Source: an uncultured Oscillospiraceae bacterium
GTDB taxonomy: Bacteria > Bacillota > Clostridia > Oscillospirales > Oscillospiraceae
NCBI GenBank assembly: GCA_944385475.1
Contig: CALWXJ010000017.1
Location: forward strand, 1-58,219
Direction: 5' to 3'
Length of the DNA stretch: 58,219 nt
How positions within the stretch are numbered: position 1 is the first letter of the stretch; each line of letters opens with the position of its first letter. The notes beneath the pieces were generated by a model. It saw only the letters and a program-made list of their open reading frames with translations. It had not been told where the DNA came from and did no database searches. A program made the translations under genes and the position numbers. Shown in pieces: positions 1 to 58,219 of this stretch.

Positions 1-2950
1 GTTTGTGGCTTACATCGGCACCCATCCCGGTGATGATGGCGGCGTTGGAGATTGCGATGGTGCCGATTTTGGCCTCGATGCGGGTGCCGCCGGAGATCCG
101 GGCGGTGCCGGAGACTTTCAGCGTTCCCTCCATGGGCCAGTAGATACCAGGATTGCTGTCATCCGCGGCCAGGGTCCCGCCGGTGATGGTGGCGGTGGTC
201 CCTGCGGAGTAGAGGTTGTTGCCGCTGATGGGATAATACGACACGTCAATCGTGCCGGAGGTCATCACAAATTCCGCGCTCTTGTTTTTCTCGTGGTCCA
301 TGTTGGCGCTTGCGCCGTCAAAGGCATAGAAGCTGTTGAACAGCGCCACGCCGAAGCCCGTTTCACTCAGGACCGTTGCGCCCTGCACGGTGACCTTGCC
401 GCCCAGGGCGTTGACTGCCCGGTTGGTTACATGCATGGTAAGGCCGGCGTCCAGCACCACAGAGCCGAAGTAGTTGAACACGCCGCCGTTGCAGGTGATG
501 GTGCCGTTTTTCAGGGTCAGGGTGCCGGAGTTGGTGCAGTCGCTCTCCTCCGCGCTGCTGCCCGGGGCAAAGCTGCCAAACTGGATGGCGTAGCCGCTTT
601 CAGGGCCCACCAGGGCGTTGCCGCCCAGATCAAAGGTGAGGTTTACGTCTTTGTTGATGGAGATGGTGTCTGTGAGGATCTGTCCCTGGAGCAGGGTCAG
701 CGTCACAGGGGAGGCGGCGCCGTTCACCGCGGCAATGGCGTCTGCCAGGTCAGCGTAGGAGGTGGTCACGCCCCCAATGGTGACGGAGGCCACGTTGCCA
801 AGGGCAGTTTCCTCCACCACAGACAAGGAGCCGTCGGAATTCACCTGGAGGCCGGAGCCGGTGCTCAGGCACTCTCTGACGGCCGCGGGGATAGTGGAGA
901 ACGTGCCGCCGGAGATCTCGATGACCGTGTCCATATTCTCCCAGGCCTCTTCTTCCTTATTGGTGTTATTGAAAGAATACGCCTTCACAGCCGCGGAAGA
1001 ACTGGAAGCGGTGTAGGTGCCGCCCTGGATCGTAACATTCCCCAGGGGGTCATAGCCGTCGCGGTTGACAACGGAGATGGCCGCGCCGTCCATGATGGGG
1101 CCATCGTCTCCCGTCTTTACCTCCGGCGTGCCGGTGGCGGTGATGGCGGTGTTCGCTCCCGTTATCACCAGATCGCCTGCGCATACCTGCACGCCGGTAT
1201 GGGCGGTGATGGTGGAGTTGTCAATAGCGACCACACCGTCTCCGCTGGGCCAGTAAATGCCCACCGCATTGGGGGCATAGAGGGTCGTCCCATTGCGCAA
1301 AGTCAGGTCGTTCCCGGTGTTTGTGCCGTTGGTGACGATGCCATAGCTGACATTGGGGGAGGTCACCTCCAGGTCCACATCGTCCAGGATCAAGGTCACA
1401 TCGTTATAGGTATGGCCCTCAGGGGCAATGCCCACATCGGCGCCGTCCCGTTTGGTACCTACGATCTTGCCGTTTTTGACCAGCAGGGAGATATTGGACC
1501 CGTCGAGTTTCAGGGCGGCATCCGAATGGGAAGAGGTAAAGGTATGCCCCTTCAGATCCAGTTCATAGGTGCCTGCACTGCTGATGGAAAGACTGTCAAA
1601 TCCGGAATAGTCATTGAGCAGCTCGATCTTTCCGTCTGCGCTCCTGGACGCCGCCTGAGCAAGAGAGCCATAGATGTAGGCGTTCCCATCCGCCGCCGTC
1701 ACCTTGAAGCCGCCGTTCCCATAGGCGTCGGCGGTGCTTTCGGAATAAGGCATCACCGCACCGGTGCCCAGGTTCACGCTCTGCCCGGTGGTGGCGTTGA
1801 GGGAGATGCTTCCTGCCAGAGCTACCTTCATTTGATAGCTGCTACTTCCGTTGGAAAAAGACAGGGGGATGGCGGCGGTGATGGTGGAGGTGGCGGCACC
1901 GCTGTTTTGGATGGTGGCGGTGCAGTCTTTGCTGTCACCGTAGGGCACGGCGATGGAAATGGCGTTGCCCTTCTCGTTTTCATTGGTGACGCTGAAGCCG
2001 TTGAGCTCCACGATGGCGTTGGGGGCAGTGATCTTCAAAAGGGAGGTGCTGGTGTTCCCCACCACGTTTGCCAAAAGAACCAGGGTCTGCCCCTCTTGAA
2101 GATCCGCTGCAGCAGATGCGGCAGAGGCATACAGCGTGCCGTCGATCTTGGCCTGGGCGTTTTCTTCGGTCAGGGGGACCACTTTATAATAGTTCCCCTC
2201 CGGCTGGCAGGCCAATCCTGCGGGAAGGATGGAGGAGATGTCGCTTTCCAAAAGGCCGTCTACCACATCGGTTGTATTGACGACGCCGCCGATTTTGCCG
2301 ATGATGCCGCTGTGGAAGGTCAGCTTGGCCTCTTTATGGCCCCGGACACTGGTCAAATAGACGGCTTCATTGTCACCGCCTTCTTCCCCAATGGTGATGG
2401 AGGCTTCCCCGTAATTGTTGTCGATGGCAAAGTTCCAAGTGGAAGAAGAACTGGTGAGGATCTCTCCCCCGGTAACAGCCACCGTGCCCCGCATGGCGTT
2501 TACGGCGGTGCCGGTGGCGGAGATGGTGCCGCCGGTCATGGTAAAGCGGATTCCGTTTTGGTATGCAAGCTTGACGGCGGTGCCTCCGGATGTCTCAATG
2601 GTTCCCCCGGAGACCCGCAGGGATGCGTTTCCATTTACCGTGATCAGCTCCGATTTCGTGCCGATGAGTTTTCCGTCCTCACCACTGTCCTGAATGGTCA
2701 GAGCACCGTTTACCGTGATCTTCTTTTCCCCCATATCCAGGGTGTATCCATTCAGGTCGATGGTGACGGACTCTCCCGCCGCCACAGTATACGCATCAGG
2801 ATACTCCACATTCTCCTGCAGCGTGATGACGCCGTGGTCATCAGGGGCGGGAAGGGTGTTTGATACCGCCTGTGCACGCACAGGCAGCATGGCCAGGAGC
2901 ATTGCCAAGGTAAGCAAAACGCTCCCGACCCGTTTTTTAGGTCGACGCAT
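1..2950 (-). CDS. Secreted beta-helix repeat surface protein, C-terminus cut by the window edge
   Basis: The reading frame is open from ATG 2950 (AGGAGG 8 nt upstream) to the left edge without a stop, so about 983 residues are visible and the C-terminus is missing. Residues 1-28 are a signal peptide (MRRPKKR, hydrophobic core, cleavage after AQA). The rest is built of short strands with recurrent GGT turns: VSGGTI, MTGGTI, VTGGEI, IQGGTY, ISGGTF, ITGGTL. Between them lie phrases such as TIDLNGYTLD and LDLKGHTF. This is the pattern of right-handed parallel beta-helix (pectate-lyase-like) adhesins and polysaccharide-binding proteins. No catalytic site is recognisable. Any anchor (LPXTG or SLH) would lie outside the window. 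Its target is unknown; export and a cell-surface role are inference. Confidence 0.8.
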   Translation of the reverse strand, partial: MRRPKKRVGSVLLTLAMLLAMLPVRAQAVSNTLPAPDDHGVITLQENVEYPDAYTVAAGESVTIDLNGYTLDMGEKKITVNGALTIQDSGEDGKLIGTKSELITVNGNASLRVSGGTIETSGGTAVKLAYQNGIRFTMTGGTISATGTAVNAMRGTVAVTGGEILTSSSSTWNFAIDNNYGEASITIGEEGGDNEAVYLTSVRGHKEAKLTFHSGIIGKIGGVVNTTDVVDGLLESDISSILPAGLACQPEGNYYKVVPLTEENAQAKIDGTLYASAASAAADLQEGQTLVLLANVVGNTSTSLLKITAPNAIVELNGFSVTNENEKGNAISIAVPYGDSKDCTATIQNSGAATSTITAAIPLSFSNGSSSYQMKVALAGSISLNATTGQSVNLGTGAVMPYSESTADAYGNGGFKVTAADGNAYIYGSLAQAASRSADGKIELLNDYSGFDSLSISSAGTYELDLKGHTFTSSHSDAALKLDGSNISLLVKNGKIVGTKRDGADVGIAPEGHTYNDVTLILDDVDLEVTSPNVSYGIVTNGTNTGNDLTLRNGTTLYAPNAVGIYWPSGDGVVAIDNSTITAHTGVQVCAGDLVITGANTAITATGTPEVKTGDDGPIMDGAAISVVNRDGYDPLGNVTIQGGTYTASSSSAAVKAYSFNNTNKEEEAWENMDTVIEISGGTFSTIPAAVRECLSTGSGLQVNSDGSLSVVEETALGNVASVTIGGVTTSYADLADAIAAVNGAASPVTLTLLQGQILTDTISINKDVNLTFDLGGNALVGPESGYAIQFGSFAPGSSAEESDCTNSGTLTLKNGTITCNGGVFNYFGSVVLDAGLTMHVTNRAVNALGGKVTVQGATVLSETGFGVALFNSFYAFDGASANMDHEKNKSAEFVMTSGTIDVSYYPISGNNLYSAGTTATITGGTLAADDSNPGIYWPMEGTLKVSGTARISGGTRIEAKIGTIAISNAAIITGMGADVSHK

Positions 2951-3003
2951 ACTTTGTTCCTCCTGTCATTTCCATTTGGTTTGTGCCGTTTAATCACGGA
3001 TTC

Positions 3004-3032
3004 ATTTTATACCGGCGGTCCCTGATTGTCAA
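3004..3032 (-). promoter_or_regulatory. Sigma-A promoter of the surface protein
   Basis: Read on the minus strand: TTGACA, 17 bp, TAAAAT. It sits about 55 bp upstream of the start codon at 2950. Confidence 0.65.
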
Positions 3033-3194
3033 TTTTTTGAAGGCATTTTCCCATTCTTAAAATTTAACAATTTTTTCCTGCTTTTGGGTATGGAACAGCT
3101 TGAGTCATAACAAAGCGGGATGGAAAACTGGGGGTGTTTTTTGGCGCATACAGGGCGAAAAGCGGTCCAGACTATTGAAAAAGGAGGGAAGATT

Positions 3195-3902
3195 ATGACG
3201 TTTCTCACCCTTTGCCTCACAGCCCTGGGATCCTTTGCCGCTCTGTTTTTCATTGCAAAGTTCATCGGGCATAAACAGGTTGCCCAGCTGGATTTTTTGG
3301 ATTATATCACGGGGATCACCATTGGCTCCATTGCCGCGGAGATGGCCACGGAGCTGGAGCAGCCCTGGAAACCTCTGATCGCAATGGGGATCTACGGCGT
3401 TATGACGCTGCTTTTGAGCATGATCTCCGCCAGATTTCCCAGGAGCAGAAAATACCTCAACGGCACGCCGACCATCTTGATGGATCACGGGAAACTGTAC
3501 CCGGAAAATTTGAAAAAGGCAAAGCTGGACCTCAGCGAATTCATGGTGATGTGCAGGCAGCAGGGCTATTTCGACCTCACAGACATCGAGACAGCTGTTT
3601 TTGAATACAACGGGAAACTCACCATCCTCCCGGTAAGCACCCAGCGGCCCGCCACCCCCAGTGATCTGAACTTAGCACCACAGCAGGAGCTCTTGTTTAC
3701 CGAGCTGATCATGGATGGACGGATCCTGGAGAGCAACTTAAGACGGATGGGACTGAACCTGACTTGGCTCCAGGAGCAGCTGCGGCAGCATAAGGTCCAC
3801 TCGCCCCAGGAAGTATTTCTGGCAGTATGCGACAGAAACTTAAAATTTGTTCTTTATAAGCGGGAGAGCCTGAAAGAAAGCGGGCCGGCAGGAGATCCCT
3901 AA
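3195..3902 (+). CDS. DUF421 / YetF-like membrane protein
   Basis: 235 residues starting at ATG 3195, with AAGGAGG at 3181-3187; an upstream in-frame ATG at 3120 has no ribosome site. Three N-terminal hydrophobic segments (about residues 1-22, 38-52 and 60-82) are followed by a soluble domain with the family hallmarks GTPTILMDHGKL and DLSEFMVMCRQQGYFDL. This is the YetF/YrbG DUF421 architecture found in spore-formers and many Firmicutes. The biochemical role of the family is unknown. It is a single gene, convergent with the racemase and sharing its terminator. Confidence 0.85.
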   Translation: MTFLTLCLTALGSFAALFFIAKFIGHKQVAQLDFLDYITGITIGSIAAEMATELEQPWKPLIAMGIYGVMTLLLSMISARFPRSRKYLNGTPTILMDHGKLYPENLKKAKLDLSEFMVMCRQQGYFDLTDIETAVFEYNGKLTILPVSTQRPATPSDLNLAPQQELLFTELIMDGRILESNLRRMGLNLTWLQEQLRQHKVHSPQEVFLAVCDRNLKFVLYKRESLKESGPAGDP

Positions 3903-3903
3903 T

Positions 3904-3939
3904 AAAGAAGGGCGGCTGCAAAAGCAGCCGCCCTTCTTT
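3904..3939. terminator. Bidirectional terminator, DUF421 / racemase
   Basis: Perfect 16-bp stem (AAAGAAGGGCGGCTGC and its complement) with an AAAA loop, flanked by A-run and T-run so it works both ways. It overlaps the last base of the racemase stop codon. Confidence 0.85.
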
Positions 3940-5126
3940 CAGAAAATCGCAGGCGTCCCCAGCTGGGAGTCCACATAGATCCGCTTGACCCGGGGAGAGG
4001 CATAGGCGTGCAGGATGGTGGCCTCCCCATCGATGAGAGGCGCCATGTCCTCCGTGCGCAGGAAGAGGCCTGAGTGCTTGTCCCTTCCCATGATGGTGAC
4101 CTCGTCACCCAATTTGCAGTCGATGCCGGTGACATCGATCATAGTCTGGTCCATGGCGATATTGATGTATTTGGCATATTGACCGTTTACCAGCAGCGGG
4201 GCTTTGCCGTGGCCCATGGGAAGATAGAGGCCGTCACAAAAGCCTGCGCTGATGGTGGCGGTGCGGCGGGGAACATCAGAGACATTGCTGCCGCCGTATC
4301 CTACAGGCTCTCCAGCGGGGATGTTATACAAAGCGGTGATAAATGCCCGCCAGCTGAAGGGCTGCTTGGTGCCAAAGCCGGGGGTATGATCACTAAGACC
4401 GTAATCGCACACCACCATACAGCCCACCCGGGCATAGTTGGAGATAGTATCGTCCATCCACACCGCAGCGCCGCTGTTGCAGGTGTGAATATACTGAGGG
4501 TCGATCCCCTTGGAGCGCAGCAGTTCCACACAGGGGACAAATCGACCATACTGCATCAAAGCAGATGGGGAGTTGCGGTAATAGGCCTGATAATAGTGGG
4601 TATAGATGCCCACGATCTCCAGATTTCCCAAGGATAAAATGCCGTCGATAAGGGCCTCCAGATCCCCGGGAGCCACACCGATGCGGTGCATGCCGGTGTC
4701 CACCTTGATCTGGATTTTGTGGGAGACTTTGCCTTGGCGGCGGACCTCATCACTGAGGATGCGGGCGGTCTCCATATTGTAGACGGGAACCTGGAGGTTA
4801 TATTCCACGGCGTAGCGCAGCGCATGGAAGGGAACGCCGGACAGCAGCAGGATCTCCACGTCCTTCATACCGGCGTTGCGGATGGCAATGGCCTCACAGG
4901 CCTGGGCACAGCTGATGGTGTCAATACCCAGATCTTCCACCATGACCCGGGCCAGAGGAATGGTTCCCGTTCCCCAGGTGTTGCCCTTGATCACAGGCAT
5001 CAGCTTTCTGTGGGGGGCAAGCGCTTTCATAATGGTCTGGGCGTTTTGCCGGACGATACCAAGATCCACTTCCATATAGGAAGAGTAGCATCCTAATTCA
5101 TTGTCAGGAAGGGTGCGCACATCCAA
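3939..5126 (-). CDS. Alanine racemase family PLP enzyme
   Basis: 395 residues. The start is TTG 5126 because AAGGAGG lies 8 nt before it; GTG 5120 is too far. It is an Alr fold: N-terminal TIM barrel with the PLP lysine in VIKGNTWGTG (Lys47), KVDTGMHRIG in mid-barrel, then the C-terminal domain with VGYGGSN (position of the catalytic tyrosine loop) and SAGFCDG. The usual KADAYGHG motif is altered: Ala to Gly, Tyr to Trp, His to Thr. That leaves substrate specificity open, since the racemase family also contains serine and broad-spectrum enzymes. It lies downstream of a Cys/Met-metabolism PLP enzyme and a LysR regulator but behind a terminator. A role in making D-alanine for peptidoglycan is possible but not proven. 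Confidence 0.8.
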   Translation of the reverse strand: MDVRTLPDNELGCYSSYMEVDLGIVRQNAQTIMKALAPHRKLMPVIKGNTWGTGTIPLARVMVEDLGIDTISCAQACEAIAIRNAGMKDVEILLLSGVPFHALRYAVEYNLQVPVYNMETARILSDEVRRQGKVSHKIQIKVDTGMHRIGVAPGDLEALIDGILSLGNLEIVGIYTHYYQAYYRNSPSALMQYGRFVPCVELLRSKGIDPQYIHTCNSGAAVWMDDTISNYARVGCMVVCDYGLSDHTPGFGTKQPFSWRAFITALYNIPAGEPVGYGGSNVSDVPRRTATISAGFCDGLYLPMGHGKAPLLVNGQYAKYINIAMDQTMIDVTGIDCKLGDEVTIMGRDKHSGLFLRTEDMAPLIDGEATILHAYASPRVKRIYVDSQLGTPAIF

Positions 5127-5180
5127 AGAAACGACCTCCTTATGCCGTTAAAAGGCCAAAGTTTTTGCCTAAAGGGTAGA

Positions 5181-5217
5181 AAAAGGGCATGGACAACAGT
5201 GTTGTCCATGCCCTTTT
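5181..5217 (-). terminator. Intrinsic terminator after the Cys/Met PLP enzyme
   Basis: Perfect 17-bp stem (5181-5197 with 5201-5217) and a 3-nt loop, with flanking A/T runs. It separates the PLP enzyme gene from the racemase, which may therefore need its own promoter or read-through. Confidence 0.8.
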
Positions 5218-5253
5218 GTTCTGGGATGAACCCTGAATAGGCAGTATAAAAGA

Positions 5254-6456
5254 TCAGTCGTAAGCCTTGCTCAGAGCATTGGTGAAATCGGCGATGATAT
5301 CATCGGGATTCTCGATACCAACAGAGATCCGGATCATGGTATCGGGCACACCCATCTTCAGGCGCTCTTCCTTGGGAATGCCGTGGTGAGAGGAAGAAGC
5401 GGGATGCTGATAGGTGGTGCGCAGGCCGCCCAGGGTCATGGCGTAGTGGACCAGGTTCAGGTTGCGCATGAAGGTGTTGAGCTTGGTCATGTTGTCTTCC
5501 TTCACCAGGATGCTCATCATGGCGCCATAGTGGCCGTTGAACTGCTTCTTGGCCACTTCATGCTGGGCATGGGAGACCAGAGAGGGATGGTTGACCTTGG
5601 CCACGTGGGGGTTCTTCTCCAGGGCGGCAGCCAGCTTCTCGGCGTTGGCCATGGCCTTTTCCATACGCAGGGCCAGGGTCCGCAGGCCGCGCTGGGTCAT
5701 GTAGCAGGAGAAAGCGTCGGCAGTGCAGCCCAACAGCTGATACATATGACGGCACTTCATGATCATGTCAGTGGTACCGGTGATGGAGCCGCAGACAGCG
5801 TCGAAGTGGCCGTTGCCGAACTTGGTCAGGCTGTGGACGACAATGTCGGCACCCAGGACCAGGGGATTGCAGCCATAGGGGGTGAGGAAGGTGTTGTCCA
5901 CGATCAGCAGGGCATTGTTGGCGTGGGCGATCTCAGCCAGGCCGGCGATGTCCGCCACACGGCAGGTGGGGTTAGAGGCAGACTCGGTATACACAACACG
6001 GGTGTTGGGCTGCATAGCAGCGCGAACCTCGTCCAGGTTGGTGATATCCACGCAGGTGTAGGTCACGCCGAACTTCTCCAGAATGTCGGAGAAGACCTCC
6101 AGGCTCTCGCCGTACAGGGTGTGGTCAGAGACGATATGGTCACCGGCCTTGAGGTTGGTGATCAGGGCGGTGGAGATGGCAGCCATGCCGGAAGAGCAGA
6201 TGATGGAGAACTCGCCCTTCTCCAGGTAGGTCATGGTTTCGCCCAGCGCCACACGGTTGGGGTTGTCAGAGCGGTTGTAGCAAAAGCCCTTCTTGTCATA
6301 GCGGGCCAGCAGCTCATCCGTGTCCTCCACGTTAAAAGCGGTGGTCAGATAGATGGGGATTGCTTCGGGATGATCATGGGGACGGGTGACATAGGCGCCC
6401 CGACGGGTAACTTCGGTTTCGAATGCCAGATCGTGGTCATAGTTGGCGATGGACAT
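5254..6456 (-). CDS. Cys/Met metabolism PLP-dependent enzyme (cystathionine/methionine gamma-lyase family)
   Basis: 400 residues from ATG 6456, with AGGAGG before it; upstream in-frame codons lack a ribosome site. Fold-type I family with the phosphate-binding YNR (Tyr60, Arg62), substrate-side Tyr115, and the PLP lysine in HSLTKFGNGH (Lys212). True methionine gamma-lyases carry Cys in the motif YGC; here it is YGE (Glu117). Methionine gamma-lyase is therefore less likely than cystathionine gamma-lyase/synthase, O-acylhomoserine sulfhydrylase or a related activity. It is preceded by a good promoter and a LysR-type dyad, and the LysR gene lies immediately upstream. That suggests regulated sulfur-amino-acid use. 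The exact substrate cannot be fixed from sequence. Confidence 0.85.
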   Translation of the reverse strand: MSIANYDHDLAFETEVTRRGAYVTRPHDHPEAIPIYLTTAFNVEDTDELLARYDKKGFCYNRSDNPNRVALGETMTYLEKGEFSIICSSGMAAISTALITNLKAGDHIVSDHTLYGESLEVFSDILEKFGVTYTCVDITNLDEVRAAMQPNTRVVYTESASNPTCRVADIAGLAEIAHANNALLIVDNTFLTPYGCNPLVLGADIVVHSLTKFGNGHFDAVCGSITGTTDMIMKCRHMYQLLGCTADAFSCYMTQRGLRTLALRMEKAMANAEKLAAALEKNPHVAKVNHPSLVSHAQHEVAKKQFNGHYGAMMSILVKEDNMTKLNTFMRNLNLVHYAMTLGGLRTTYQHPASSSHHGIPKEERLKMGVPDTMIRISVGIENPDDIIADFTNALSKAYD

Positions 6457-6578
6457 TGGAATCGACCTCCTGTAGTAAATGAAATTTTGGCGATATGCTT
6501 GCAGATGGGACCTTGCGCAGGGATGGGGTGAGCCCTGTATCCAGCGCAATATGGCCATCCGTTCGCTTTTTCGATTTT

Positions 6579-6606
6579 ATTATACCATTTAAAATCAGCA
6601 TTGCAA
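6579..6606 (-). promoter_or_regulatory. Sigma-A promoter of the Cys/Met PLP enzyme
   Basis: Minus strand: TTGCAA, 16 bp, TATAAT. It gives a leader of about 115 nt before ATG 6456. Confidence 0.7.
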
Positions 6607-6631
6607 CTAAAATAAAAGAAGTAGAAACATA

Positions 6632-6651
6632 ACAAATCGTTATAGATTTGT
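6632..6651. promoter_or_regulatory. Candidate LysR-type operator
   Basis: Perfect inverted repeat ACAAATC-GTTATA-GATTTGT, overlapping the last codons of the lysR gene. Its centre is about 70 bp upstream of the predicted start of transcription from the 6579-6606 promoter, the usual location of a LysR recognition site. Confidence 0.6.
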
Positions 6652-7548
6652 GATTTCGGCCAGGTGCCGGACGAAGGCCTCCGCCAGGTCGGTGAGGACA
6701 TGCTTTCGCTGCACAATATAGCCGATGTTCAGCGGGATCCCGCCACCTTCAATGGGGATATCCCGGATGGGGTCATAAGAATGATAGTGAGGGTGGTGCA
6801 GGGAGATCCCAAGATCCGCCGCCTCTGTGTGCAGCAGCAGCTCTGTAAGGAGATAGTCGCTGTTGCTCTGGGCAATGGAGACCATCTGGTCAGCCTGAAT
6901 GGCACCAAGATCGATCCGTTCCAGCCGGTGCTCCATGGAAAAATAGTCAGTCAACCCTGTGATGAAGCGGAGCTGGGAGAGTTCTTCCAGCTTGATGGAG
7001 GAACGGTCATGGAAGGGGTTGTATGGTCCCACATAGACGCATGCGGGTTTTACCCCCAGGGAAATGAATTCCACCCCGTTTTGGGACAGGATGTGCCGGA
7101 AGAGGGAGAGCTGCTTATGGGCCACATGCAGCACACCCAGCTCTGAGATCCCGCGGGCCACGTGAAATACGATCTCCTCCACCGTGCCCTGCCGGTACTG
7201 CAGGCGCATATCCGGAAATGTCCTGTATAGATCCGCCAGCACCATGGAGATAACGTGCCCGGGATAGGAGGAGAGATAGAGCACCTCTTGGTTGTGATCG
7301 CGGTTGATGTTACTGATAAAGCTGGCGTTTTTCAAAATCACCTCGGCGTACTGGTATACCTGCCGGCCATAGGGCGTCAGACTCAGCCCCTTGGCGCTGC
7401 GGCGAAACAGGGGGGTGCCCAGCTCTTTTTCCAAAGAAGAGATGGTCTTGCTGACATTGGGCTGGGAGGTGTACAGAAGTGCCGCTGCTTTGGTAAGGCT
7501 GCCGCAGTCGCTGGCCGTTTTAAAAAATTGTAATTGTTTGAGTTCCAT
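6640..7548 (-). CDS. LysR family transcriptional regulator
   Basis: 302 residues from ATG 7548. An N-terminal winged helix-turn-helix (about residues 1-60; LTKAAALLYTSQPNVSK and FRRSAKGLSLTPYG) is followed by a LysR substrate-binding domain. It closely resembles CysB/MetR-class regulators in length and arrangement. It is read in the same direction as the PLP enzyme downstream, and the dyad at 6632-6651 overlaps its 3-prime end. It is therefore the likely activator of that gene, with a sulfur compound or amino acid as co-inducer (inference). It lies 18 bp after the MerR-family gene and is probably co-transcribed with it. Confidence 0.88.
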   Translation of the reverse strand: MELKQLQFFKTASDCGSLTKAAALLYTSQPNVSKTISSLEKELGTPLFRRSAKGLSLTPYGRQVYQYAEVILKNASFISNINRDHNQEVLYLSSYPGHVISMVLADLYRTFPDMRLQYRQGTVEEIVFHVARGISELGVLHVAHKQLSLFRHILSQNGVEFISLGVKPACVYVGPYNPFHDRSSIKLEELSQLRFITGLTDYFSMEHRLERIDLGAIQADQMVSIAQSNSDYLLTELLLHTEAADLGISLHHPHYHSYDPIRDIPIEGGGIPLNIGYIVQRKHVLTDLAEAFVRHLAEITNL

Positions 7549-7566
7549 GACTGTCTCCCGGTTCTA

Positions 7567-8373
7567 TCACGGCCCGCCGAAGAGGATTTGCACCTCATGG
7601 GGGTTGTTGTTGTAAACCTTGAAGTCCTTCTCATATTCGCTGGCCAGGGTGAGAAGGGGCGGGGCCTTGTCCGCCAGCGGGATGCGCAATTGATTGGGGT
7701 CCCACTGGGGGTCGTTGATGCTGGCACGGAAGCAGTAATACTCCCCGCCGGGGATCTCCAGGATATGCTCATCCGTGTTCAGGTGATCGCACATGATGAA
7801 CTCCCCCACATAGTAGCGGTGGAGCTCCTTTTTTAAAAGCGCCTGGTAATCCAGTGCCACCGTCACCTGGCGGGTGAGCTTTAAGGCGCGGTAAGCCGGC
7901 ATCTGCCGGACAGGGCTGAAGAGGGAGTAGAAGTCACAGGGGCGATAGTGCTCGGGGCAGCGCACAGCCAGAAGATATCGCCGGGGGATGTAGCGGATCT
8001 CATAAGGGGCCTGAGGGGGATGATCCTTATCGGTAAAATAGTTGATATACCAGGTGATGAGATCAATGGTGTCCCGGGTCTGCTGAAGTTGTTCTTCCTT
8101 ATGCTGCTTTTCCTGGGTCAAAAGCCGCACCAAAAGGTCCAGGTCATTGTTGCGCAGGATGGTGCGGATGTCTTTCAAATGCAGGCCGCAGCGCAGCAAA
8201 AAGCGGGTGCGGTCAATGGCGGAAAACTGTTGGAAGGAGAAATAGCGGTAGCCGCTGCTGGGATCGATGTATTCCGGCGTCACCAGGCCCATGTCGCAGT
8301 AATAGCGCAAAAGCTGTGCCTGGATCCCCATCATCTCTGCCGCTTTTCCGATGGGATAGAGCGTCTGCTCCAT
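7567..8373 (-). CDS. MerR family transcriptional regulator with effector-binding domain
   Basis: 268 residues from ATG 8373. The N-terminal MerR helix-turn-helix reads YPIGKAAEMMGIQAQLLRYY followed by GLVTPEYIDPSSGYRYFS. A coiled-coil helix spans about residues 75-115, and the C-terminal half resembles GyrI-like/BltR effector-binding domains. Such proteins usually sense small hydrophobic or cationic molecules and activate efflux or metabolic genes. It heads an operon with the LysR gene; no transporter target is adjacent. Confidence 0.85.
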   Translation of the reverse strand: MEQTLYPIGKAAEMMGIQAQLLRYYCDMGLVTPEYIDPSSGYRYFSFQQFSAIDRTRFLLRCGLHLKDIRTILRNNDLDLLVRLLTQEKQHKEEQLQQTRDTIDLITWYINYFTDKDHPPQAPYEIRYIPRRYLLAVRCPEHYRPCDFYSLFSPVRQMPAYRALKLTRQVTVALDYQALLKKELHRYYVGEFIMCDHLNTDEHILEIPGGEYYCFRASINDPQWDPNQLRIPLADKAPPLLTLASEYEKDFKVYNNNPHEVQILFGGP

Positions 8374-8408
8374 AGGTATCCCCCTTCCTTTGGATATCTC
8401 CGTCCTTT

Positions 8409-8438
8409 ATCATAACGGGTGAAAGGCGGGTTTGTCAA
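8409..8438 (-). promoter_or_regulatory. Promoter of the merR-lysR operon
   Basis: Minus strand: TTGACA, 18 bp, TATGAT, just upstream of ATG 8373. The spacer is slightly longer than the 17 bp seen at other promoters here, which would fit MerR-type autoregulation, but no clear dyad is visible in it. Confidence 0.6.
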
Positions 8439-8542
8439 CCGGAGGGGACTGAAGGAGACCGGACGTGGACACGGGGGAGGAGGTCCCTCCTGGTCCAGGG
8501 GGCCATGCATGCTGCCTGAAGGCCTTTCCCTTTGGGACAGTA

Positions 8543-8579
8543 AAAAGGCCCGGCTGTCCAGAGGGCCGCCGGGCCTTTT
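8543..8579 (-). terminator. Terminator after the second lysR gene
   Basis: 12-bp stem (AAAAGGCCCGGC with GCCGGGCCTTTT) and a 13-nt loop. It ends the minus-strand rsmH-mazG-lysR run. Confidence 0.7.
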
Positions 8580-8589
8580 AAAAACGGGG

Positions 8590-9459
8590 TCAGAGCAGGA
8601 GACTCTCCCGTACGAACCGGATAAAATTGGAGGTGACGGCAGTCAGGGGATGCTCCTGGTCGAAGAGCATCCACATCTCCCGGCTGAGGGGAGAGCCATC
8701 CAAAAAGCAAAGGGGCAGGGCGTATAGCTCCGGCTCGTCCTGGATATAGCGGGGGTCCGGGAAAAGGCCGTAGCCCAGGCCATGGCGGATCATGGAGATG
8801 CACGCGTCACCGTTGGGCACGGTAAAACGGATATCCGGGGGCGTGGAGAACCGCTGGTCCCACCAGCGGCGGATAGCAGAGGCAGTCTCCGGGTTTTTTG
8901 TAAATTCCACCCTGGGCATCCCGGCAAGGTCCTCAATCCGAAAGGGGTGCTTGGCGGCCACCTGGATCTGATCACGGCTGAACAGGACCCGCTCCAATGT
9001 GGGAGTGCCGGTGCCGCACCGGGCGAAGCACACATCAAGCCTGCGCTCCTTGACCCCTTGGATCAGCTGATCGCTGCGCAGCGTGACGATGTCTACCGCC
9101 ACGTCAGGATACTGGCGGCTGAAGGAAAAAAGCAGAGCGGGCAGCGTATGGCGGATAAAGGAGTATGGCACCCCCAGACGCAGGACGCCCCGGGCACCCC
9201 GGCTCCAGGCGGCGGTGTCCCGGCGGATATCCTGGATGGCCTCCACGATGGCGGCGGCCTTCCGGGCGATCAGTTCCCCTTCCGGGGTGAAGACGCAGCC
9301 CCGCGCCCCCCGGCGGACCAGGGAGACGCCCAGCTCTCTTTCCATCAGCTGGATCCGCCGGGTAAGGGCCGGCTGGGAGATGGACAGCAGCTCTGCCGTA
9401 CGGGTGATATTTAAAGTCTCATATAAGGTGAGAATGATTTGCCAGTCAAAATCCCGCAT
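8590..9459 (-). CDS. LysR family transcriptional regulator
   Basis: 289 residues from ATG 9459. The N-terminal helix-turn-helix contains NITRTAELLSISQPALTRRIQ and the LTTR hinge; the C-terminal domain is a type 2 periplasmic-binding-like effector domain. It lies 27 bp downstream of the MazG-like gene and probably shares its transcript. LysR genes usually stand next to a divergent target; this one does not, so its target cannot be named. It is only distantly similar to the LysR at 6640-7548. Confidence 0.86.
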   Translation of the reverse strand: MRDFDWQIILTLYETLNITRTAELLSISQPALTRRIQLMERELGVSLVRRGARGCVFTPEGELIARKAAAIVEAIQDIRRDTAAWSRGARGVLRLGVPYSFIRHTLPALLFSFSRQYPDVAVDIVTLRSDQLIQGVKERRLDVCFARCGTGTPTLERVLFSRDQIQVAAKHPFRIEDLAGMPRVEFTKNPETASAIRRWWDQRFSTPPDIRFTVPNGDACISMIRHGLGYGLFPDPRYIQDEPELYALPLCFLDGSPLSREMWMLFDQEHPLTAVTSNFIRFVRESLLL

Positions 9460-9486
9460 GGGTGTTCCTTTCTCCCGGGGGTATGG

Positions 9487-9822
9487 TTACAGCTGTGTGT
9501 ATTTATCAGATCGGCCCCGGGCCTTTTCCACTGGATATTTTTTCTCGTTTTTCTCCACTTTTTCCTCCAGGATGGTGTCCAGGTCCAGCCCGCACACATC
9601 TGCCATGAGGACGCAGTAGCTCAATACATCCGCCAATTCCTCCCGGATCTTATCCGTTTTCCCGCGGCAGGAGGTGTCCCCTCCGCTCCACTGGAACACC
9701 TCCAGCGGTTCTGCGGCCTCCAGACAAAGGGAGACCGCCAGGTCCTTGGGGGTGTGGAACTGCCTCCAGTCCCGGTCGTCCCGGAAGCGGAGGACCCGTT
9801 GAATGGTCTCGTCTCGCAGCAT
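9487..9822 (-). CDS. MazG-like nucleotide pyrophosphohydrolase
   Basis: 111 residues from ATG 9822, preceded by AGGAGGAGGAGG; longer in-frame extensions overlap rsmH and have no ribosome site. It is an all-alpha NTP-PPase of the MazG/RS21-C6 type, with metal-binding acidic motifs in SLCLEAAEPLEVFQW and KIREELADVLSY. The family hydrolyses non-canonical or excess (d)NTPs to monophosphates, a house-cleaning role in the cytoplasm. It follows rsmH by 23 bp and is likely co-transcribed. Substrate preference (dCTP analogues for the RS21-C6 type) is not determined. Confidence 0.85.
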   Translation of the reverse strand: MLRDETIQRVLRFRDDRDWRQFHTPKDLAVSLCLEAAEPLEVFQWSGGDTSCRGKTDKIREELADVLSYCVLMADVCGLDLDTILEEKVEKNEKKYPVEKARGRSDKYTQL

Positions 9823-9845
9823 AGAGCTTCCTCCTCCTCCTTCTT

Positions 9846-10883
9846 TTAAGCCCGGACGGCCCAGCGCAGCTTGGTGGACCGTGCCCGGGGATTTTGATGG
9901 CATTCCTGAGCCGAGGGGCGGAGGACGCCGGGGCTGATCTGGCTGTACAGTCCCTGGCGCTGGTGTTGTTGAAAGGCCTTTTTCACCAATCGGTCCTCGC
10001 CGGAGTGGAAGGTGAGGATGGCGATCCGACCGCCGGACCGCACCAGGGAAGGCAGCTTGTCCAAAAACGCATACAGGGACTCCATTTCGCTGTTCACATC
10101 GATCCGGAGGGCCTGAAATGTCCGCTGGCAGGATTTTTTTATCGCCTCTTTGCGCTGATTCGGCGGGAGGAAGGACAGCGCCCCGGCAATGATGGCGGAG
10201 AGCTGGGTGGTGGTCTCCAGGCTGCCCCCCTGGCGGAGGAAGTGGGTGATGGCCCGGGCAATGCGCTGGGCGTGGGGTTCGTCGGCGTTTTCCACCAGCA
10301 TTTGGCACAGCTCCTCCTCGTCCAATTCCCGCAGGCGCTGGGCTGCAGTCACGCCGGTGGAGGGGTCCAGCCGCAGATCCAGCGGGCCGTCATATTTAAA
10401 GGTGAAGCCCCGTTCCGGGTTGTCGATCTGCATGGAGGACACGCCCAGATCTGCCAGCACAAAATCAAACAGCACCCCCGGGGCCACTTTTTCCGCCTGG
10501 GCAAAGTTCAAATGCCGCAGGGTGAGGATCTGGGGCCCGTATCCGGCGTCTTGCAGGCGCCGGCGGGTCTTCTCCAGCTCCTGGGCATCTACGTCCGTGG
10601 CATAGAGGTGGCCCTGTCCCTGCAGTTTCTCCAGCATTTTGCGGGTATGCCCGCCATAACCCAGTGTGGCGTCATATCCCACTTGCCCCGGCTGGATATC
10701 CAGCACCTGCAGGATCTCCTCCACCATGATGGGGATGTGCATTCCCGCGGGGGTCTTCCCGCTGCGCAGGATCTTTTCCACATCCTCCGGGTAGGCGTCT
10801 GGATGCAGCTCCTTGTATTTTTCCTGAAAGGTTCGGGGGTGCGTGCCCCGATAGCGGGGGCGGCGCCGGTGCTCCTGTTCCAT
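9846..10883 (-). CDS. rsmH: RsmH-family 16S rRNA (cytosine-N4)-methyltransferase with an N-terminal extension
   Basis: 345 residues from ATG 10883 (AAGGAG upstream). The catalytic body starts near residue 48 (MHIPIMVEEILQVL), where ordinary RsmH begins. SAM-binding DATLGYGGHT, LADLGVSSMQID, the helical insert, and the C-terminal ILTFHSGEDRLVK are all present. RsmH methylates N4 of C1402 in 16S rRNA, in the decoding centre. Unusual points: a basic 47-residue N-terminal extension (RRRPRYRGTHPRTF then EKYKELHP), LGYGGHT in place of the usual GGGGHS, and a location away from any division/cell-wall cluster. It may be a second, divergent RsmH paralogue whose target nucleotide could differ. Confidence 0.85.
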   Translation of the reverse strand: MEQEHRRRPRYRGTHPRTFQEKYKELHPDAYPEDVEKILRSGKTPAGMHIPIMVEEILQVLDIQPGQVGYDATLGYGGHTRKMLEKLQGQGHLYATDVDAQELEKTRRRLQDAGYGPQILTLRHLNFAQAEKVAPGVLFDFVLADLGVSSMQIDNPERGFTFKYDGPLDLRLDPSTGVTAAQRLRELDEEELCQMLVENADEPHAQRIARAITHFLRQGGSLETTTQLSAIIAGALSFLPPNQRKEAIKKSCQRTFQALRIDVNSEMESLYAFLDKLPSLVRSGGRIAILTFHSGEDRLVKKAFQQHQRQGLYSQISPGVLRPSAQECHQNPRARSTKLRWAVRA

Positions 10884-10929
10884 AGACTGCTCCTTTTGGG
10901 GACATCAGATGCCCCCCTTCTTTTCCCCT

Positions 10930-10957
10930 ATTATAGCGGATCCAAACAAAATTTCAA
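10930..10957 (-). promoter_or_regulatory. Promoter of the rsmH-mazG operon
   Basis: Minus strand: TTGAAA, 16 bp, TATAAT, about 45 bp upstream of ATG 10883. It is divergent from the promoter at 10988. Confidence 0.65.
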
Positions 10958-10987
10958 CAAAAGACGGCTTCTGAGGCGGGATGCCGC

Positions 10988-11016
10988 TTGTCAAGGAGGG
11001 ATTCTTTTGATACAAT
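10988..11016 (+). promoter_or_regulatory. Promoter of the divergent-PAP2 gene
   Basis: TTGTCA, 17 bp, TACAAT, giving a leader of about 50 nt before GTG 11076. Confidence 0.65.
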
Positions 11017-11075
11017 AAATAAACGCGCTTGCCGTTGCAGGCAGGAAGGACGTGGAAAAACCGGGAGGTGAGGCC

Positions 11076-11522
11076 GTGCTTTATAAAGAGTTGGGAAATC
11101 TTTTGGGCAATCATATGGTGGTCAATTCCGTGGTCGCCTGGATGCTGGCTCAGGTCATCAAGACCATCATTGACGCGGTGATCCACCATCGGGTGGATTT
11201 TAATCGCCTCTTTGGAGACGGGGGGATGCCCAGCGGGCACTCCGCCACGGTGACGGCCCTGGCGGTGACTGCCGGTCTGCAGGAGGGGCTGGGCTCTCCC
11301 ATTTTCGCCATCTCCGCCGTGCTGGCCATCATCGTGATGCATGATGCCATGGGTGTGCGGCTGGAGGCGGGGAAGCATGCCAAGGCCATCAATGAGCTCT
11401 TTGACCTGATGTCCAGCAGTGCTGAGTCGGAGGAGAAGATGAAGGAATTTTTGGGTCACACGCCCCTGCAGGTGTGCAGCGGCGCGGTGCTGGGATTTTT
11501 GGTGGCCGTTTTTTTAAAATAG
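11076..11522 (+). CDS. Divergent PAP2 family (DUF212) membrane protein
   Basis: 148 residues. GTG 11076 is chosen because GGGAGGTG lies at 11063-11070; an in-frame GTG at 11052 has worse spacing. It carries the acid-phosphatase signature GGMPSGHSATVTALA and three to four hydrophobic segments, typical of the DUF212/YuiD family. By analogy to PAP2 enzymes it may dephosphorylate a lipid phosphate at the membrane, but the family has no confirmed substrate. It is a single-gene unit followed by its own terminator. Confidence 0.86.
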   Translation: MLYKELGNLLGNHMVVNSVVAWMLAQVIKTIIDAVIHHRVDFNRLFGDGGMPSGHSATVTALAVTAGLQEGLGSPIFAISAVLAIIVMHDAMGVRLEAGKHAKAINELFDLMSSSAESEEKMKEFLGHTPLQVCSGAVLGFLVAVFLK

Positions 11523-11532
11523 GGGATGAAGC

Positions 11533-11555
11533 CGCCGCGTCTGCGGCGCCTTTTT
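11533..11555 (+). terminator. Terminator of the divergent-PAP2 gene
   Basis: 6-bp CGCCGC/GCGGCG stem, 4-nt loop, then a T-run, 10 nt after the stop codon. Confidence 0.6.
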
Positions 11556-11634
11556 CTTTTTCCCGCTGCGGGCGGCGGATGCCTTTGAAAATCCAAAGGG
11601 GAGGGGCCCTTCCAAAAAGCGGCATAAAAAAGAC

Positions 11635-11663
11635 TTGTCAAAATACGGCGTGTCTGATATAAT
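11635..11663 (+). promoter_or_regulatory. Promoter of the methyltransferase / ABC importer operon
   Basis: TTGTCA, 17 bp, TATAAT, a strong match. Transcription should begin near 11670, leaving an untranslated leader of about 225 nt. Confidence 0.75.
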
Positions 11664-11669
11664 GGGCAC

Positions 11670-11864
11670 GATTTCCCGCAGGGGAGAGCCTCTTTTGCAG
11701 TTTTTCACTTGAAACGCGGCTTATGAGAGCCGCATGGCGGGCCGAAGCCTGCCTTTACGGGCTGCGGAGGGGAAGAAAAATACAAGGGGCGCCTTTGGGC
11801 GCCGCACTGATCGCGGATCCAAGTCCGCTGTATGTACTTAAGGTACACACAGCGGACTTTTTTT
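11670..11864 (+). promoter_or_regulatory. Structured leader with terminator hairpin (putative attenuator or riboswitch)
   Basis: Between promoter and first gene lie three GC-rich hairpins: 11716-11733 (6 bp), 11736-11753 (7 bp, CGAA loop) and 11788-11803 (6 bp). A strong intrinsic terminator follows at 11821-11859, with 11 outer and 5 inner pairs and seven T residues. It ends about 30 nt before the methyltransferase start. The segment GCGGA at 11813-11817 can instead pair with TCCGC at 11824-11828, inside the terminator's left arm, giving a competing hairpin. This is the design of transcription attenuation. I could not match it to the conserved cores of the cobalamin, SAM, NiCo, TPP, fluoride or T-box classes as I know them. 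Confidence 0.6.
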
Positions 11865-11893
11865 ATTTGCCGGCGCAGACCGGTAGGAAGAGG

Positions 11894-12619
11894 ATGAAGA
11901 TTATGGAGACACTCAAAGAAGAGATGACGGCATATTGGACACAGCGGGTGGAGCAGTTTTCCGCCCTGCGGATGCGGGAATTTACCGGGGGGATGCACCA
12001 GCGGTGGATGGCGGAGTTTGAAAAATACCTGCCCATGGACCATCCCCTGCGGATCCTGGATCTGGGCACCGGCACCGGCTTTTTCTCGTTCCTGCTGGCG
12101 GCCCGGGGCCACCGCCTCACCGGCATCGACCTGACGGCGGACATGATCGCCGAGGCCCGCCGCACAGGCTGCCGCATGGGCCTTCCGGTGGACTTCCAGG
12201 TGATGGATGCGGAGGCGCCCCAGTTCGCCCCCGGCACATTTGACGCCCTGGTGAGCCGCAATCTCACCTGGGGCCTGCCCCACCTTCCCCGGGCCTACGC
12301 CTCCTGGCACGATCTTTTAAAGCCCGGCGGCATCCTCATCAACTTTGACGCCGACTACTGCCGGGAGCCGGAGGAGGTGGCTCTTCCGGAAAACCACGCC
12401 CATAAAAATCTGGGAGAGGGCATGAAAACAGCCTATGAAAAGATGAAGGAGGAGCTGCGGCCCACCCAGCACCCCCGCCCGGCGTGGGACGCGGAGCTCC
12501 TGCAGGCGTCCGGGTTCCACCATGTGACCGTCGACCCCACGGTGTGGCGCCGGATCTACCGGGAAAAGGACGAGTTTTACAATCCCACCCCGTTTTTTTC
12601 CATTGTGGCCTATGCCTGA
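11894..12619 (+). CDS. Class I SAM-dependent methyltransferase
   Basis: 241 residues from ATG 11894; ATG 11903, three codons in, has equally good ribosome-site spacing. It is a Rossmann methyltransferase with motif I ILDLGTGTGFFS, acidic GIDLTADM, and motif LVSRNLTWGLPH followed by LLKPGGILINFDADY. UbiE/Methyltransf_11 type, small-molecule acceptor likely. It is the first gene behind the attenuator-like leader and about 117 bp before the ABC importer genes, all in one direction. A link to modification or handling of the imported ligand (for example a metallophore or corrinoid-like compound) is speculation. The acceptor is unknown. Confidence 0.82.
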   Translation: MKIMETLKEEMTAYWTQRVEQFSALRMREFTGGMHQRWMAEFEKYLPMDHPLRILDLGTGTGFFSFLLAARGHRLTGIDLTADMIAEARRTGCRMGLPVDFQVMDAEAPQFAPGTFDALVSRNLTWGLPHLPRAYASWHDLLKPGGILINFDADYCREPEEVALPENHAHKNLGEGMKTAYEKMKEELRPTQHPRPAWDAELLQASGFHHVTVDPTVWRRIYREKDEFYNPTPFFSIVAYA

Positions 12620-12736
12620 GAGGAGGAGCGGGATATGCGGACATGCGCGGACTATCAAACACCTTCATGATCCGGGGGATAAAGGGGGCAGAGGACAGTG
12701 ACATCGCCTGAGGGCAAGAGAAACGGGGGAGGATCC

Positions 12737-13684
12737 ATGGCCAAGATCATTGGACGGCGTCTTGCGCAGCTTGTGCCTACGCTCTTTGTCATCACGCTGC
12801 TTTCCTTTGCCATGATGCGCCTGGCAGGCAGCGATGTGGTGGCCCAGAAGATGCAAAATACCGGAACGGTTCTCTCTGCCCAGGCAGCGGAGGCCGCCCG
12901 GGAGGAGCTGGGGCTGGACCGGCCCTTCTGGGAACAGTACGGCCTTTGGCTTGGCGGCCTTTTCCGGGGGGACATGGGGGTGAGCTATGTCTCCGGCAGG
13001 GATGTGTTTGCCGCCTTTACGGAAAAGCTTCCCGCCACACTGGTGCTGATGGCGCTCTCCCTGGGGCTGACGGTGGCGCTCTCCCTGCCCCTGGGGATCC
13101 TGGCCGCTGTGAAGAAAAACCGGGCGGCGGATGTCATCCTCCGGATTGCAAGCTTTTTGGGCAACAGCATGCCGAATTTCTTTGTGGCGCTGGTGCTGCT
13201 GTACCTTTTTGCCATCCGCTATCCGCTCTTTCCCGTTCTCTCTTCCCAGGGTGGGGCGCGGGGTGTGGTGCTGCCGGCATTGACCCTGGCCATTGCCATG
13301 TCCGCCAAATATCTGCGCCAGGTGCGCACTGCCGTGCTGGAGGAGCTGGGCCGGGACTATGTGACCGGGGCCCGGGCCCGGGGCGTGCCCTTTGGCTGGA
13401 CGCTCTGGCGCAGTGTCCTGCGGGGGTGTCTGGTGCAGCTGGTGACGCTTTTGACCCTCTCCATGGGCAGTCTTCTGGGAGGCACTGCCATCGTGGAGTC
13501 CATCTTTGGGTGGGATGGGGTGGGGAAGCTGGCGGTGGATGCCATCGGCATGCGGGACTATCCCATGATCCAGGCCTATGTCATGTGGATGGCTTTGATC
13601 TATGTGGCGGTGAACCTGGCGGCGGATCTTTCCTACCGGCTGCTGGATCCCCGGATCCGCCTGGGAGAGGACGGGACGATATGA
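12737..13684 (+). CDS. ABC importer permease, DppB/NikB type
   Basis: 315 residues from ATG 12737 (GGGGGAGGA upstream). It has an N-terminal membrane segment (MAKIIGRRLAQLVPTLFVIT), five further helices and the EAA-like cytoplasmic loop DYVTGARARGVPF. This is the BPD_transp_1 family of oligopeptide/dipeptide/nickel importers. It pairs with the next permease, with which its stop overlaps (ATGA). Substrate is not determined by the permease sequence. Confidence 0.88.
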   Translation: MAKIIGRRLAQLVPTLFVITLLSFAMMRLAGSDVVAQKMQNTGTVLSAQAAEAAREELGLDRPFWEQYGLWLGGLFRGDMGVSYVSGRDVFAAFTEKLPATLVLMALSLGLTVALSLPLGILAAVKKNRAADVILRIASFLGNSMPNFFVALVLLYLFAIRYPLFPVLSSQGGARGVVLPALTLAIAMSAKYLRQVRTAVLEELGRDYVTGARARGVPFGWTLWRSVLRGCLVQLVTLLTLSMGSLLGGTAIVESIFGWDGVGKLAVDAIGMRDYPMIQAYVMWMALIYVAVNLAADLSYRLLDPRIRLGEDGTI

Positions 13685-14538
13685 GGGGAAAGATGGACAA
13701 AATTCTCCAGAAGAGAAAAACAGTAAAGGAAATCTACTTTATAGCAATCCTGGCGCTGGCCATCTTGGTGCTGCTGGGGGCGGCGTTTGCCCAGTACCTC
13801 TGCCCCTATGACCCCAATGCCCAGGATCTTGCATTGGCCCTGCAGCCCCCGGGGGGAGAACACCTCTTGGGAACAGACCGCTATGGCCGGGACATGCTCT
13901 CACGGATCATCGTGGGGGCGAAGGTGAGCGTATTTTCCGCCCTGACGCTGGTGGCGGCGGTCTGCGCAGTGGGGACTGCGCTGGGCGTTTTGTGCGGCTT
14001 TTGCGGCGGCTGGCTGGATGAGGCGGTGATGCGCCTTTGCGATATGTGCCTGGCTTTTCCCGGCCTGGTGCTGGCTTTGGCAGTGGCCGCGCTTTTGGGG
14101 GGCGGCATAGAAAATGCCGCCATTGCCCTGGGAGTGGTGAGCTGGCCCAAATATGCCCGGCTGGCCAGGGGCCAGACCATGACGCTGAAACAGGAAGACT
14201 TCATTGCCGCTGCCCGCCTGGCGGGGGACAGCGCCGGCCAGCTGATCCGGCGCCATATCCTTCCCAATCTGGCAGGACCGGTCCTGGTGATGGCTGCCCT
14301 GGATATCGGCACCATGATGATGGAGCTGGCGGGCCTCTCCTTTTTGGGCCTGGGGGCACTGCCGCCCACGGCGGAGTGGGGCAGTATGATGAGCGACGGA
14401 CGGACCCTGTTTCAGACAAAGCCCTGGGTGATGCTGGGGCCTGGAGCCGCCATCTTTTTGACGGTGGCGGTATTCAATCTCCTGGCGGACGCCCTGCGGG
14501 ACCGGCTGGACATCCGCTCCATGGGGAATGAGATGTGA
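13681..14538 (+). CDS. ABC importer permease, DppC/NikC type
   Basis: 285 residues from ATG 13681, which overlaps the previous stop as ATGA, so translation is likely coupled. An N-terminal helix (YFIAILALAILVLLGAAFA), the family signature HLLGTDRYGRDMLSR, and the EAA loop DFIAAARLAGDSAGQLIRRH are present. It forms the heterodimeric channel with the preceding permease. Confidence 0.9.
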   Translation: MRGKMDKILQKRKTVKEIYFIAILALAILVLLGAAFAQYLCPYDPNAQDLALALQPPGGEHLLGTDRYGRDMLSRIIVGAKVSVFSALTLVAAVCAVGTALGVLCGFCGGWLDEAVMRLCDMCLAFPGLVLALAVAALLGGGIENAAIALGVVSWPKYARLARGQTMTLKQEDFIAAARLAGDSAGQLIRRHILPNLAGPVLVMAALDIGTMMMELAGLSFLGLGALPPTAEWGSMMSDGRTLFQTKPWVMLGPGAAIFLTVAVFNLLADALRDRLDIRSMGNEM

Positions 14539-14592
14539 CGGCCTGCAAGGCCGGTTCCAAAATCGATACCAAGATCAAAGGAGGAGCGTACC

Positions 14593-16161
14593 ATGTTCAA
14601 GTACCGCCGGGGGATTCTTGCCCTCATCTTGGCCCTGTGCATCTTGCCGCTGTCCGGCTGCGGGGGGGACGCCTCCGCAGATCCCGAGCAAAGCGGGCAG
14701 GAGCCTGTGACCTTCACCCTGGGGGATGTCTCCTTCAGCGCCGAACACGATGAGACGGATGTCAATCCCCACAGGGGATATTCCGGCTGGGCCTGTATCC
14801 GCTACGGGGTGGGGGAGACGCTGTTTCGCTATTCCGATACCATGGAGATCCAGCCTTGGCTGGCCACCGGCTATACCCTGATAGACCCCTTGACGTGGGA
14901 GATCACCCTGCGCCAGGACGTCCGCTTTACCAGTGGCCGGGCGCTGGATGCCCAGGCCGTCAAAGAGTGCCTGGAGCATCTGGTGGAGGTCCATGACCGG
15001 GCCCGGGGGGATTTGATGATCGACACCATGGAGGCGGAGGGGCAGACCCTGACCATTCGTACCACGCAGCCAAGACCCGCCCTGCTGAACTACCTCAGTG
15101 ATCCCTATGGCTGTATCATCGATATGGCCTGGGGGATCAGCGAGGAGGGCATCGTCAGCGGCACCGGCCCTTACCAGGCGGTTTCCCTGGTGACGGGGCA
15201 GGAGCTGCACCTGGTGAAAAATAAAGACTACTGGGGCGGGGAGCCGCAGGTGGATGAGATCACGGTTCTCACCATCTCTGACGGCAATACCCTCACTATG
15301 GCGCTGCAGTCCGGGCAGATCGACGCCGCCTACGGCATGCCGTATGCCAGCTATCCCCTGTTTGAAAACGAGGGTTATACCTTCTCCTCCACCCCCACCA
15401 GCCGGGCTTTCTTCCTGTGTATGAACTTTGAAAGCCCCCTCACCCAGGACCCGGCAGTGCGGCAGGCCATCGCCACGGCCATTGATAAGGAGGGGTTTGT
15501 AAACACCCTCCTGGAGGGCAACGGCTATGTGGCCTCCGGGGCCTTTCCGGAGGAGTTCTCCTTTGGCGGCGGCGTCACCCCCCAGGCCTACGATCCCCAG
15601 GGGGCCCGTGAGGTGCTGGAGGCGGCGGGCTGGGTGGACAGCGATGGCGACGGCATCCGGGAAAAGGACGGAAAGAATCTGGTCATCCGGTGGCTCACCT
15701 ATCCCAGCCGCCAGGAACTGCCCCTTCTGGCGGAGTCCGCCCAGGCGGCCCTGGGGGAGATCGGCATTGACGTGGAGATCAATTCCACGGCGGACTGCAG
15801 CTCCTACCTCTCTGATCCCGGCAGCTGGGACGTCTATGCCAGCGCCATGATCACGGCCCCCACCGGGGACCCGGAGTATTTTTTCGCCTCCTGCTGTCTG
15901 GACAGCTCTGTGGCCAATCACGGCGGCTATCACAGCGACCGCCTGGAGCAGCTGGCCCAGGAGATGGCCGCCGCCTTTGAAAGCGGGGAGCGCAGCCGCC
16001 TGGCGGTGGAGATGCAGCAGATTTTGCTGGAGGACAACGCCTATGTGTTCTGCTCCCACCTGCGCATGAGCATGATCAGCCGCGCCGGCGTCACCGGCCT
16101 GACGGCCCACCCTTGCGACTTTTATGAGCTGACGGCGGATCTTCGGGTGGAGGAACCGTAA
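14593..16161 (+). CDS. Oligopeptide/nickel-type ABC substrate-binding lipoprotein
   Basis: 522 residues from ATG 14593 (AAAGGAGGAGC upstream). Lipoprotein signal peptide with lipobox LSGC, cysteine about residue 22. SBP_bac_5 family (cluster C): YGVGETLFRYSD, LRQDVRFTSGRALDAQAVK, GTGPYQ, NKDYWGG, FLCMNFESPLTQDPAVRQAI. The GETL and NKDYWGG blocks resemble NikA-like members, hence a possible metal or metal-chelate ligand, but peptide or opine uptake is equally possible. It is membrane-anchored outside the cell and feeds the two permeases upstream. Confidence 0.88.
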   Translation: MFKYRRGILALILALCILPLSGCGGDASADPEQSGQEPVTFTLGDVSFSAEHDETDVNPHRGYSGWACIRYGVGETLFRYSDTMEIQPWLATGYTLIDPLTWEITLRQDVRFTSGRALDAQAVKECLEHLVEVHDRARGDLMIDTMEAEGQTLTIRTTQPRPALLNYLSDPYGCIIDMAWGISEEGIVSGTGPYQAVSLVTGQELHLVKNKDYWGGEPQVDEITVLTISDGNTLTMALQSGQIDAAYGMPYASYPLFENEGYTFSSTPTSRAFFLCMNFESPLTQDPAVRQAIATAIDKEGFVNTLLEGNGYVASGAFPEEFSFGGGVTPQAYDPQGAREVLEAAGWVDSDGDGIREKDGKNLVIRWLTYPSRQELPLLAESAQAALGEIGIDVEINSTADCSSYLSDPGSWDVYASAMITAPTGDPEYFFASCCLDSSVANHGGYHSDRLEQLAQEMAAAFESGERSRLAVEMQQILLEDNAYVFCSHLRMSMISRAGVTGLTAHPCDFYELTADLRVEEP

Positions 16162-16186
16162 ATTTTTGTAGGAGAGGAGGGCTTTC

Positions 16187-16966
16187 GTGGATGAGGTTTT
16201 GACCTGCCGGGATCTGCAGGTGCGTTACGGCTCCCAGCAGATCCTCCGGGGCGTTTCTTTTTCCGTGGCTCCGGGAGAGATCCTGGGGATCGTGGGACAG
16301 TCCGGTAGCGGAAAGAGCACCCTGCTGCGGGCGCTGATGGGGCTTTTGGAGCCCACCGCCTCCGTGACGGGGGAGGTTTTTGTGGCCGGTCGGCGCTGGA
16401 CAGGCCTTGGGGAAAAGGAGCTGCGGCCTCTGCGGGGCACGGAGATGGGCCTGATTTTTCAAGATGCCGGGGCGTCCTTTTGCCCTATCCGTACCGTAGG
16501 CGCCCAGATTCTGGAGAGCGTGGCGGCCCACCGCCGGGAGGGGCGGGAGGAAGTGCGACGCCAGGCACTGGACCTTTTTCAAAAACTGCGGTTTCAGGAT
16601 GGGCAGCGGGTTTGGAACAGCTATCCCTTTCAGCTCTCCGGGGGGATGAATCAGCGTCTGGCCATTGCCGCGGCCATGCTGCTGCACCCAAAGGTGCTGC
16701 TGGCGGATGAACCCACCAGCGCCCTGGATGTGATGGGGCAAAAGCAGGTGATGGAGGAGCTTGCCCAGCTGCGCAAGGCGTGCGGCAGCGCCGTTATTCT
16801 GGTGACCCATGATCTGAGGCTGGCTGCCGCGCTGGCGGAAAATATCCTGGTGCTGCGGGAGGGGGCGGTGGTGGAATACGGCCCTGCGGACCGGGTCCTC
16901 CAGGCCCCTCAGGCGGAGTATACCCGGGCCATGCTGGCGGCGGTGCCGCGGATAAGGAGGGATTGA
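16187..16966 (+). CDS. ABC importer ATPase, DppD/NikD type
   Basis: 259 residues from GTG 16187, with AGGAGAGGAGG ending 6 nt before it. Walker A GQSGSGKST, Q-loop LIFQDAG, signature LSGGMNQR, Walker B VLLADEP, switch VTHD. It powers the permease pair. The C-terminal zinc/iron-sulfur-like Cys motif of the longer DppD ATPases is absent, as in NikD. Confidence 0.9.
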   Translation: MDEVLTCRDLQVRYGSQQILRGVSFSVAPGEILGIVGQSGSGKSTLLRALMGLLEPTASVTGEVFVAGRRWTGLGEKELRPLRGTEMGLIFQDAGASFCPIRTVGAQILESVAAHRREGREEVRRQALDLFQKLRFQDGQRVWNSYPFQLSGGMNQRLAIAAAMLLHPKVLLADEPTSALDVMGQKQVMEELAQLRKACGSAVILVTHDLRLAAALAENILVLREGAVVEYGPADRVLQAPQAEYTRAMLAAVPRIRRD

Positions 16967-17725
16967 ATGGAGCCGATTCTGGAGATGCGGAACCTCTGCA
17001 AGACCTTCCGCCGCCGGGACCGGGGGGCGGTAGAGGCTGTGCGGGACGTGTCCCTCCAGCTCTTTCCCGGGGAGGTGCTGGGCATCGTAGGGGAGTCCGG
17101 CAGCGGCAAAAGCACCCTGGCCCGCATGGCCTGCGGGCTTCTTCCCCCCTCCTCAGGAAGCCTTTTGGTGGAAGGGGCGGAGGTCCACTGCGCCAGGCGG
17201 AAGGAGCGAAAGCGGCTTTATGAGACGGTGCAGATGGTCTTCCAGTCTCCCTTGGCCTCTTTTGATCCCCGCCGCACCATCGGTTATACAGTGGGGGAGG
17301 GCCTGAGAAACCGCGGCCAGACTGCCGGGGAGGCGGCGGCGCAGACCCAGGCGCTTTTGACGCAGTGCGGTCTGCCGGAGGAGCTGGCCCGGCGCTATCC
17401 CCGCCAGCTCAGCGGCGGGCAGTGCCAGCGTGCCGCCATTGCCCGGGCGCTGGCGCTGCAGCCCAAGGTCCTCATCTGCGACGAGGCCACCAGCGCTCTG
17501 GATGTGGTGGTGCAGGGGGAGATCCTGGAGCTTTTGCGCCAGATGCAGCGCACCCGGGGTCTTGCGTGTTTGTTCATCTGCCATAATCTGGCCCTGGTGC
17601 AGTCTTTTTGCCACCGGGTGGCGGTGATGCGGGAGGGTATGCTGGTGGAGGAGGGGACACCGGAATCGGTGATCCTGCATCCCCAGAACGAATATACCCG
17701 CCATCTGATCGAGGCGGTTTTATAG
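16967..17725 (+). CDS. ABC importer ATPase, DppF/NikE type
   Basis: 252 residues from ATG 16967, directly after the previous TGA, with AAGGAGGG upstream. Walker A GESGSGKST, Q-loop MVFQSPLASFDPR, signature LSGGQCQR, Walker B VLICDEAT, switch ICHN (His retained, Asp replaced by Asn). Last gene of the operon, followed by a strong terminator. Confidence 0.9.
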   Translation: MEPILEMRNLCKTFRRRDRGAVEAVRDVSLQLFPGEVLGIVGESGSGKSTLARMACGLLPPSSGSLLVEGAEVHCARRKERKRLYETVQMVFQSPLASFDPRRTIGYTVGEGLRNRGQTAGEAAAQTQALLTQCGLPEELARRYPRQLSGGQCQRAAIARALALQPKVLICDEATSALDVVVQGEILELLRQMQRTRGLACLFICHNLALVQSFCHRVAVMREGMLVEEGTPESVILHPQNEYTRHLIEAVL

Positions 17726-17732
17726 GGAAAAG

Positions 17733-17772
17733 AAAAGCGGCGGCCCTGCCTTTTGGCAGGGCCGCCGCTTTT
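17733..17772. terminator. Bidirectional terminator, ABC operon / pyruvate carboxylase
   Basis: Perfect 18-bp stem with TTTT loop, A-run before and T-run after, between two convergent genes. Confidence 0.9.
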
Positions 17773-17809
17773 ATGGCGCTGCGGTCTCTTCAAATCAGGG
17801 AAAGGGGTG

Positions 17810-20800
17810 TCAGCGGATGATCAGCAGCAGCTGGCCACCCTTGACGGTATCGCCCTCTGCCACGTGGATGGACTCCACCACGCCGCCCATGCGGGCAGTG
17901 ACGGCGGTTTCCATCTTCATGGCCTCAATGGTCAAAAGCGTGTCGTTTTTCTCAATGGTGTCTCCCACCTTGACGTTGATCTTGCTGACTGCGCCGGGGA
18001 TGGAAGCGCCCACCTGGCTCTTGTCCTCCGGGTCAGCCATGGGCACTTTCACAATGTCCTTTTGGGCGGACTCGTCCGGCACCTGCACATCCCGGCGGAT
18101 GCCATTGAGCTCAAAGCTGACGGTGCGCATGCCCTCTTTGTCCACTTCTCCCAATCCCAGGTACTTGATGATGAGGGTCTTGCCGTCGGCGATGTTGACA
18201 TTATTGGTCTCACCCACCGCAAGGCCGTGGAAAAATACGTGGCTGCCCAGGCGCATGATATAGCCGTACTCCTTTTGCTGCTTGACAAAGTCCTCCACCA
18301 CCTTGGGATACATGCAGTAGGAGAGGACCGCCCGCCAGGTGGGATTGGGGTCGAAGGAGGACATCTCCTTTTTCTTTTCCTCAAAGTCCACAGGGGGCAG
18401 CAAACTGCCGGGGCGGCAGGTGACGGGCTCTTTCCCCTTGAGGACTACCCGCTGGAGATCCTTGGGGAAGCCGCCGGCGGGCTGGCCCATCATGCCGGAG
18501 AAATAGCTGACAGCGCTGTCCGGGAAGGCCAGAGCCTCCCCCTTTTCCACGATGGTCTCCGGCGTGAGATTGTTTTGCGTCATGAAAATGGCCAGGTCCC
18601 CTACCATCTTGGAAGAGGGGGTCACCTTCACGATGTCGCCCAGCATCTCGTTGACCTTGCGGTAGTTCTCCTTGACCTCGGTAAAGCGATTGCCCAGGCC
18701 CAAAGACTCCACCTGAGGTTTGAGGTTGCTGTACTGCCCTCCGGGGATTTCATAGCGGTAGATATCTGTGGAGGAGGACTGGATGCCCGCCTCGAAGGAG
18801 TCATAGCGCTTGCGCACATCTTCCCAGTAATCGCTCAGCTGCTGCAGCCGTTCCAGATCCATGCCGGTGTCCCGCTCTGTGCCCTGAAGGGCAGCTACCA
18901 CGGCGTTGAGGGAGGGCTGGCTGGTCATGCCTGCCATGGAGGAGATGGCGCAGTCCACCACATCCACACCGGCCTCTGCCGCCAGCAGCAGTGCCGCCAC
19001 CTGGTTGCCGGAGGTGTCGTGGGTGTGGAGCTGAATGGGGATGCCGATCTCCTGCTTGAGGGTGGAGACCAGCTTCTTAGCGGCATAGGGCCGCAAAATA
19101 CCGGACATATCCTTGATGGCCAGCATATGGGCCCCCCGCTTTTCCAGCTCCTTGGCAAGATTTACATAATACTGCAGGGGGTATTTATCCCGCTTGGGGT
19201 CCAGGATGTTGCCGGTATAGCAGATAGTGGCCTGGCAGATTTTGTCCTGCTTGAGGACTTCGTCCATGGCGATCTCCATGCCGGGGATCCAGTTCAAGGA
19301 GTCAAAGACCCGGAAGACATCGATGCCGCTGCGGGCCGCCTCCTTGATAAACTCCCGGATGACGTTGTCGGGGTAGTTGGTATAGCCCACGGCATTGGCG
19401 CCCCGGAGAAGCATCTGCAAAAGAAGGTTGGGGGCCTTTTGCCGGATGAGATCCAGCCGCTCCCAGGGGGATTCATGGAGGAAGCGGTAGGCCACGTCGA
19501 AGGTGGCGCCGCCCCAGCACTCCAGGGAGAAGGCGTCTGCCAGGATCTCGCTGGTACCCTCCATGCCCTTGACGATATCCCGAGTCCGGACACGGGTGGC
19601 AAGCAAGGACTGGTGGGCATCCCGACAGGTGGTGTCGCAGATGAGGAGCTTTTTCTGCGCCTTCACCCAGTCTGCCACGGCTTTGGGACCCTTGGCGTCC
19701 AGCATTTGTTTGAGGCCGTCGGGGCGGTTTCCGGTGACGGGGGGGAAGCGGGGGGCATCGTAGAATTTGTGCCCCTCCCGCTCTTTTACCACGATGCCCG
19801 CGATATATTTGAGCATCTTGGTGGCCCGGTCCTGGCTTTCATCCAGCTGGAACAGCTCCGGGGTTTCATCGATGAACTTGGTGTGGCACTGGCCCGCCAC
19901 AAAGGCGGGGTGTTTTAAAATGTTGGTGATAAAGGCGATGTTGGTCTTGACGCCCCGCACATGGACTTCGTTGATGGCCCGGGCGGCCTTGCGGCGCACG
20001 CCCTCGGAGGTATTGTCCCAGGTGGTGATCTTCACCAGCAGGGAGTCGTAGTAGGGGGAGATGACAGCGCCGGTATAGGCGTTGCCGCCATCCAGACGGA
20101 TCCCGAAACCGCCGGCGGAGCGATAGGCGGTGATCTTCCCTGTGTCAGGGGCAAAGTGGTTGGCGGGGTCCTCGGTGGTGACGCGGCATTGGATGGCGTA
20201 GCCATTGATCTTTAAAGAATCCTGGCTGGGAATACCGATGCGGGGGTCGCTGAGGAGACAGCCCTGGGCGATGAGGATCTGAGAGCGCACCAGGTCGATG
20301 CCGGTGACCATCTCCGTGACAGTGTGCTCCACCTGGATCCGGGGATTCATCTCAATGAAGTAGTGATGCCCCTCTTTATCCACCAGAAATTCCAGGGTGC
20401 CAGCATTGACATAGCCCACATGCTTGGCAATTTTCACTGCGTCTTCATACAGCGCTTCCCGGATCTTCTTATCCACGGAAAAGGCGGGGGCGAACTCCAC
20501 CACCTTCTGATAGCGCCGCTGAAGAGAGCAGTCCCGCTCAAAAAGATGGACCACATTGCCCTCTTCGTCTCCCAGGACCTGCACCTCGATGTGCTTGGGC
20601 TCCACCAGGAACTTCTCCATGAAAATGTCGTCATTGCCGAAGGCTTTTTTGGCTTCCGCCTTCACAAGGTCAAAGTTGACGCCCACTTCCTCCACGCTGT
20701 CGCACCGACGCATGCCCCGGCCGCCGCCGCCGGCGGCGGCCTTCAAAATCACAGGAAAGCCAAACTCCACCGCCAGCTTCTGGGCGGCTTCCCGGCTTTG

Positions 20801-21226
20801 AAGAGGTTCTGTAGTGCCGGGAGTAGTGGGCACACCGCACTCCACTGCGATCTGTTTGGCGGAAAGTTTGTCCCCCATCAGATCCAGCACTCGGGAAGAA
20901 GGCCCGATAAACTGGATCCCTGCCTCCTCGCAGGCCCGGGCAAAATCGCCGTTTTCGCTGAGAAAGCCGTAACCAGGGTGAATGGCGTCCGCTCCGTGTT
21001 TTTTGGCCAGAGCGATGATCCGGGGGATATCCAAATAGGCACCCAGGGGGCTGAGATTCTCACCGATGAGGTAGGACTCATCGGCGGCGGTGCGGAAGAG
21101 GCTGTACATGTCTTCATTGGAATAGATAGCGACGGTTTGAAGACCCAGGTCATGACAAGCCCGGAAGATCCGCATGGCGATTTCGCCCCGGTTGGCTACA
21201 AGCACCTTCTGGAAGGTCCGCTTCAT
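17810..21226 (-). CDS. pyc: Pyruvate carboxylase
   Basis: 1138 residues, full length for the single-chain enzyme, from ATG 21226 with GGAGG upstream. Domains in order: biotin carboxylase (about 1-450; KAAAGGGGRGM, EMNPRIQVEHTVTE), carboxyltransferase TIM barrel (about 520-800; CDTTCRDAHQSLLATR, LECWGGATFDVAYRF, QLHTHDTSGN), PYC-specific domain, and C-terminal biotinyl domain with EAMKMET (biotinylated Lys1104). It converts pyruvate plus bicarbonate and ATP to oxaloacetate in the cytoplasm. In a fermenter this supplies aspartate-family amino acids and an incomplete TCA branch. Biotin ligase is not in the window. Confidence 0.97.
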   Translation of the reverse strand: MKRTFQKVLVANRGEIAMRIFRACHDLGLQTVAIYSNEDMYSLFRTAADESYLIGENLSPLGAYLDIPRIIALAKKHGADAIHPGYGFLSENGDFARACEEAGIQFIGPSSRVLDLMGDKLSAKQIAVECGVPTTPGTTEPLQSREAAQKLAVEFGFPVILKAAAGGGGRGMRRCDSVEEVGVNFDLVKAEAKKAFGNDDIFMEKFLVEPKHIEVQVLGDEEGNVVHLFERDCSLQRRYQKVVEFAPAFSVDKKIREALYEDAVKIAKHVGYVNAGTLEFLVDKEGHHYFIEMNPRIQVEHTVTEMVTGIDLVRSQILIAQGCLLSDPRIGIPSQDSLKINGYAIQCRVTTEDPANHFAPDTGKITAYRSAGGFGIRLDGGNAYTGAVISPYYDSLLVKITTWDNTSEGVRRKAARAINEVHVRGVKTNIAFITNILKHPAFVAGQCHTKFIDETPELFQLDESQDRATKMLKYIAGIVVKEREGHKFYDAPRFPPVTGNRPDGLKQMLDAKGPKAVADWVKAQKKLLICDTTCRDAHQSLLATRVRTRDIVKGMEGTSEILADAFSLECWGGATFDVAYRFLHESPWERLDLIRQKAPNLLLQMLLRGANAVGYTNYPDNVIREFIKEAARSGIDVFRVFDSLNWIPGMEIAMDEVLKQDKICQATICYTGNILDPKRDKYPLQYYVNLAKELEKRGAHMLAIKDMSGILRPYAAKKLVSTLKQEIGIPIQLHTHDTSGNQVAALLLAAEAGVDVVDCAISSMAGMTSQPSLNAVVAALQGTERDTGMDLERLQQLSDYWEDVRKRYDSFEAGIQSSSTDIYRYEIPGGQYSNLKPQVESLGLGNRFTEVKENYRKVNEMLGDIVKVTPSSKMVGDLAIFMTQNNLTPETIVEKGEALAFPDSAVSYFSGMMGQPAGGFPKDLQRVVLKGKEPVTCRPGSLLPPVDFEEKKKEMSSFDPNPTWRAVLSYCMYPKVVEDFVKQQKEYGYIMRLGSHVFFHGLAVGETNNVNIADGKTLIIKYLGLGEVDKEGMRTVSFELNGIRRDVQVPDESAQKDIVKVPMADPEDKSQVGASIPGAVSKINVKVGDTIEKNDTLLTIEAMKMETAVTARMGGVVESIHVAEGDTVKGGQLLLIIR

Positions 21227-21268
21227 AATGTTCCTCCATTTCTCCGGCTCTTGGAAACCGGGATTCAG

Positions 21269-21283
21269 GGCCGCACAGCGGCC
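21269..21283 (-). other. Hairpin in the pyc leader
   Basis: 6-bp GGCCGC/GCGGCC stem with a 3-nt loop between the pyc promoter and start. The T-run lies on the plus-strand side, so it would not terminate pyc transcription; function unclear. Confidence 0.3.
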
Positions 21284-21298
21284 GCTTTTTCTTTATTC

Positions 21299-21327
21299 AG
21301 TATACCCCACGTGCAAAATCCTTGCAA
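21299..21327 (-). promoter_or_regulatory. Promoter of pyc
   Basis: Minus strand: TTGCAA, 17 bp, TATACT, about 75 bp upstream of ATG 21226. Confidence 0.65.
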
Positions 21328-21490
21328 CGAATTTGCATTGCTTCTGTATGATTTCCCGCCTGTGGCAAAAAAAGAGAAGACATTTTTGTATATTTTCACA
21401 AAAATCAAAGAAAGCGGGCAGGGGAGAAAGCCTGTGCCTGGCGATCTGCAAGAGGCAGGACAGGATACCCTTTTCTCAGTAAGAAGGACA

Positions 21491-21519
21491 TTGCACAAAG
21501 AGGGCTTTGGTGCTATCCT
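21491..21519 (+). promoter_or_regulatory. Promoter of the flavodoxin-family gene
   Basis: TTGCAC, 17 bp, TATCCT, about 35 bp before GTG 21556. Confidence 0.6.
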
Positions 21520-21555
21520 GAGCTTATCCAGAGTAAGGAAAAGGAGGAAGTCTTT

Positions 21556-22044
21556 GTGAAAGCAAGCATTGTGTATCACTCGGTGTCTGGAAACACGCGG
21601 AAAATGGCCCAGGTCATTGCCCAGGCCATGGAGGCGGTGGAGGGCGTAGAGGCACGGGCCTTTTCGCTGGAGGAAGTGGACGAGGCGTGGGTGAAGGAGA
21701 GCGCCTGTGTCATCGTGGGCAGCCCCACCTACTATGCCAGTGTCAGCGGAGAGACGAAGCTGTTTTTGGAAAAATTGGGGAAATACGGCGTGGCCGGGAA
21801 ATTAGGCGGCGCCTTTGCCACGGCCAATTACATCCATGGCGGCGGGGAGCTGGCCATGCAGACGATCCTGGACCATATGCTGGTGTGCGGGATGCTGGTC
21901 TATTCCGCCGGCGGCTCCCAGGGAAACCCGGTGATCCATCTGGGGCCGGAGGCTATCGGCGGGCATCTGGAGGACGCGGAGGAGACATTCACCCTCTACG
22001 GCCGGCGCATGGCGCAAAAGGCGAAAGAACTGTTTAAAAAATAA
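21556..22044 (+). CDS. Flavodoxin family protein
   Basis: 162 residues from GTG 21556 with AAGGAGG at 21541-21547. FMN phosphate loop YHSVSGNTRKMA near the N-terminus, then VGSPTYYASVSGETKLFLEKL and the 90s-loop-like NYIHGGGELA. Size and the GSPTYY motif fit WrbA/flavodoxin-like proteins that carry electrons or reduce quinones. It is monocistronic; its partner enzyme is not evident nearby. Confidence 0.85.
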   Translation: MKASIVYHSVSGNTRKMAQVIAQAMEAVEGVEARAFSLEEVDEAWVKESACVIVGSPTYYASVSGETKLFLEKLGKYGVAGKLGGAFATANYIHGGGELAMQTILDHMLVCGMLVYSAGGSQGNPVIHLGPEAIGGHLEDAEETFTLYGRRMAQKAKELFKK

Positions 22045-22050
22045 ATGATC

Positions 22051-22083
22051 GCCGGGAGGGCCCCCATTGGGGGCCCTCCCGGC
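22051..22083. terminator. Hairpin between flavodoxin and SASP genes
   Basis: Perfect 15-bp GC-rich stem with a 3-nt ATT loop between convergent genes. It has no real T-run, so terminator strength is uncertain. Confidence 0.6.
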
Positions 22084-22108
22084 ATAACAGGAAAAATGAA
22101 GAGCTTGC

Positions 22109-22306
22109 TTACAGGTTCTTCTCGTAGGACTCGATCATCTTCTTGACCATCTGGCCGCCCACAGAGCCGGCCTGGCGGGAGGTCAGGTCGCCGTTGTAGC
22201 CTTCCTTCAGGTTGACGCCCACTTCAGCGGCAGCCTCCATCTTGAACTTATCCATAGCGGCACGAGCCTCGGGGACATTGATCTTGTTGTTGTTCTTGCT
22301 GGACAT
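22109..22306 (-). CDS. Alpha/beta-type small acid-soluble spore protein
   Basis: 65 residues from ATG 22306 (AAGGAG upstream; longer in-frame extensions have no ribosome site). It has the family core: VPEARAAMDKFKMEAAAEVGVNL, and LTSRQAGSVGGQMVKKMI. These proteins coat DNA in the dormant spore and protect it from UV and heat, and are degraded by the Gpr protease at germination. In the usual Gpr site the residue after Glu is Phe or Ile; here it is Val (AEVG). It indicates a spore-forming host. A sigma-G-like promoter lies upstream. Confidence 0.92.
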   Translation of the reverse strand: MSSKNNNKINVPEARAAMDKFKMEAAAEVGVNLKEGYNGDLTSRQAGSVGGQMVKKMIESYEKNL

Positions 22307-22368
22307 AATTGTTCTCCTTTTCTTCGGTTGTTTGAAAAATTGAGTGGGTTCTCTGGGTATCGCGAGGG

Positions 22369-22397
22369 TAGTTTGACTCGAATGAAGGAGAATATGC
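22369..22397 (-). promoter_or_regulatory. Candidate sigma-G (forespore) promoter of the SASP gene
   Basis: Minus strand: GCATA, 17 bp, CAAACTA, close to the sigma-G consensus GNATR / CATNNTA with one mismatch. It lies about 63 bp upstream of ATG 22306, and no convincing sigma-A promoter is seen there. Confidence 0.5.
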
Positions 22398-22634
22398 TGA
22401 AATTTGATCGGAAAAATCTGGCGCGGCTTCCATAGCCGCTGTGGGGAAAAACAGAAAAACAAGATGACAGGCGGCGGACTCCTTTATTAAAAGCCTACCG
22501 TTTTGCCTGGGGATTGCCGGATGATCTTGCGCAAAAAACAGCAGCCGTTTTTAAAATGCTTTTTTGGCGTATATGCCTCGGCGAAGTCTGGAGGGGGAAG
22601 AGGGGAGAAAGAGAGAAGATTTTCCCTTGTTGTC

Positions 22635-22663
22635 TTGTGCCCCATGGCAGAAACTGCTATAAT
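22635..22663 (+). promoter_or_regulatory. Promoter of the decarboxylase operon
   Basis: TTGTGC, 17 bp, TATAAT. Confidence 0.65.
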
Positions 22664-22734
22664 AAATCGATACCGGCGTCCGGCCAGTGCGCATGAAAAC
22701 GCCCTTGAGGCGGAAAACAGAAAGGGACGAGAAC

Positions 22735-23961
22735 ATGTTGAATCAAGAAGTGATTTTGCAGCAGGCCCAGACCCACGACAGTTTTTACCTCTATGATGAA
22801 ACCAGAATTTTAGAAAATACCCGCCAGTTAAAAGAGGAGTTTCCCGGCGTACAGTTTTTATACTCTGTAAAGGCAAATCCCTATCCGGCAGTTCTGCGGT
22901 GCGTATTGAATCAGGGATTTGGTGTAGATGCCGCCAGCCTGGCAGAGGTGCGTATGGGACAGAAGGCCGGACTGGGAAAAGCGGAGATCCTCTATTCCGC
23001 CCCGGCCAAGACGGACCGGGACCTGCAGGAGGCTATCGGGGTTTCCACCGTGATCGCCGACAGCGTGGGAGAGGTGGACCGCCTTCAGGATGTTGCAGCG
23101 CAGTTGGGGATCCACGCCGAGATTGGCGTGCGCCTCAATCCCAACTTTACTTATACGGAAGATGTGGGCATCAGCGCCAAATTTGGTGTGGATGAAGAGC
23201 AATTCTATGAAAATCTGCCCCGGTGGAAGGCCATGGAGAACATCACCATCACCGGCATTCACGCACATCTCCACAGCCAGGAGATGGATGCCCATTTGAT
23301 GGCAGCTTATTATGGGAAGATGTTTAAGCTGGCCCAGCGGGTGCAGGAGGCGTTAGGAGCGCCGCTGAAGTTCATGAATCTGGGCTCTGGCATGGGGATT
23401 AACTTTACAGAGCGGATGCAACCCTTTGATACCCCTTACCTGGGTAAGGAGGCCCGCAGGCTGATGGAGCAGTTCCGCTCTGCACTGCCTCAGACGAAGA
23501 TCTATATCGAAACGGGACGCTATGCTGTGGGCAAGAGCGGCACGTACTGCACAAAGGTGCTGGATAAAAAGGTGTCCCGGGGCAAAACGTATGTACTGCT
23601 GGCCAACACCCTCAATGGCTTTATGCGGCCTTCCACCGCAGTGATGATGAGCAAGTATATGCAAGACCCCACCGCCCCCAGCTGGGAGCCCATGTTTACC
23701 GGGCTGGACACTGTGGATATCCTGCCTTTGACAGACCGGGGGGAGAAGGAGACGGTGACTTTGGCAGGCAGTCTGTGCACCGGAACAGATCTGGTGGCGG
23801 AGGATATCTGCCTTCCCCGGCTGGAGCGGGGAGATGTAGTGGCGATGCCCAACGCCGGCGCCTATGCGGCGGTGGTCTCTCCCATGCAGTTTGCCTCTTT
23901 GGTGCCTCCGGCCCAGCTGTTTTTGACGAAAGATGGCCAGGTGGTGGATGCCACACGCTGA
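22735..23961 (+). CDS. Fold-type III PLP decarboxylase (diaminopimelate/ornithine decarboxylase family)
   Basis: 408 residues from ATG 22735 (AAGGGA 7 nt upstream). Alanine-racemase-like barrel: PLP lysine in YSVKANPYPAVL, glycine-rich LGSGMGINF, ETGRYAVG, and C-terminal SLCTGTDLVAEDICLPRLERGDVV, where Cys and Asp contribute to the active site across the dimer. It resembles diaminopimelate decarboxylase (lysine synthesis), but also the related enzymes of siderophore, polyamine and D-amino-acid pathways. The barrel end HLHSQ (HSH in classical LysA) leaves the substrate open. It heads an operon with Mini-III and RqcH. Confidence 0.85.
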   Translation: MLNQEVILQQAQTHDSFYLYDETRILENTRQLKEEFPGVQFLYSVKANPYPAVLRCVLNQGFGVDAASLAEVRMGQKAGLGKAEILYSAPAKTDRDLQEAIGVSTVIADSVGEVDRLQDVAAQLGIHAEIGVRLNPNFTYTEDVGISAKFGVDEEQFYENLPRWKAMENITITGIHAHLHSQEMDAHLMAAYYGKMFKLAQRVQEALGAPLKFMNLGSGMGINFTERMQPFDTPYLGKEARRLMEQFRSALPQTKIYIETGRYAVGKSGTYCTKVLDKKVSRGKTYVLLANTLNGFMRPSTAVMMSKYMQDPTAPSWEPMFTGLDTVDILPLTDRGEKETVTLAGSLCTGTDLVAEDICLPRLERGDVVAMPNAGAYAAVVSPMQFASLVPPAQLFLTKDGQVVDATR

Positions 23962-23985
23962 GAAAAAAGAGAGAAGGAGCGCACC

Positions 23986-24387
23986 ATGGAAGACTATTTT
24001 TCCCCGTCTCTGAGTGAAGAAACACTCCAGGGCCTCAGTGCCATTGCCCTGGCACATATGGGGGACGCGGTGTTTGAGGTATTGGTGCGCTCGTGGCTCT
24101 GTGCCCACGGGAAGGCCACGGGAAGGGGCCTGCACCAGGCCACAGTGGCCCTGGTGCGGGCGGAGTCCCAGGCGGAAAAAGCCCAGCGGATCCTTCCGGA
24201 ACTCACAGAGCCGGAGCTGGCGGTTTTTCGCCGGGGCCGAAACGCTCAGGTCCACTCTGTTCCCGCCCATGCCAGCCGGGCCCAGTATGGGACGGCCACT
24301 GCTCTGGAGGCCCTTTTGGGCTGGCTCTATCTCCGGGGAGAGCGGGGAAGGGTGAATGAGCTGTTTATCAAAATGATGGAGGAGTGA
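23986..24387 (+). CDS. mrnC: Mini-ribonuclease III
   Basis: 133 residues from ATG 23986 (GAAGGAG upstream). A lone RNase III catalytic domain without the dsRNA-binding domain: LAHMGDAVFEVLVR carries the acidic metal ligands (Asp27, Glu31), and RRGRNAQVHSVPAH follows. In Bacillus this enzyme matures 23S rRNA ends. It sits 24 bp after the decarboxylase and 4 bp before rqcH. Confidence 0.9.
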   Translation: MEDYFSPSLSEETLQGLSAIALAHMGDAVFEVLVRSWLCAHGKATGRGLHQATVALVRAESQAEKAQRILPELTEPELAVFRRGRNAQVHSVPAHASRAQYGTATALEALLGWLYLRGERGRVNELFIKMMEE

Positions 24388-24391
24388 GGGG

Positions 24392-26134
24392 ATGTCTTTG
24401 GACGCCATCTGCCTGCAGGCGGTGATCGCCGAACTGCGGCCCCAGCTGATGGGGCTGCGGATTGAAAAAGTGCATCAGCCGGCCCGGGACCAGGTGGTGT
24501 TGGTGCTGCGGGGAAACCGGCGGCTGCTGCTCAATGCCGGTGCTCAGGCCCCCCGCCTGCAATTGACGGAACTGGCCTGGGACAACCCCGCGCAGCCCCC
24601 TATGTTCTGCATGCTGCTGTGCAAGCATCTGGTGGGAGCGAAGGTGGCGGATATCACCCAGCCGCCCCTGGAGCGGGTGGTGCGGCTGGAACTGGATGCC
24701 ACGGATGAGTTCGGCCGCCCTGGCCGCAGGACATTGGTGCTGGAGGCCATGGGCCGACGGTCCAACTTGATTTTGATCGATGGAGAGGGGCGGATCATCG
24801 ACTGCCTGCGCCGGGTGGATGCGGACCTCTCCGCCGACCGGCAGGTGCTGCCGGGGCTGTTTTACGAGATGCCCGCCTCCACCGGACGCCTTCCGGTTAC
24901 GGAGGAGACGGAGGAAGGCTTTTTTCAAAAATTGGACGGGACCAGCCCGGAACGCTGTATCGACGCTTTTTTGCTGGATCATTACTTTGGCCTCTCCCCC
25001 CTGTTCGCAAGGGAGGTGGCCTTTCGGGCAACGAGGGAGACGGACAGCCGTCTTCTCCAACTGGATGAGGGGGGCCGGCAGCGCCTTTGGCAGGCCCTGA
25101 AGGCGTTTATCCAGTCCGTGGATCAGGGGCGTTTTACCCCTTTTTGCCTTGTGCGGGATGGGAAGATGCAGGAGTTTTGCTGCCTTCCCGTGACTCAGTA
25201 CGGCAATGCTATGGAACTGGTGCAATTTCCTAATTTTTCTCAGATGCTGGACCGGTTTTACGAGCTCCGGGAACAGCAGGAGCGGGTGCGGCAGCGGGGG
25301 GCGGATCTTACCCGCGCTGCCACCACTGCCCGGGACCGGGTGCGTCGGAAGCTGGCCTTTCAAGAAAAGGAGTATGCCGCCACCCAGGACCGGGATCTCA
25401 TGCGGATGCAGGGCGACCTCATCACCGCCAATCTCTATCGGATGGAGAAGGGGCAGGCCGCTCTTTCCTGTGAGAATTTTTATGAGGCGGATTGCCCCAC
25501 CGTCACTATCCCCCTGGATCCTTTGCTGACGCCCCAGCAAAACGCGGCCAAATACTATAAGCGCTATACCAAAGCCAAGACGGCAGAGCGGTATCTCAAA
25601 GAGCAGATGGACTTGGCCCGTCGGGATCTTTCGTATTTGGAGAGCGTGCTGGAGGAGCTCCGCCGGGCGGAGACAGAGCAGGACTTTCTGGACATCCGCC
25701 GGGAGCTGCGGGAGACCGGCTTCCTCCACGGGAAGGGGAAAAAAGAGATCTCCCGCCCTGCGCAGCCCAGGACCTTTTATACTACCGGCGGCTTTCGGGT
25801 GCTGGTGGGGCGGAACAACCAGCAAAATGACAAGCTCACCAAGGGCGCCGGGCACCAGGATCTGTGGTTCCATACCCAGAAGATCCATGGGTCCCATGTG
25901 GTGCTGTTCACCCAGGGCCTTACGCCTGGAGAGGAGGATCTCCGCCAGGCCGCTATGCTGGCCGCATACTTTTCCCAGGCCCGGGAGAGCGCCAATGTGC
26001 CGGTGGACTATACGCCTGTCCGCAATGTGAAAAAACCCGCCGGCGCCCGGCCGGGCATGGTGATTTACAACACCTGCCGCACGCTGTATGTCACGCCGGA
26101 GGAGTCGGCAGTAAAAGCCATGGTCAAAAAATAA
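24392..26134 (+). CDS. rqcH: Ribosome quality control protein RqcH (NFACT family)
   Basis: 580 residues from ATG 24392. NFACT-N domain (about 1-240, ending in DHYFGLSPLFAREVA), paired coiled-coil arms (about 280-440), and C-terminal NFACT-R (DUF814) with VGRNNQQNDKLTKGAGHQDLW and HGSHVVL. RqcH binds stalled 50S subunits carrying peptidyl-tRNA and recruits tRNA-Ala to add a C-terminal poly-alanine tail that marks the peptide for ClpXP. It was earlier named FbpA (fibronectin-binding). A second RQC-linked gene, ylmH, is at 52340. Confidence 0.93.
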   Translation: MSLDAICLQAVIAELRPQLMGLRIEKVHQPARDQVVLVLRGNRRLLLNAGAQAPRLQLTELAWDNPAQPPMFCMLLCKHLVGAKVADITQPPLERVVRLELDATDEFGRPGRRTLVLEAMGRRSNLILIDGEGRIIDCLRRVDADLSADRQVLPGLFYEMPASTGRLPVTEETEEGFFQKLDGTSPERCIDAFLLDHYFGLSPLFAREVAFRATRETDSRLLQLDEGGRQRLWQALKAFIQSVDQGRFTPFCLVRDGKMQEFCCLPVTQYGNAMELVQFPNFSQMLDRFYELREQQERVRQRGADLTRAATTARDRVRRKLAFQEKEYAATQDRDLMRMQGDLITANLYRMEKGQAALSCENFYEADCPTVTIPLDPLLTPQQNAAKYYKRYTKAKTAERYLKEQMDLARRDLSYLESVLEELRRAETEQDFLDIRRELRETGFLHGKGKKEISRPAQPRTFYTTGGFRVLVGRNNQQNDKLTKGAGHQDLWFHTQKIHGSHVVLFTQGLTPGEEDLRQAAMLAAYFSQARESANVPVDYTPVRNVKKPAGARPGMVIYNTCRTLYVTPEESAVKAMVKK

Positions 26135-26136
26135 AA

Positions 26137-26160
26137 CGGACGCCGAAAGGTGTCCGCTTT
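26137..26160. terminator. Shared terminator, rqcH / DUF378
   Basis: 8-bp stem CGGACGCC/GGTGTCCG with GAAA loop, A-run on the left and T-run on the right, between convergent genes. Confidence 0.75.
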
Positions 26161-26167
26161 ATTTCCC

Positions 26168-26389
26168 TTAAGCAGTGTGCGGGGCGTGGCCCGTTTCTTC
26201 TCCCTCCCGAAAAAGCAGGGTGATGCACCAGGCGCCGGCCAGGCCCACCAGGGTGTAGATCACCCGGGAGAGGATGGACATTTGACCGCCGCACAAAAAG
26301 GCCACCGTGTCGAAGCCAAAAAGGCCGATGCCGCCCCAGTTCAGGGCGCCCACGATAGCCAGCGTCAGGGCGATTTTATCGATCAGCAT
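26168..26389 (-). CDS. DUF378 small membrane protein
   Basis: 73 residues from ATG 26389, with GGAGG 7 nt upstream; the in-frame ATG six codons earlier lies inside this ribosome-site region. Two hydrophobic segments flank the family hallmark GALNWGGIGLFGFD. A widespread Firmicutes membrane protein of unknown function. Single gene. Confidence 0.88.
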   Translation of the reverse strand: MLIDKIALTLAIVGALNWGGIGLFGFDTVAFLCGGQMSILSRVIYTLVGLAGAWCITLLFREGEETGHAPHTA

Positions 26390-26479
26390 AAAAAAACCTC
26401 CAATCATGATGGGACGTGTCCATATCCTGTCCGGAAAAGCGGGAATTATGCGCAGAAGACTGAAAAGAGGAAAAGGGGA

Positions 26480-26508
26480 TTGCTTGGCAGGGCGGTGTTT
26501 CGTATAAT
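26480..26508 (+). promoter_or_regulatory. Promoter of the DUF1015 gene
   Basis: TTGCTT, 17 bp, TATAAT, about 70 bp before ATG 26581. Confidence 0.65.
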
Positions 26509-26580
26509 GATTGCCAGCGCTGTTATGTGCGTTTTTAAAAAATCAAGATCTGCCCGTGGCGAAAGAGAGAGGATACGCGT

Positions 26581-27864
26581 ATGGAGGAAATTTTTAGAAA
26601 ACTGGGGTTATCCCCGGCAGAGATTTTGCTGCCCCGGGATGTGGATATGACCCGCTGGGCGGTAGTGGCCTGCGATCAGTTCACCTCCCAGGAGGAGTAT
26701 TGGCAGGCAGTAGAGCGTACGGTGGGGCAGAGCCCCTCCACGCTGCGTTTGATACTGCCGGAGGTTTGGCTGGGAGCGGCAGATGTGGATCGGCGCATCG
26801 CAGCCATCAATCAGACTATGGAGGACTATTTGTCTCAAAATCTCTTTGAGACTTATGAGGAGTCTCTTTTTTATGTGGAGCGCACCCAGTCCGACGGGAA
26901 GGTGCGCCATGGCCTGGTGGGAAAAGTGGACCTGGAGCAATACGATTATACTCCCGGCAGCGGCACGCTGATCCGGGCCACGGAGGGCACGGTCCTCTCC
27001 CGAATCCCTCCCCGGGTGAAGGTGCGGGAAAACGCAGCTTTGGAACTGCCCCATGTGATGCTGCTGGTGGACGATCCCGCCTGTACGCTCATGGGCCCTC
27101 TGGAGGCGGGCAAGGGGGAGATGCATCCGCTGTATGACTTTCCGCTCCAGCAGGGGGGCGGCCATCTTCGGGGCTGGCAGCTGAACCGGGGGCAGATGGC
27201 GGGAGTGGCCCGGGCCCTGGAGGCCCTGGCTGCCCCGGAGGAGATGGAGCGCAAATACGCAATGGGCAGCGCGGCGCCGCTGCTGTTCGCCGTGGGAGAC
27301 GGGAACCACTCCCTGGCCACAGCCAAGCGGTGCTACGAGGAACTGAAAGAGAAAACGCCCCAGAGCCAGTGGGGGGACCTCCCGGGACGGTATGCCCTGG
27401 TGGAGGTGGTGAACAGCCATGATACGGCCCTTGCTTTTGAACCCATCCATCGGGTGTTGTTCCATGTGGACCAGCAGGACTTTATGGGGGCGCTGAAAAA
27501 AGCCTACCCGGATCTTGAGGAGGGGGCAGGCAAAGGCCATGTGATGGAATACGTCTGGGGGGGACATCGGGGTTTCATTACCATACCCAACCCCCGGATG
27601 CAGCTGGCGGTGGGCACGCTGCAGGGAGTGATTGACCAATATCTCCAGGCCCACCCGGAGACGGTGGTGGACTATATCCACGGGGACGATGTGGCCCGGG
27701 CCCTGGGGGAGAAAGAGGGAAACTTGGCCTTTTTGCTGCCGCCTATGGCCAAGGAGGCGCTGTTTAAAACTGTCATGGCTGACGGCGTGCTGCCCCGAAA
27801 GACCTTCTCCATGGGACACGCCCAGGACAAGCGTTATTATGTGGAGGCCCGGAAGATCCGATAA
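26581..27864 (+). CDS. DUF1015 (COG4198) family protein
   Basis: 427 residues from ATG 26581. Family landmarks are RWAVVACDQFTSQEEYW at the N-terminus, a central block with VERTQSDGKVRHGLVGKVDLEQYDY, and the most conserved motif FAVGDGNHSLATAK near residue 240. The DGNH/HH block suggests a nucleotide- or metal-dependent site, but no activity is assigned with confidence. It is monocistronic between two terminators. Confidence 0.85.
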   Translation: MEEIFRKLGLSPAEILLPRDVDMTRWAVVACDQFTSQEEYWQAVERTVGQSPSTLRLILPEVWLGAADVDRRIAAINQTMEDYLSQNLFETYEESLFYVERTQSDGKVRHGLVGKVDLEQYDYTPGSGTLIRATEGTVLSRIPPRVKVRENAALELPHVMLLVDDPACTLMGPLEAGKGEMHPLYDFPLQQGGGHLRGWQLNRGQMAGVARALEALAAPEEMERKYAMGSAAPLLFAVGDGNHSLATAKRCYEELKEKTPQSQWGDLPGRYALVEVVNSHDTALAFEPIHRVLFHVDQQDFMGALKKAYPDLEEGAGKGHVMEYVWGGHRGFITIPNPRMQLAVGTLQGVIDQYLQAHPETVVDYIHGDDVARALGEKEGNLAFLLPPMAKEALFKTVMADGVLPRKTFSMGHAQDKRYYVEARKIR

Positions 27865-27885
27865 GGTCCGGGAAAATCTTTGGGG

Positions 27886-27923
27886 AAAAACCCGGTGCCG
27901 CCCATGGGCGGCACCGGGTTTTT
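27886..27923. terminator. Bidirectional terminator, DUF1015 / rpoD
   Basis: Perfect 18-bp stem around CCATGG with AAAAA before and TTTTT after, between convergent genes. Confidence 0.9.
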
Positions 27924-27939
27924 CTTTCAAAAAAACAGA

Positions 27940-29313
27940 TCAGTTTAAAAAGTCCTTCAATTTTTTGGAGCGGCTGGGATGGCGCAGCTTCCGCAGGGCC
28001 TTGGCCTCGATCTGGCGGATACGCTCCCGGGTGACGTTGAATTCTTTGCCCACCTCTTCCAGCGTGCGGGTACGGCCGTCTTCAATGCCAAAGCGCAGCT
28101 TCAGCACTTTTTCTTCCCGGGGTGTGAGGGTGGACAGCACGTCCATGAGCTGCTCTTTCAAGAGGGTGAAGGAGGCGGCCTCGCTGGGCTCGCTGGCACC
28201 CTCGTCAGGGATAAAGTCTCCCAGGTGGCTGTCCTCTTCTTCGCCGATGGGCGTTTCCAAAGAGACGGGTTCCTGGGCGATCTTCATGATCTCCCGGACC
28301 TTGTCCACCGGCATGTTCATCTCTGCGGCAATCTCCGCGGGGGAGGGGTCGTGTCCCAATTCCTGAAGAAGCTGACGGCTGACCCGGATGACCTTGTTGA
28401 TGGTCTCCACCATATGGACAGGGATGCGGATGGTGCGGGCCTGGTCAGCGATGGCGCGGGTGATGGCCTGGCGGATCCACCAGGTGGCATAGGTGGAGAA
28501 TTTATAGCCCTTGGTGTAATCAAACTTCTCCACGGCCTTGATCAGGCCCAGGTTTCCCTCCTGGATCAGGTCCAAAAACAGCATGCCCCGGCCCACATAG
28601 CGCTTGGCGATGGATACCACCAGACGGAGGTTGGCCTCCGCCAGTTTCTGTTTTGCCACCTCGCCGGCGTGATAATCCCGGTTCCAGGAGGCCTCTTCCT
28701 CCGCCGTGGCGGTGACCTCCTGGCCCTCCCGGCGGGCGCGGTTGAGTTCGGTGAGTTTTTCTGCGGCGGCGTTCCCCGCAGCCATGGTCTGGGCCAGCTC
28801 CACTTCCTCGTCCGGTGACAGCAGAGGGACCTTTCCGATCTCTTTGAGATACATCCGCACCGGGTCATCGATGGAGAAGTTGTTCACCAGGGTGTTGGGA
28901 TCCACCAACTCCTCTTCTTCCATGTCGGCGATCTCTTCCGCTGCGGGTTCATCTTCCGGCAGCTCCGGCAGCAGATCCTCCTCTGTGCCGATCTCAATGT
29001 TCAAGGCTTCCAGAGAATCATAGAGCTGATCCATCTGATCGCTTTCCAGATTCAGATCATCTACGGCGTCCATCAGTTCACTGGAGTCCAGCTTCCCCTT
29101 TTTCCTGCCCTTGGCCAGCAGTTCCCGGAGCTTTTCCTGGCCGGCCAGCCAGCTGGCGGCAGGAAGGGAGGCCACCGTCTTATCATCCAATCGAGGGGGG
29201 GCGGATTTTTCTTCCTTGGAGGCCTTGTCCTCGCCGCCGGCATCATCAGCCGCCAGCAGCGCGTCAGCCTGGGCCTCCAGCTCCTGGGGCGTGTATTCTT
29301 TCTTTTCGTCCAT
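27940..29313 (-). CDS. rpoD: RNA polymerase primary sigma factor RpoD (SigA)
   Basis: 457 residues from ATG 29313 (GAGGAA upstream). Region 1.1-like N-terminus (acidic, alanine-rich, about 1-140), 1.2 ([12 protein letters not shown]), region 2 with the core-binding and -10 helix ([32 protein letters not shown]), region 3, and region 4 with the -35 helix-turn-helix ([19 protein letters not shown]). It directs housekeeping transcription; the many TTGACA/TATAAT promoters here are its targets. It follows dnaG by 9 bp, the classical macromolecular-synthesis arrangement. Confidence 0.97.
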
Positions 29314-29322
29314 GGGGATTCC

Positions 29323-31083
29323 TCACTTTTTTCCTTTGTATTTTTCTGTGGCCAGCAAGAGGGGATCTTGCTGAGAGTCTGCCCGCTTTTCCGCCTCCGT
29401 GTGGATGATGCGTATGTAGTCATCAAGGGCCTGAGAAGCGTTTTGCCGGGATTCCGGCTGCTGATATACTGCAGTGAGATGACTCATCTCTTCACTGCTG
29501 AAGTATGGGGTGAGCAGGGATAGGGACGGCTCCTTGCCTTCGCTGCGCTCCTGCCAGAGCAAGGAGAAGGCCCGGCCCAACAGCGGGGAGGAAAAGTCCG
29601 ACGCCTGCAGGGGGATGTCCCTGGGAAAGAGCGTGCTGTCCATCAGCAGCAGGCGAAGCACCCCCTCCTCCGCCCGGGCGGAGCGGAGATTTTCATAGTG
29701 CAGAGTGCGTTCCCGGGGCTGGAGCTGAGATGCGGGATTCAAACTCCGGCGGAGTTCCGCCCTGCGCTCCCGGGCGGCGTTGCGCTTAAAAGCCCGCCGC
29801 ACCTCCAGCTTCATGGCCTCCGGCGTGATGCCGGCGGTCTGGGCGGCCCGGAGGGTGTAGATCTCCTGTTCCGCCGCACTGGGCAAAGAGGCCAGAAGAG
29901 TACTGATCTCCTCACAGTAAGCCACCCGGCTTTCGTCCTGGGTAAGGTCGTATTTGCCGGCCACCTGGGCCATACGGAACTCCACTCCGTTTTCACTGCC
30001 CCGGAGCAGGCGCTCAAAGGCGTCAGGCCCTTGAAATTTGATAAAATCGTCGGCGTCCTGCTTGACATATTGCCCGTCCACCAGCCGCCGGGGCAGCTGC
30101 AGGACCTTGACGGAAAACTCCGAATGATTGAGGATCTGCAGGGCCCGGTCCGTGGCGATCTTGCCGGCGTCATCATTGTCATAGCACAAGACCAGCTCCT
30201 TGGTAAACCGGGACAAAAGCCGGGTCTGCTCCACCGTCAGTGCGGTGCCCATAGAGGCCACGGCATTGTCAAAGCCCGCCTGGTGGAGTGTGACGATGTC
30301 CAGGTTCCCCTCGCAAAGGATAATATTGGGGCGCTTGGTCTTTTTTGCAAGGTTCAGCCCATACAGGACCCGCCGCTTGGAGTAGACAGGCGTCTCTGAG
30401 GAGTTCATGTACTTGGGCTCGGACTTGTCCAGCACCCGGCTGCCGAAGGCCACCACGTCCCCCCGGGTATCGATCACCGGAAGCATCAGGCGGTTTCGGA
30501 ACTTGTCGTACAGCCCGCCGTTTTTGTTTCGCACCACAAGACCTGCGTCCAGCAGCTCTGCCTTGGTGTATCCTTTTTTTGTCATGGCCAGGAGCAGTGC
30601 GTCCCAGGCGTCCGGTGAGGCGCCCATGCCGAATTTCACGGCGGTGGCCCGCAGGATCTGGCGCTTTTCCAAATAGGCCCGGACGGCGGCTCCTTCCGGC
30701 TGCTGCAAAGTCTGATAATAAAACCGCGCGGCGTCCCGGTTGAGGTCCAGCAGGCGCTGGCGGTGGCGGGCGGCCTCTCGGTTTCCCTCCTCCTCCGGCA
30801 CTTCCATGCCGGCCCGCTTGGCCAAAAACCGCACGGCGTCGGGAAAGGAGAGGTTTTCGATCTCCATGATGAAGTTGATGACGCTGCCGCCCTTTTTGCA
30901 GCCGAAGCAGTAGTAGATCTGCTTGTCCGGCGAAACGGAGAAGGAGCCTGTTTTTTCACTGTGAAAAGGACAGAGGCCAAAGAGGTTGCTGCCCTTGCGG
31001 CTCAGCTGCACATAGCTGCTGACCACATCTACGATATCACTGCGGCTCATCAGCTCATCCATAAAGCTCTGGGGAAACGCCAC
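29323..31083 (-). CDS. dnaG: DNA primase
   Basis: 586 residues from GTG 31083, with AGGAGGG 7 nt upstream. N-terminal CHC2 zinc ribbon (Cys38, His41, Cys59, Cys62), RNA polymerase core, TOPRIM domain (ILCEGNLDIVTLHQAG, VLCYDNDDAGK), and a C-terminal helicase-binding helical domain. It makes RNA primers for lagging-strand replication together with DnaB. First gene of the dnaG-rpoD operon. Confidence 0.96.
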   Translation of the reverse strand: MAFPQSFMDELMSRSDIVDVVSSYVQLSRKGSNLFGLCPFHSEKTGSFSVSPDKQIYYCFGCKKGGSVINFIMEIENLSFPDAVRFLAKRAGMEVPEEEGNREAARHRQRLLDLNRDAARFYYQTLQQPEGAAVRAYLEKRQILRATAVKFGMGASPDAWDALLLAMTKKGYTKAELLDAGLVVRNKNGGLYDKFRNRLMLPVIDTRGDVVAFGSRVLDKSEPKYMNSSETPVYSKRRVLYGLNLAKKTKRPNIILCEGNLDIVTLHQAGFDNAVASMGTALTVEQTRLLSRFTKELVLCYDNDDAGKIATDRALQILNHSEFSVKVLQLPRRLVDGQYVKQDADDFIKFQGPDAFERLLRGSENGVEFRMAQVAGKYDLTQDESRVAYCEEISTLLASLPSAAEQEIYTLRAAQTAGITPEAMKLEVRRAFKRNAARERRAELRRSLNPASQLQPRERTLHYENLRSARAEEGVLRLLLMDSTLFPRDIPLQASDFSSPLLGRAFSLLWQERSEGKEPSLSLLTPYFSSEEMSHLTAVYQQPESRQNASQALDDYIRIIHTEAEKRADSQQDPLLLATEKYKGKK

Positions 31084-31223
31084 GGCAGCACCCTCCTCCC
31101 TGGGGTTTTCCGCCCAAAGGGGGGAAAACCTGCCGTTTTCTTAGATTTTATGATTAGTTATACCCCGTTCATTTCGAATTTCCTCTTTTTTTCGTAATTT
31201 TTTAAGAAAGTTTTTTCAAGGCC

Positions 31224-31252
31224 TTTACAGCCCGGCTCTTCCCCGGTATCAT
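31224..31252 (+). promoter_or_regulatory. Promoter of the 23-residue membrane peptide
   Basis: TTTACA, 17 bp, TATCAT. It gives a leader of about 110 nt before ATG 31370. Confidence 0.6.
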
Positions 31253-31309
31253 AAAAGAAAGCAAGGACCCTGGCAAGAGGCGGCGGATCTGCGGGGCCTT
31301 GGTGCATCT

Positions 31310-31331
31310 GGACAGAGGGTATGCTCTGTCC
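31310..31331 (+). other. Leader hairpin before the micro-ORF
   Basis: Perfect 8-bp stem GGACAGAG/CTCTGTCC with a 6-nt loop, followed by a T-rich stretch (about 31333-31345). It could be an attenuator or a translation-control element. Confidence 0.4.
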
Positions 31332-31369
31332 CTATTCGATTTTCTCTGAGACAAAAGAGGGGTGACTTT

Positions 31370-31441
31370 ATGTGGATTGTTGTTCTTACAATTTTGGCAC
31401 TCCCGGTTTTGGTGATTTTGGAGTGTGCCAGACGTTCTTAA
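31370..31441 (+). CDS. 23-residue hydrophobic membrane peptide
   Basis: ATG 31370 to TAA 31441, with GAGGGGTGA 5-6 nt upstream: an excellent ribosome site for so short a frame. The peptide is one hydrophobic helix (MWIVVLTILALPVLVILE) with a CARRS tail, which would span a membrane once. It has its own promoter and leader hairpin. It resembles in shape KdpF-like subunits and small type I toxins, but no sequence family is recognised and no kdp genes or antitoxin RNA are evident. Function unknown. Confidence 0.55.
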   Translation: MWIVVLTILALPVLVILECARRS

Positions 31442-31511
31442 AAGATTTTTTTGAGGCGGGGACATCCGGTTCTTGAAAAATACATTTATACCATGGAGGG
31501 AGGGGGCGGGC

Positions 31512-32111
31512 ATGCCTGTTTACTTGTGGGCGGCGGAGATCCAGCGGCCGCTGAGGCCGGGGGAAGAGGCGCTTTTGATGGCCCTGCTGCCCTCATACCG
31601 GCGGGAGAGGCTGCTGCGGATCAAGGAGCCGGAAAAGCGGGTGGAGCCCCTGTGCGCCTATGGGCTTTTGTATTTGGCCCTGCGGCAGATGTATGGATGG
31701 CGGCGGCTGCCGGCCATCGAGTATTCTGCCCGGGGAAAACCCTATTTCCCGGCTGCCCGGAAAGTCCATTTCAATCTCAGCCACACTCCCGGGGCAGTGC
31801 TGGTGGGCCTGTCGGACGCGCCTGTGGGCGTGGACATTGAACGAATCCGGCCGGTGAACCGGCGGACCATGGAACGGATCTGTGAAGCGGGCACGCCGGA
31901 GGATTTTTTTGAAAGCTGGGTGCGAAGGGAGGCGCGTTCCAAGCGCAGCGGCGTGGGAGTGAGCACGATGCTGCGCATCGAGCCGCCCCTGGATCAGGGG
32001 GAGTACTACTACGCTCTGCACCCCTTTCCCGGCTATGCCGCAGGGGTGTCTGCCAGCAGTCCGGATCTGCCGGAGCCGGTAAAAAAATTTACCCTCCGGG
32101 AGAGCGTTTGA
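31512..32111 (+). CDS. 4-prime-phosphopantetheinyl transferase superfamily protein
   Basis: 199 residues from ATG 31512 (GGAGGG upstream); a TTG at 31473 in frame lacks a ribosome site. Sfp/HetI type with two pseudo-repeats: FNLSHTPG, VGVDIERIRP (Asp108, Glu110 bind Mg), then ESWVRREARSKRSGVG. The usual WxxKE is WVRRE, a Lys-to-Arg change. It would transfer phosphopantetheine from CoA to a carrier protein. No NRPS, PKS or ACP gene is near, so the partner is unknown; primary ACP modification is possible. Confidence 0.78.
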   Translation: MPVYLWAAEIQRPLRPGEEALLMALLPSYRRERLLRIKEPEKRVEPLCAYGLLYLALRQMYGWRRLPAIEYSARGKPYFPAARKVHFNLSHTPGAVLVGLSDAPVGVDIERIRPVNRRTMERICEAGTPEDFFESWVRREARSKRSGVGVSTMLRIEPPLDQGEYYYALHPFPGYAAGVSASSPDLPEPVKKFTLRESV

Positions 32112-32155
32112 CGTGGGGGAAAAGCCCCGGTTATGGACCGGGGATAGAGGCTGGC

Positions 32156-32184
32156 TTGACTTTCCAGCGGGGAACTTGTATATT
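32156..32184 (+). promoter_or_regulatory. Promoter of the phosphoribosyltransferase gene
   Basis: TTGACT, 17 bp, TATATT, about 95 bp before ATG 32281. Confidence 0.65.
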
Positions 32185-32280
32185 TAAATGCGGTGTGAAG
32201 GCAGCTCCCTGCAGGGCGGCTGCAAAAAATGTTTGTCTGGCCTGCGGCGCTGGCCGCCGGCCCCACAAGGAGGCATAGAG

Positions 32281-32844
32281 ATGACCTATACCATGGAAGT
32301 GGCGGGATTGAAGCGGGAGCTTCCCATCTGCCGGGTGACAGAGGGTCTGTACATCGGTGCGTTTGTTGTTTTTGGAGATGCGGAGCTGACAGTGGCATGT
32401 GCCCGGGAGATGTTGAAGCTGGTTCCCCAGGATCAGTATGACTATCTTTTCACTGCGGAGGCCAAGAGTATCCCTCTGATCCACGAGATGGCACGGCAGT
32501 CCGGGGCCACAAAGTATTTTATCGCCCGCAAGGGGGCCAAGGTCTACATGCCGGACCCCCTTTGCGTGGAGGACCAGTCCATCACCACTGCCGGCGTGCA
32601 GCGGCTGTATCTGGGAAGGGATGACGCCGCTTTGATTAAAGGCAAGCGCATTTTGCTCATGGATGACGTGATCTCCACCGGCGGGTCCATGGCGGCTATG
32701 GAAAAGCTGGTGGAAAAGGCCGGAGGCATCGTGGTAGGCAGGGTGGCGGCCCTGGCGGAGGGAGACGCCGCTGACCGCACAGATATCCGCTTCCTGGAAA
32801 AGCTGCCCCTGTTCAACGCCGATGGTTCGGTGAAAGAAGGATGA
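32281..32844 (+). CDS. Phosphoribosyltransferase family protein (adenine/xanthine PRT-like)
   Basis: 187 residues from ATG 32281 with AAGGAGG 7 nt upstream. PRPP-binding loop ILLMDDVISTGGSM near residue 125, preceded by FTAEAKSIPLIHEMA, as in APRT/Xpt-type enzymes. It likely takes part in purine base salvage, but the hood that fixes the base is not diagnostic; a regulatory (PurR/PyrR-like) role without catalysis is also possible. Single gene with own promoter and terminator; no purine-riboswitch core is visible in the leader. Confidence 0.82.
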   Translation: MTYTMEVAGLKRELPICRVTEGLYIGAFVVFGDAELTVACAREMLKLVPQDQYDYLFTAEAKSIPLIHEMARQSGATKYFIARKGAKVYMPDPLCVEDQSITTAGVQRLYLGRDDAALIKGKRILLMDDVISTGGSMAAMEKLVEKAGGIVVGRVAALAEGDAADRTDIRFLEKLPLFNADGSVKEG

Positions 32845-32853
32845 GATGATTTC

Positions 32854-32881
32854 GGCGCGCTGTGTCTGCGGCGCGCCTTTT
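32854..32881 (+). terminator. Terminator of the phosphoribosyltransferase gene
   Basis: 7-bp GGCGCGC/GCGCGCC stem with a 10-nt loop and a T-run. Confidence 0.7.
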
Positions 32882-32914
32882 CCCTGTCGGGCCTTGGGGC
32901 TGGAGAAGAAAAGA

Positions 32915-32937
32915 GCGGCGGCCCTTTGGGCCGCCGC
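32915..32937 (-). terminator. Terminator of ruvX
   Basis: Perfect 10-bp stem GCGGCGGCCC with TTT loop. The T-run lies on the minus strand, just after the ruvX stop. Confidence 0.75.
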
Positions 32938-32940
32938 GGT

Positions 32941-33360
32941 TCATCTCTGGCTTTTTTTATAGGTGAGGTATCCCTCGAGGATCAAAGACGCTGCCACAGC
33001 GTCCACTGTCTTTTTGCGTTTTTTGGCGTTTTTGCCGTTGCTCAGCAGGATCTGATGGGCGTCAATGGTGGTGCGCCGCTCATCCCACAAGGCCACGGGG
33101 AGCCCTGTGACCTCCCCCAGGAGCTGCGCCATGGAAGCGGCTTTCTCTGCCCGGGGGCCCCGGGTGCCGTCCATGTTGATGGGATGACCCAAAACCAGTT
33201 CTTCCACGCCGTGCTGCTGCGCCAGCTGGGCGATCTGCTGGGCAACCGCCTCCGGACGATAGGCGTTGATGGTGGTGGAAAAGCCGGTGAGCAGGCCCGT
33301 GGGGTCGGAAATGGCGATACCGGTGTGGGCATCGCCGTAGTCAATGGCCATGATCCGCAT
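32941..33360 (-). CDS. ruvX: Holliday-junction resolvase-like RuvX / YqgF
   Basis: 139 residues from ATG 33360 (AAGGAG 7 nt upstream). RNase H-like fold: MRIMAIDYGDAHTGIAISD, LVLGHPINMDGTRGPRAEKA, LWDERRTTIDAH, and KKTVDAVAASLILEGYL. YqgF proteins process the 5-prime end of pre-16S rRNA and are proposed Holliday-junction resolvases. It is usually near alaS; that is not seen here. Confidence 0.93.
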   Translation of the reverse strand: MRIMAIDYGDAHTGIAISDPTGLLTGFSTTINAYRPEAVAQQIAQLAQQHGVEELVLGHPINMDGTRGPRAEKAASMAQLLGEVTGLPVALWDERRTTIDAHQILLSNGKNAKKRKKTVDAVAASLILEGYLTYKKSQR

Positions 33361-33452
33361 AGAAAAACTCCTTATCCATACCTGAATAATCCCATAGTGT
33401 TTCTGCAGCCACCTGTATGGCACTCCGGGGCCAGGCGGGCCAGACGCAGCTG

Positions 33453-33872
33453 TCAGCTGCCCAGACGCAGCCTGGTGAGAATGTCCATCCACACGGCACT
33501 GCTTCGGATCCCATACCCTCCCTGCTGCGCACTTTCATACAGGAAGTTTACATTGCTGTCCCCGATCAAAATGTGAAACGCATCTTCGCCATAGGTGCCG
33601 TCGATCTCATAGCGCACGCTGTCCACGGCAAAGGGGGAAAAGGAGGTCTTGTATCGGTTTGTCTCCATGAGGAACAGTGTGCTCTCCAGTCCGCCGAGAT
33701 CCACCTTCTCCGTAAGCGTCTCCTCTTGTCCGCCGGGTTCCCGATAGAGTACGCTGTGGACCTTTAGCTGCTTCCCGGAGTCAAAATTAAAATACCGCTG
33801 GGGCACTGCGCATAAAAAGGTGCCGATTCCCACGGCCGCCAGCAAAACCGCCGCAAAAACCCTCCGCCTCAT
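33453..33872 (-). CDS. Small exported or membrane-anchored protein, unknown
   Basis: 139 residues from ATG 33872 (AGGAG 8 nt upstream). Residues about 4-22 are a hydrophobic signal/anchor (RRRVFAAVLLAAVGIGTFL). The rest is a beta-rich domain with RYEIDGTYGEDAFHILIGD and NVNFLYESAQQGGYGIRS. I recognise no family. It lies 92 bp upstream of ruvX on the same strand and may share its transcript. Confidence 0.7.
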   Translation of the reverse strand: MRRRVFAAVLLAAVGIGTFLCAVPQRYFNFDSGKQLKVHSVLYREPGGQEETLTEKVDLGGLESTLFLMETNRYKTSFSPFAVDSVRYEIDGTYGEDAFHILIGDSNVNFLYESAQQGGYGIRSSAVWMDILTRLRLGS

Positions 33873-34021
33873 GCACCCGGCTCCTCTCCGCTTCCCGCTG
33901 GATTTCTCTCTTCATTTTACCAAATGGGGCAGTGGTGTTCAAGAGGGTCTTTTCCGCCGGAGCGGCGCAGTGTCCGCCGGGACTCATTTCAAAAGAAACC
34001 TGGCAAATTATAAAAAAATCA

Positions 34022-34050
34022 TTGACGGGCAGTTTGACTTATGATAAAAT
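34022..34050 (+). promoter_or_regulatory. Promoter of the rpmG-secE-nusG cluster
   Basis: TTGACG, 17 bp, TAAAAT. The leader up to ATG 34193 is about 135 nt and has no recognised element. Confidence 0.7.
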
Positions 34051-34192
34051 TTCTCTTACCTGTGAAAAAGGGCTTTTTTGTCGTGCGCGTTTTCGCTTTT
34101 CCGCCGCGGCGAAGGCGCCTTTCCAACGCAGGGAGGCAGTCGGTATCCCCGGCCAGGTGGGAATGATACCAATAATAAGGAGGTGCCGTTAG

Positions 34193-34342
34193 ATGCGCGT
34201 AAAGGTTACTTTGAGATGCAATGAGTGCAAGCAGAGAAACTACAATACGATGAAGAACAAGAAGAATACCCCGGACAAGCTGGAACTGAACAAGTATTGC
34301 CCCTTCTGCAGAAAGCACACGCTCCACAGTGAGACCAAGTAA
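34193..34342 (+). CDS. rpmG: 50S ribosomal protein L33
   Basis: 49 residues from ATG 34193 (AAGGAGG upstream). Zinc-ribbon form with CNEC (Cys9, Cys12) and CPFC (Cys36, Cys39), so the zinc-binding paralogue. First gene of the secE-nusG-ribosomal cluster, as in many Clostridia. Confidence 0.96.
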
Positions 34343-34372
34343 GGATCAGAATTTGAGAAAGGGCGTGTAAAG

Positions 34373-34585
34373 ATGGCAGAAGAAGCGAAAAAGAAAAGCC
34401 GCGGCTCCTGGCTGCGGGAAATGAGAAGCGAACTGAAGAAGGTTGTTTGGCCCAATAGGAAGACGGTGGCGAAGAACACCGGTACGGTGCTGCTGTGCTC
34501 CCTGGCCATCGGCGCTTGCATCTGGATCTTCGACTTCGTGGCGATGTCCGCTGTGGAGATGATCCTGAGCGTCTTCGGCGCGTAA
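34373..34585 (+). CDS. secE: Preprotein translocase subunit SecE
   Basis: 70 residues from ATG 34373. Amphipathic helix LREMRSELKKVVWPNRKTV followed by a single membrane span (about 40-62), the single-TM form of Gram-positives. It clamps SecY in the export channel. Confidence 0.96.
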   Translation: MAEEAKKKSRGSWLREMRSELKKVVWPNRKTVAKNTGTVLLCSLAIGACIWIFDFVAMSAVEMILSVFGA

Positions 34586-34596
34586 GGGGTAGAGGT

Positions 34597-35121
34597 ATGG
34601 CTGAGACCGCAAAGTGGTATGTGATCCATACCTATTCCGGTTATGAAAATGCCGTCAAGACCAGCATTGAAAAGTTCGTCACCGGCCGCGGCATGGAGGA
34701 TAAGATCCTCCGGATGGAGATCCCCATGGAGACCGTGACGGAGGTTACGGATTCCGGCGCCACCAAAGAGGTGGAGCGCAAGGTGTTCCCCGGCTATGTG
34801 CTCATCAAGATGGTCATGACGGATGATACCTGGCACTTGGTGCGCAATGTCCGCGGTGTCACCGGCTTTGTGGGCAGCGCCAACAAGGCCATTCCTCTGA
34901 CAGAGGAAGAGGTGCTGGCTATGGGCATGGAAAAGCACGAGATCGTGGTCAACTACAATGTGGGAGACCATGTGAAGATCGTGGACGGTCCTCTGGCCAG
35001 CTTCACCGGCGTTGTGGAAGAGATCGAGCCGGAGAAAAACCATGTCAGCGTGATGGTATCCATGTTCGGACGGGAGACCCCCGTGGAACTGGAGCTGGAT
35101 CAGGTGGAAGTCCTGAAGTAA
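34597..35121 (+). CDS. nusG: Transcription termination/antitermination factor NusG
   Basis: 174 residues from ATG 34597, 11 bp after secE. NGN domain ([31 protein letters not shown]) and KOW domain ([17 protein letters not shown]). It binds elongating RNA polymerase and couples to Rho or ribosomes. Confidence 0.97.
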
Positions 35122-35148
35122 AGATTCCCCGCCGGCGCGGCCGGCAGC

Positions 35149-35199
35149 AGTGGGAGGGGCCCTGTGCCCCGCCAAGGGCAGGATATGCCCGCCACCACA
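35149..35199 (+). promoter_or_regulatory. Candidate L1-binding site before rplK
   Basis: AGTGGGAGG followed by an internal GGCCC hairpin, GATATG and closing CCACCAC, resembling the L1 site on 23S rRNA and known L11-operon leaders. L1 binding here would repress translation of rplK-rplA. Confidence 0.45.
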
Positions 35200-35226
35200 T
35201 TTATAGATTTAGGAGGTGCTACTGAA

Positions 35227-35652
35227 GTGGCACAGAAGATTACTGGTTATGTGAAACTGCAGATTCCCGCAGGCAAGGCGACCCCCGCTCCCCCCGTCGG
35301 CCCCGCTCTGGGCCAGCACGGTGTCAACATTGCCGCCTTCACCAAGGAGTTTAATGAGCGCACCAAGAACGACATGGGGATGATCATCCCTGTGGTCATC
35401 ACGGTGTACGCAGACCGCTCCTTTACGTTTGTCACCAAGACCCCCCCTGCGGCTGTTCTGATTAAGAAAGAGTGCAACATCGAGTCTGGTTCCGGCGTGC
35501 CTAACAAGACCAAGGTTGCCACTATCTCCAAGGCCTCCATCCAGAAGATCGCTGAGATCAAGATGAAGGACCTCAACGCCGGCAGCCTGGAGGCCGCCAT
35601 GAGCATGATCGCCGGCACTGCCCGCTCCATGGGCGTTGTCGTGGGCGACTGA
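35227..35652 (+). CDS. rplK: 50S ribosomal protein L11
   Basis: 141 residues from GTG 35227 (AGGAGG 10 nt upstream). Proline-rich N-terminal domain [20 protein letters not shown] and C-terminal rRNA-binding domain with GTARSMG. It forms the GTPase-associated stalk base and is needed for RelA response. Confidence 0.97.
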
Positions 35653-35694
35653 CCGTTTTACAATACCCGAGCGGCGGTTACCGCCGCTCCATAC

Positions 35695-35724
35695 AGTGGG
35701 AGGATTTGATTCCGAAATACCACT
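35695..35724 (+). promoter_or_regulatory. Candidate L1-binding site before rplA
   Basis: AGTGGGAGG paired with CCACT around an asymmetric loop, 18 bp before the rplA start and directly against its Shine-Dalgarno. A second copy of the motif seen before rplK. Confidence 0.5.
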
Positions 35725-35741
35725 ATGAGGAGGAAGTAACA

Positions 35742-36434
35742 TTGTTTAGAGGCAAGAAATATCAAGAGAGCGCCAAGCAGATCGATAAGAACGTCCAGTA
35801 CGAGGCTGCTGAGGGCATGGCTCTTATCTGCAAGACTGCGAGTGCGAAATTTGATGAGACCGTAGAGCTGCATGTGAAGCTGGGTGTGGACTCCCGTCAC
35901 GCTGACCAGCAGGTCCGCGGCGCCATCGTGCTGCCCCACGGCACCGGCAAGACCGTTCGGGTGCTGGTGTTTGCCAAGGGCGATAAGGCGGATGCCGCCC
36001 GTGAGGCCGGCGCCGACTATGTGGGCGATATGGATATGGTGGAGAAGATCCAGAAGGAAAACTGGTTCGACTTTGATGTGGTGGTGGCCAGCCCTGATAT
36101 GATGGGTCTGGTGGGCCGTCTGGGTAAAGTCCTGGGCCCCAAGGGCCTGATGCCCTCCCCCAAGGCCGGCACCGTCACCCCTGACGTGGCCAAGGCCGTA
36201 CAGGAGGTCAAGGCCGGCAAGATCGAGTACCGCCTGGACAAGACCAACATCATCCACTGCCCCATCGGAAAGGTGTCCTTCGGCCCTGAGAAGCTCACGG
36301 AGAACTTCAACGCCCTCATGGGCGCCATCGTCAAGGCCAAGCCTGCCAGCTCCAAGGGCCAGTATATCAAGAGCTGTGTGGCTGCTTCCACCATGGGCCC
36401 CGGTGTGAAGATGAACACCGCCAAGATGATCTGA
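35742..36434 (+). CDS. rplA: 50S ribosomal protein L1
   Basis: 230 residues from TTG 35742, with GAGGAGG 8 nt upstream; the ATG-like extension from 35706 would run through the operator. Landmarks: [48 protein letters not shown]. It shapes the L1 stalk at the E-site and is the autogenous repressor of this operon. Confidence 0.96.
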
Positions 36435-36443
36435 TGCACTGGA

Positions 36444-36465
36444 GAGGGGGAGGGAACTCCCCCTC
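36444..36465 (+). terminator. Weak terminator after rplA
   Basis: 9-bp stem with GGAA loop and only a short T-run; partial read-through to rplJ is likely. Confidence 0.45.
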
Positions 36466-36539
36466 CCGTTTCGGCCCCGAGAAACTCCGGGACCGGAGGG
36501 GCGGGATGGAAAATCCCGTCAAAAAATGGTATTTAAGGC

Positions 36540-36568
36540 TTGACTTTTATAAGGGCCTTAAATATAAT
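36540..36568 (+). promoter_or_regulatory. Promoter of rplJ-rplL
   Basis: TTGACT, 17 bp, TATAAT. Confidence 0.75.
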
Positions 36569-36575
36569 ATGTGAT

Positions 36576-36693
36576 GCGTTCCAAAGACAGCAGGTTGGGG
36601 ATCACCCCTGTAAATCCTGCCGAGGGCGGCAAATCGTAAGATTGCTATCCGTCCTTGTGGCTGCGCCCAAGGGCGGTTTCCTTTTTTGAACGC
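36576..36693 (+). ncRNA. Ribosomal protein L10 leader
   Basis: Closing stem GCGTTC (36576-36581) with GAACGC (36688-36693). Inside are the conserved AAAGACAGCAGG and AATCCTGCCGAGG halves of the L10/L12 binding stem, and the CCTTGTGGCTGCGCCCAAGG hairpin followed by CCTTTTTTG. This matches the Firmicutes L10 leader, where the L10(L12)4 complex binds and promotes termination, giving autogenous control. Confidence 0.88.
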
Positions 36694-36724
36694 ACCGACA
36701 AATCCTATGGAGGTGAAATCAAGA

Positions 36725-37246
36725 ATGCCCAACGCAAAGGTCTTATCTGAAAAGCAGGCTATCGTGGCCCAGCTGACTGAAAAGATCCAGAACGCTGCCG
36801 CAGGTGTCATCGTGGACTACAAGGGTATCACCGTGGAGGAGGATACCGCCCTGCGCAAGGAGTGCCGGGAGAACAACGTGGATTACGCCGTTGTGAAAAA
36901 TACCCTGCTGCGCTTCGCGTTCAACAACACCGGCCTGACCGAGCTGGACGGACTGCTCAACGGCACTACGTCCCTGGCCCTGTGTGACGATCCTGTGGCT
37001 CCCGCCCGGGTCATGGCAAACTACGCCAAGAAGCTGGACGGCAAGTTTGAGATCAAGGGCGGCTTTATGGACGGCAAGCCCGTGGATCTTGGTACTATCC
37101 AGTCCCTGGCCGCGATCCCCGCTCTGCCTGTTCTGCAGGCTCAGTTCCTGGGCACCATGCTGGCGCCGATCACTGGCCTGGCCGTGGCCCTCAAGCAGAT
37201 CGCCGAGAAGGACGGCGCCCCCGCAGAAGAGACTGCCGTCGAATAA
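36725..37246 (+). CDS. rplJ: 50S ribosomal protein L10
   Basis: 173 residues from ATG 36725 (GGAGGTGA upstream). rRNA-binding globular domain (KNTLLRFAFNNTG) and a C-terminal helix that carries L7/L12 dimers. Regulated by the leader at 36576-36693. Confidence 0.97.
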   Translation: MPNAKVLSEKQAIVAQLTEKIQNAAAGVIVDYKGITVEEDTALRKECRENNVDYAVVKNTLLRFAFNNTGLTELDGLLNGTTSLALCDDPVAPARVMANYAKKLDGKFEIKGGFMDGKPVDLGTIQSLAAIPALPVLQAQFLGTMLAPITGLAVALKQIAEKDGAPAEETAVE

Positions 37247-37292
37247 TGCGGCATACCAAACCATTAAAATTTACGTTTAGGAGGCAAATGCA

Positions 37293-37667
37293 ATGTCTGA
37301 GAAACTTACCGCTATGATCGAAGAGATCAAGGGTCTGACCGTTCTGGAACTGAGCGAGCTGGTGCACGCTCTGGAAGAGGAGTTCGGCGTTTCTGCCGCT
37401 GCCATGGCCGCTCCCGCTGCCGGTGGCGCCGCTGCTCCCGCCGCGGAGGAGAAGACCTCCTTCGACGTGGTGCTGGCTGGCTTTGACGCCGCTGCCAAGA
37501 TCAAGGTCATCAAGGTTGTCCGCGAGATCACCGGCCAGGGTCTGGCCGAGGCCAAGGCCACTGTGGAGGGCGCTCCTGCCACTTTGAAGGAGGGCGTTTC
37601 CAAGGAGGATGCCGAGGCTCTGAAGGCCCAGATCGAAGAGGCCGGCGGCAAGGTGGAGCTGAAGTAA
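37293..37667 (+). CDS. rplL: 50S ribosomal protein L7/L12
   Basis: 124 residues from ATG 37293 (AGGAGG upstream). N-terminal dimerisation domain, Ala-rich hinge (about 36-52), C-terminal factor-binding domain ([20 protein letters not shown]). Stalk protein that recruits translational GTPases. Confidence 0.98.
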
Positions 37668-37691
37668 TCCACCCGTCCCTTACGCTTGAAA

Positions 37692-37723
37692 ATTCTCCGC
37701 CCAATCGGGCGGGGAATTTTTTT
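37692..37723 (+). terminator. Terminator of rplJ-rplL
   Basis: 11-bp stem, AATC loop, seven T residues. Confidence 0.88.
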
Positions 37724-37806
37724 GCCCATGGGGCAAAAACTGTTTGGGATATTTCTCCACGCTATTCCGTATTACCAGTGAAAAGCTTTTCAAGGAGAGA
37801 CGCCTG

Positions 37807-38277
37807 ATGCTGACAGAGCAGGAATTTCACCGCGCTGCGGAACAGTATTTGAGTATGGTATATCGGATCGCCCTGAATTACTTCCGCAATCCCCAGGATG
37901 CGGAGGATGCCGTCCAGGAGACGATGCTCCGCCTGTGGCAGGCACAGACAGATTTCCAAGGGGATAATCACCTGCGATACTTTTTGGCCCGGGTGACGCT
38001 GAACGTATGCCATGACTTTGCCCGCAGCCCGTGGCGGAAGCATACGGTCCCTCTGGAGTCCTGCAGGGAACCGGCCTTTTCCGCCCCGGAATATAGGGAA
38101 TTGTACGCGGCGGTGATGGCACTGCCCGCCAAGTATCGGCTGCCGCTCTACCTTTATTATTATGAGGGGTACTCCGCGGGAGAGGTGGGGGAGCTGCTGG
38201 GATTGAAAGCATCCACCGTCCAGACCCGGCTGGCCCGGGCGCGGGGGAAATTAAAACAGGAATTGGAGGAGGACTGA
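37807..38277 (+). CDS. ECF-type RNA polymerase sigma factor (module 1)
   Basis: 156 residues from ATG 37807 (AAGGAG 9 nt upstream). Region 2 (YLSMVYRIALNYFRNPQDAEDAVQE, then LRLW) and region 4 (LPAKYRLPLYLYYYEGYSAGEVGELLGLKASTVQTRLARAR). It lies 3 bp before a DUF4179 protein gene, its likely membrane anti-sigma. Such pairs answer envelope or antimicrobial stress in Clostridia. Confidence 0.9.
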   Translation: MLTEQEFHRAAEQYLSMVYRIALNYFRNPQDAEDAVQETMLRLWQAQTDFQGDNHLRYFLARVTLNVCHDFARSPWRKHTVPLESCREPAFSAPEYRELYAAVMALPAKYRLPLYLYYYEGYSAGEVGELLGLKASTVQTRLARARGKLKQELEED

Positions 38278-38280
38278 ACC

Positions 38281-39303
38281 GTGGAACAGCGATTTCAAAA
38301 GATGTTTGATGAGGTGCGTCCTTCCCGCCGTTTACAGGAGGAGGTTATGAACATGACGACCCGGGAGCGGAAGCGGACACGGCGCTTACCCAAGAAGGCG
38401 CTCATCGCCGCCGCCATCCTGGCGGTGCTGGCAGGAACGGCAGTTGCCACTGTGGGGGCGCCGGGGACGCTGCGGGGATGGTTTGCCCAGGAGTGGGAGG
38501 AGAGCACCGGCTCGGCTATGGGAGAAAAGCAGCTGGCCCTTATTGACCAGCTTACAAAGCCAGTTGGTGCCAGTGACACACAAAACGGCGTGAGCGTAAC
38601 GGTGGACTCCGTCACAGTGGGCAACAGCGCCCTGTGGCTGCTGCTGAAAATCAGCGGGGAGTATCCGGCGCAGGAGGATGTGGGATACAACTTCCGCCGA
38701 ATGGAACTGACCATTGATCCGGATCCCGATGAGGTGGATACCCCCGGAGGTGCCAGCCTGAGCTATCCGTACAGCGGGGTGGCAGAGGACGGCAGGCTCA
38801 CGCTGCTGGTCCACTACTCCATGGACCTTGCGGGACAGACCTCCTTGCTGGATAAGGCCCGGCAGGTCACCTTGACCATGGAGGATCTGGTACAAAAAGA
38901 CAGGACGAAGCTGGATGATGACAAGACTTTAAAAGAGGGCACCTGGAGCATCACCTTCCCTCTGGAGCCGGGGGATACCGGAACAGTGCTGACGCTGGAG
39001 GAAATCCAGGTGCCCGCCCGGAACTGGGACACCCAGGAGACCACGGTCATCACGCTGCGGGACGTGCAGCTCTCCGCAACAGACCTCTGCTTTGCCCAGG
39101 ACGCGGAGGATCAGGCGTGGGAACCGGAAAAGTGCGTGCTGATTTTGGACAATGGCAATGAAGTGAACTGGTTCAGCGGTTCCAGCCGCTTCTGGGACGA
39201 AGGGGAGACCTTGTGGGGCAGCGTTTGGCAATGGCAGGTGCCGGTGGACCTCAGCCAGGCCGCGGCCCTCCGCTTTGGCGACGTAGAGATCCCCCTGCGC
39301 TGA
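38281..39303 (+). CDS. DUF4179 membrane protein, putative anti-sigma factor (module 1)
   Basis: 340 residues from GTG 38281 (GGAGG 8 nt upstream). Short cytosolic N-terminus with a basic stretch (TTRERKRTRRLPKK), one membrane span (about 40-60) and a large extracellular DUF4179-like domain. Position and topology fit an anti-sigma factor holding the upstream sigma factor at the membrane (inference). Confidence 0.82.
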   Translation: MEQRFQKMFDEVRPSRRLQEEVMNMTTRERKRTRRLPKKALIAAAILAVLAGTAVATVGAPGTLRGWFAQEWEESTGSAMGEKQLALIDQLTKPVGASDTQNGVSVTVDSVTVGNSALWLLLKISGEYPAQEDVGYNFRRMELTIDPDPDEVDTPGGASLSYPYSGVAEDGRLTLLVHYSMDLAGQTSLLDKARQVTLTMEDLVQKDRTKLDDDKTLKEGTWSITFPLEPGDTGTVLTLEEIQVPARNWDTQETTVITLRDVQLSATDLCFAQDAEDQAWEPEKCVLILDNGNEVNWFSGSSRFWDEGETLWGSVWQWQVPVDLSQAAALRFGDVEIPLR

Positions 39304-39314
39304 AAGCCCCGTAG

Positions 39315-39348
39315 AAAAACGCCCTGCGCATAGCGCAGGGCGTTTTTT
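39315..39348 (+). terminator. Terminator between the two sigma modules
   Basis: Perfect 15-bp stem with ATA loop and six T residues, so the two modules are separate transcription units. Confidence 0.88.
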
Positions 39349-39413
39349 CATGGTATCCTGTGACCAATGGGGACAAGATCCTGTCTTTTAAAGTGAGAGG
39401 AGGGAGAGGCGCC

Positions 39414-39968
39414 GTGGAGGACCGAGAGATTTTGAAGCTGTTCCGCCAGCGCAGTGAGGAGGCCATTCCGGCGCTGGAGACGCGGTATGGTCAGCACCTG
39501 GGGGCATTGGCGCTGCGGCTTTTGGGAAATCCCCAGGATGCGGAGGAGTGCGTCAACGATACCTATCTTTCCGCCTGGAACGCCATCCCCCCGGAAGAGC
39601 CGGCCCACCTTTTTGCGTATCTCGCGGCCATCTGCCGCAACCGGGCCCTCAACTGCCTGGACCGGGCCAGGGCACAAAAACGCCGGGGAGAGGTGGTGGC
39701 CCTGACAGAGGAGTTGGAGGGGTGCATCCCGGATGGCAGACGGGAGCAGGAGGTGACCTCCCGGGAGGTGGCGCAGGCACTGAACCTCTTTTTGCAAGGC
39801 CTGGGGGAAGAGCCCCGGCGATTTTTCCTGCGGCGCTACTGGTATGCTGAGAGTGTCCGGCAGATTGCCCGGGATTGCGGCGTCTCCGAGAGCAAGGTGA
39901 AGATGTCGCTGCTGCGGAGCCGGAACAAGCTGCGGGAATTTCTGGAGAAGGAGGGCCTTTGGTCATGA
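39414..39968 (+). CDS. ECF-type RNA polymerase sigma factor (module 2)
   Basis: 184 residues from GTG 39414, after GAGGAGGGAGAGG; an upstream in-frame GTG at 39360 has no ribosome site. Region 2 (LETRYGQHLGALALRLLGNPQDAEECVNDTYLSAWNAIP) and region 4 (FFLRRYWYAESVRQIARDCGVSESKVKMSLLRSRNKL). It belongs to a different ECF branch from the 37807 factor: the sequences share only the general fold. Overlaps the next gene by ATGA. Confidence 0.9.
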   Translation: MEDREILKLFRQRSEEAIPALETRYGQHLGALALRLLGNPQDAEECVNDTYLSAWNAIPPEEPAHLFAYLAAICRNRALNCLDRARAQKRRGEVVALTEELEGCIPDGRREQEVTSREVAQALNLFLQGLGEEPRRFFLRRYWYAESVRQIARDCGVSESKVKMSLLRSRNKLREFLEKEGLWS

Positions 39969-40837
39969 ATGGGCGAACACTTTATGAGGCATTGGGCTTT
40001 GTGGATCCTGAGATGGTGGAGCGGGCCTGTGCCCCTTTCACACGGCATAGGCGGTGGCGGCGGTGGTTTTTGACGGCGGCGTGTGTGGGATTGCTTTTGG
40101 CGGGGACTGCCGTGGCGGGAGAGGCTCTTCTGGGAGTCAGTATCGTGGATATTTTTACCGGGAAGACGGAATCTCGCTATCATATCCTGGCGGGGGCCCG
40201 GGAATTCGAGGCATCCGATTTTTCCTCCCCCGCCCTGGATGAGGCGCTGCAGGCTGCCCAGCAGCAATATGCGGATTTTAAGCCGTGGGACAGCCGCATT
40301 CCCGGCTGGCAGGAAACCCCTTTGGACACCTGGGAAGCGTGCGAGGACTTTTTGGGTAGGGATGTCTTCAACCCCCTGGAAGGGGCGGAGGGTCTAACAA
40401 TGCTTGACAGCAATGCCTGCAGCCTGGAAGCCCCTTCTCAGGGGAGTACCTCCCATTGTGAGGCCCAGGTCTATGCCGATGAGGAGGGGAATCTGGGGTA
40501 TGCCTCTTTGAGGACTGCCTATCAAAGTGAGGCGTGCAAGGTCACGCTCCAAGTGGATTTTTATTTAAAAGATGGAGCTGTGGGGCAAACGTCTGGGTAT
40601 ATTTACGACGGGGAGGTGGAGTTCTCCACCCAGAAGAAGACTCTTCCCAGCGGACAGGAGGCCCTGCTGGTGCAGGGGAGATGGGAAGCGTCCAAGTACA
40701 GTGCCGTGGAGGCCTACTTTGTCTGCGATGGCGCCTTCTACAGCCTTCGTGTGTGGCAGTGGGCGCCGGAGAAGCCGGAGGAGGAGCGGCTTGGGGCAGT
40801 GGAGGAGACCATGGAATCTCTGCTTGCCCTGTTTTAA
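39965..40837 (+). CDS. Membrane anti-sigma-like protein (module 2)
   Basis: 290 residues from ATG 39965, overlapping the sigma stop (ATGA). Cytosolic N-terminus, a single membrane helix (about 32-50), then an extracellular domain with two Cys-bearing segments (SNACSL and SEACKV). Organisation is that of a sigma/anti-sigma pair; sequence similarity to the first DUF4179 protein is low. Confidence 0.75.
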   Translation: MNGRTLYEALGFVDPEMVERACAPFTRHRRWRRWFLTAACVGLLLAGTAVAGEALLGVSIVDIFTGKTESRYHILAGAREFEASDFSSPALDEALQAAQQQYADFKPWDSRIPGWQETPLDTWEACEDFLGRDVFNPLEGAEGLTMLDSNACSLEAPSQGSTSHCEAQVYADEEGNLGYASLRTAYQSEACKVTLQVDFYLKDGAVGQTSGYIYDGEVEFSTQKKTLPSGQEALLVQGRWEASKYSAVEAYFVCDGAFYSLRVWQWAPEKPEEERLGAVEETMESLLALF

Positions 40838-40847
40838 ATTTAAATAA

Positions 40848-40878
40848 AAAAAAGAGACGGCACAGCCGTCTCTTTTTT
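40848..40878. terminator. Bidirectional terminator, sigma module 2 / DUF554
   Basis: 14-bp stem AAAAAAGAGACGGC with its complement and a 3-nt loop; A-run and T-run flank it. Confidence 0.88.
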
Positions 40879-41615
40879 CACATCACCTGGCAGAGGATGA
40901 TCGGCAGGAAAATCGCCGGCACCAGGTTCATGACCTTGATTTTTGTAATGCCCAGCATATTGAAGGACAGCGCAGTGATCAAGAGGGAGCCCATGCAGGT
41001 CATCTCCGCAATTACTACCTCGCTGAGGAGGGGGGAGAGAAAAGAGGCCAGCAGGGAGATGGCGCCTTGATAGAGGAAGACGCCCACAGCGGAAAACGTG
41101 ACGCCGATGCCCAGAGAGGAGGCAAAGACGATGGAGCTGATGCCGTCCAAGACGGATTTTGCCTTCAAGGTGTCATAATTGCCGGTGAGGCCGTTTTCCA
41201 GGGCGCCCACAATGGCCATTGCTCCCACGCAAAAAAGCAGCGTAGCTGTCACGAATCCCTCGGAGACAGAGGCGCCATCCCCGCCCTTGACCAGGCGGGC
41301 GGTTTTTTTCTGCACCCATTCGCCCAGCTGCTGCATCCGGCGGTCCAGATCCAGAAGCTCACCGATGACAGCGCCCACCGCCATGGAAATAATGGTCACC
41401 AGAGTGTTGGAACCCTCCAGGCTGCCGCTGATGCCGATGTACATGACGCAAAGAGCCACGCCCTGCATAATCAGGGTCTGCAGCCGCTGGCCGATCCCGC
41501 TGCCGGCTTTTTCCGCCGGGCGCTGGGCGGCACGGCCCACGCCCCATTTGATGATCAGCCCCACCAGAGAGCCTGCCACCACAGTCAGTGTATTGATGAT
41601 GGTACCTGTCAGCAT
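40878..41615 (-). CDS. DUF554 membrane protein
   Basis: 245 residues from ATG 41615, AAGGGGA upstream; its start overlaps the end of tcdA by a few bases. About six to seven hydrophobic segments, starting MLTGTIINTLTVVAGSLVGL, with the YqgA/DUF554 hallmarks GAVIGELLDLD and SDG-like loops. Putative integral membrane transporter of unknown substrate. Confidence 0.88.
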   Translation of the reverse strand: MLTGTIINTLTVVAGSLVGLIIKWGVGRAAQRPAEKAGSGIGQRLQTLIMQGVALCVMYIGISGSLEGSNTLVTIISMAVGAVIGELLDLDRRMQQLGEWVQKKTARLVKGGDGASVSEGFVTATLLFCVGAMAIVGALENGLTGNYDTLKAKSVLDGISSIVFASSLGIGVTFSAVGVFLYQGAISLLASFLSPLLSEVVIAEMTCMGSLLITALSFNMLGITKIKVMNLVPAIFLPIILCQVM

Positions 41616-42379
41616 GGTGATTTCCCCTTCTCTCTCTTTTGTAAATCGATCAGATCCCGCACGACAGCACTGCCCATCAGAAGACCTGCTACGGCAGGCA
41701 CCCAGGGATTGCTGGCGGGAACGCTGCGCCGCCCCGGAGGCGGCGCTTCCTTTTGCAGCGGGGCAATGGGCTCTTCCGGGCTGAAGACCACCTTTTGATG
41801 AAGGATCCCCCGCTGACGCAGTTCCTTCCGCATCACCCGGGCCAGAGGACATCCGTATGTCTGGGAAAGATCGCAAAGGCGCAGCTGCGCAGGATCCAGC
41901 TTGTTCCCAGTTCCAAGAGCCATGATCAGAGGGATCCCCCGGGCCTGGGCAGTTTGGCACAGATCAATCTTGCAGGATACCAGATCGATGGCGTCCACAA
42001 CATAGCTATAACGGCACCCGGAGGGGAAAAATTCCTCCCGGTGGGCGCCGTCATAGAGACCGTAAACAGGATGGAGGACGGCTGCGGGATTGATATCCCG
42101 CAGCCGTGCTGCCACCGCTTCTACTTTGGGCAGGCCCACTGTGGAGTGCAGGGCCTCCAATTGTCGGTTTAAGTTGGAGGGGGAGACCACATCGCTGTCC
42201 ACCAGTGTCAGCTCTCCGATACCGGAGCGGGCCAGGCACTCAGCGGTATAGCTGCCCACGCCGCCAAGGCCGAAGATAATGACATGGGACATGGACAGGA
42301 AATGCTGTGCCTGCGCCCCCCAGAGCATCTCGTTGCGCAAAAAGATCTCGTCCATGACGCTTTTACAGCAGGGACTCAT
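41609..42379 (-). CDS. tcdA: tRNA threonylcarbamoyladenosine dehydratase TcdA-like (ThiF/MoeB fold)
   Basis: 256 residues from ATG 42379, overlapping the stop of the upstream gene (ATGA), so translation is probably coupled; no strong ribosome site of its own. E1-like adenylation fold: VIIFGLGGVGSYTAECLARSGIG, VDSDVVSPSNLNRQ, VVDAIDLVSCKIDL, and the TcdA-type tail ending in a hydrophobic segment (AVAGLLMGSAVV). It cyclises t6A37 of tRNA to ct6A using ATP. Confidence 0.85.
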   Translation of the reverse strand: MSPCCKSVMDEIFLRNEMLWGAQAQHFLSMSHVIIFGLGGVGSYTAECLARSGIGELTLVDSDVVSPSNLNRQLEALHSTVGLPKVEAVAARLRDINPAAVLHPVYGLYDGAHREEFFPSGCRYSYVVDAIDLVSCKIDLCQTAQARGIPLIMALGTGNKLDPAQLRLCDLSQTYGCPLARVMRKELRQRGILHQKVVFSPEEPIAPLQKEAPPPGRRSVPASNPWVPAVAGLLMGSAVVRDLIDLQKREKGKSPC

Positions 42380-43926
42380 CCCACAAATTTCATGCCGAAG
42401 GCATGTGTTTCGAAGGTGGGATCGCCGGCCATCTCCTCGAACCAAGCATCAAAGTCTTCAGAGCGCAGCTCCTCCACGATCTTGGACTTCCAAACGGGGA
42501 GGTTGGTGCCCACAAAATACATCACATGGGCGCCGTAATCCGTCTCCACCACGCCGGTATCGCCGCTCTTGCGGGAGGGATCAAAGCACCAGTCGTTGAA
42601 GGCCTCCACCATGTCGCCGGGGGCCACGTTGGTGTAAAGGCCGCCGTTGGTGCTGGAGCCGCCGTCCGTAGAGTGCAGGTTGGCCAGTTCGGCGAAGGAG
42701 TCCTCTGTGGCCTCGCCGGCCTTCCATTCCTCCAAAAGCGCCTCAGCCTCCGCTACGGCATCGCTCATCAGCTGCTCCTGCTCTTCTTCGTAGCCCTCGT
42801 CGCCCTCGGAGAGTGTGCCCTCCTCAGGGGAGATGAGGATATGCCGGACATCGATAGTGCTGGTCTCATCCAGGAAGCGGTCATAGAACTCCATAATATA
42901 GAAGTTGTCATTGGCTTCCACAATATCCACGTCGCCGCTCTTGCGGGCATCGTCAAAAAGCCAGGCGTCCATGTCGGTGCCATAGTAGGAGGCGCCATCG
43001 CTTTCATAGTAGCTCAGGTCTTCGTCGGCGTCCGCCAGGGTCTCAAGATCGGCTCCGGCCTTAAACTGCTCCAGCAGCTCCTGGGCCTTTTCCTGGGCAG
43101 CGGCGTGGGCGGCTTCATTCTCCTCGTCCGTGGGCTCCACAGTATTGCCGTCTTCATCCGTGGTGCTCTCGGCGGTGCCGGGAACCATCAAGTACTGGTA
43201 GCTGACTTCCTCATAGGAGACAGGATCTTCTTCATAGGCAGCCTGGATCTGCTCATCCGTATAGGTCAGGCTGTCCTCATAGGTGGTGATATAGTTGCTG
43301 TACTGCAGCATCCGCATCATCTGGGTGCGATAGGTGTCCAGTGTCATAACGCCGCCCAGATTCTCCTGCAGATACTCCTCGGCGGACATGTTGGCCTCTG
43401 CAGCAGCGGTCTCCAGCTCTTCCATGCGCTGGTCGAACTGCACCTGAACGCTGTCGGGATAGGTATATCCCTCGTCCTCAGCCTGCTTCAAAGCCTGCTG
43501 GACAGTGGCCGCCTGATCCACGGCGGCATCCAGGAAATAGTCCCGCCAAGAGGTGCCGGCCTCCACTCCCAGCATGCTGGCGGCAGTGTCGCTGATGGTC
43601 TGGCTGGCGGGAGAAGTGGTGGTATCCAGCCCCAGCATGGAGACATAGTAAGAGAAATTGCTCAAAAAGGTATTATAGGCGTTATTGTAGAAAAAGGTCA
43701 TGTCAGAGGCCGTGTACTTCTCCCCGTCGATGGTGACGGCAGTGGCGTTGCGGCCGATGAAATTGGACCGCCACAAAATGGAGGCCGCCAGGACCAGCAA
43801 AAAGACAATGCCGATAAAACCGTAGAGCAGATTGCTTCGCTTTTCCGCCTTCTGGCGTTGAGCCTCCATGGCAGTTTTGGGATCAGACATGGCAGGTTGT
43901 TTTTTACGTTCGTTCGATGCGCTCAT
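42376..43926 (-). CDS. PrsA/SurA-like peptidyl-prolyl isomerase, membrane-anchored foldase
   Basis: 516 residues from ATG 43926. Basic N-terminus, a single membrane helix (about 33-53), then an extracellular acidic part with an N-terminal SurA-like region (about 60-250) and a C-terminal parvulin-type rotamase (VRHILISPEEG, ANLHSTDGGSSTNGGLYTNV, GAHVMYFV). A lipobox cysteine is absent, so it is held by the helix rather than lipid. It would help exported proteins fold outside the cell. Confidence 0.86.
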   Translation of the reverse strand: MSASNERKKQPAMSDPKTAMEAQRQKAEKRSNLLYGFIGIVFLLVLAASILWRSNFIGRNATAVTIDGEKYTASDMTFFYNNAYNTFLSNFSYYVSMLGLDTTTSPASQTISDTAASMLGVEAGTSWRDYFLDAAVDQAATVQQALKQAEDEGYTYPDSVQVQFDQRMEELETAAAEANMSAEEYLQENLGGVMTLDTYRTQMMRMLQYSNYITTYEDSLTYTDEQIQAAYEEDPVSYEEVSYQYLMVPGTAESTTDEDGNTVEPTDEENEAAHAAAQEKAQELLEQFKAGADLETLADADEDLSYYESDGASYYGTDMDAWLFDDARKSGDVDIVEANDNFYIMEFYDRFLDETSTIDVRHILISPEEGTLSEGDEGYEEEQEQLMSDAVAEAEALLEEWKAGEATEDSFAELANLHSTDGGSSTNGGLYTNVAPGDMVEAFNDWCFDPSRKSGDTGVVETDYGAHVMYFVGTNLPVWKSKIVEELRSEDFDAWFEEMAGDPTFETHAFGMKFVG

Positions 43927-44081
43927 ATATGCTTCAGTCCTCTCAAGTATTAGGCGCACAGCGGCCAGAAAACGGCGACCGTACCGGCCTATTATAGCGG
44001 ATTTCCACCTGTTGTGCAAGAGGAAACATCCCACAGATACGGAGATCATATTCCTTGAATCTGAAATACAGCTGAAAATAA

Positions 44082-44110
44082 CCCCCGCCCGCTGCAGCGG
44101 GCGCAGGGGG
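44082..44110 (-). terminator. Strong hairpin between 6S RNA and prsA-like gene
   Basis: CCCCC, GCCCGCTG, CAGCGGGC, GCA, GGGGG: nearly continuous 13-bp stem. On the minus strand it is followed by TTATTTT, so it can stop transcription coming from the 6S region. Confidence 0.6.
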
Positions 44111-44115
44111 AGGTA

Positions 44116-44320
44116 TAAAAAGCCCCGCGCGAGCCGTGTAGACCCCGTTATAACCTGCACCTTCACGGACAGGTGGGTTGCCTCCAGCGCGCTTTACCGC
44201 TTCCAACTTCCAGCCGCAAACAGCAGCCGGGAGGCCTGCGAACCACGAACTGATCCAGCATCCCTTATAACGAAATGTGGGTTAAAAAAAGGTCTATCAC
44301 GAACCCCGCAGGGCGATGGT
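44116..44320 (-). ncRNA. ssrS: Candidate 6S RNA
   Basis: About 200 nt with no plausible coding frame, transcribed in the direction of prsA. Its ends pair: GCCCTGCG (44307-44314) with CGCGGGGC (44121-44128), followed inward by TAGACC with GGTCTA. Inside are CGTTATAA with TTATAACG, GGTT with AACC, GCCTCC with GGAGGC and a terminal CCGGCTGC/GCGGCTGG hairpin. The long rod with internal loops, the GGGGTTCGTG 5-prime end and the terminal T-run after GGGGC match 6S RNA layout. It is a call from folding by eye; no covariance search was possible. Confidence 0.6.
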
Positions 44321-44360
44321 TCTTCCTGATTATTTTATGAGCAAGCCGCTGGCAGGTTCC

Positions 44361-44648
44361 TTATTCTTCCTCGTCTTGGAAAAGGTCTTCCATGAAGAGA
44401 TCATACACCGCATTGACCTCCTCGTCCGAGTCCAGCGTGGAGAGCATTTCCTCCCCGTTTTCCTGGATGACTTTTAAAATCACCAGGCCGTTGTCTGGAT
44501 CGTCCTCATCTTCACCCTCTGTCTCTGCGGGGAAAAAGGCCTGATACAAGGTGCCGTTGTATTCCAGGGCATCCACAAACTCCAAAACCAGTTCCTTCCC
44601 GTCTTCATCTGTGACAGTAATGAAGGTGGGGCCGAATTCTTCACTCAT
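44361..44648 (-). CDS. DUF1292 family protein
   Basis: 95 residues from ATG 44648 (GGAGG 7 nt upstream). Very acidic; family pattern ITVTDEDGKELVLEFVDALEYNG, YQAFFPAE, VILKV and a C-terminal LDSDEE. Firmicutes proteins of this family (YrzB-like) often stand next to ruvX and a Fur-like gene; here it is beside the 6S candidate instead. Function unknown. Confidence 0.9.
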   Translation of the reverse strand: MSEEFGPTFITVTDEDGKELVLEFVDALEYNGTLYQAFFPAETEGEDEDDPDNGLVILKVIQENGEEMLSTLDSDEEVNAVYDLFMEDLFQDEEE

Positions 44649-44684
44649 GGGAACATCCTCCGTTCTTCCGTGGCTCTTTCCATC

Positions 44685-44713
44685 ATTGTAACGGAAAACA
44701 GTGTCTATTGCAA
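44685..44713 (-). promoter_or_regulatory. Promoter of the DUF1292 gene
   Basis: Minus strand: TTGCAA, 17 bp, TACAAT. Confidence 0.65.
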
Positions 44714-44832
44714 GAGTGGAAGATGTGAAAAAAGACAAAAGCACGTCGCTTCGTCAGGGATATCCTCCCCGGTTTTTGAGAAAATATAAGGAAACGGGAA
44801 CTTTTTTTCGAAAAAATTCGACATTTTCAGTG

Positions 44833-44860
44833 TTGACATGGAGTGGTACAATAATAAATA
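44833..44860 (+). promoter_or_regulatory. Possible promoter of the penicillin-binding protein gene
   Basis: TTGACA, 16 bp, TAAATA. The -10 is weak and alternative -10 hexamers overlap, so only the -35 is convincing. Confidence 0.4.
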
Positions 44861-44932
44861 TTATGGCGGATTGTGCACGTATCCGCCTGAGCTTAACGGA
44901 TGAAGGCAAAATATGAAAGGAGGTGCTCTCGT

Positions 44933-47593
44933 TTGGAAGAAAAGAAAACGGGAACGCCAGCCCATCGCGGGGCCGAGCGCCAGAAGAGACAAAAACGGGG
45001 CATCGGCCGGAAGATCGGGTTTGTGTTGCTGACGCTGTTTTTGATCGGTGTCTGTACGACGGGCATGATCGCGGGTATTTTTCTGAAATATGTTGATACG
45101 GCCTTGGGCCCCACGCTGGAAGTCCGGGCCGAGGATTACACCATGAATCTCAGTTCCGTGGTCTACTATCAGGATAAAGACACCGGAGAGTGGGTGGAGT
45201 TTCAGAAGATCCACGGCGTTGAGAACCGAATCTGGGTGGACATTGAGGACATGCCCGATGCCCTTTGGCAGGCGGCAGTGGCCATTGAGGACGAGCGGTT
45301 TTTCCTCCATAACGGTGTGGACTGGTGGCGTACCGCTGGGGCTACGGTAAACATGTTCTTGGGGATGCGGAACACCTTCGGTGGTTCCACCATCACCCAG
45401 CAGCTGCTGAAAAACATCACGGAATATGATGACAACACCGTCAACCGCAAGGTGACAGAGATCTTCCGCGCTTTGGAATTTGAAAAGAACTACACCAAAT
45501 CTCAGATCCTGGAGCTGTATCTCAACACCATTTTCCTGGGGCAGCACTGCTATGGTGTCCAGACGGCGGCGGAGTTCTACTTCGGCAAGGATGTCAGCGA
45601 GCTGGATGTGGCGGAGTGCGCCAGCCTCATTGCCATCACCAACAATCCCTCCATGTACGGCCCTATGTATGACATTGAGATTACCTTTGAGCAGGAAGAC
45701 GGCACAGAGGTGGTCCGCACGCCCCGGGAGCTGAACAAACAGCGCCAGGAGAACATCTTAAAGAAGATGTCCGAGGTCTCCGGCCCTGCCACGCTGGAGG
45801 AGATGGACAGCGACCCCGATGCCTGGGAGCCGTTCCTTACCGAGGAGGAGTATGAGACCGCCAAGAGCGAGGTGCTGCAGTTCTCTGACGGCAGCACCTC
45901 CGCAGAGGATATCGTGGCCCAGGCCAACAGCGGGATGGAAGTGGACAACTGGTTTGTGGAGCAGGTGGTCACAGACGTGGCCCAGGACCTGGCGGAGGCC
46001 CGGGACATATCGGAGGAGTCTGCCCGGATCCTGCTCAACAACAGCGGCTACCAAATCTATACTACTATGGATCCCGACATCCAGGCTATTGTGGACGAGG
46101 TATATAGTGACGCGTCCAATCTGCCGGTGGTCTCCCGGAAGGGGGAACAGCTTCAGTCCGGCATCACCATCATGGATCCCTACACCGGGGATATCGTGGC
46201 CATGGCCGGCGCCGTAGGGGAAAAGGAGGGCAACCGCCTTTGGAACTATGCTGTCAGCCAGAGGCAGGTGGGCTCCTCTATCAAGCCTCTCACGGTCTAT
46301 GCCCCGGCCATTGATTCCGGGGTGGTCACGCCGGCCACCACATTTGACGATTATCCCGTTCAGCTGATGAACGGCAGCCCGTGGCCCAAGAACTCCCCAA
46401 ACAACTATGGCGGCTGGACCAGTGTTCAGGATGGTATTCGCAGGTCTGTCAACACGGTGGCTGTGCAGACGCTGCAGAAGCTGGGCTACGCCGAGTCCTT
46501 TGCCTTTGCCACAGAGAAGCTGGGCCTTAGCCTGGTGGCGGAGGACATGTCGGTATCTCCCCTGGGGCTGGGCGGCCTGACTTACGGATTGAATACCGTG
46601 GAGATGGCGGCGGCCTACTCCGCCTTTGCCAACAGCGGGGTGTACAATTCCCCCCGCATGTATGTAGAGGTGCGGGACTCCGATGGGAATGTGATTTTAA
46701 GTAATGAGACGGAGACCCATGTGGCCATGAAGGAGACCACGGCGGACCTGATGACCCGGATGCTGCAAAACGTGGTGTCCAGCGGCACCGGCACCGCCGC
46801 CAATTTCGGCGGCATGAGCATCGCCGGCAAGACCGGCACTACCTCGGATATGCGGGATCGCTATTTCGTGGGATATACGCCCTATTACTGCGCAGCAGTG
46901 TGGACAGGCTATAAGAGCAACGATAAGATATCCGCCAACGGCAACCCTGCCGTCAACATGTGGCGCAAGGTGATGGAACGGATCCACCAGGAGCTTCCCA
47001 ATAAATCCTTCAACCGGGTCTCCAGTGGATTGGAGACGGTGTATGTCTGCGCCGACAGCGGTCTTTTGTGTACAGAGGCCTGCCATGCCGACCTGCGGGG
47101 CGATCGGCAAGTGGCCTTTACCGTGGTCTCCGGCACCGCCCCAACAGAGTATTGCACCTTGCACACTACGGTTGATTACTGCACGGAGGGCAAGTGTCTC
47201 GCCACAGAGAACTGTCCTGCGGAGAGCGTGACCCAGGTGGGCGTGCTGGACTATACCCGGGAGAATTACGGCTCCAGCATCAAAGCCGGGGACGATGCCT
47301 ATCTGCTCAGCAATATGGAAAAGGCCATTGGCCTGCAGCCCACCGTCTCGGCGGATGGGACCGCCACGTACCCGGCGGTGATCGGCTGCCCGGTGCATAC
47401 CGAGCCGGTGGAAATCCCGGAGGAGGAAGACCCGGAGCATCCTGATGGAGAGGAACCCCCAGAGGAGGAACCTGGGACTGATCCGCCGGAGGAGCCCACC
47501 CAGAACCCGGATGATCCTGGGGGCACCGAGGATGACGGCGGTGGCGGCAGCCTTTGGGAGGGACTTTGGAGCACCATTTCCCCCACGGGCTGA
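44933..47593 (+). CDS. Class A penicillin-binding protein (PBP1A-type)
   Basis: 886 residues from TTG 44933, chosen because AAGGAGGTG lies 7 nt upstream; ATG 44900 has no ribosome site. Basic N-terminus, membrane helix (about 29-52), glycosyltransferase GT51 (catalytic Glu in AIEDERFF, about residue 119; GGSTITQQLLKN), transpeptidase with Ser448 in SSIK, SVN, and Lys633 in KTGT. After the domains comes a Cys-containing segment (8 Cys over about 120 residues) and a Pro/Glu/Asp-rich tail of about 60 residues. It polymerises and cross-links peptidoglycan. Confidence 0.95.
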   Translation: MEEKKTGTPAHRGAERQKRQKRGIGRKIGFVLLTLFLIGVCTTGMIAGIFLKYVDTALGPTLEVRAEDYTMNLSSVVYYQDKDTGEWVEFQKIHGVENRIWVDIEDMPDALWQAAVAIEDERFFLHNGVDWWRTAGATVNMFLGMRNTFGGSTITQQLLKNITEYDDNTVNRKVTEIFRALEFEKNYTKSQILELYLNTIFLGQHCYGVQTAAEFYFGKDVSELDVAECASLIAITNNPSMYGPMYDIEITFEQEDGTEVVRTPRELNKQRQENILKKMSEVSGPATLEEMDSDPDAWEPFLTEEEYETAKSEVLQFSDGSTSAEDIVAQANSGMEVDNWFVEQVVTDVAQDLAEARDISEESARILLNNSGYQIYTTMDPDIQAIVDEVYSDASNLPVVSRKGEQLQSGITIMDPYTGDIVAMAGAVGEKEGNRLWNYAVSQRQVGSSIKPLTVYAPAIDSGVVTPATTFDDYPVQLMNGSPWPKNSPNNYGGWTSVQDGIRRSVNTVAVQTLQKLGYAESFAFATEKLGLSLVAEDMSVSPLGLGGLTYGLNTVEMAAAYSAFANSGVYNSPRMYVEVRDSDGNVILSNETETHVAMKETTADLMTRMLQNVVSSGTGTAANFGGMSIAGKTGTTSDMRDRYFVGYTPYYCAAVWTGYKSNDKISANGNPAVNMWRKVMERIHQELPNKSFNRVSSGLETVYVCADSGLLCTEACHADLRGDRQVAFTVVSGTAPTEYCTLHTTVDYCTEGKCLATENCPAESVTQVGVLDYTRENYGSSIKAGDDAYLLSNMEKAIGLQPTVSADGTATYPAVIGCPVHTEPVEIPEEEDPEHPDGEEPPEEEPGTDPPEEPTQNPDDPGGTEDDGGGGSLWEGLWSTISPTG

Positions 47594-47621
47594 CACCCTT
47601 GGTTGAAAAAATTTTTAATGA

Positions 47622-47657
47622 AAAATCGCGGCGGGACTTTCGTCCCGCCGCGATTTT
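47622..47657. terminator. Bidirectional terminator, PBP1A / P-type ATPase
   Basis: 16-bp stem AAAATCGCGGCGGGAC with TTTC loop and its complement. Confidence 0.88.
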
Positions 47658-47671
47658 CACAAAGAGGAGGA

Positions 47672-50296
47672 TTACTTGCCGCTTCTCTGGCGCAGCCGCC
47701 CCAGGGCTTTAGCTCCTTCCATCACCGGTAGGGGGACCAAAGACAGGCAGGCGGAGAGAACGTATCCCCTTGCGGGCAGAGACAGGAGGCCAAAAGGCGC
47801 GGACAGTGGCGTGAGGATTACTAAAAGCATCAGTCCAGCGGAAACAGCCGTGGCCCGGTTAAGGGGGTGGTTGGAAAAGGGGCCGATTTTGAACAGGGAC
47901 TCCTCACTGCGCATTTGGAAGGACTGGAGGATCTGGGAAAAAGCCAGAACCATAAAGGCCATGGTCTGGCCTCCGGCGGTCTGCCCCGTGATACGTGTCC
48001 CCAGTGAAAAAGCGATCAGGCATAAAAGACCGAACATACAGCCTTGCAAGGCGATGCGAATGCCAAAGCCATGGGCGAAGAGTCCCTCCTCCCGAGGCCT
48101 GGGAGGGCGGTCCATGATGCCTTTTTCCACGGGCTCCATACCCAGGGCAACAGCAGGCAGGGAATCCGTCACCAGATTGATCCACAGCAGGTGTATGGAG
48201 GAAAGAGGTGAAGTTTGCCACAGCAGCATGGCGAAAAATACCGCCACGATTTCCCCGATGTTGGTGCCCAGCAAATACCCCACCACCTTTTTGATGTTGG
48301 CATAGATGCCCCGTCCTTCCCGGACGGCATCCACGATGGTGGCGAAGTTGTCATCTGTCAAGGTCATGTCCGCTGCCCCCTTGGCCACATCGGTCCCGGT
48401 GATGCCCATGGCACAGCCGATATCTGCTGCCTTTAAGGCGGGGGCGTCATTCACGCCGTCGCCGGTCATGGCCACTACCTGGCCCTTTTTCTGCCAAGCT
48501 TTCACGATCCGGATCTTGTTTTCCGGGGAGACCCGGGCGTAGACGCTGATGTGGGTCACTTGCTGCTCCAACTGGGCATCCTCCATGGCGTCTAAGTCCA
48601 TACCGGTGATGGCCTCCTCTCCGGGCTGCAAGATCCCAAGCTCCCGGGCGATGGCGGAGGCGGTGGAAACGTGATCGCCGGTGATCATCACCGGCCTGAT
48701 GCCGGCCTTGCGGCACAGAGCCACCGCTTCTTTTGCCTCACTTCGGGGCGGGTCGATCATCCCCACCAGGCCCAAAAAACACAACTCCCGCTCCAGGGTT
48801 TCGGGGACAAGGGGATCCGGTAATGCGTCCAGTTCCCGGTAGGCGATGGCCAGCACACGCAGGGCCTGCTGGCTCATTTCATCTACCATTCGGCGGGCGG
48901 TCTCCAGGTCGCCCTGGACGCAGTGGGGGGCCATGACATCGAAGGCGCCTTTGACAATCGCGATGAGCCTGCCATCCATTTCATGGACCGTGGACATCTG
49001 CTTTCGGTCAGAATCAAAGGGGATCTCCGCCAGGCGGAGATAGGATCGCTCCAGCGTCTCTTTGGGCATGCCCATTTTATAGGCTGCCAGGACGATGGCG
49101 GTCTCTGTTGGGTCTCCGATGTGCTGTTCCTTGTCCCCGTGAAAGACTACGGTACCATCGCAGCAAAGAGCTCCATAGCGCAGAAGCGTTTCCACTGGGG
49201 GCGGGGGAGCTTCATCAGAGAGGCTCACAGCCTCTCCCATACCATCGGCATAGGCCTGAACCAGCGTCATTCGGTTTTGAGTCAGTGTCCCGGTTTTGTC
49301 AGAACAGATCACAGAGGCGCTGCCCAGCGTCTCCACAGCAGGGAGGCGGCGGATGATGGCGTTTTTCTTCACCATCCGCTGTACGCCGATGGAAAGCACG
49401 ATGGTGACGATGGCGGGCAGCCCCTCAGGAATGGCGGAGACTGCCAGGGAAACGGCAGTCATGAAGATTTCCAGAAGGGGAAGGCCGCTTAGAAACCCCA
49501 CTGCCAGCACTACAGCGCAGGCGGCAAGAGCAAGGATGCCCAGGGATCTTCCCAGACGGGAGAGCTTCTTTTGCAGAGGGGTTTGGGTCTCCTTTTCCCC
49601 CTCCAGAAGGTGGGCAATTTTGCCCATCTGGGTGTCCATTCCGATGGCAGTGACCACGGCGGCCGCGGTACCGCAGGTGATGGAACAGCCGGAGAAGACC
49701 ATGTTGGTCCGGTCTCCCAAAGGCGCTGTTTCTGCAACGGAGACATCGGCATTTTTTTCGGCGGGCACGGACTCGCCGGTGAGGGCGGACTCTTCGCTTT
49801 TGAGACTGCTGCTGCGCAGCAGGCGGGCATCTGCGGGGACAAAATCCCCGGCTTCCAGGCGGATGAGGTCCCCGGGAACCAGCTGTGAGGCATCGATGAT
49901 GGACTCCTGCCCCTCCCGGATGACCCGGGCGTGGGGCGCGGACATGCGCTTTAGAGCATCCAGGGCCTTTTCCGCCTTTTGTTCCTGGGCAACGCCCATG
50001 ACGGCATTCAGCAGCACGATGAGCAGAATCAGTGCCGGCTCAAAGAATGCCCTTGGATTTCGCTCTGCAAAGGCCACCCAGAACGATACGGCGGCAGCAG
50101 AGAGCAAGATGAGGATCATGGGATCTTTCAGCTGGGAGAGGAATCGGCTCAAGAGGCTCTTCCTCCGGGCTTGCCGCAGCTGATTGGGGCCGAAGCGGGC
50201 CTGCTTTTCCGCCACCTGTTGGGCTGTCAGGCCGGAGACGGGATCTGCAGAGAGATCTGATAGGACTTTTTCAATAGGCTGCCCATGAAACATCAC
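47672..50296 (-). CDS. Cation-transporting P-type ATPase, Ca2+ type (P2A)
   Basis: 874 residues from GTG 50296 (AAAGGAGG 8 nt before it; ATG 50293 is also possible). Cation_ATPase_N, A-domain TGES, M4 AIPEGLPAIV, phosphorylation Asp333 in CSDKTGTLT, hinge GDGVNDAPALKAADIG, M6 NLVTDSLPAVALG. The PEGLP and NxxxD motifs are Ca2+ site ligands of SERCA-like pumps, so Ca2+ export is likely; Mn2+ transport is possible. Single gene. Confidence 0.92.
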   Translation of the reverse strand: MMFHGQPIEKVLSDLSADPVSGLTAQQVAEKQARFGPNQLRQARRKSLLSRFLSQLKDPMILILLSAAAVSFWVAFAERNPRAFFEPALILLIVLLNAVMGVAQEQKAEKALDALKRMSAPHARVIREGQESIIDASQLVPGDLIRLEAGDFVPADARLLRSSSLKSEESALTGESVPAEKNADVSVAETAPLGDRTNMVFSGCSITCGTAAAVVTAIGMDTQMGKIAHLLEGEKETQTPLQKKLSRLGRSLGILALAACAVVLAVGFLSGLPLLEIFMTAVSLAVSAIPEGLPAIVTIVLSIGVQRMVKKNAIIRRLPAVETLGSASVICSDKTGTLTQNRMTLVQAYADGMGEAVSLSDEAPPPPVETLLRYGALCCDGTVVFHGDKEQHIGDPTETAIVLAAYKMGMPKETLERSYLRLAEIPFDSDRKQMSTVHEMDGRLIAIVKGAFDVMAPHCVQGDLETARRMVDEMSQQALRVLAIAYRELDALPDPLVPETLERELCFLGLVGMIDPPRSEAKEAVALCRKAGIRPVMITGDHVSTASAIARELGILQPGEEAITGMDLDAMEDAQLEQQVTHISVYARVSPENKIRIVKAWQKKGQVVAMTGDGVNDAPALKAADIGCAMGITGTDVAKGAADMTLTDDNFATIVDAVREGRGIYANIKKVVGYLLGTNIGEIVAVFFAMLLWQTSPLSSIHLLWINLVTDSLPAVALGMEPVEKGIMDRPPRPREEGLFAHGFGIRIALQGCMFGLLCLIAFSLGTRITGQTAGGQTMAFMVLAFSQILQSFQMRSEESLFKIGPFSNHPLNRATAVSAGLMLLVILTPLSAPFGLLSLPARGYVLSACLSLVPLPVMEGAKALGRLRQRSGK

Positions 50297-50529
50297 GGTG
50301 ATATCCTCCTTTGGGACAGTGGGGGAAGGGCGGCGCTGTCCCGCCGCGGGAAAAGACGGTTCCCCCCTTGACCCAATTTTTCCCGGATGGCGGAATTTAT
50401 TCCCCGGTACCCGCCAAAGGTCCAGATGAAGAACGGAATATTCCGGCCTCGGTCAATGCCTGTCCACCGGGTCCTAAAGTCTATTTTTGAGGGGGAAGAT
50501 ACGGAAAATACCAGGAAGATCCAAGACCA

Positions 50530-50558
50530 TTGCGCTTTTGAAAAAAGCGTGCTATGAT
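50530..50558 (+). promoter_or_regulatory. Promoter of the ABC exporter / ylmH operon
   Basis: TTGCGC, 17 bp, TATGAT, about 30 bp before ATG 50596. Confidence 0.65.
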
Positions 50559-50595
50559 GTGGGGCGAACGAAATTTAGCCGTCAAGGAGGCCGAT

Positions 50596-52347
50596 ATGAC
50601 CACTCGTGAATTTCAGGAAAAATCCACTTTGCAGATTTTCCTGTCCTACTTCAAACCACACCGCAAGCTTTTTGCCCTGGATATGACCTGCGCGTTTGCG
50701 GTATCGGTCATTGATCTGGCCTTCCCCTATATCTCCCGCTGGTGCATGTATGAATTGCTCCCCCAAAGCGCCTACGCCACGTTTTTTACAGTGATGGCCA
50801 TCGTCTTTGCGGCCTTTGCCCTGCGGGCGGTGCTGATGTATATTGTGGCCTATTGGGGGCATACCTTCGGCATCCTGGTGGAGACGGATATCCGCCGGGA
50901 CCTCTTCGGCCATATGCAGGAGCTGTCCTTTGACTATTACGATCAAAACCGCACCGGACAGCTTATGAGCCGCCTTACCGCGGATCTTTTCGACATCACG
51001 GAGCTGGCCCATCACGGGCCGGAGGATCTGTTCATCGCCGCTGTGACCATTCTGGGCTCTCTGGTGGTGATGTTCTCCATCCAGTGGCGGTTGGCCCTGG
51101 TGATTGCCATCATCCTGCCGGTGTTTTTTGTGGTCATTTGGAAATGCCGCGGATCCATGCGGCGGGCCTCCCGGGCCATGAAGGAAAAGACGGCGGTGAT
51201 CAATGCCGATATCGAATCCGGCATCTCCGGCATCCGTACTGCCAAGGCCTTTGCCAATGAGCCCACGGAGTGGGCAAAGTTTGAAAAGTCCAACGGGGGC
51301 TTTCGCACCGCAAAAAAGGAATTTCATAAGGCCATGGGCATTTTCAAGGGCTTTATGGAGTTTTTCATGTGCATTTTGTCCGTGGCAGTGATTGCAGTGG
51401 GCGGCTTTTTGATCATGCGGGGGCAGATGAGCACGGTGGATCTCATTACCTTCAGCCTCTATATCACCACCTTTGTCACCCCCATCCGCAGCCTTTCCAA
51501 CTTTGCCGAGATGTTGGCCAACGGCACTGCGGGGCTGCACCGTTTTGTGGAGCTGATGCGCCAGGAGCCCACCATGAAGGACGCTCCGGATGCCAAGACG
51601 CTTGACCACGTGGAGGGCCGGATCGACATCAACCATGTCAGTTTCGCTTATCAGGGGGACCTGGATGTGCTGCATGATGTGGACCTGCACATCCATCCTG
51701 GGGAGACTGTGGCGGTGGTGGGCCCCTCCGGCGGCGGAAAGTCCACCCTCTGTCAGCTGATCCCCCGGTTTTATGACGTCACGGACGGCTCTATCTGCGT
51801 GGATGGGCAGGATGTGCGCAAGGTGACGCAGGCGTCCTTGCGGAAAAATGTGGGCGTTGTGCAGCAGGATGTGTTCCTGTTCGCCGACAGCATTTTGGAA
51901 AATATCCGCTATGGCCGGCCCGACGCAACAGAGGAGGAGGTAACCCAGGCGGCAAAGATGGCGGAGATCTATGACGACATCATGGCCATGCCCCAAGGGC
52001 TTGACACCTATGTGGGAGAGCGGGGCACCCTGCTCTCCGGAGGGCAGAAACAGCGGATCTCCATCGCCCGGATCTTTTTGAAAAATCCCCCGGCGCTGAT
52101 TTTGGACGAGGCCACCTCCGCCCTGGACAGCGTGACGGAGGCAAAGCTCCAGGCGACGTTCGATAAGCTTTCCCAGGGCCGTACCACCGTGATTATTGCC
52201 CATCGCCTCTCCACAGTCCGGGGCGCCGACCGGATCGCCGTGGTGGAGGAAGGACGGATCGTAGAGCTGGGCAGCCATGAAGATCTGATGGCCAAAAACG
52301 GAGCTTACGCCGCCTTGGTGCATACCCAGGAGCTGCGCCATGGATAA
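50596..52347 (+). CDS. ABC exporter, fused permease and ATPase (MsbA/LmrA type)
   Basis: 583 residues from ATG 50596 with AAGGAGG 5 nt upstream. Six membrane helices (about 20-310) with exporter motif IRTAKAFANE, then ATPase: Walker A GPSGGGKST, LSGGQKQR, Walker B LILDEATSALDS, IIAHRLST. Homodimer likely. Such half-transporters export lipids, drugs or peptides; no partner gene defines the cargo. It overlaps ylmH by 8 bp. Confidence 0.92.
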   Translation: MTTREFQEKSTLQIFLSYFKPHRKLFALDMTCAFAVSVIDLAFPYISRWCMYELLPQSAYATFFTVMAIVFAAFALRAVLMYIVAYWGHTFGILVETDIRRDLFGHMQELSFDYYDQNRTGQLMSRLTADLFDITELAHHGPEDLFIAAVTILGSLVVMFSIQWRLALVIAIILPVFFVVIWKCRGSMRRASRAMKEKTAVINADIESGISGIRTAKAFANEPTEWAKFEKSNGGFRTAKKEFHKAMGIFKGFMEFFMCILSVAVIAVGGFLIMRGQMSTVDLITFSLYITTFVTPIRSLSNFAEMLANGTAGLHRFVELMRQEPTMKDAPDAKTLDHVEGRIDINHVSFAYQGDLDVLHDVDLHIHPGETVAVVGPSGGGKSTLCQLIPRFYDVTDGSICVDGQDVRKVTQASLRKNVGVVQQDVFLFADSILENIRYGRPDATEEEVTQAAKMAEIYDDIMAMPQGLDTYVGERGTLLSGGQKQRISIARIFLKNPPALILDEATSALDSVTEAKLQATFDKLSQGRTTVIIAHRLSTVRGADRIAVVEEGRIVELGSHEDLMAKNGAYAALVHTQELRHG

Positions 52348-53137
52348 AAAGGCCCTGATAGACCGCCTGGGTGCCCAGGGAGAGGAGCGGGTCCTCTATG
52401 CCCGGATCCTGGACCGGGCGGAACAGGCGCGGCAGCGGGATATCCCGTCCGCCACAGATTTCCTCAGTCCCCAGCAGCAGGCTCAGGCCCGGGATCTCTT
52501 GCGCTGGGCGCAATATCCTTTGGACCGATACCTCCCCTTGGGGGGATATGAGGGGGCAGAGCGCAATCTCTTTTTCTTCCTGCCGGACTGGATGGACCCG
52601 CTTCAAATCCCGGAACAAAGCCCCATCCGCTGCCTTCGTGCTGCCTTTCGCCGGGAAGACGGCCTGAGCCACCGGGATTTTTTAGGCAGCCTCATGGCCA
52701 TGGGGATCGCCCGGGAAAAAATCGGGGATCTCCTGGTGGGGGAGGAGAGCGCCGATATTGTCGTGGCGGATACCGTGGCGGAGTTCCTGCTGCAAAATTG
52801 GGACAGTGCCGGCCGGGCAAAGCTGCGCCTGCAGGCCATCGCTCCGGAGTGTATCCATATTCCCCAGGTCCAGTGTCAGCAGATCCGGGACACGGTATCC
52901 TCCCTGCGGCTGGATGCGGTGGTGGCGGCGGGGCTGCGGATGTCCCGGGGACGGGCGGCGGAGCTGATTGCCGCCGGACGGGTGCAACTGGATTGGCGCC
53001 CCTGTACCAAAAGCGACCACCCCGTGGTTCAGGGAGACACCATCTCTGCCCGGGGGTTTGGTAAATTCCAATTGGCGGAAGTGGGAGGCATGACGAAAAA
53101 AGGACGGATTGCCGTAGTGATCAGCCGGTACCTATAA
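52340..53137 (+). CDS. ylmH: YlmH-like S4-domain RNA-binding protein
   Basis: 265 residues from ATG 52340, overlapping the ABC gene. N-terminal YlmH domain (RDFLGSLMAMGIAREKIGDLLV, VVADTVAEFLL) and C-terminal S4 domain (RLDAVVAAGLRMSRGRAAELIAAGRVQLD, then GDTISARGFGKF). In Bacillus, YlmH binds stalled 50S-peptidyl-tRNA and takes part in ribosome quality control alongside RqcH, whose gene is also in this window; elsewhere it sits near division genes (ylmE-ylmG), not here. Confidence 0.9.
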   Translation: MDKKALIDRLGAQGEERVLYARILDRAEQARQRDIPSATDFLSPQQQAQARDLLRWAQYPLDRYLPLGGYEGAERNLFFFLPDWMDPLQIPEQSPIRCLRAAFRREDGLSHRDFLGSLMAMGIAREKIGDLLVGEESADIVVADTVAEFLLQNWDSAGRAKLRLQAIAPECIHIPQVQCQQIRDTVSSLRLDAVVAAGLRMSRGRAAELIAAGRVQLDWRPCTKSDHPVVQGDTISARGFGKFQLAEVGGMTKKGRIAVVISRYL

Positions 53138-53244
53138 AAAAGCGCCCCTGTCTGCTACCGGGGAAGTGGGGAAGGGACCCTGCAGGACCCCCTTGGTCCG
53201 CCCCGGGACGGAAGGAGAGCGCCCCATGGGAGAAAGGAGCTATC

Positions 53245-53454
53245 ATGGACGAAAAACAGATCGCCCGGATTAATGAACTTGCCCGCAAGGCCAGGACAGA
53301 AGGACTGACGGAATGGGAGGAGGTTGAACGGACCGCGCTGCGCCGGGAGTACATCGATGCGGTGCTGGGGAACCTGCAGTCCCAGCTGGACAACACCTAT
53401 GTGGTGGATGAGCAGGGGAATAAGACCAAACTGAAGAAAAAAGACCAGGAGTAA
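53245..53454 (+). CDS. DUF896 family protein (YnzC-like)
   Basis: 69 residues from ATG 53245 (AAAGGAGC upstream). Helical hairpin IARINELARKARTEGLTEWE, then LRREYIDAVLGNLQSQLDNTYV. In Bacillus the family is part of an SOS-linked operon; no lexA neighbour is seen here. Function unknown. Confidence 0.92.
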   Translation: MDEKQIARINELARKARTEGLTEWEEVERTALRREYIDAVLGNLQSQLDNTYVVDEQGNKTKLKKKDQE

Positions 53455-53471
53455 GCAACTCCCGGGAAAAG

Positions 53472-53498
53472 GCGCCCGCATCTCCGGGCGCTTTTTTT
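53472..53498 (+). terminator. Terminator after the DUF896 gene
   Basis: 7-bp GCGCCCG/CGGGCGC stem, 6-nt loop, seven T residues. Confidence 0.85.
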
Positions 53499-53577
53499 GC
53501 GGCCTTGGGGAAAAACCTGCCTGGAAGGAGCAAAATGTCTTATAAAAATGAGAATGTTGATCGGGCAAAACTGGGCC

Positions 53578-53606
53578 TTGCAAATCCACCAGGGGTGTGC
53601 TATACT
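53578..53606 (+). promoter_or_regulatory. Promoter of the znuA gene
   Basis: TTGCAA, 17 bp, TATACT. Confidence 0.7.
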
Positions 53607-53612
53607 CCGAAA

Positions 53613-53629
53613 TTGAAAATAATTTTCAA
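53613..53629. promoter_or_regulatory. Fur-family (Zur-like) operator
   Basis: Perfect 17-bp inverted repeat TTGAAAATAATTTTCAA, whose core TGAAAAT-A-ATTTTCA has the 7-1-7 geometry of Fur/Zur boxes. It lies just downstream of the -10 element, over the transcription start, where binding would block initiation. Given the gene, zinc-dependent repression by Zur is the best guess; Fur or PerR cannot be excluded. Confidence 0.6.
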
Positions 53630-53648
53630 CTTTGGAGGAATACCTGCT

Positions 53649-54617
53649 GTGAAAAGATTTCTTTGCTTGCTGCTGGCGCTGTCTCTGGCGGCGCTAAGCG
53701 GCTGCGGCAGCGATGATGCCCCTTCCCAGGAGGAGAGCGGGGGAGAAGAGCCGCTGCGTGTGGTGGCCACCATTTTCCCGGGCTATGACTTTGCCCGGGC
53801 GGCAGCGGGGGACCTGGCGGAGGTCCAGCTGCTGCTGCCCCCGGGGGCGGAGAGCCATTCTTATGAGCCCACGCCGGCGGATATTCTGGCCATTGAGGCG
53901 TGCGATGTCTTTATTTACCTGGGCGGCGAGTCTGACGCCTGGGTGGACACCATCTTGGAGTCCATGGACCGTGAGGGGATCCGGCTTAGGATGGTGGACT
54001 GCGTAGAGCTTCTGGAAGAGGAGACGGTGGAGGGGATGGAAGACGAGGACCATGACCACCAGGATACCCAGGGACCGGGAGCCGTGGTGGGGATGGACGA
54101 ACATGTGTGGACCTCCCCGGCAAATGCCGCCCAGATCACCCGGGCCATCGGAGAGGCCCTGGGGGAGGCGGACCCTGAAAACGCCCAGGTCTATCAGGAG
54201 AATGCCCAGGTGTACGCGGGGGAGATCGAGGCGCTGGATGAGCAGTTCCGTACGTTTTTTGAGGGCCTTTCTGATCCCACCATGGTCTTTGGGGACCGCT
54301 TCCCCCTGCGGTACTTTGCGGAGGAGTATGGGATCTCCTATTATGCGGCATTTCCGGGCTGCAGCACCCAGACGGAGCCCTCCGCCGCCACCATTGCCTT
54401 TTTGACGGAGAAAGTGCGCCAGGAGGGGCTGGGGACCGTGTGGTATATCGAGTTTTCCAACCACCTGGTGGCGGACAGCATTGCCGAGGCCACCGGTGCG
54501 CAGGCGGCGCTGTTTCACACCTGTCACAACGTCTCTCAGGAGGAGATGGACAGCGGCGCCACTTATGTGAGCCTTATGGAGAAAAACCTGCAAACACTGC
54601 AGGAACAGATGGGATAA
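53649..54617 (+). CDS. znuA: Zinc-type ABC substrate-binding lipoprotein, ZnuA-like
   Basis: 322 residues from GTG 53649 (GGAGGA 10 nt upstream). Lipobox LSGC; cluster A-I fold with VVATIFPGYDFARAAAG, SHSYEPTPADI (first His ligand), acidic His-containing loop EDEDHDHQD, MDEHVWTSP (second His), and GDRFPLRYFAEEYG. The loop is typical of zinc, not manganese, binders. It delivers zinc to a ZnuBC permease, but neither permease nor ATPase gene is next to it. Expression is probably zinc-repressed through the operator above. Confidence 0.88.
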   Translation: MKRFLCLLLALSLAALSGCGSDDAPSQEESGGEEPLRVVATIFPGYDFARAAAGDLAEVQLLLPPGAESHSYEPTPADILAIEACDVFIYLGGESDAWVDTILESMDREGIRLRMVDCVELLEEETVEGMEDEDHDHQDTQGPGAVVGMDEHVWTSPANAAQITRAIGEALGEADPENAQVYQENAQVYAGEIEALDEQFRTFFEGLSDPTMVFGDRFPLRYFAEEYGISYYAAFPGCSTQTEPSAATIAFLTEKVRQEGLGTVWYIEFSNHLVADSIAEATGAQAALFHTCHNVSQEEMDSGATYVSLMEKNLQTLQEQMG

Positions 54618-54639
54618 AGAGCGATCCCGGCGCCGGACG

Positions 54640-55554
54640 TCAATCGTCCTGCGCCGAGATCATGTTGTATTGCTTTAGGATCCTGTGCATGTCCCATGGC
54701 ACAGGTGCGGTAAAATGCAAAACCTCTTGCGTCACAGGATGGGTCATGGTCAGGGAGAAGGAGTGAAGTGCCGGGCGGGAAATCAGAGTGGGATCCTCCG
54801 TTCCGTAGAGCCAGTCCCCCGCCAGGGGGTGGCCGATGGCCGCCATGTGGAGCCGCAGCTGGTGCGTTCGGCCTGTCTGGGGCCGCAGCCGCAAAAAGGA
54901 GAAGGCGTCCGATGCGGACAAGACCTCGTAATGGGTGATGGCTTCTGCCCCGTCGGGACGGATACACCGGCGGATAGGAGATCCTTCCTCCCGGCCGATG
55001 GGAAGAGAGATCTCGCCCTGAGGCGGCTGGGGAAAGCCTACGCAGATACCCCGGTACTCCCGCTGAAAAGCAGAGGTATGCAGGCAGCGGCGCAGTCGGT
55101 CGTGGACATAGCCGCTTTTGGCAATGACCATCAGTCCGGTGGTGCCTTTATCCAGCCGGCTGACGGGGTGAAAGACGAAGTCCTCCCCCCGCTGGTAGGC
55201 CAGCGCGCCAGCCACTGTGGGGGTGTCCGGCAGAAAATTGGAGGCATGGGCCGTCATGCCTGCAGGCTTATTCACCACCAGAAGGTGACCGTCTTCGTAT
55301 ACCACAGGCAGCGGCCAGTTGCCGGGGACGGGCCGGACCCGGGGCGGGGCATGATCCCCGGACTCCACGGCCACCACATCCCCGGGAGAGAGGATATGGG
55401 TGGTGCGGGCATGGGCGCCGTTCACCCGGATGCCGTTTTCCGCCCGGGTCAGACGGGAGATGGCGTGGGAGGAGAAGTGGAGCTTTGCCCGCAGGATATG
55501 GCGCACAGTGGCTCCCGCCTCCTCCGGGGAGACCGTGTAGGTGAGGATTTCCAA
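54640..55554 (-). CDS. RluA family pseudouridine synthase
   Basis: 304 residues from TTG 55554 (AAGGAG 9 nt upstream). S4-like N-terminus (about 15-65), then the catalytic domain with Asp135 in HPVSRLDKGTTG, and RPQTGRTHQLRLHMA near the C-terminus. It isomerises uridine in rRNA or tRNA; the target (RluC/RluD-like) is not fixed. Convergent with znuA. Confidence 0.9.
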   Translation of the reverse strand: MEILTYTVSPEEAGATVRHILRAKLHFSSHAISRLTRAENGIRVNGAHARTTHILSPGDVVAVESGDHAPPRVRPVPGNWPLPVVYEDGHLLVVNKPAGMTAHASNFLPDTPTVAGALAYQRGEDFVFHPVSRLDKGTTGLMVIAKSGYVHDRLRRCLHTSAFQREYRGICVGFPQPPQGEISLPIGREEGSPIRRCIRPDGAEAITHYEVLSASDAFSFLRLRPQTGRTHQLRLHMAAIGHPLAGDWLYGTEDPTLISRPALHSFSLTMTHPVTQEVLHFTAPVPWDMHRILKQYNMISAQDD

Positions 55555-55632
55555 GATCTGATGCTCCTTCCGTGGATTTGCGGGGGATGCCTGACAAGGG
55601 GCAATGACCGCTTTTTCCCTCCTTGGGGAGGG

Positions 55633-55662
55633 AAAAAGGCGCGCCGGCCATATGGCCGGCGC
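55633..55662 (-). terminator. Terminator of the cyclase gene
   Basis: Self-complementary GCGCCGGCCAT/ATGGCCGGCGC (55641-55662) followed on the minus strand by a T-run (55633-55637). A second short hairpin TTTTTCCCTCC/GGAGGGAAAAA overlaps that run. Confidence 0.7.
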
Positions 55663-55673
55663 GGAGGAGGACC

Positions 55674-56348
55674 TCAGTCCTCAAATTCTGCCAGGACCGT
55701 CACCTGGCTGCTGTCCAGCCCCGCCAGGCGCAGCGGCGCGGCAATGACCTGCAAAAGGCGGTGATCGGTATTGAAAATAGGGCGGAAGTCCATATCCTCA
55801 ATGGCGGTGAGGAACTTGCCGTTGTGGCAGCCGAAAAGGGTCTTGTGGGCCTCCCGGGAGCACTGGTTGGCCGGGGTACCCACCGACAAAAAGTCTACTC
55901 CCACCGTCCGCAAATTGGGGAAGGTCTCCACTAAGTACCGGCACACCTCGGGGGAGAGGTAGGGGCCGTGGGATTCATACAGGTCAGGCTGGCTGTCCCG
56001 CAGGAGGCAAAAGCCGGTTTTGATCAGCAGCAGATCAGCCTGCCGGATCTGATCTTCATAGGGCTTCAGATCCTCGGGGAAAATACCATCCCCCTGCTGG
56101 CGGGGCACATCCACCACCACGGGGTGGTCAAACCAGAAGTATTCCAGAGGCAGGTCCATCAAGTCAGGACCATCAGGATTGAAATGGTGGGGGCCGTCGC
56201 AATGGGTCCCGTGGTGATTGGGCAGAAGTGTTTTAAAAGAGGTATACCCGTCTTTGGGAATCGTTGTGAAAGGACGAATCTGCGCCTTGGGCTCTCCCGG
56301 CCAAACGACACTGTCATCACTGAGGAGATAGGAAAGATATGCTCTCAT
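55674..56348 (-). CDS. Cyclase family protein (kynurenine-formamidase-like metal hydrolase)
   Basis: 224 residues from ATG 56348 (AAGGAGG upstream). Signature HHGTHCDGPHHF (His45, His49, Asp51, His55), the metal-binding motif of the cyclase/KynB family. Related enzymes hydrolyse arylformamides, cyclic amides or polyketide intermediates. No tryptophan-degradation genes are adjacent, so the substrate is open. Single gene with own terminator. Confidence 0.88.
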   Translation of the reverse strand: MRAYLSYLLSDDSVVWPGEPKAQIRPFTTIPKDGYTSFKTLLPNHHGTHCDGPHHFNPDGPDLMDLPLEYFWFDHPVVVDVPRQQGDGIFPEDLKPYEDQIRQADLLLIKTGFCLLRDSQPDLYESHGPYLSPEVCRYLVETFPNLRTVGVDFLSVGTPANQCSREAHKTLFGCHNGKFLTAIEDMDFRPIFNTDHRLLQVIAAPLRLAGLDSSQVTVLAEFED

Positions 56349-56500
56349 AGAAACGCACCTCCTTTTTATATAAATTTACAATACGCTGTGGATTCCGCTG
56401 CGTCAAGGGTTGAAAACCACAAGATCCAAACGGAAATTTGTAAAAAACCACGGGAGGGCACTTGGCGGATTCTCCCCTGTTCAAATGCCTTTGGCCGTGC

Positions 56501-56506
56501 TATAAT
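56501..56506 (+). promoter_or_regulatory. Promoter -10 element of the ABC-F gene
   Basis: TATAAT about 50 bp before ATG 56558; the -35 is not clear (TGTTCA at 17 bp). Confidence 0.4.
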
Positions 56507-56557
56507 AGGCTGCAGTGGCCGTCAGGCCTCAAAAATTGCCTGCACAGGAGGGCATTT

Positions 56558-58219
56558 ATGCTGCTGTCTGCGGAACATCTCTCCATCAACTTCGGCAGCC
56601 GCCAGCTGCTGGAGGATGTCAACTTTTATCTCAACGAAGGGGACAAGACCGGCGTCATTGGGATCAACGGCACCGGAAAGTCTACATTTTTAAAGGTACT
56701 GGCTGGGGTGACGGAGCCGGATGCCGGCCGCGTTTGCCGCAATCCCAACGTCCAGGTGAGCCTGCTGCCCCAAAATCCTGATATGGAAGATGACAACAGT
56801 GTGCTGGAGCAGGTGTTTGCAAATTTTCCGCCTCAATTTCGGACACTGAATGAATATGAGGCCAAATCCATGCTCCATCGGCTGGGGATCACAGATTTTG
56901 ACCAAAAGATCGGGCACCTCTCCGGCGGGCAGCGCAAACGGGTGGCTTTGGCGTCAGCCCTGATCCATCCGGCGGATGTTTTGATTTTGGACGAGCCCAC
57001 CAACCACCTGGACGCGGAGATGGTGCAGTGGCTGGAGGAGTGGCTGCGCCGTTTTAAGGGCGGACTGGTGATGGTGACCCACGACCGCTATTTCCTGGAG
57101 CGGGTGGTCAACCATATCACAGAACTGAGCCGGGGAAAGCTGTATCACTATGAGGCCAACTACTCCAAATATCTGGAGCTGAAGGAGCAGCGTGCTGCCA
57201 TGGCAGAGGCCGGCGAGCGCAAGCGGCAGGCGATCCTGCGGGTGGAGCGGGAATGGATCATGCGGGGCTGCAGAGCCCGCACCACCAAGAGCAAGGAGCG
57301 GGTGCAGCGCTATGAGGACCTGGTGAATCAGGATGCCCCCCAGACCCAGGACGATACCGTGCAGATGGCTGCGGCAGCCTCCCGCCTGGGGAAAAAGCTC
57401 ATTGCGCTGGACGATGTCTCCAAGGGATACGGTGGCCGGGAGATCATTTCCCACTTCACCTATCATCTGCTGCGGGATGACCGCATTGGGATCGTGGGAC
57501 GCAATGGGGCAGGAAAGTCCACCTTGCTGCGCCTTATGGCGGGGGAGCTTTTGCCGGATGGCGGAATGGTGGATATAGGAACAACTATAAAGATAGGACA
57601 CTTTACGCAAGAGGGACGGGAATTGGACCTCCAGCGGCGGGTGTATGACTTTATTCATGACATCGCTGATGAGGTCCGCACCGATGAGGGGACTTTCACC
57701 GCCAATCAGATGATGGAGCGGTTCTTGTTTCCCGGGGAGCTGCAGTCGGTGCCCATTGGGCGGCTCTCCGGCGGTGAGCGGCGGCGGCTGTACCTGCTGT
57801 CGATCCTGATGGAGGCCCCAAACGTGCTGCTGCTGGACGAGCCTACCAACGATCTGGATATCACCACCCTCTCTATATTGGAGGACTATCTCCAGAGCTT
57901 TCCCGGCCCTGTGGTAACGGTATCCCATGACCGCTTTTTCCTTGACCGCATGGCCGCGTCTATTTTTGAAGTGCGGGGCGACGGCCAAGTGCTGCAGTAT
58001 ACTGGGAATTGGACGGATTGGTCCCAAAAACGGGCGGCAGAGGAGCGGCCTGCCGCTCCGGAGCGGCCAAAGGCGCCTGTGCCGGAGCGTCCCCGGGAGC
58101 GGAAGCTGAAGTTTTCCTATGAGGAACAGCGGGAAGTTGGGAGCATTGATGCCGATCGTGCCGCACTGGAGGAGGGGATCGCCCGGTGCCTTTGCCAGCA
58201 GGAGCTGTGCGGCAGCGAC
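56558..58219 (+). CDS. ABC-F family ATPase (Uup-like), C-terminus cut by the window edge
   Basis: ATG 56558 with AGGAGGG upstream; open to the right edge (554 codons visible). Two ATPase domains in one chain without membrane segments: Walker A GINGTGKST and GRNGAGKST, signatures LSGGQRKR and LSGGERRR, Walker B LILDEPTNHLD and LLLDEPTNDLD, with the charged interdomain linker (about 185-265, SKYLELKEQRAA). The sequence ends in a proline/glutamate linker (ERPAAPERPKAP), so the Uup-type C-terminal coiled coil probably follows. ABC-F proteins act on ribosomes or branched DNA intermediates (Uup). Resistance type is not indicated. Confidence 0.9.
   Translation, partial: MLLSAEHLSINFGSRQLLEDVNFYLNEGDKTGVIGINGTGKSTFLKVLAGVTEPDAGRVCRNPNVQVSLLPQNPDMEDDNSVLEQVFANFPPQFRTLNEYEAKSMLHRLGITDFDQKIGHLSGGQRKRVALASALIHPADVLILDEPTNHLDAEMVQWLEEWLRRFKGGLVMVTHDRYFLERVVNHITELSRGKLYHYEANYSKYLELKEQRAAMAEAGERKRQAILRVEREWIMRGCRARTTKSKERVQRYEDLVNQDAPQTQDDTVQMAAAASRLGKKLIALDDVSKGYGGREIISHFTYHLLRDDRIGIVGRNGAGKSTLLRLMAGELLPDGGMVDIGTTIKIGHFTQEGRELDLQRRVYDFIHDIADEVRTDEGTFTANQMMERFLFPGELQSVPIGRLSGGERRRLYLLSILMEAPNVLLLDEPTNDLDITTLSILEDYLQSFPGPVVTVSHDRFFLDRMAASIFEVRGDGQVLQYTGNWTDWSQKRAAEERPAAPERPKAPVPERPRERKLKFSYEEQREVGSIDADRAALEEGIARCLCQQELCGSD

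Follow-up and report, generated by a model that had tools for sequence, protein, structure and literature searches.

Two tandem tetraloop hairpins with ACGR loops make up the guanidine-II (mini-ykkC) class, which is found with guanidine genes. A nickel/cobalt theme in a Firmicutes leader is known from the NiCo (czcD) riboswitch, a four-way junction controlling metal efflux. Control of the synthesis of the NPN cofactor (lactate racemase and relatives) is, to our knowledge, known only from LarR in lactobacilli. The targets of the ANTAR proteins (EutV/NasR/AmiR) are described in the accessible part of PMC3369931 as a pair of small hairpins that are recognised through their loops; one of them overlaps the 5' arm of a terminator, and tolerance in spacing is limited. 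Each loop is described there as six nucleotides long, the first being A and the fourth G. In the LoaP/dfn system, a small leader hairpin precedes a terminator in a Firmicute. The dfn element is a UNCG hairpin, drawn separate from the terminator in the accessible part of PMC12691694.

The leader analysed here lies within a stretch of 58,219 nucleotides from an uncultured Oscillospiraceae bacterium (the window), in front of an operon encoding a methyltransferase and an ABC importer. It resembles the guanidine-II class in its tandem tetraloop hairpins, but the loops of the family are mostly HGAA and no Rfam match was obtained. The nickel/cobalt theme and the setting in a Firmicutes leader are shared with NiCo (czcD), again without an Rfam match. 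Compared with ANTAR targets, mostly HGAA tetraloops are found instead of hexaloops with A1 and G4, the antiterminator sits on a third hairpin (P3), 28-95 nt downstream where measured, and the genes are of nickel type instead of ethanolamine or nitrogen genes. Overlap of a hairpin pair with the terminator was seen here in a second pair at two loci (L078, L082), while elsewhere P3 stands apart from the P1-P2 pair. LoaP was set aside because of the UNCG loop of its target (PMC12691694, accessible part), and CsrA/RsmA, with GGA in AGGAA loops, because most loops here are HGAA. The features of the leader and of the downstream operon are collected in Table 1.

Table 1. Leader elements and downstream genes in the window.
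Feature	Position	Strand	Basis
Sigma-70 type promoter, TTGTCA-17-TATAAT	11635..11663	+	Sequence scan
Structured 5' leader	11670..11893	+	Fold z-score; start placed near 11670 from the promoter
P1 hairpin, GCGGCTT-ATGA-GAGCCGC, 7 bp, loop non-HGAA	11716..11733	+	Sequence and comparison
P2 hairpin, GGCGGGC-CGAA-GCCTGCC, 7 bp, HGAA tetraloop, C-G closing pair	11736..11753	+	Sequence and comparison
Extra hairpin, GGCGCC-TTTG-GGCGCC, 6 bp	11788..11803	+	Sequence only
P3 antiterminator hairpin, GCGGAT-CCAA-GTCCGC, overlapping the terminator 5' arm	11813..11828	+	Sequence, comparison and folding
Intrinsic terminator, stem 11821-11859, T run 11858-11864	11821..11864	+	Sequence and comparison
Class I SAM-dependent methyltransferase	11894..12619 (start 11894 or more likely 11903)	+	Pfam Methyltransf_25, 6.5e-21; orthologs
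Permease, NikB/Opp2B-like	12737..13684	+	336.6 bits, just below cut-off 350
Permease, NikC/Opp2C	13678..14538	+	313.2 bits, above cut-off 300
Solute-binding protein, Opp5A/NikA-like	14593..16161	+	342.3 bits, below cut-off 600
ABC ATPase, CntF/NikD-like	16187..16966	+	Below cut-offs
ABC ATPase, GsiA/NikE-like	16967..17725	+	Below cut-offs

The promoter matches the consensus at 11 of 12 positions, as expected from the strong promoter proposed in the initial annotation, and a TG precedes its second hexamer; shuffled sequences contain 0.3 such sites on average. The leader folds far more stably than shuffled versions of itself (z -7.2 for 11670-11893, z -4.3 for 11670-11830). The three GC hairpins noted earlier are all present in the sequence. 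As leader parts, P1 and P2 stood the comparison and recur in relatives, whereas the hairpin at 11788-11803 does not look conserved and has no consistent counterpart among the compared relatives' leaders. The terminator stem was likewise confirmed, but two residues of the seven-T run, which had been placed behind the stem, fall within it. The distance from the terminator to the first start codon had been put at about 30 nt; alignment with orthologs suggests that the methyltransferase gene begins at the second ATG, about 40 nt downstream. The P1 and P2 loops of the window are 20 nt apart. Among P1, P2 and P3 only P2 carries an HGAA loop, and the window is an atypical member of the family.

The window leader gave no match at the gathering cut-off in Rfam 15. 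A relaxed search of 11520-12000 (E up to 10) returned six matches, all under gathering. Twenty ortholog loci yielded tRNAs only and eight lar, nik and methyltransferase loci no match, and the NiCo (czcD) model was not matched in the window or in either of these two sets. Known riboswitch and leader classes were rejected on these grounds, in keeping with the earlier failure to fit the leader to a known riboswitch core. No description of such an element was found in the open-licence literature on nickel, NPN and lar regulation and on tandem-hairpin antitermination. Elsewhere in the window, Rfam places a 6S RNA (44118-44317, minus strand) and a ribosomal protein L10 leader (36563-36691, plus strand).

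P3 and the terminator are mutually exclusive, since both use the arm 11823-11828. The complementarity of GCGGA (11813-11817) with TCCGC (11824-11828) is as initially described. When the window transcript is cut before the 3' arm of the terminator, P3 is part of the predicted minimum-energy fold; in the full transcript the terminator takes over. Thirty of 32 loci were folded in this way (L253 and L259 were left out, and P3 of L076 was read by eye). In 25 of the 30, the cut transcript had P3 in its minimum-energy fold; in every one of the 30 full transcripts, P3 gave way to the terminator. The stability of P3 alone ranged from -2.6 to -10.7 kcal/mol at the folded loci. In the compared leaders P3 is a hairpin of 4-8 bp, and its 3' arm is the beginning of the terminator.

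The sequence of the shared arm varies together with both of its partners. Its second position is T, C, G or A and pairs with the P3 and the terminator partner in 15 of 15 core loci (G-U allowed), as counted by a script from typed anchors because alignment A3 misplaces L073 in P3. In the diverged loci L070, L071 and L074 an entirely different shared arm (GGTAAT) still pairs both ways. This dual pairing across loci, together with the predicted folds, supports the terminator/antiterminator switch that had been suggested for the window; P3 and the terminator exclude each other and covariation maintains this exclusion, which is the hallmark of a transcription-antitermination attenuator. The predicted default of the switch is termination in the leader, so something would have to stabilise P3 for the operon to be on.

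Similar leaders were found upstream of methyltransferase orthologs at 20 of 80 loci, in addition to the window. Eighteen of them were recognised by eye as a leader with an intrinsic terminator. The other two, L098 and L115, were added by a later scan for tandem HGAA hairpins, and in both the leader stands before an additional methyltransferase gene that lies upstream of the matched gene. The remaining 60 loci showed no such leader; in several of these, the sequence upstream is short or the gene is internal to an operon. Upstream of the genes, the window and the 18 leaders found by eye contain 61 tetraloop hairpins with a stem no shorter than 5 bp, and 25 of these have NGAA loops, every one of them HGAA (U 10, C 8, A 7, G 0). 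Shuffling gave a mean of 0.3 and a maximum of 2 NGAA hairpins in 200 runs. In 57 other ortholog upstream regions, many of them coding, NGAA was found in 2 of 71 tetraloop hairpins.

The loci, and the P1 and P2 loops used for spacing, were largely selected by eye. With the loops assigned by us, the P1-P2 loop spacing is 19-20 nt in 24 of 26 leaders (L207 included) and 23 nt in the other two, while the stems vary in length from 4 to 10 bp. The P2 loops in a 22-row alignment are AGAA (10), TGAA (6), CGAA (2), CAGA (3) and GGAA (1); HGAA is present in 18 rows and absent from four, and a C-G pair closes the four nucleotides in 20 of the 22. The gap from P2 to P3 ranges from 28 to 95 nt. L078 and L082 carry a second tandem pair, the downstream member of which is P3. 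Of 32 loci, automatic detection recovered a tandem P1-P2 pair in 24, P3 in 30 and at least one HGAA hairpin in 29. It detected no P3 in L076 and L259 and picked a hairpin differing from the reading by eye in L066, L070, L257, L266 and L269.

Covariation was examined in alignments that included the window itself. In 12 sequences, 81.3% of the P1/P2 cells were paired, compared with at most 51.2% in slid versions, and the score was 0.63 compared with at most 0.22. Within this set P1 was weaker (66.7% of cells paired) than P2 (95.8%). When only P2 was considered, in 22 sequences with lar leaders among them, 90.2% of cells were paired (at most 50.8% slid) with a score of 0.86 (at most 0.39 slid); five pairs had changes on both sides, a count that 402 of 500 shuffles reached and that is not above shuffles. 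An earlier alignment of 14 sequences had scored 0.58 compared with at most 0.24. Alignments A5 and A6 were discarded because the aligner shifted hairpins. Five loci without a clear P1-P2 pair (L062, L067, L073, L084, L087) are absent from all P1-P2 alignments, L064 and L066 (P1 offset) were omitted from A8, L076 is in A7 and not in A8, and L207 is in neither. The comparison of leaders in front of related operons, which the initial annotation had named as one check, thus came out in favour of a conserved structure, as the stems covary. Of the two outcomes that would have counted against the leader according to that annotation, a clear match to a known Rfam class and a lack of covariation and hairpin conservation, neither came about. 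A DNA similarity search with the leader in 300 genomes of the family gave a match in the window's genome only, so the conservation is structural and not at the sequence level. As far as sequence comparison goes, the leader is confirmed as real, with P1, P2, P3 and the terminator recurring elsewhere.

The specificity of this layout was assessed with two models, R1 (P3 and terminator) and R2 (P1-P2), both run in 18 leader-bearing genomes. R1 matched the known leader in 12 of the 18, each time with E no higher than 7.3e-9, and failed to do so in the other six (G202, G482, G483, G487-G489). Of its 14 further matches, judged by eye, only L163 is a triple-hairpin leader; the other 13 are not. Run on 400 genomes of the family with E up to 0.02, R2 gave nine matches, six real leaders and three sequences without the layout (L214-L216). 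On ten lar leaders it matched the P1-P2 region only in L258 and L266, at about 20 bits. Neither model is sensitive, and R2 is insensitive to lar leaders in particular. In 391 genomes of the class (E up to 0.05), R2 returned the window plus one false match, L284, which has no terminator and lies near an apparent mobilisation gene as judged by eye; by this search, which is insensitive to lar leaders, the family seems restricted to Oscillospiraceae and their relatives. A direct scan of 1.33 Mb (overlaps included) for correctly spaced HGAA hairpins found 17 distinct pairs, compared with one in the reversed sequence. Of these 17, 14 belong to leaders, in which they form P1-P2 or the second pair. 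Another two consist of P3 and the terminator loop, and the last, L019, seems unrelated.

The importer in the window is probably of nickel type, with scores of the binding protein and the ATPases under curated cut-offs. The hint of a link to nickel has gained in strength, since related leaders stand before nickel-type importers and larE-larB-larC, and two adjoin hypB (L098 and L115). A second leader in genome G418 (L163/L206; taken as Flavonifractor plautii), found with R1, precedes genes for a NikA-like binding protein (under the cut-off at 88.5 bits), a permease, further open reading frames, FmdE, LarE, LarB and LarC, and the three Lar proteins all score over curated cut-offs. R2 found a leader in UBA1417 (L196/L207) before larE-larB-larC, with an imperfect P1-P2 pair (24.2 bits), and, in the 400 family genomes, one in G150 (L213), followed by genes for a methyltransferase and a permease of the Opp family.

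In a search for LarB, 94 of 200 family genomes were positive. The lar survey comprised 50 loci from 49 genomes and gives no estimate of prevalence, because 20 loci were picked by hand, partly for kinship to leader-bearing genomes. Leaders with a terminator and hairpins precede lar genes in 10 of 49 (L217, L251, L253, L255-L259, L266, L269), and most lar loci inspected have no such leader. L217 lies in the window's own genome, before larE, larB and larC; only its P3 is HGAA, and the upstream hairpins have CAAAG loops. L269, from the window's genus, has three AGAA hairpins, and P3 of L259 is weak. In L230 and L237, larE is preceded by a terminator that has no HGAA hairpins with it. For 19 of the 50 rows the automatic survey did not locate larE, and two of these rows (L258, L269) do have leaders. 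Two lar gene sets that were checked are followed by an importer of SBP5 type (L273) or FecCD type (L275). FmdE-family proteins are encoded within or beside gene sets with lar and importer genes (L206, 5298-5834; L275, 10879-11403), one of them with a DksA-type zinc finger. Taken together, these leaders make a strong candidate for a new family of attenuators controlling a nickel regulon.

On balance, we consider it probable that the leaders are cis-acting transcription attenuators on genes for nickel-type import and the NPN cofactor in Oscillospiraceae and some Lachnospiraceae, read by a factor that binds P1, P2 and P3. By default, the terminator would outcompete P3, as the predicted energies indicate, and transcription would halt in the leader. 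A factor that senses the status of nickel or of the cofactor would grip the loops of P1/P2 and P3, or alternatively those of a second hairpin pair with P3 as the downstream member; an RNA-binding protein that acts as a dimer is the most likely candidate. Once bound, it would stabilise P3 and RNA polymerase would read into the operon. We lean towards such a protein, and away from a metabolite pocket, because little beyond the C-HGAA-G caps and their spacing is conserved. Beside the lar operons, no gene recognisable as an RNA-binding regulator was seen among the partly annotated open reading frames.

Direct binding of nickel(II), NPN or a precursor by the tandem HGAA hairpins and P3, without a protein, is possible, though we regard such a riboswitch with some doubt. 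The fixed P1-P2 loop spacing would suit it, as would the guanidine-II class as an example that two tetraloop hairpins can form a riboswitch, and leaders with nameable downstream genes precede genes for nickel-type import, NPN or adjoining methyltransferases. However, no conserved pocket is seen beyond the caps, the P2-P3 gap varies widely, the loops are not self-complementary and, with termination as the predicted default, ligand binding would have to switch uptake genes on. An RNA-based nickel/NPN sensor in the wider sense, with the tandem HGAA hairpins as an antitermination switch working by direct binding or through a protein family that reads tetraloops, is likewise a tentative proposal. 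A response regulator of a diverged ANTAR system might instead bind the dual hairpins. ANTAR domains are present in 25 of 27 leader-bearing genomes, the logic of a dual hairpin with one hairpin overlapping the terminator is alike (PMC3369931, accessible part), and the second pair in L078 and L082 ends in P3. We nevertheless think this improbable: the hexanucleotide loop rule is not followed by P2, with its C-G pair around four nucleotides, neither the window's genome (85.9% complete) nor G480 gave an ANTAR match, and three of four sampled ANTAR genes neighbour an apparent glutamine synthetase or glutamate synthase, as judged by eye.

Attenuation by a leader peptide, with a ribosome stalling in a short open reading frame to choose between P3 and the terminator, might start from the ATG at 11723 within P1. 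No stop codon interrupts this frame on its way through the terminator into the methyltransferase (298 aa), so it is not a short reading frame with its own stop, which makes this explanation very unlikely. Least credible of all is an ordinary terminator of the upstream gene accompanied by chance hairpins. Most second-tier R1 matches do look like plain terminators, but the terminator of the window follows a strong promoter and precedes its own operon, and covariation of the hairpins across operons and genera already contradicts a chance origin. An RNA element common to the nickel-type importers and larEBC of gut bacteria would mark out a nickel/NPN regulon. It would offer a testable handle on the sensor and would help to assign the methyltransferase-Nik operon to nickel use. 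A protein that reads HGAA tetraloops at a fixed spacing would represent a new antitermination family.

Orthologs of the methyltransferase elsewhere reach up to 65% identity. When 86 genomes from the genus of the window were searched, nothing beyond the window's own genome matched better than E 1.1e-11, so the methyltransferase operon is patchily distributed; the close match in the genus is limited to the window's genome, and other genera of the family do have the gene. This distribution may reflect horizontal transfer, loss or mis-binning. Related methyltransferases stand in tandem at L142, L034, L035, L098 and other orthologous loci, and the window has one. A palindrome like TATCCCCC(N)GGGGGCTT occurs at the -35 position before 28 of 77 orthologs (e.g. 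L134, L137, L140, L082), with or without an attenuator, in a count that includes L091, probably a different sequence. The 450 bases before the methyltransferase gene of the window contain no match to it. The palindrome, which we take to resemble operators of the CsoR/RcnR type, suggests a second control at the DNA level. In L134, L137 and L140 a second, inverted copy was seen by eye about 80 nt upstream, suggestive of a divergent promoter.
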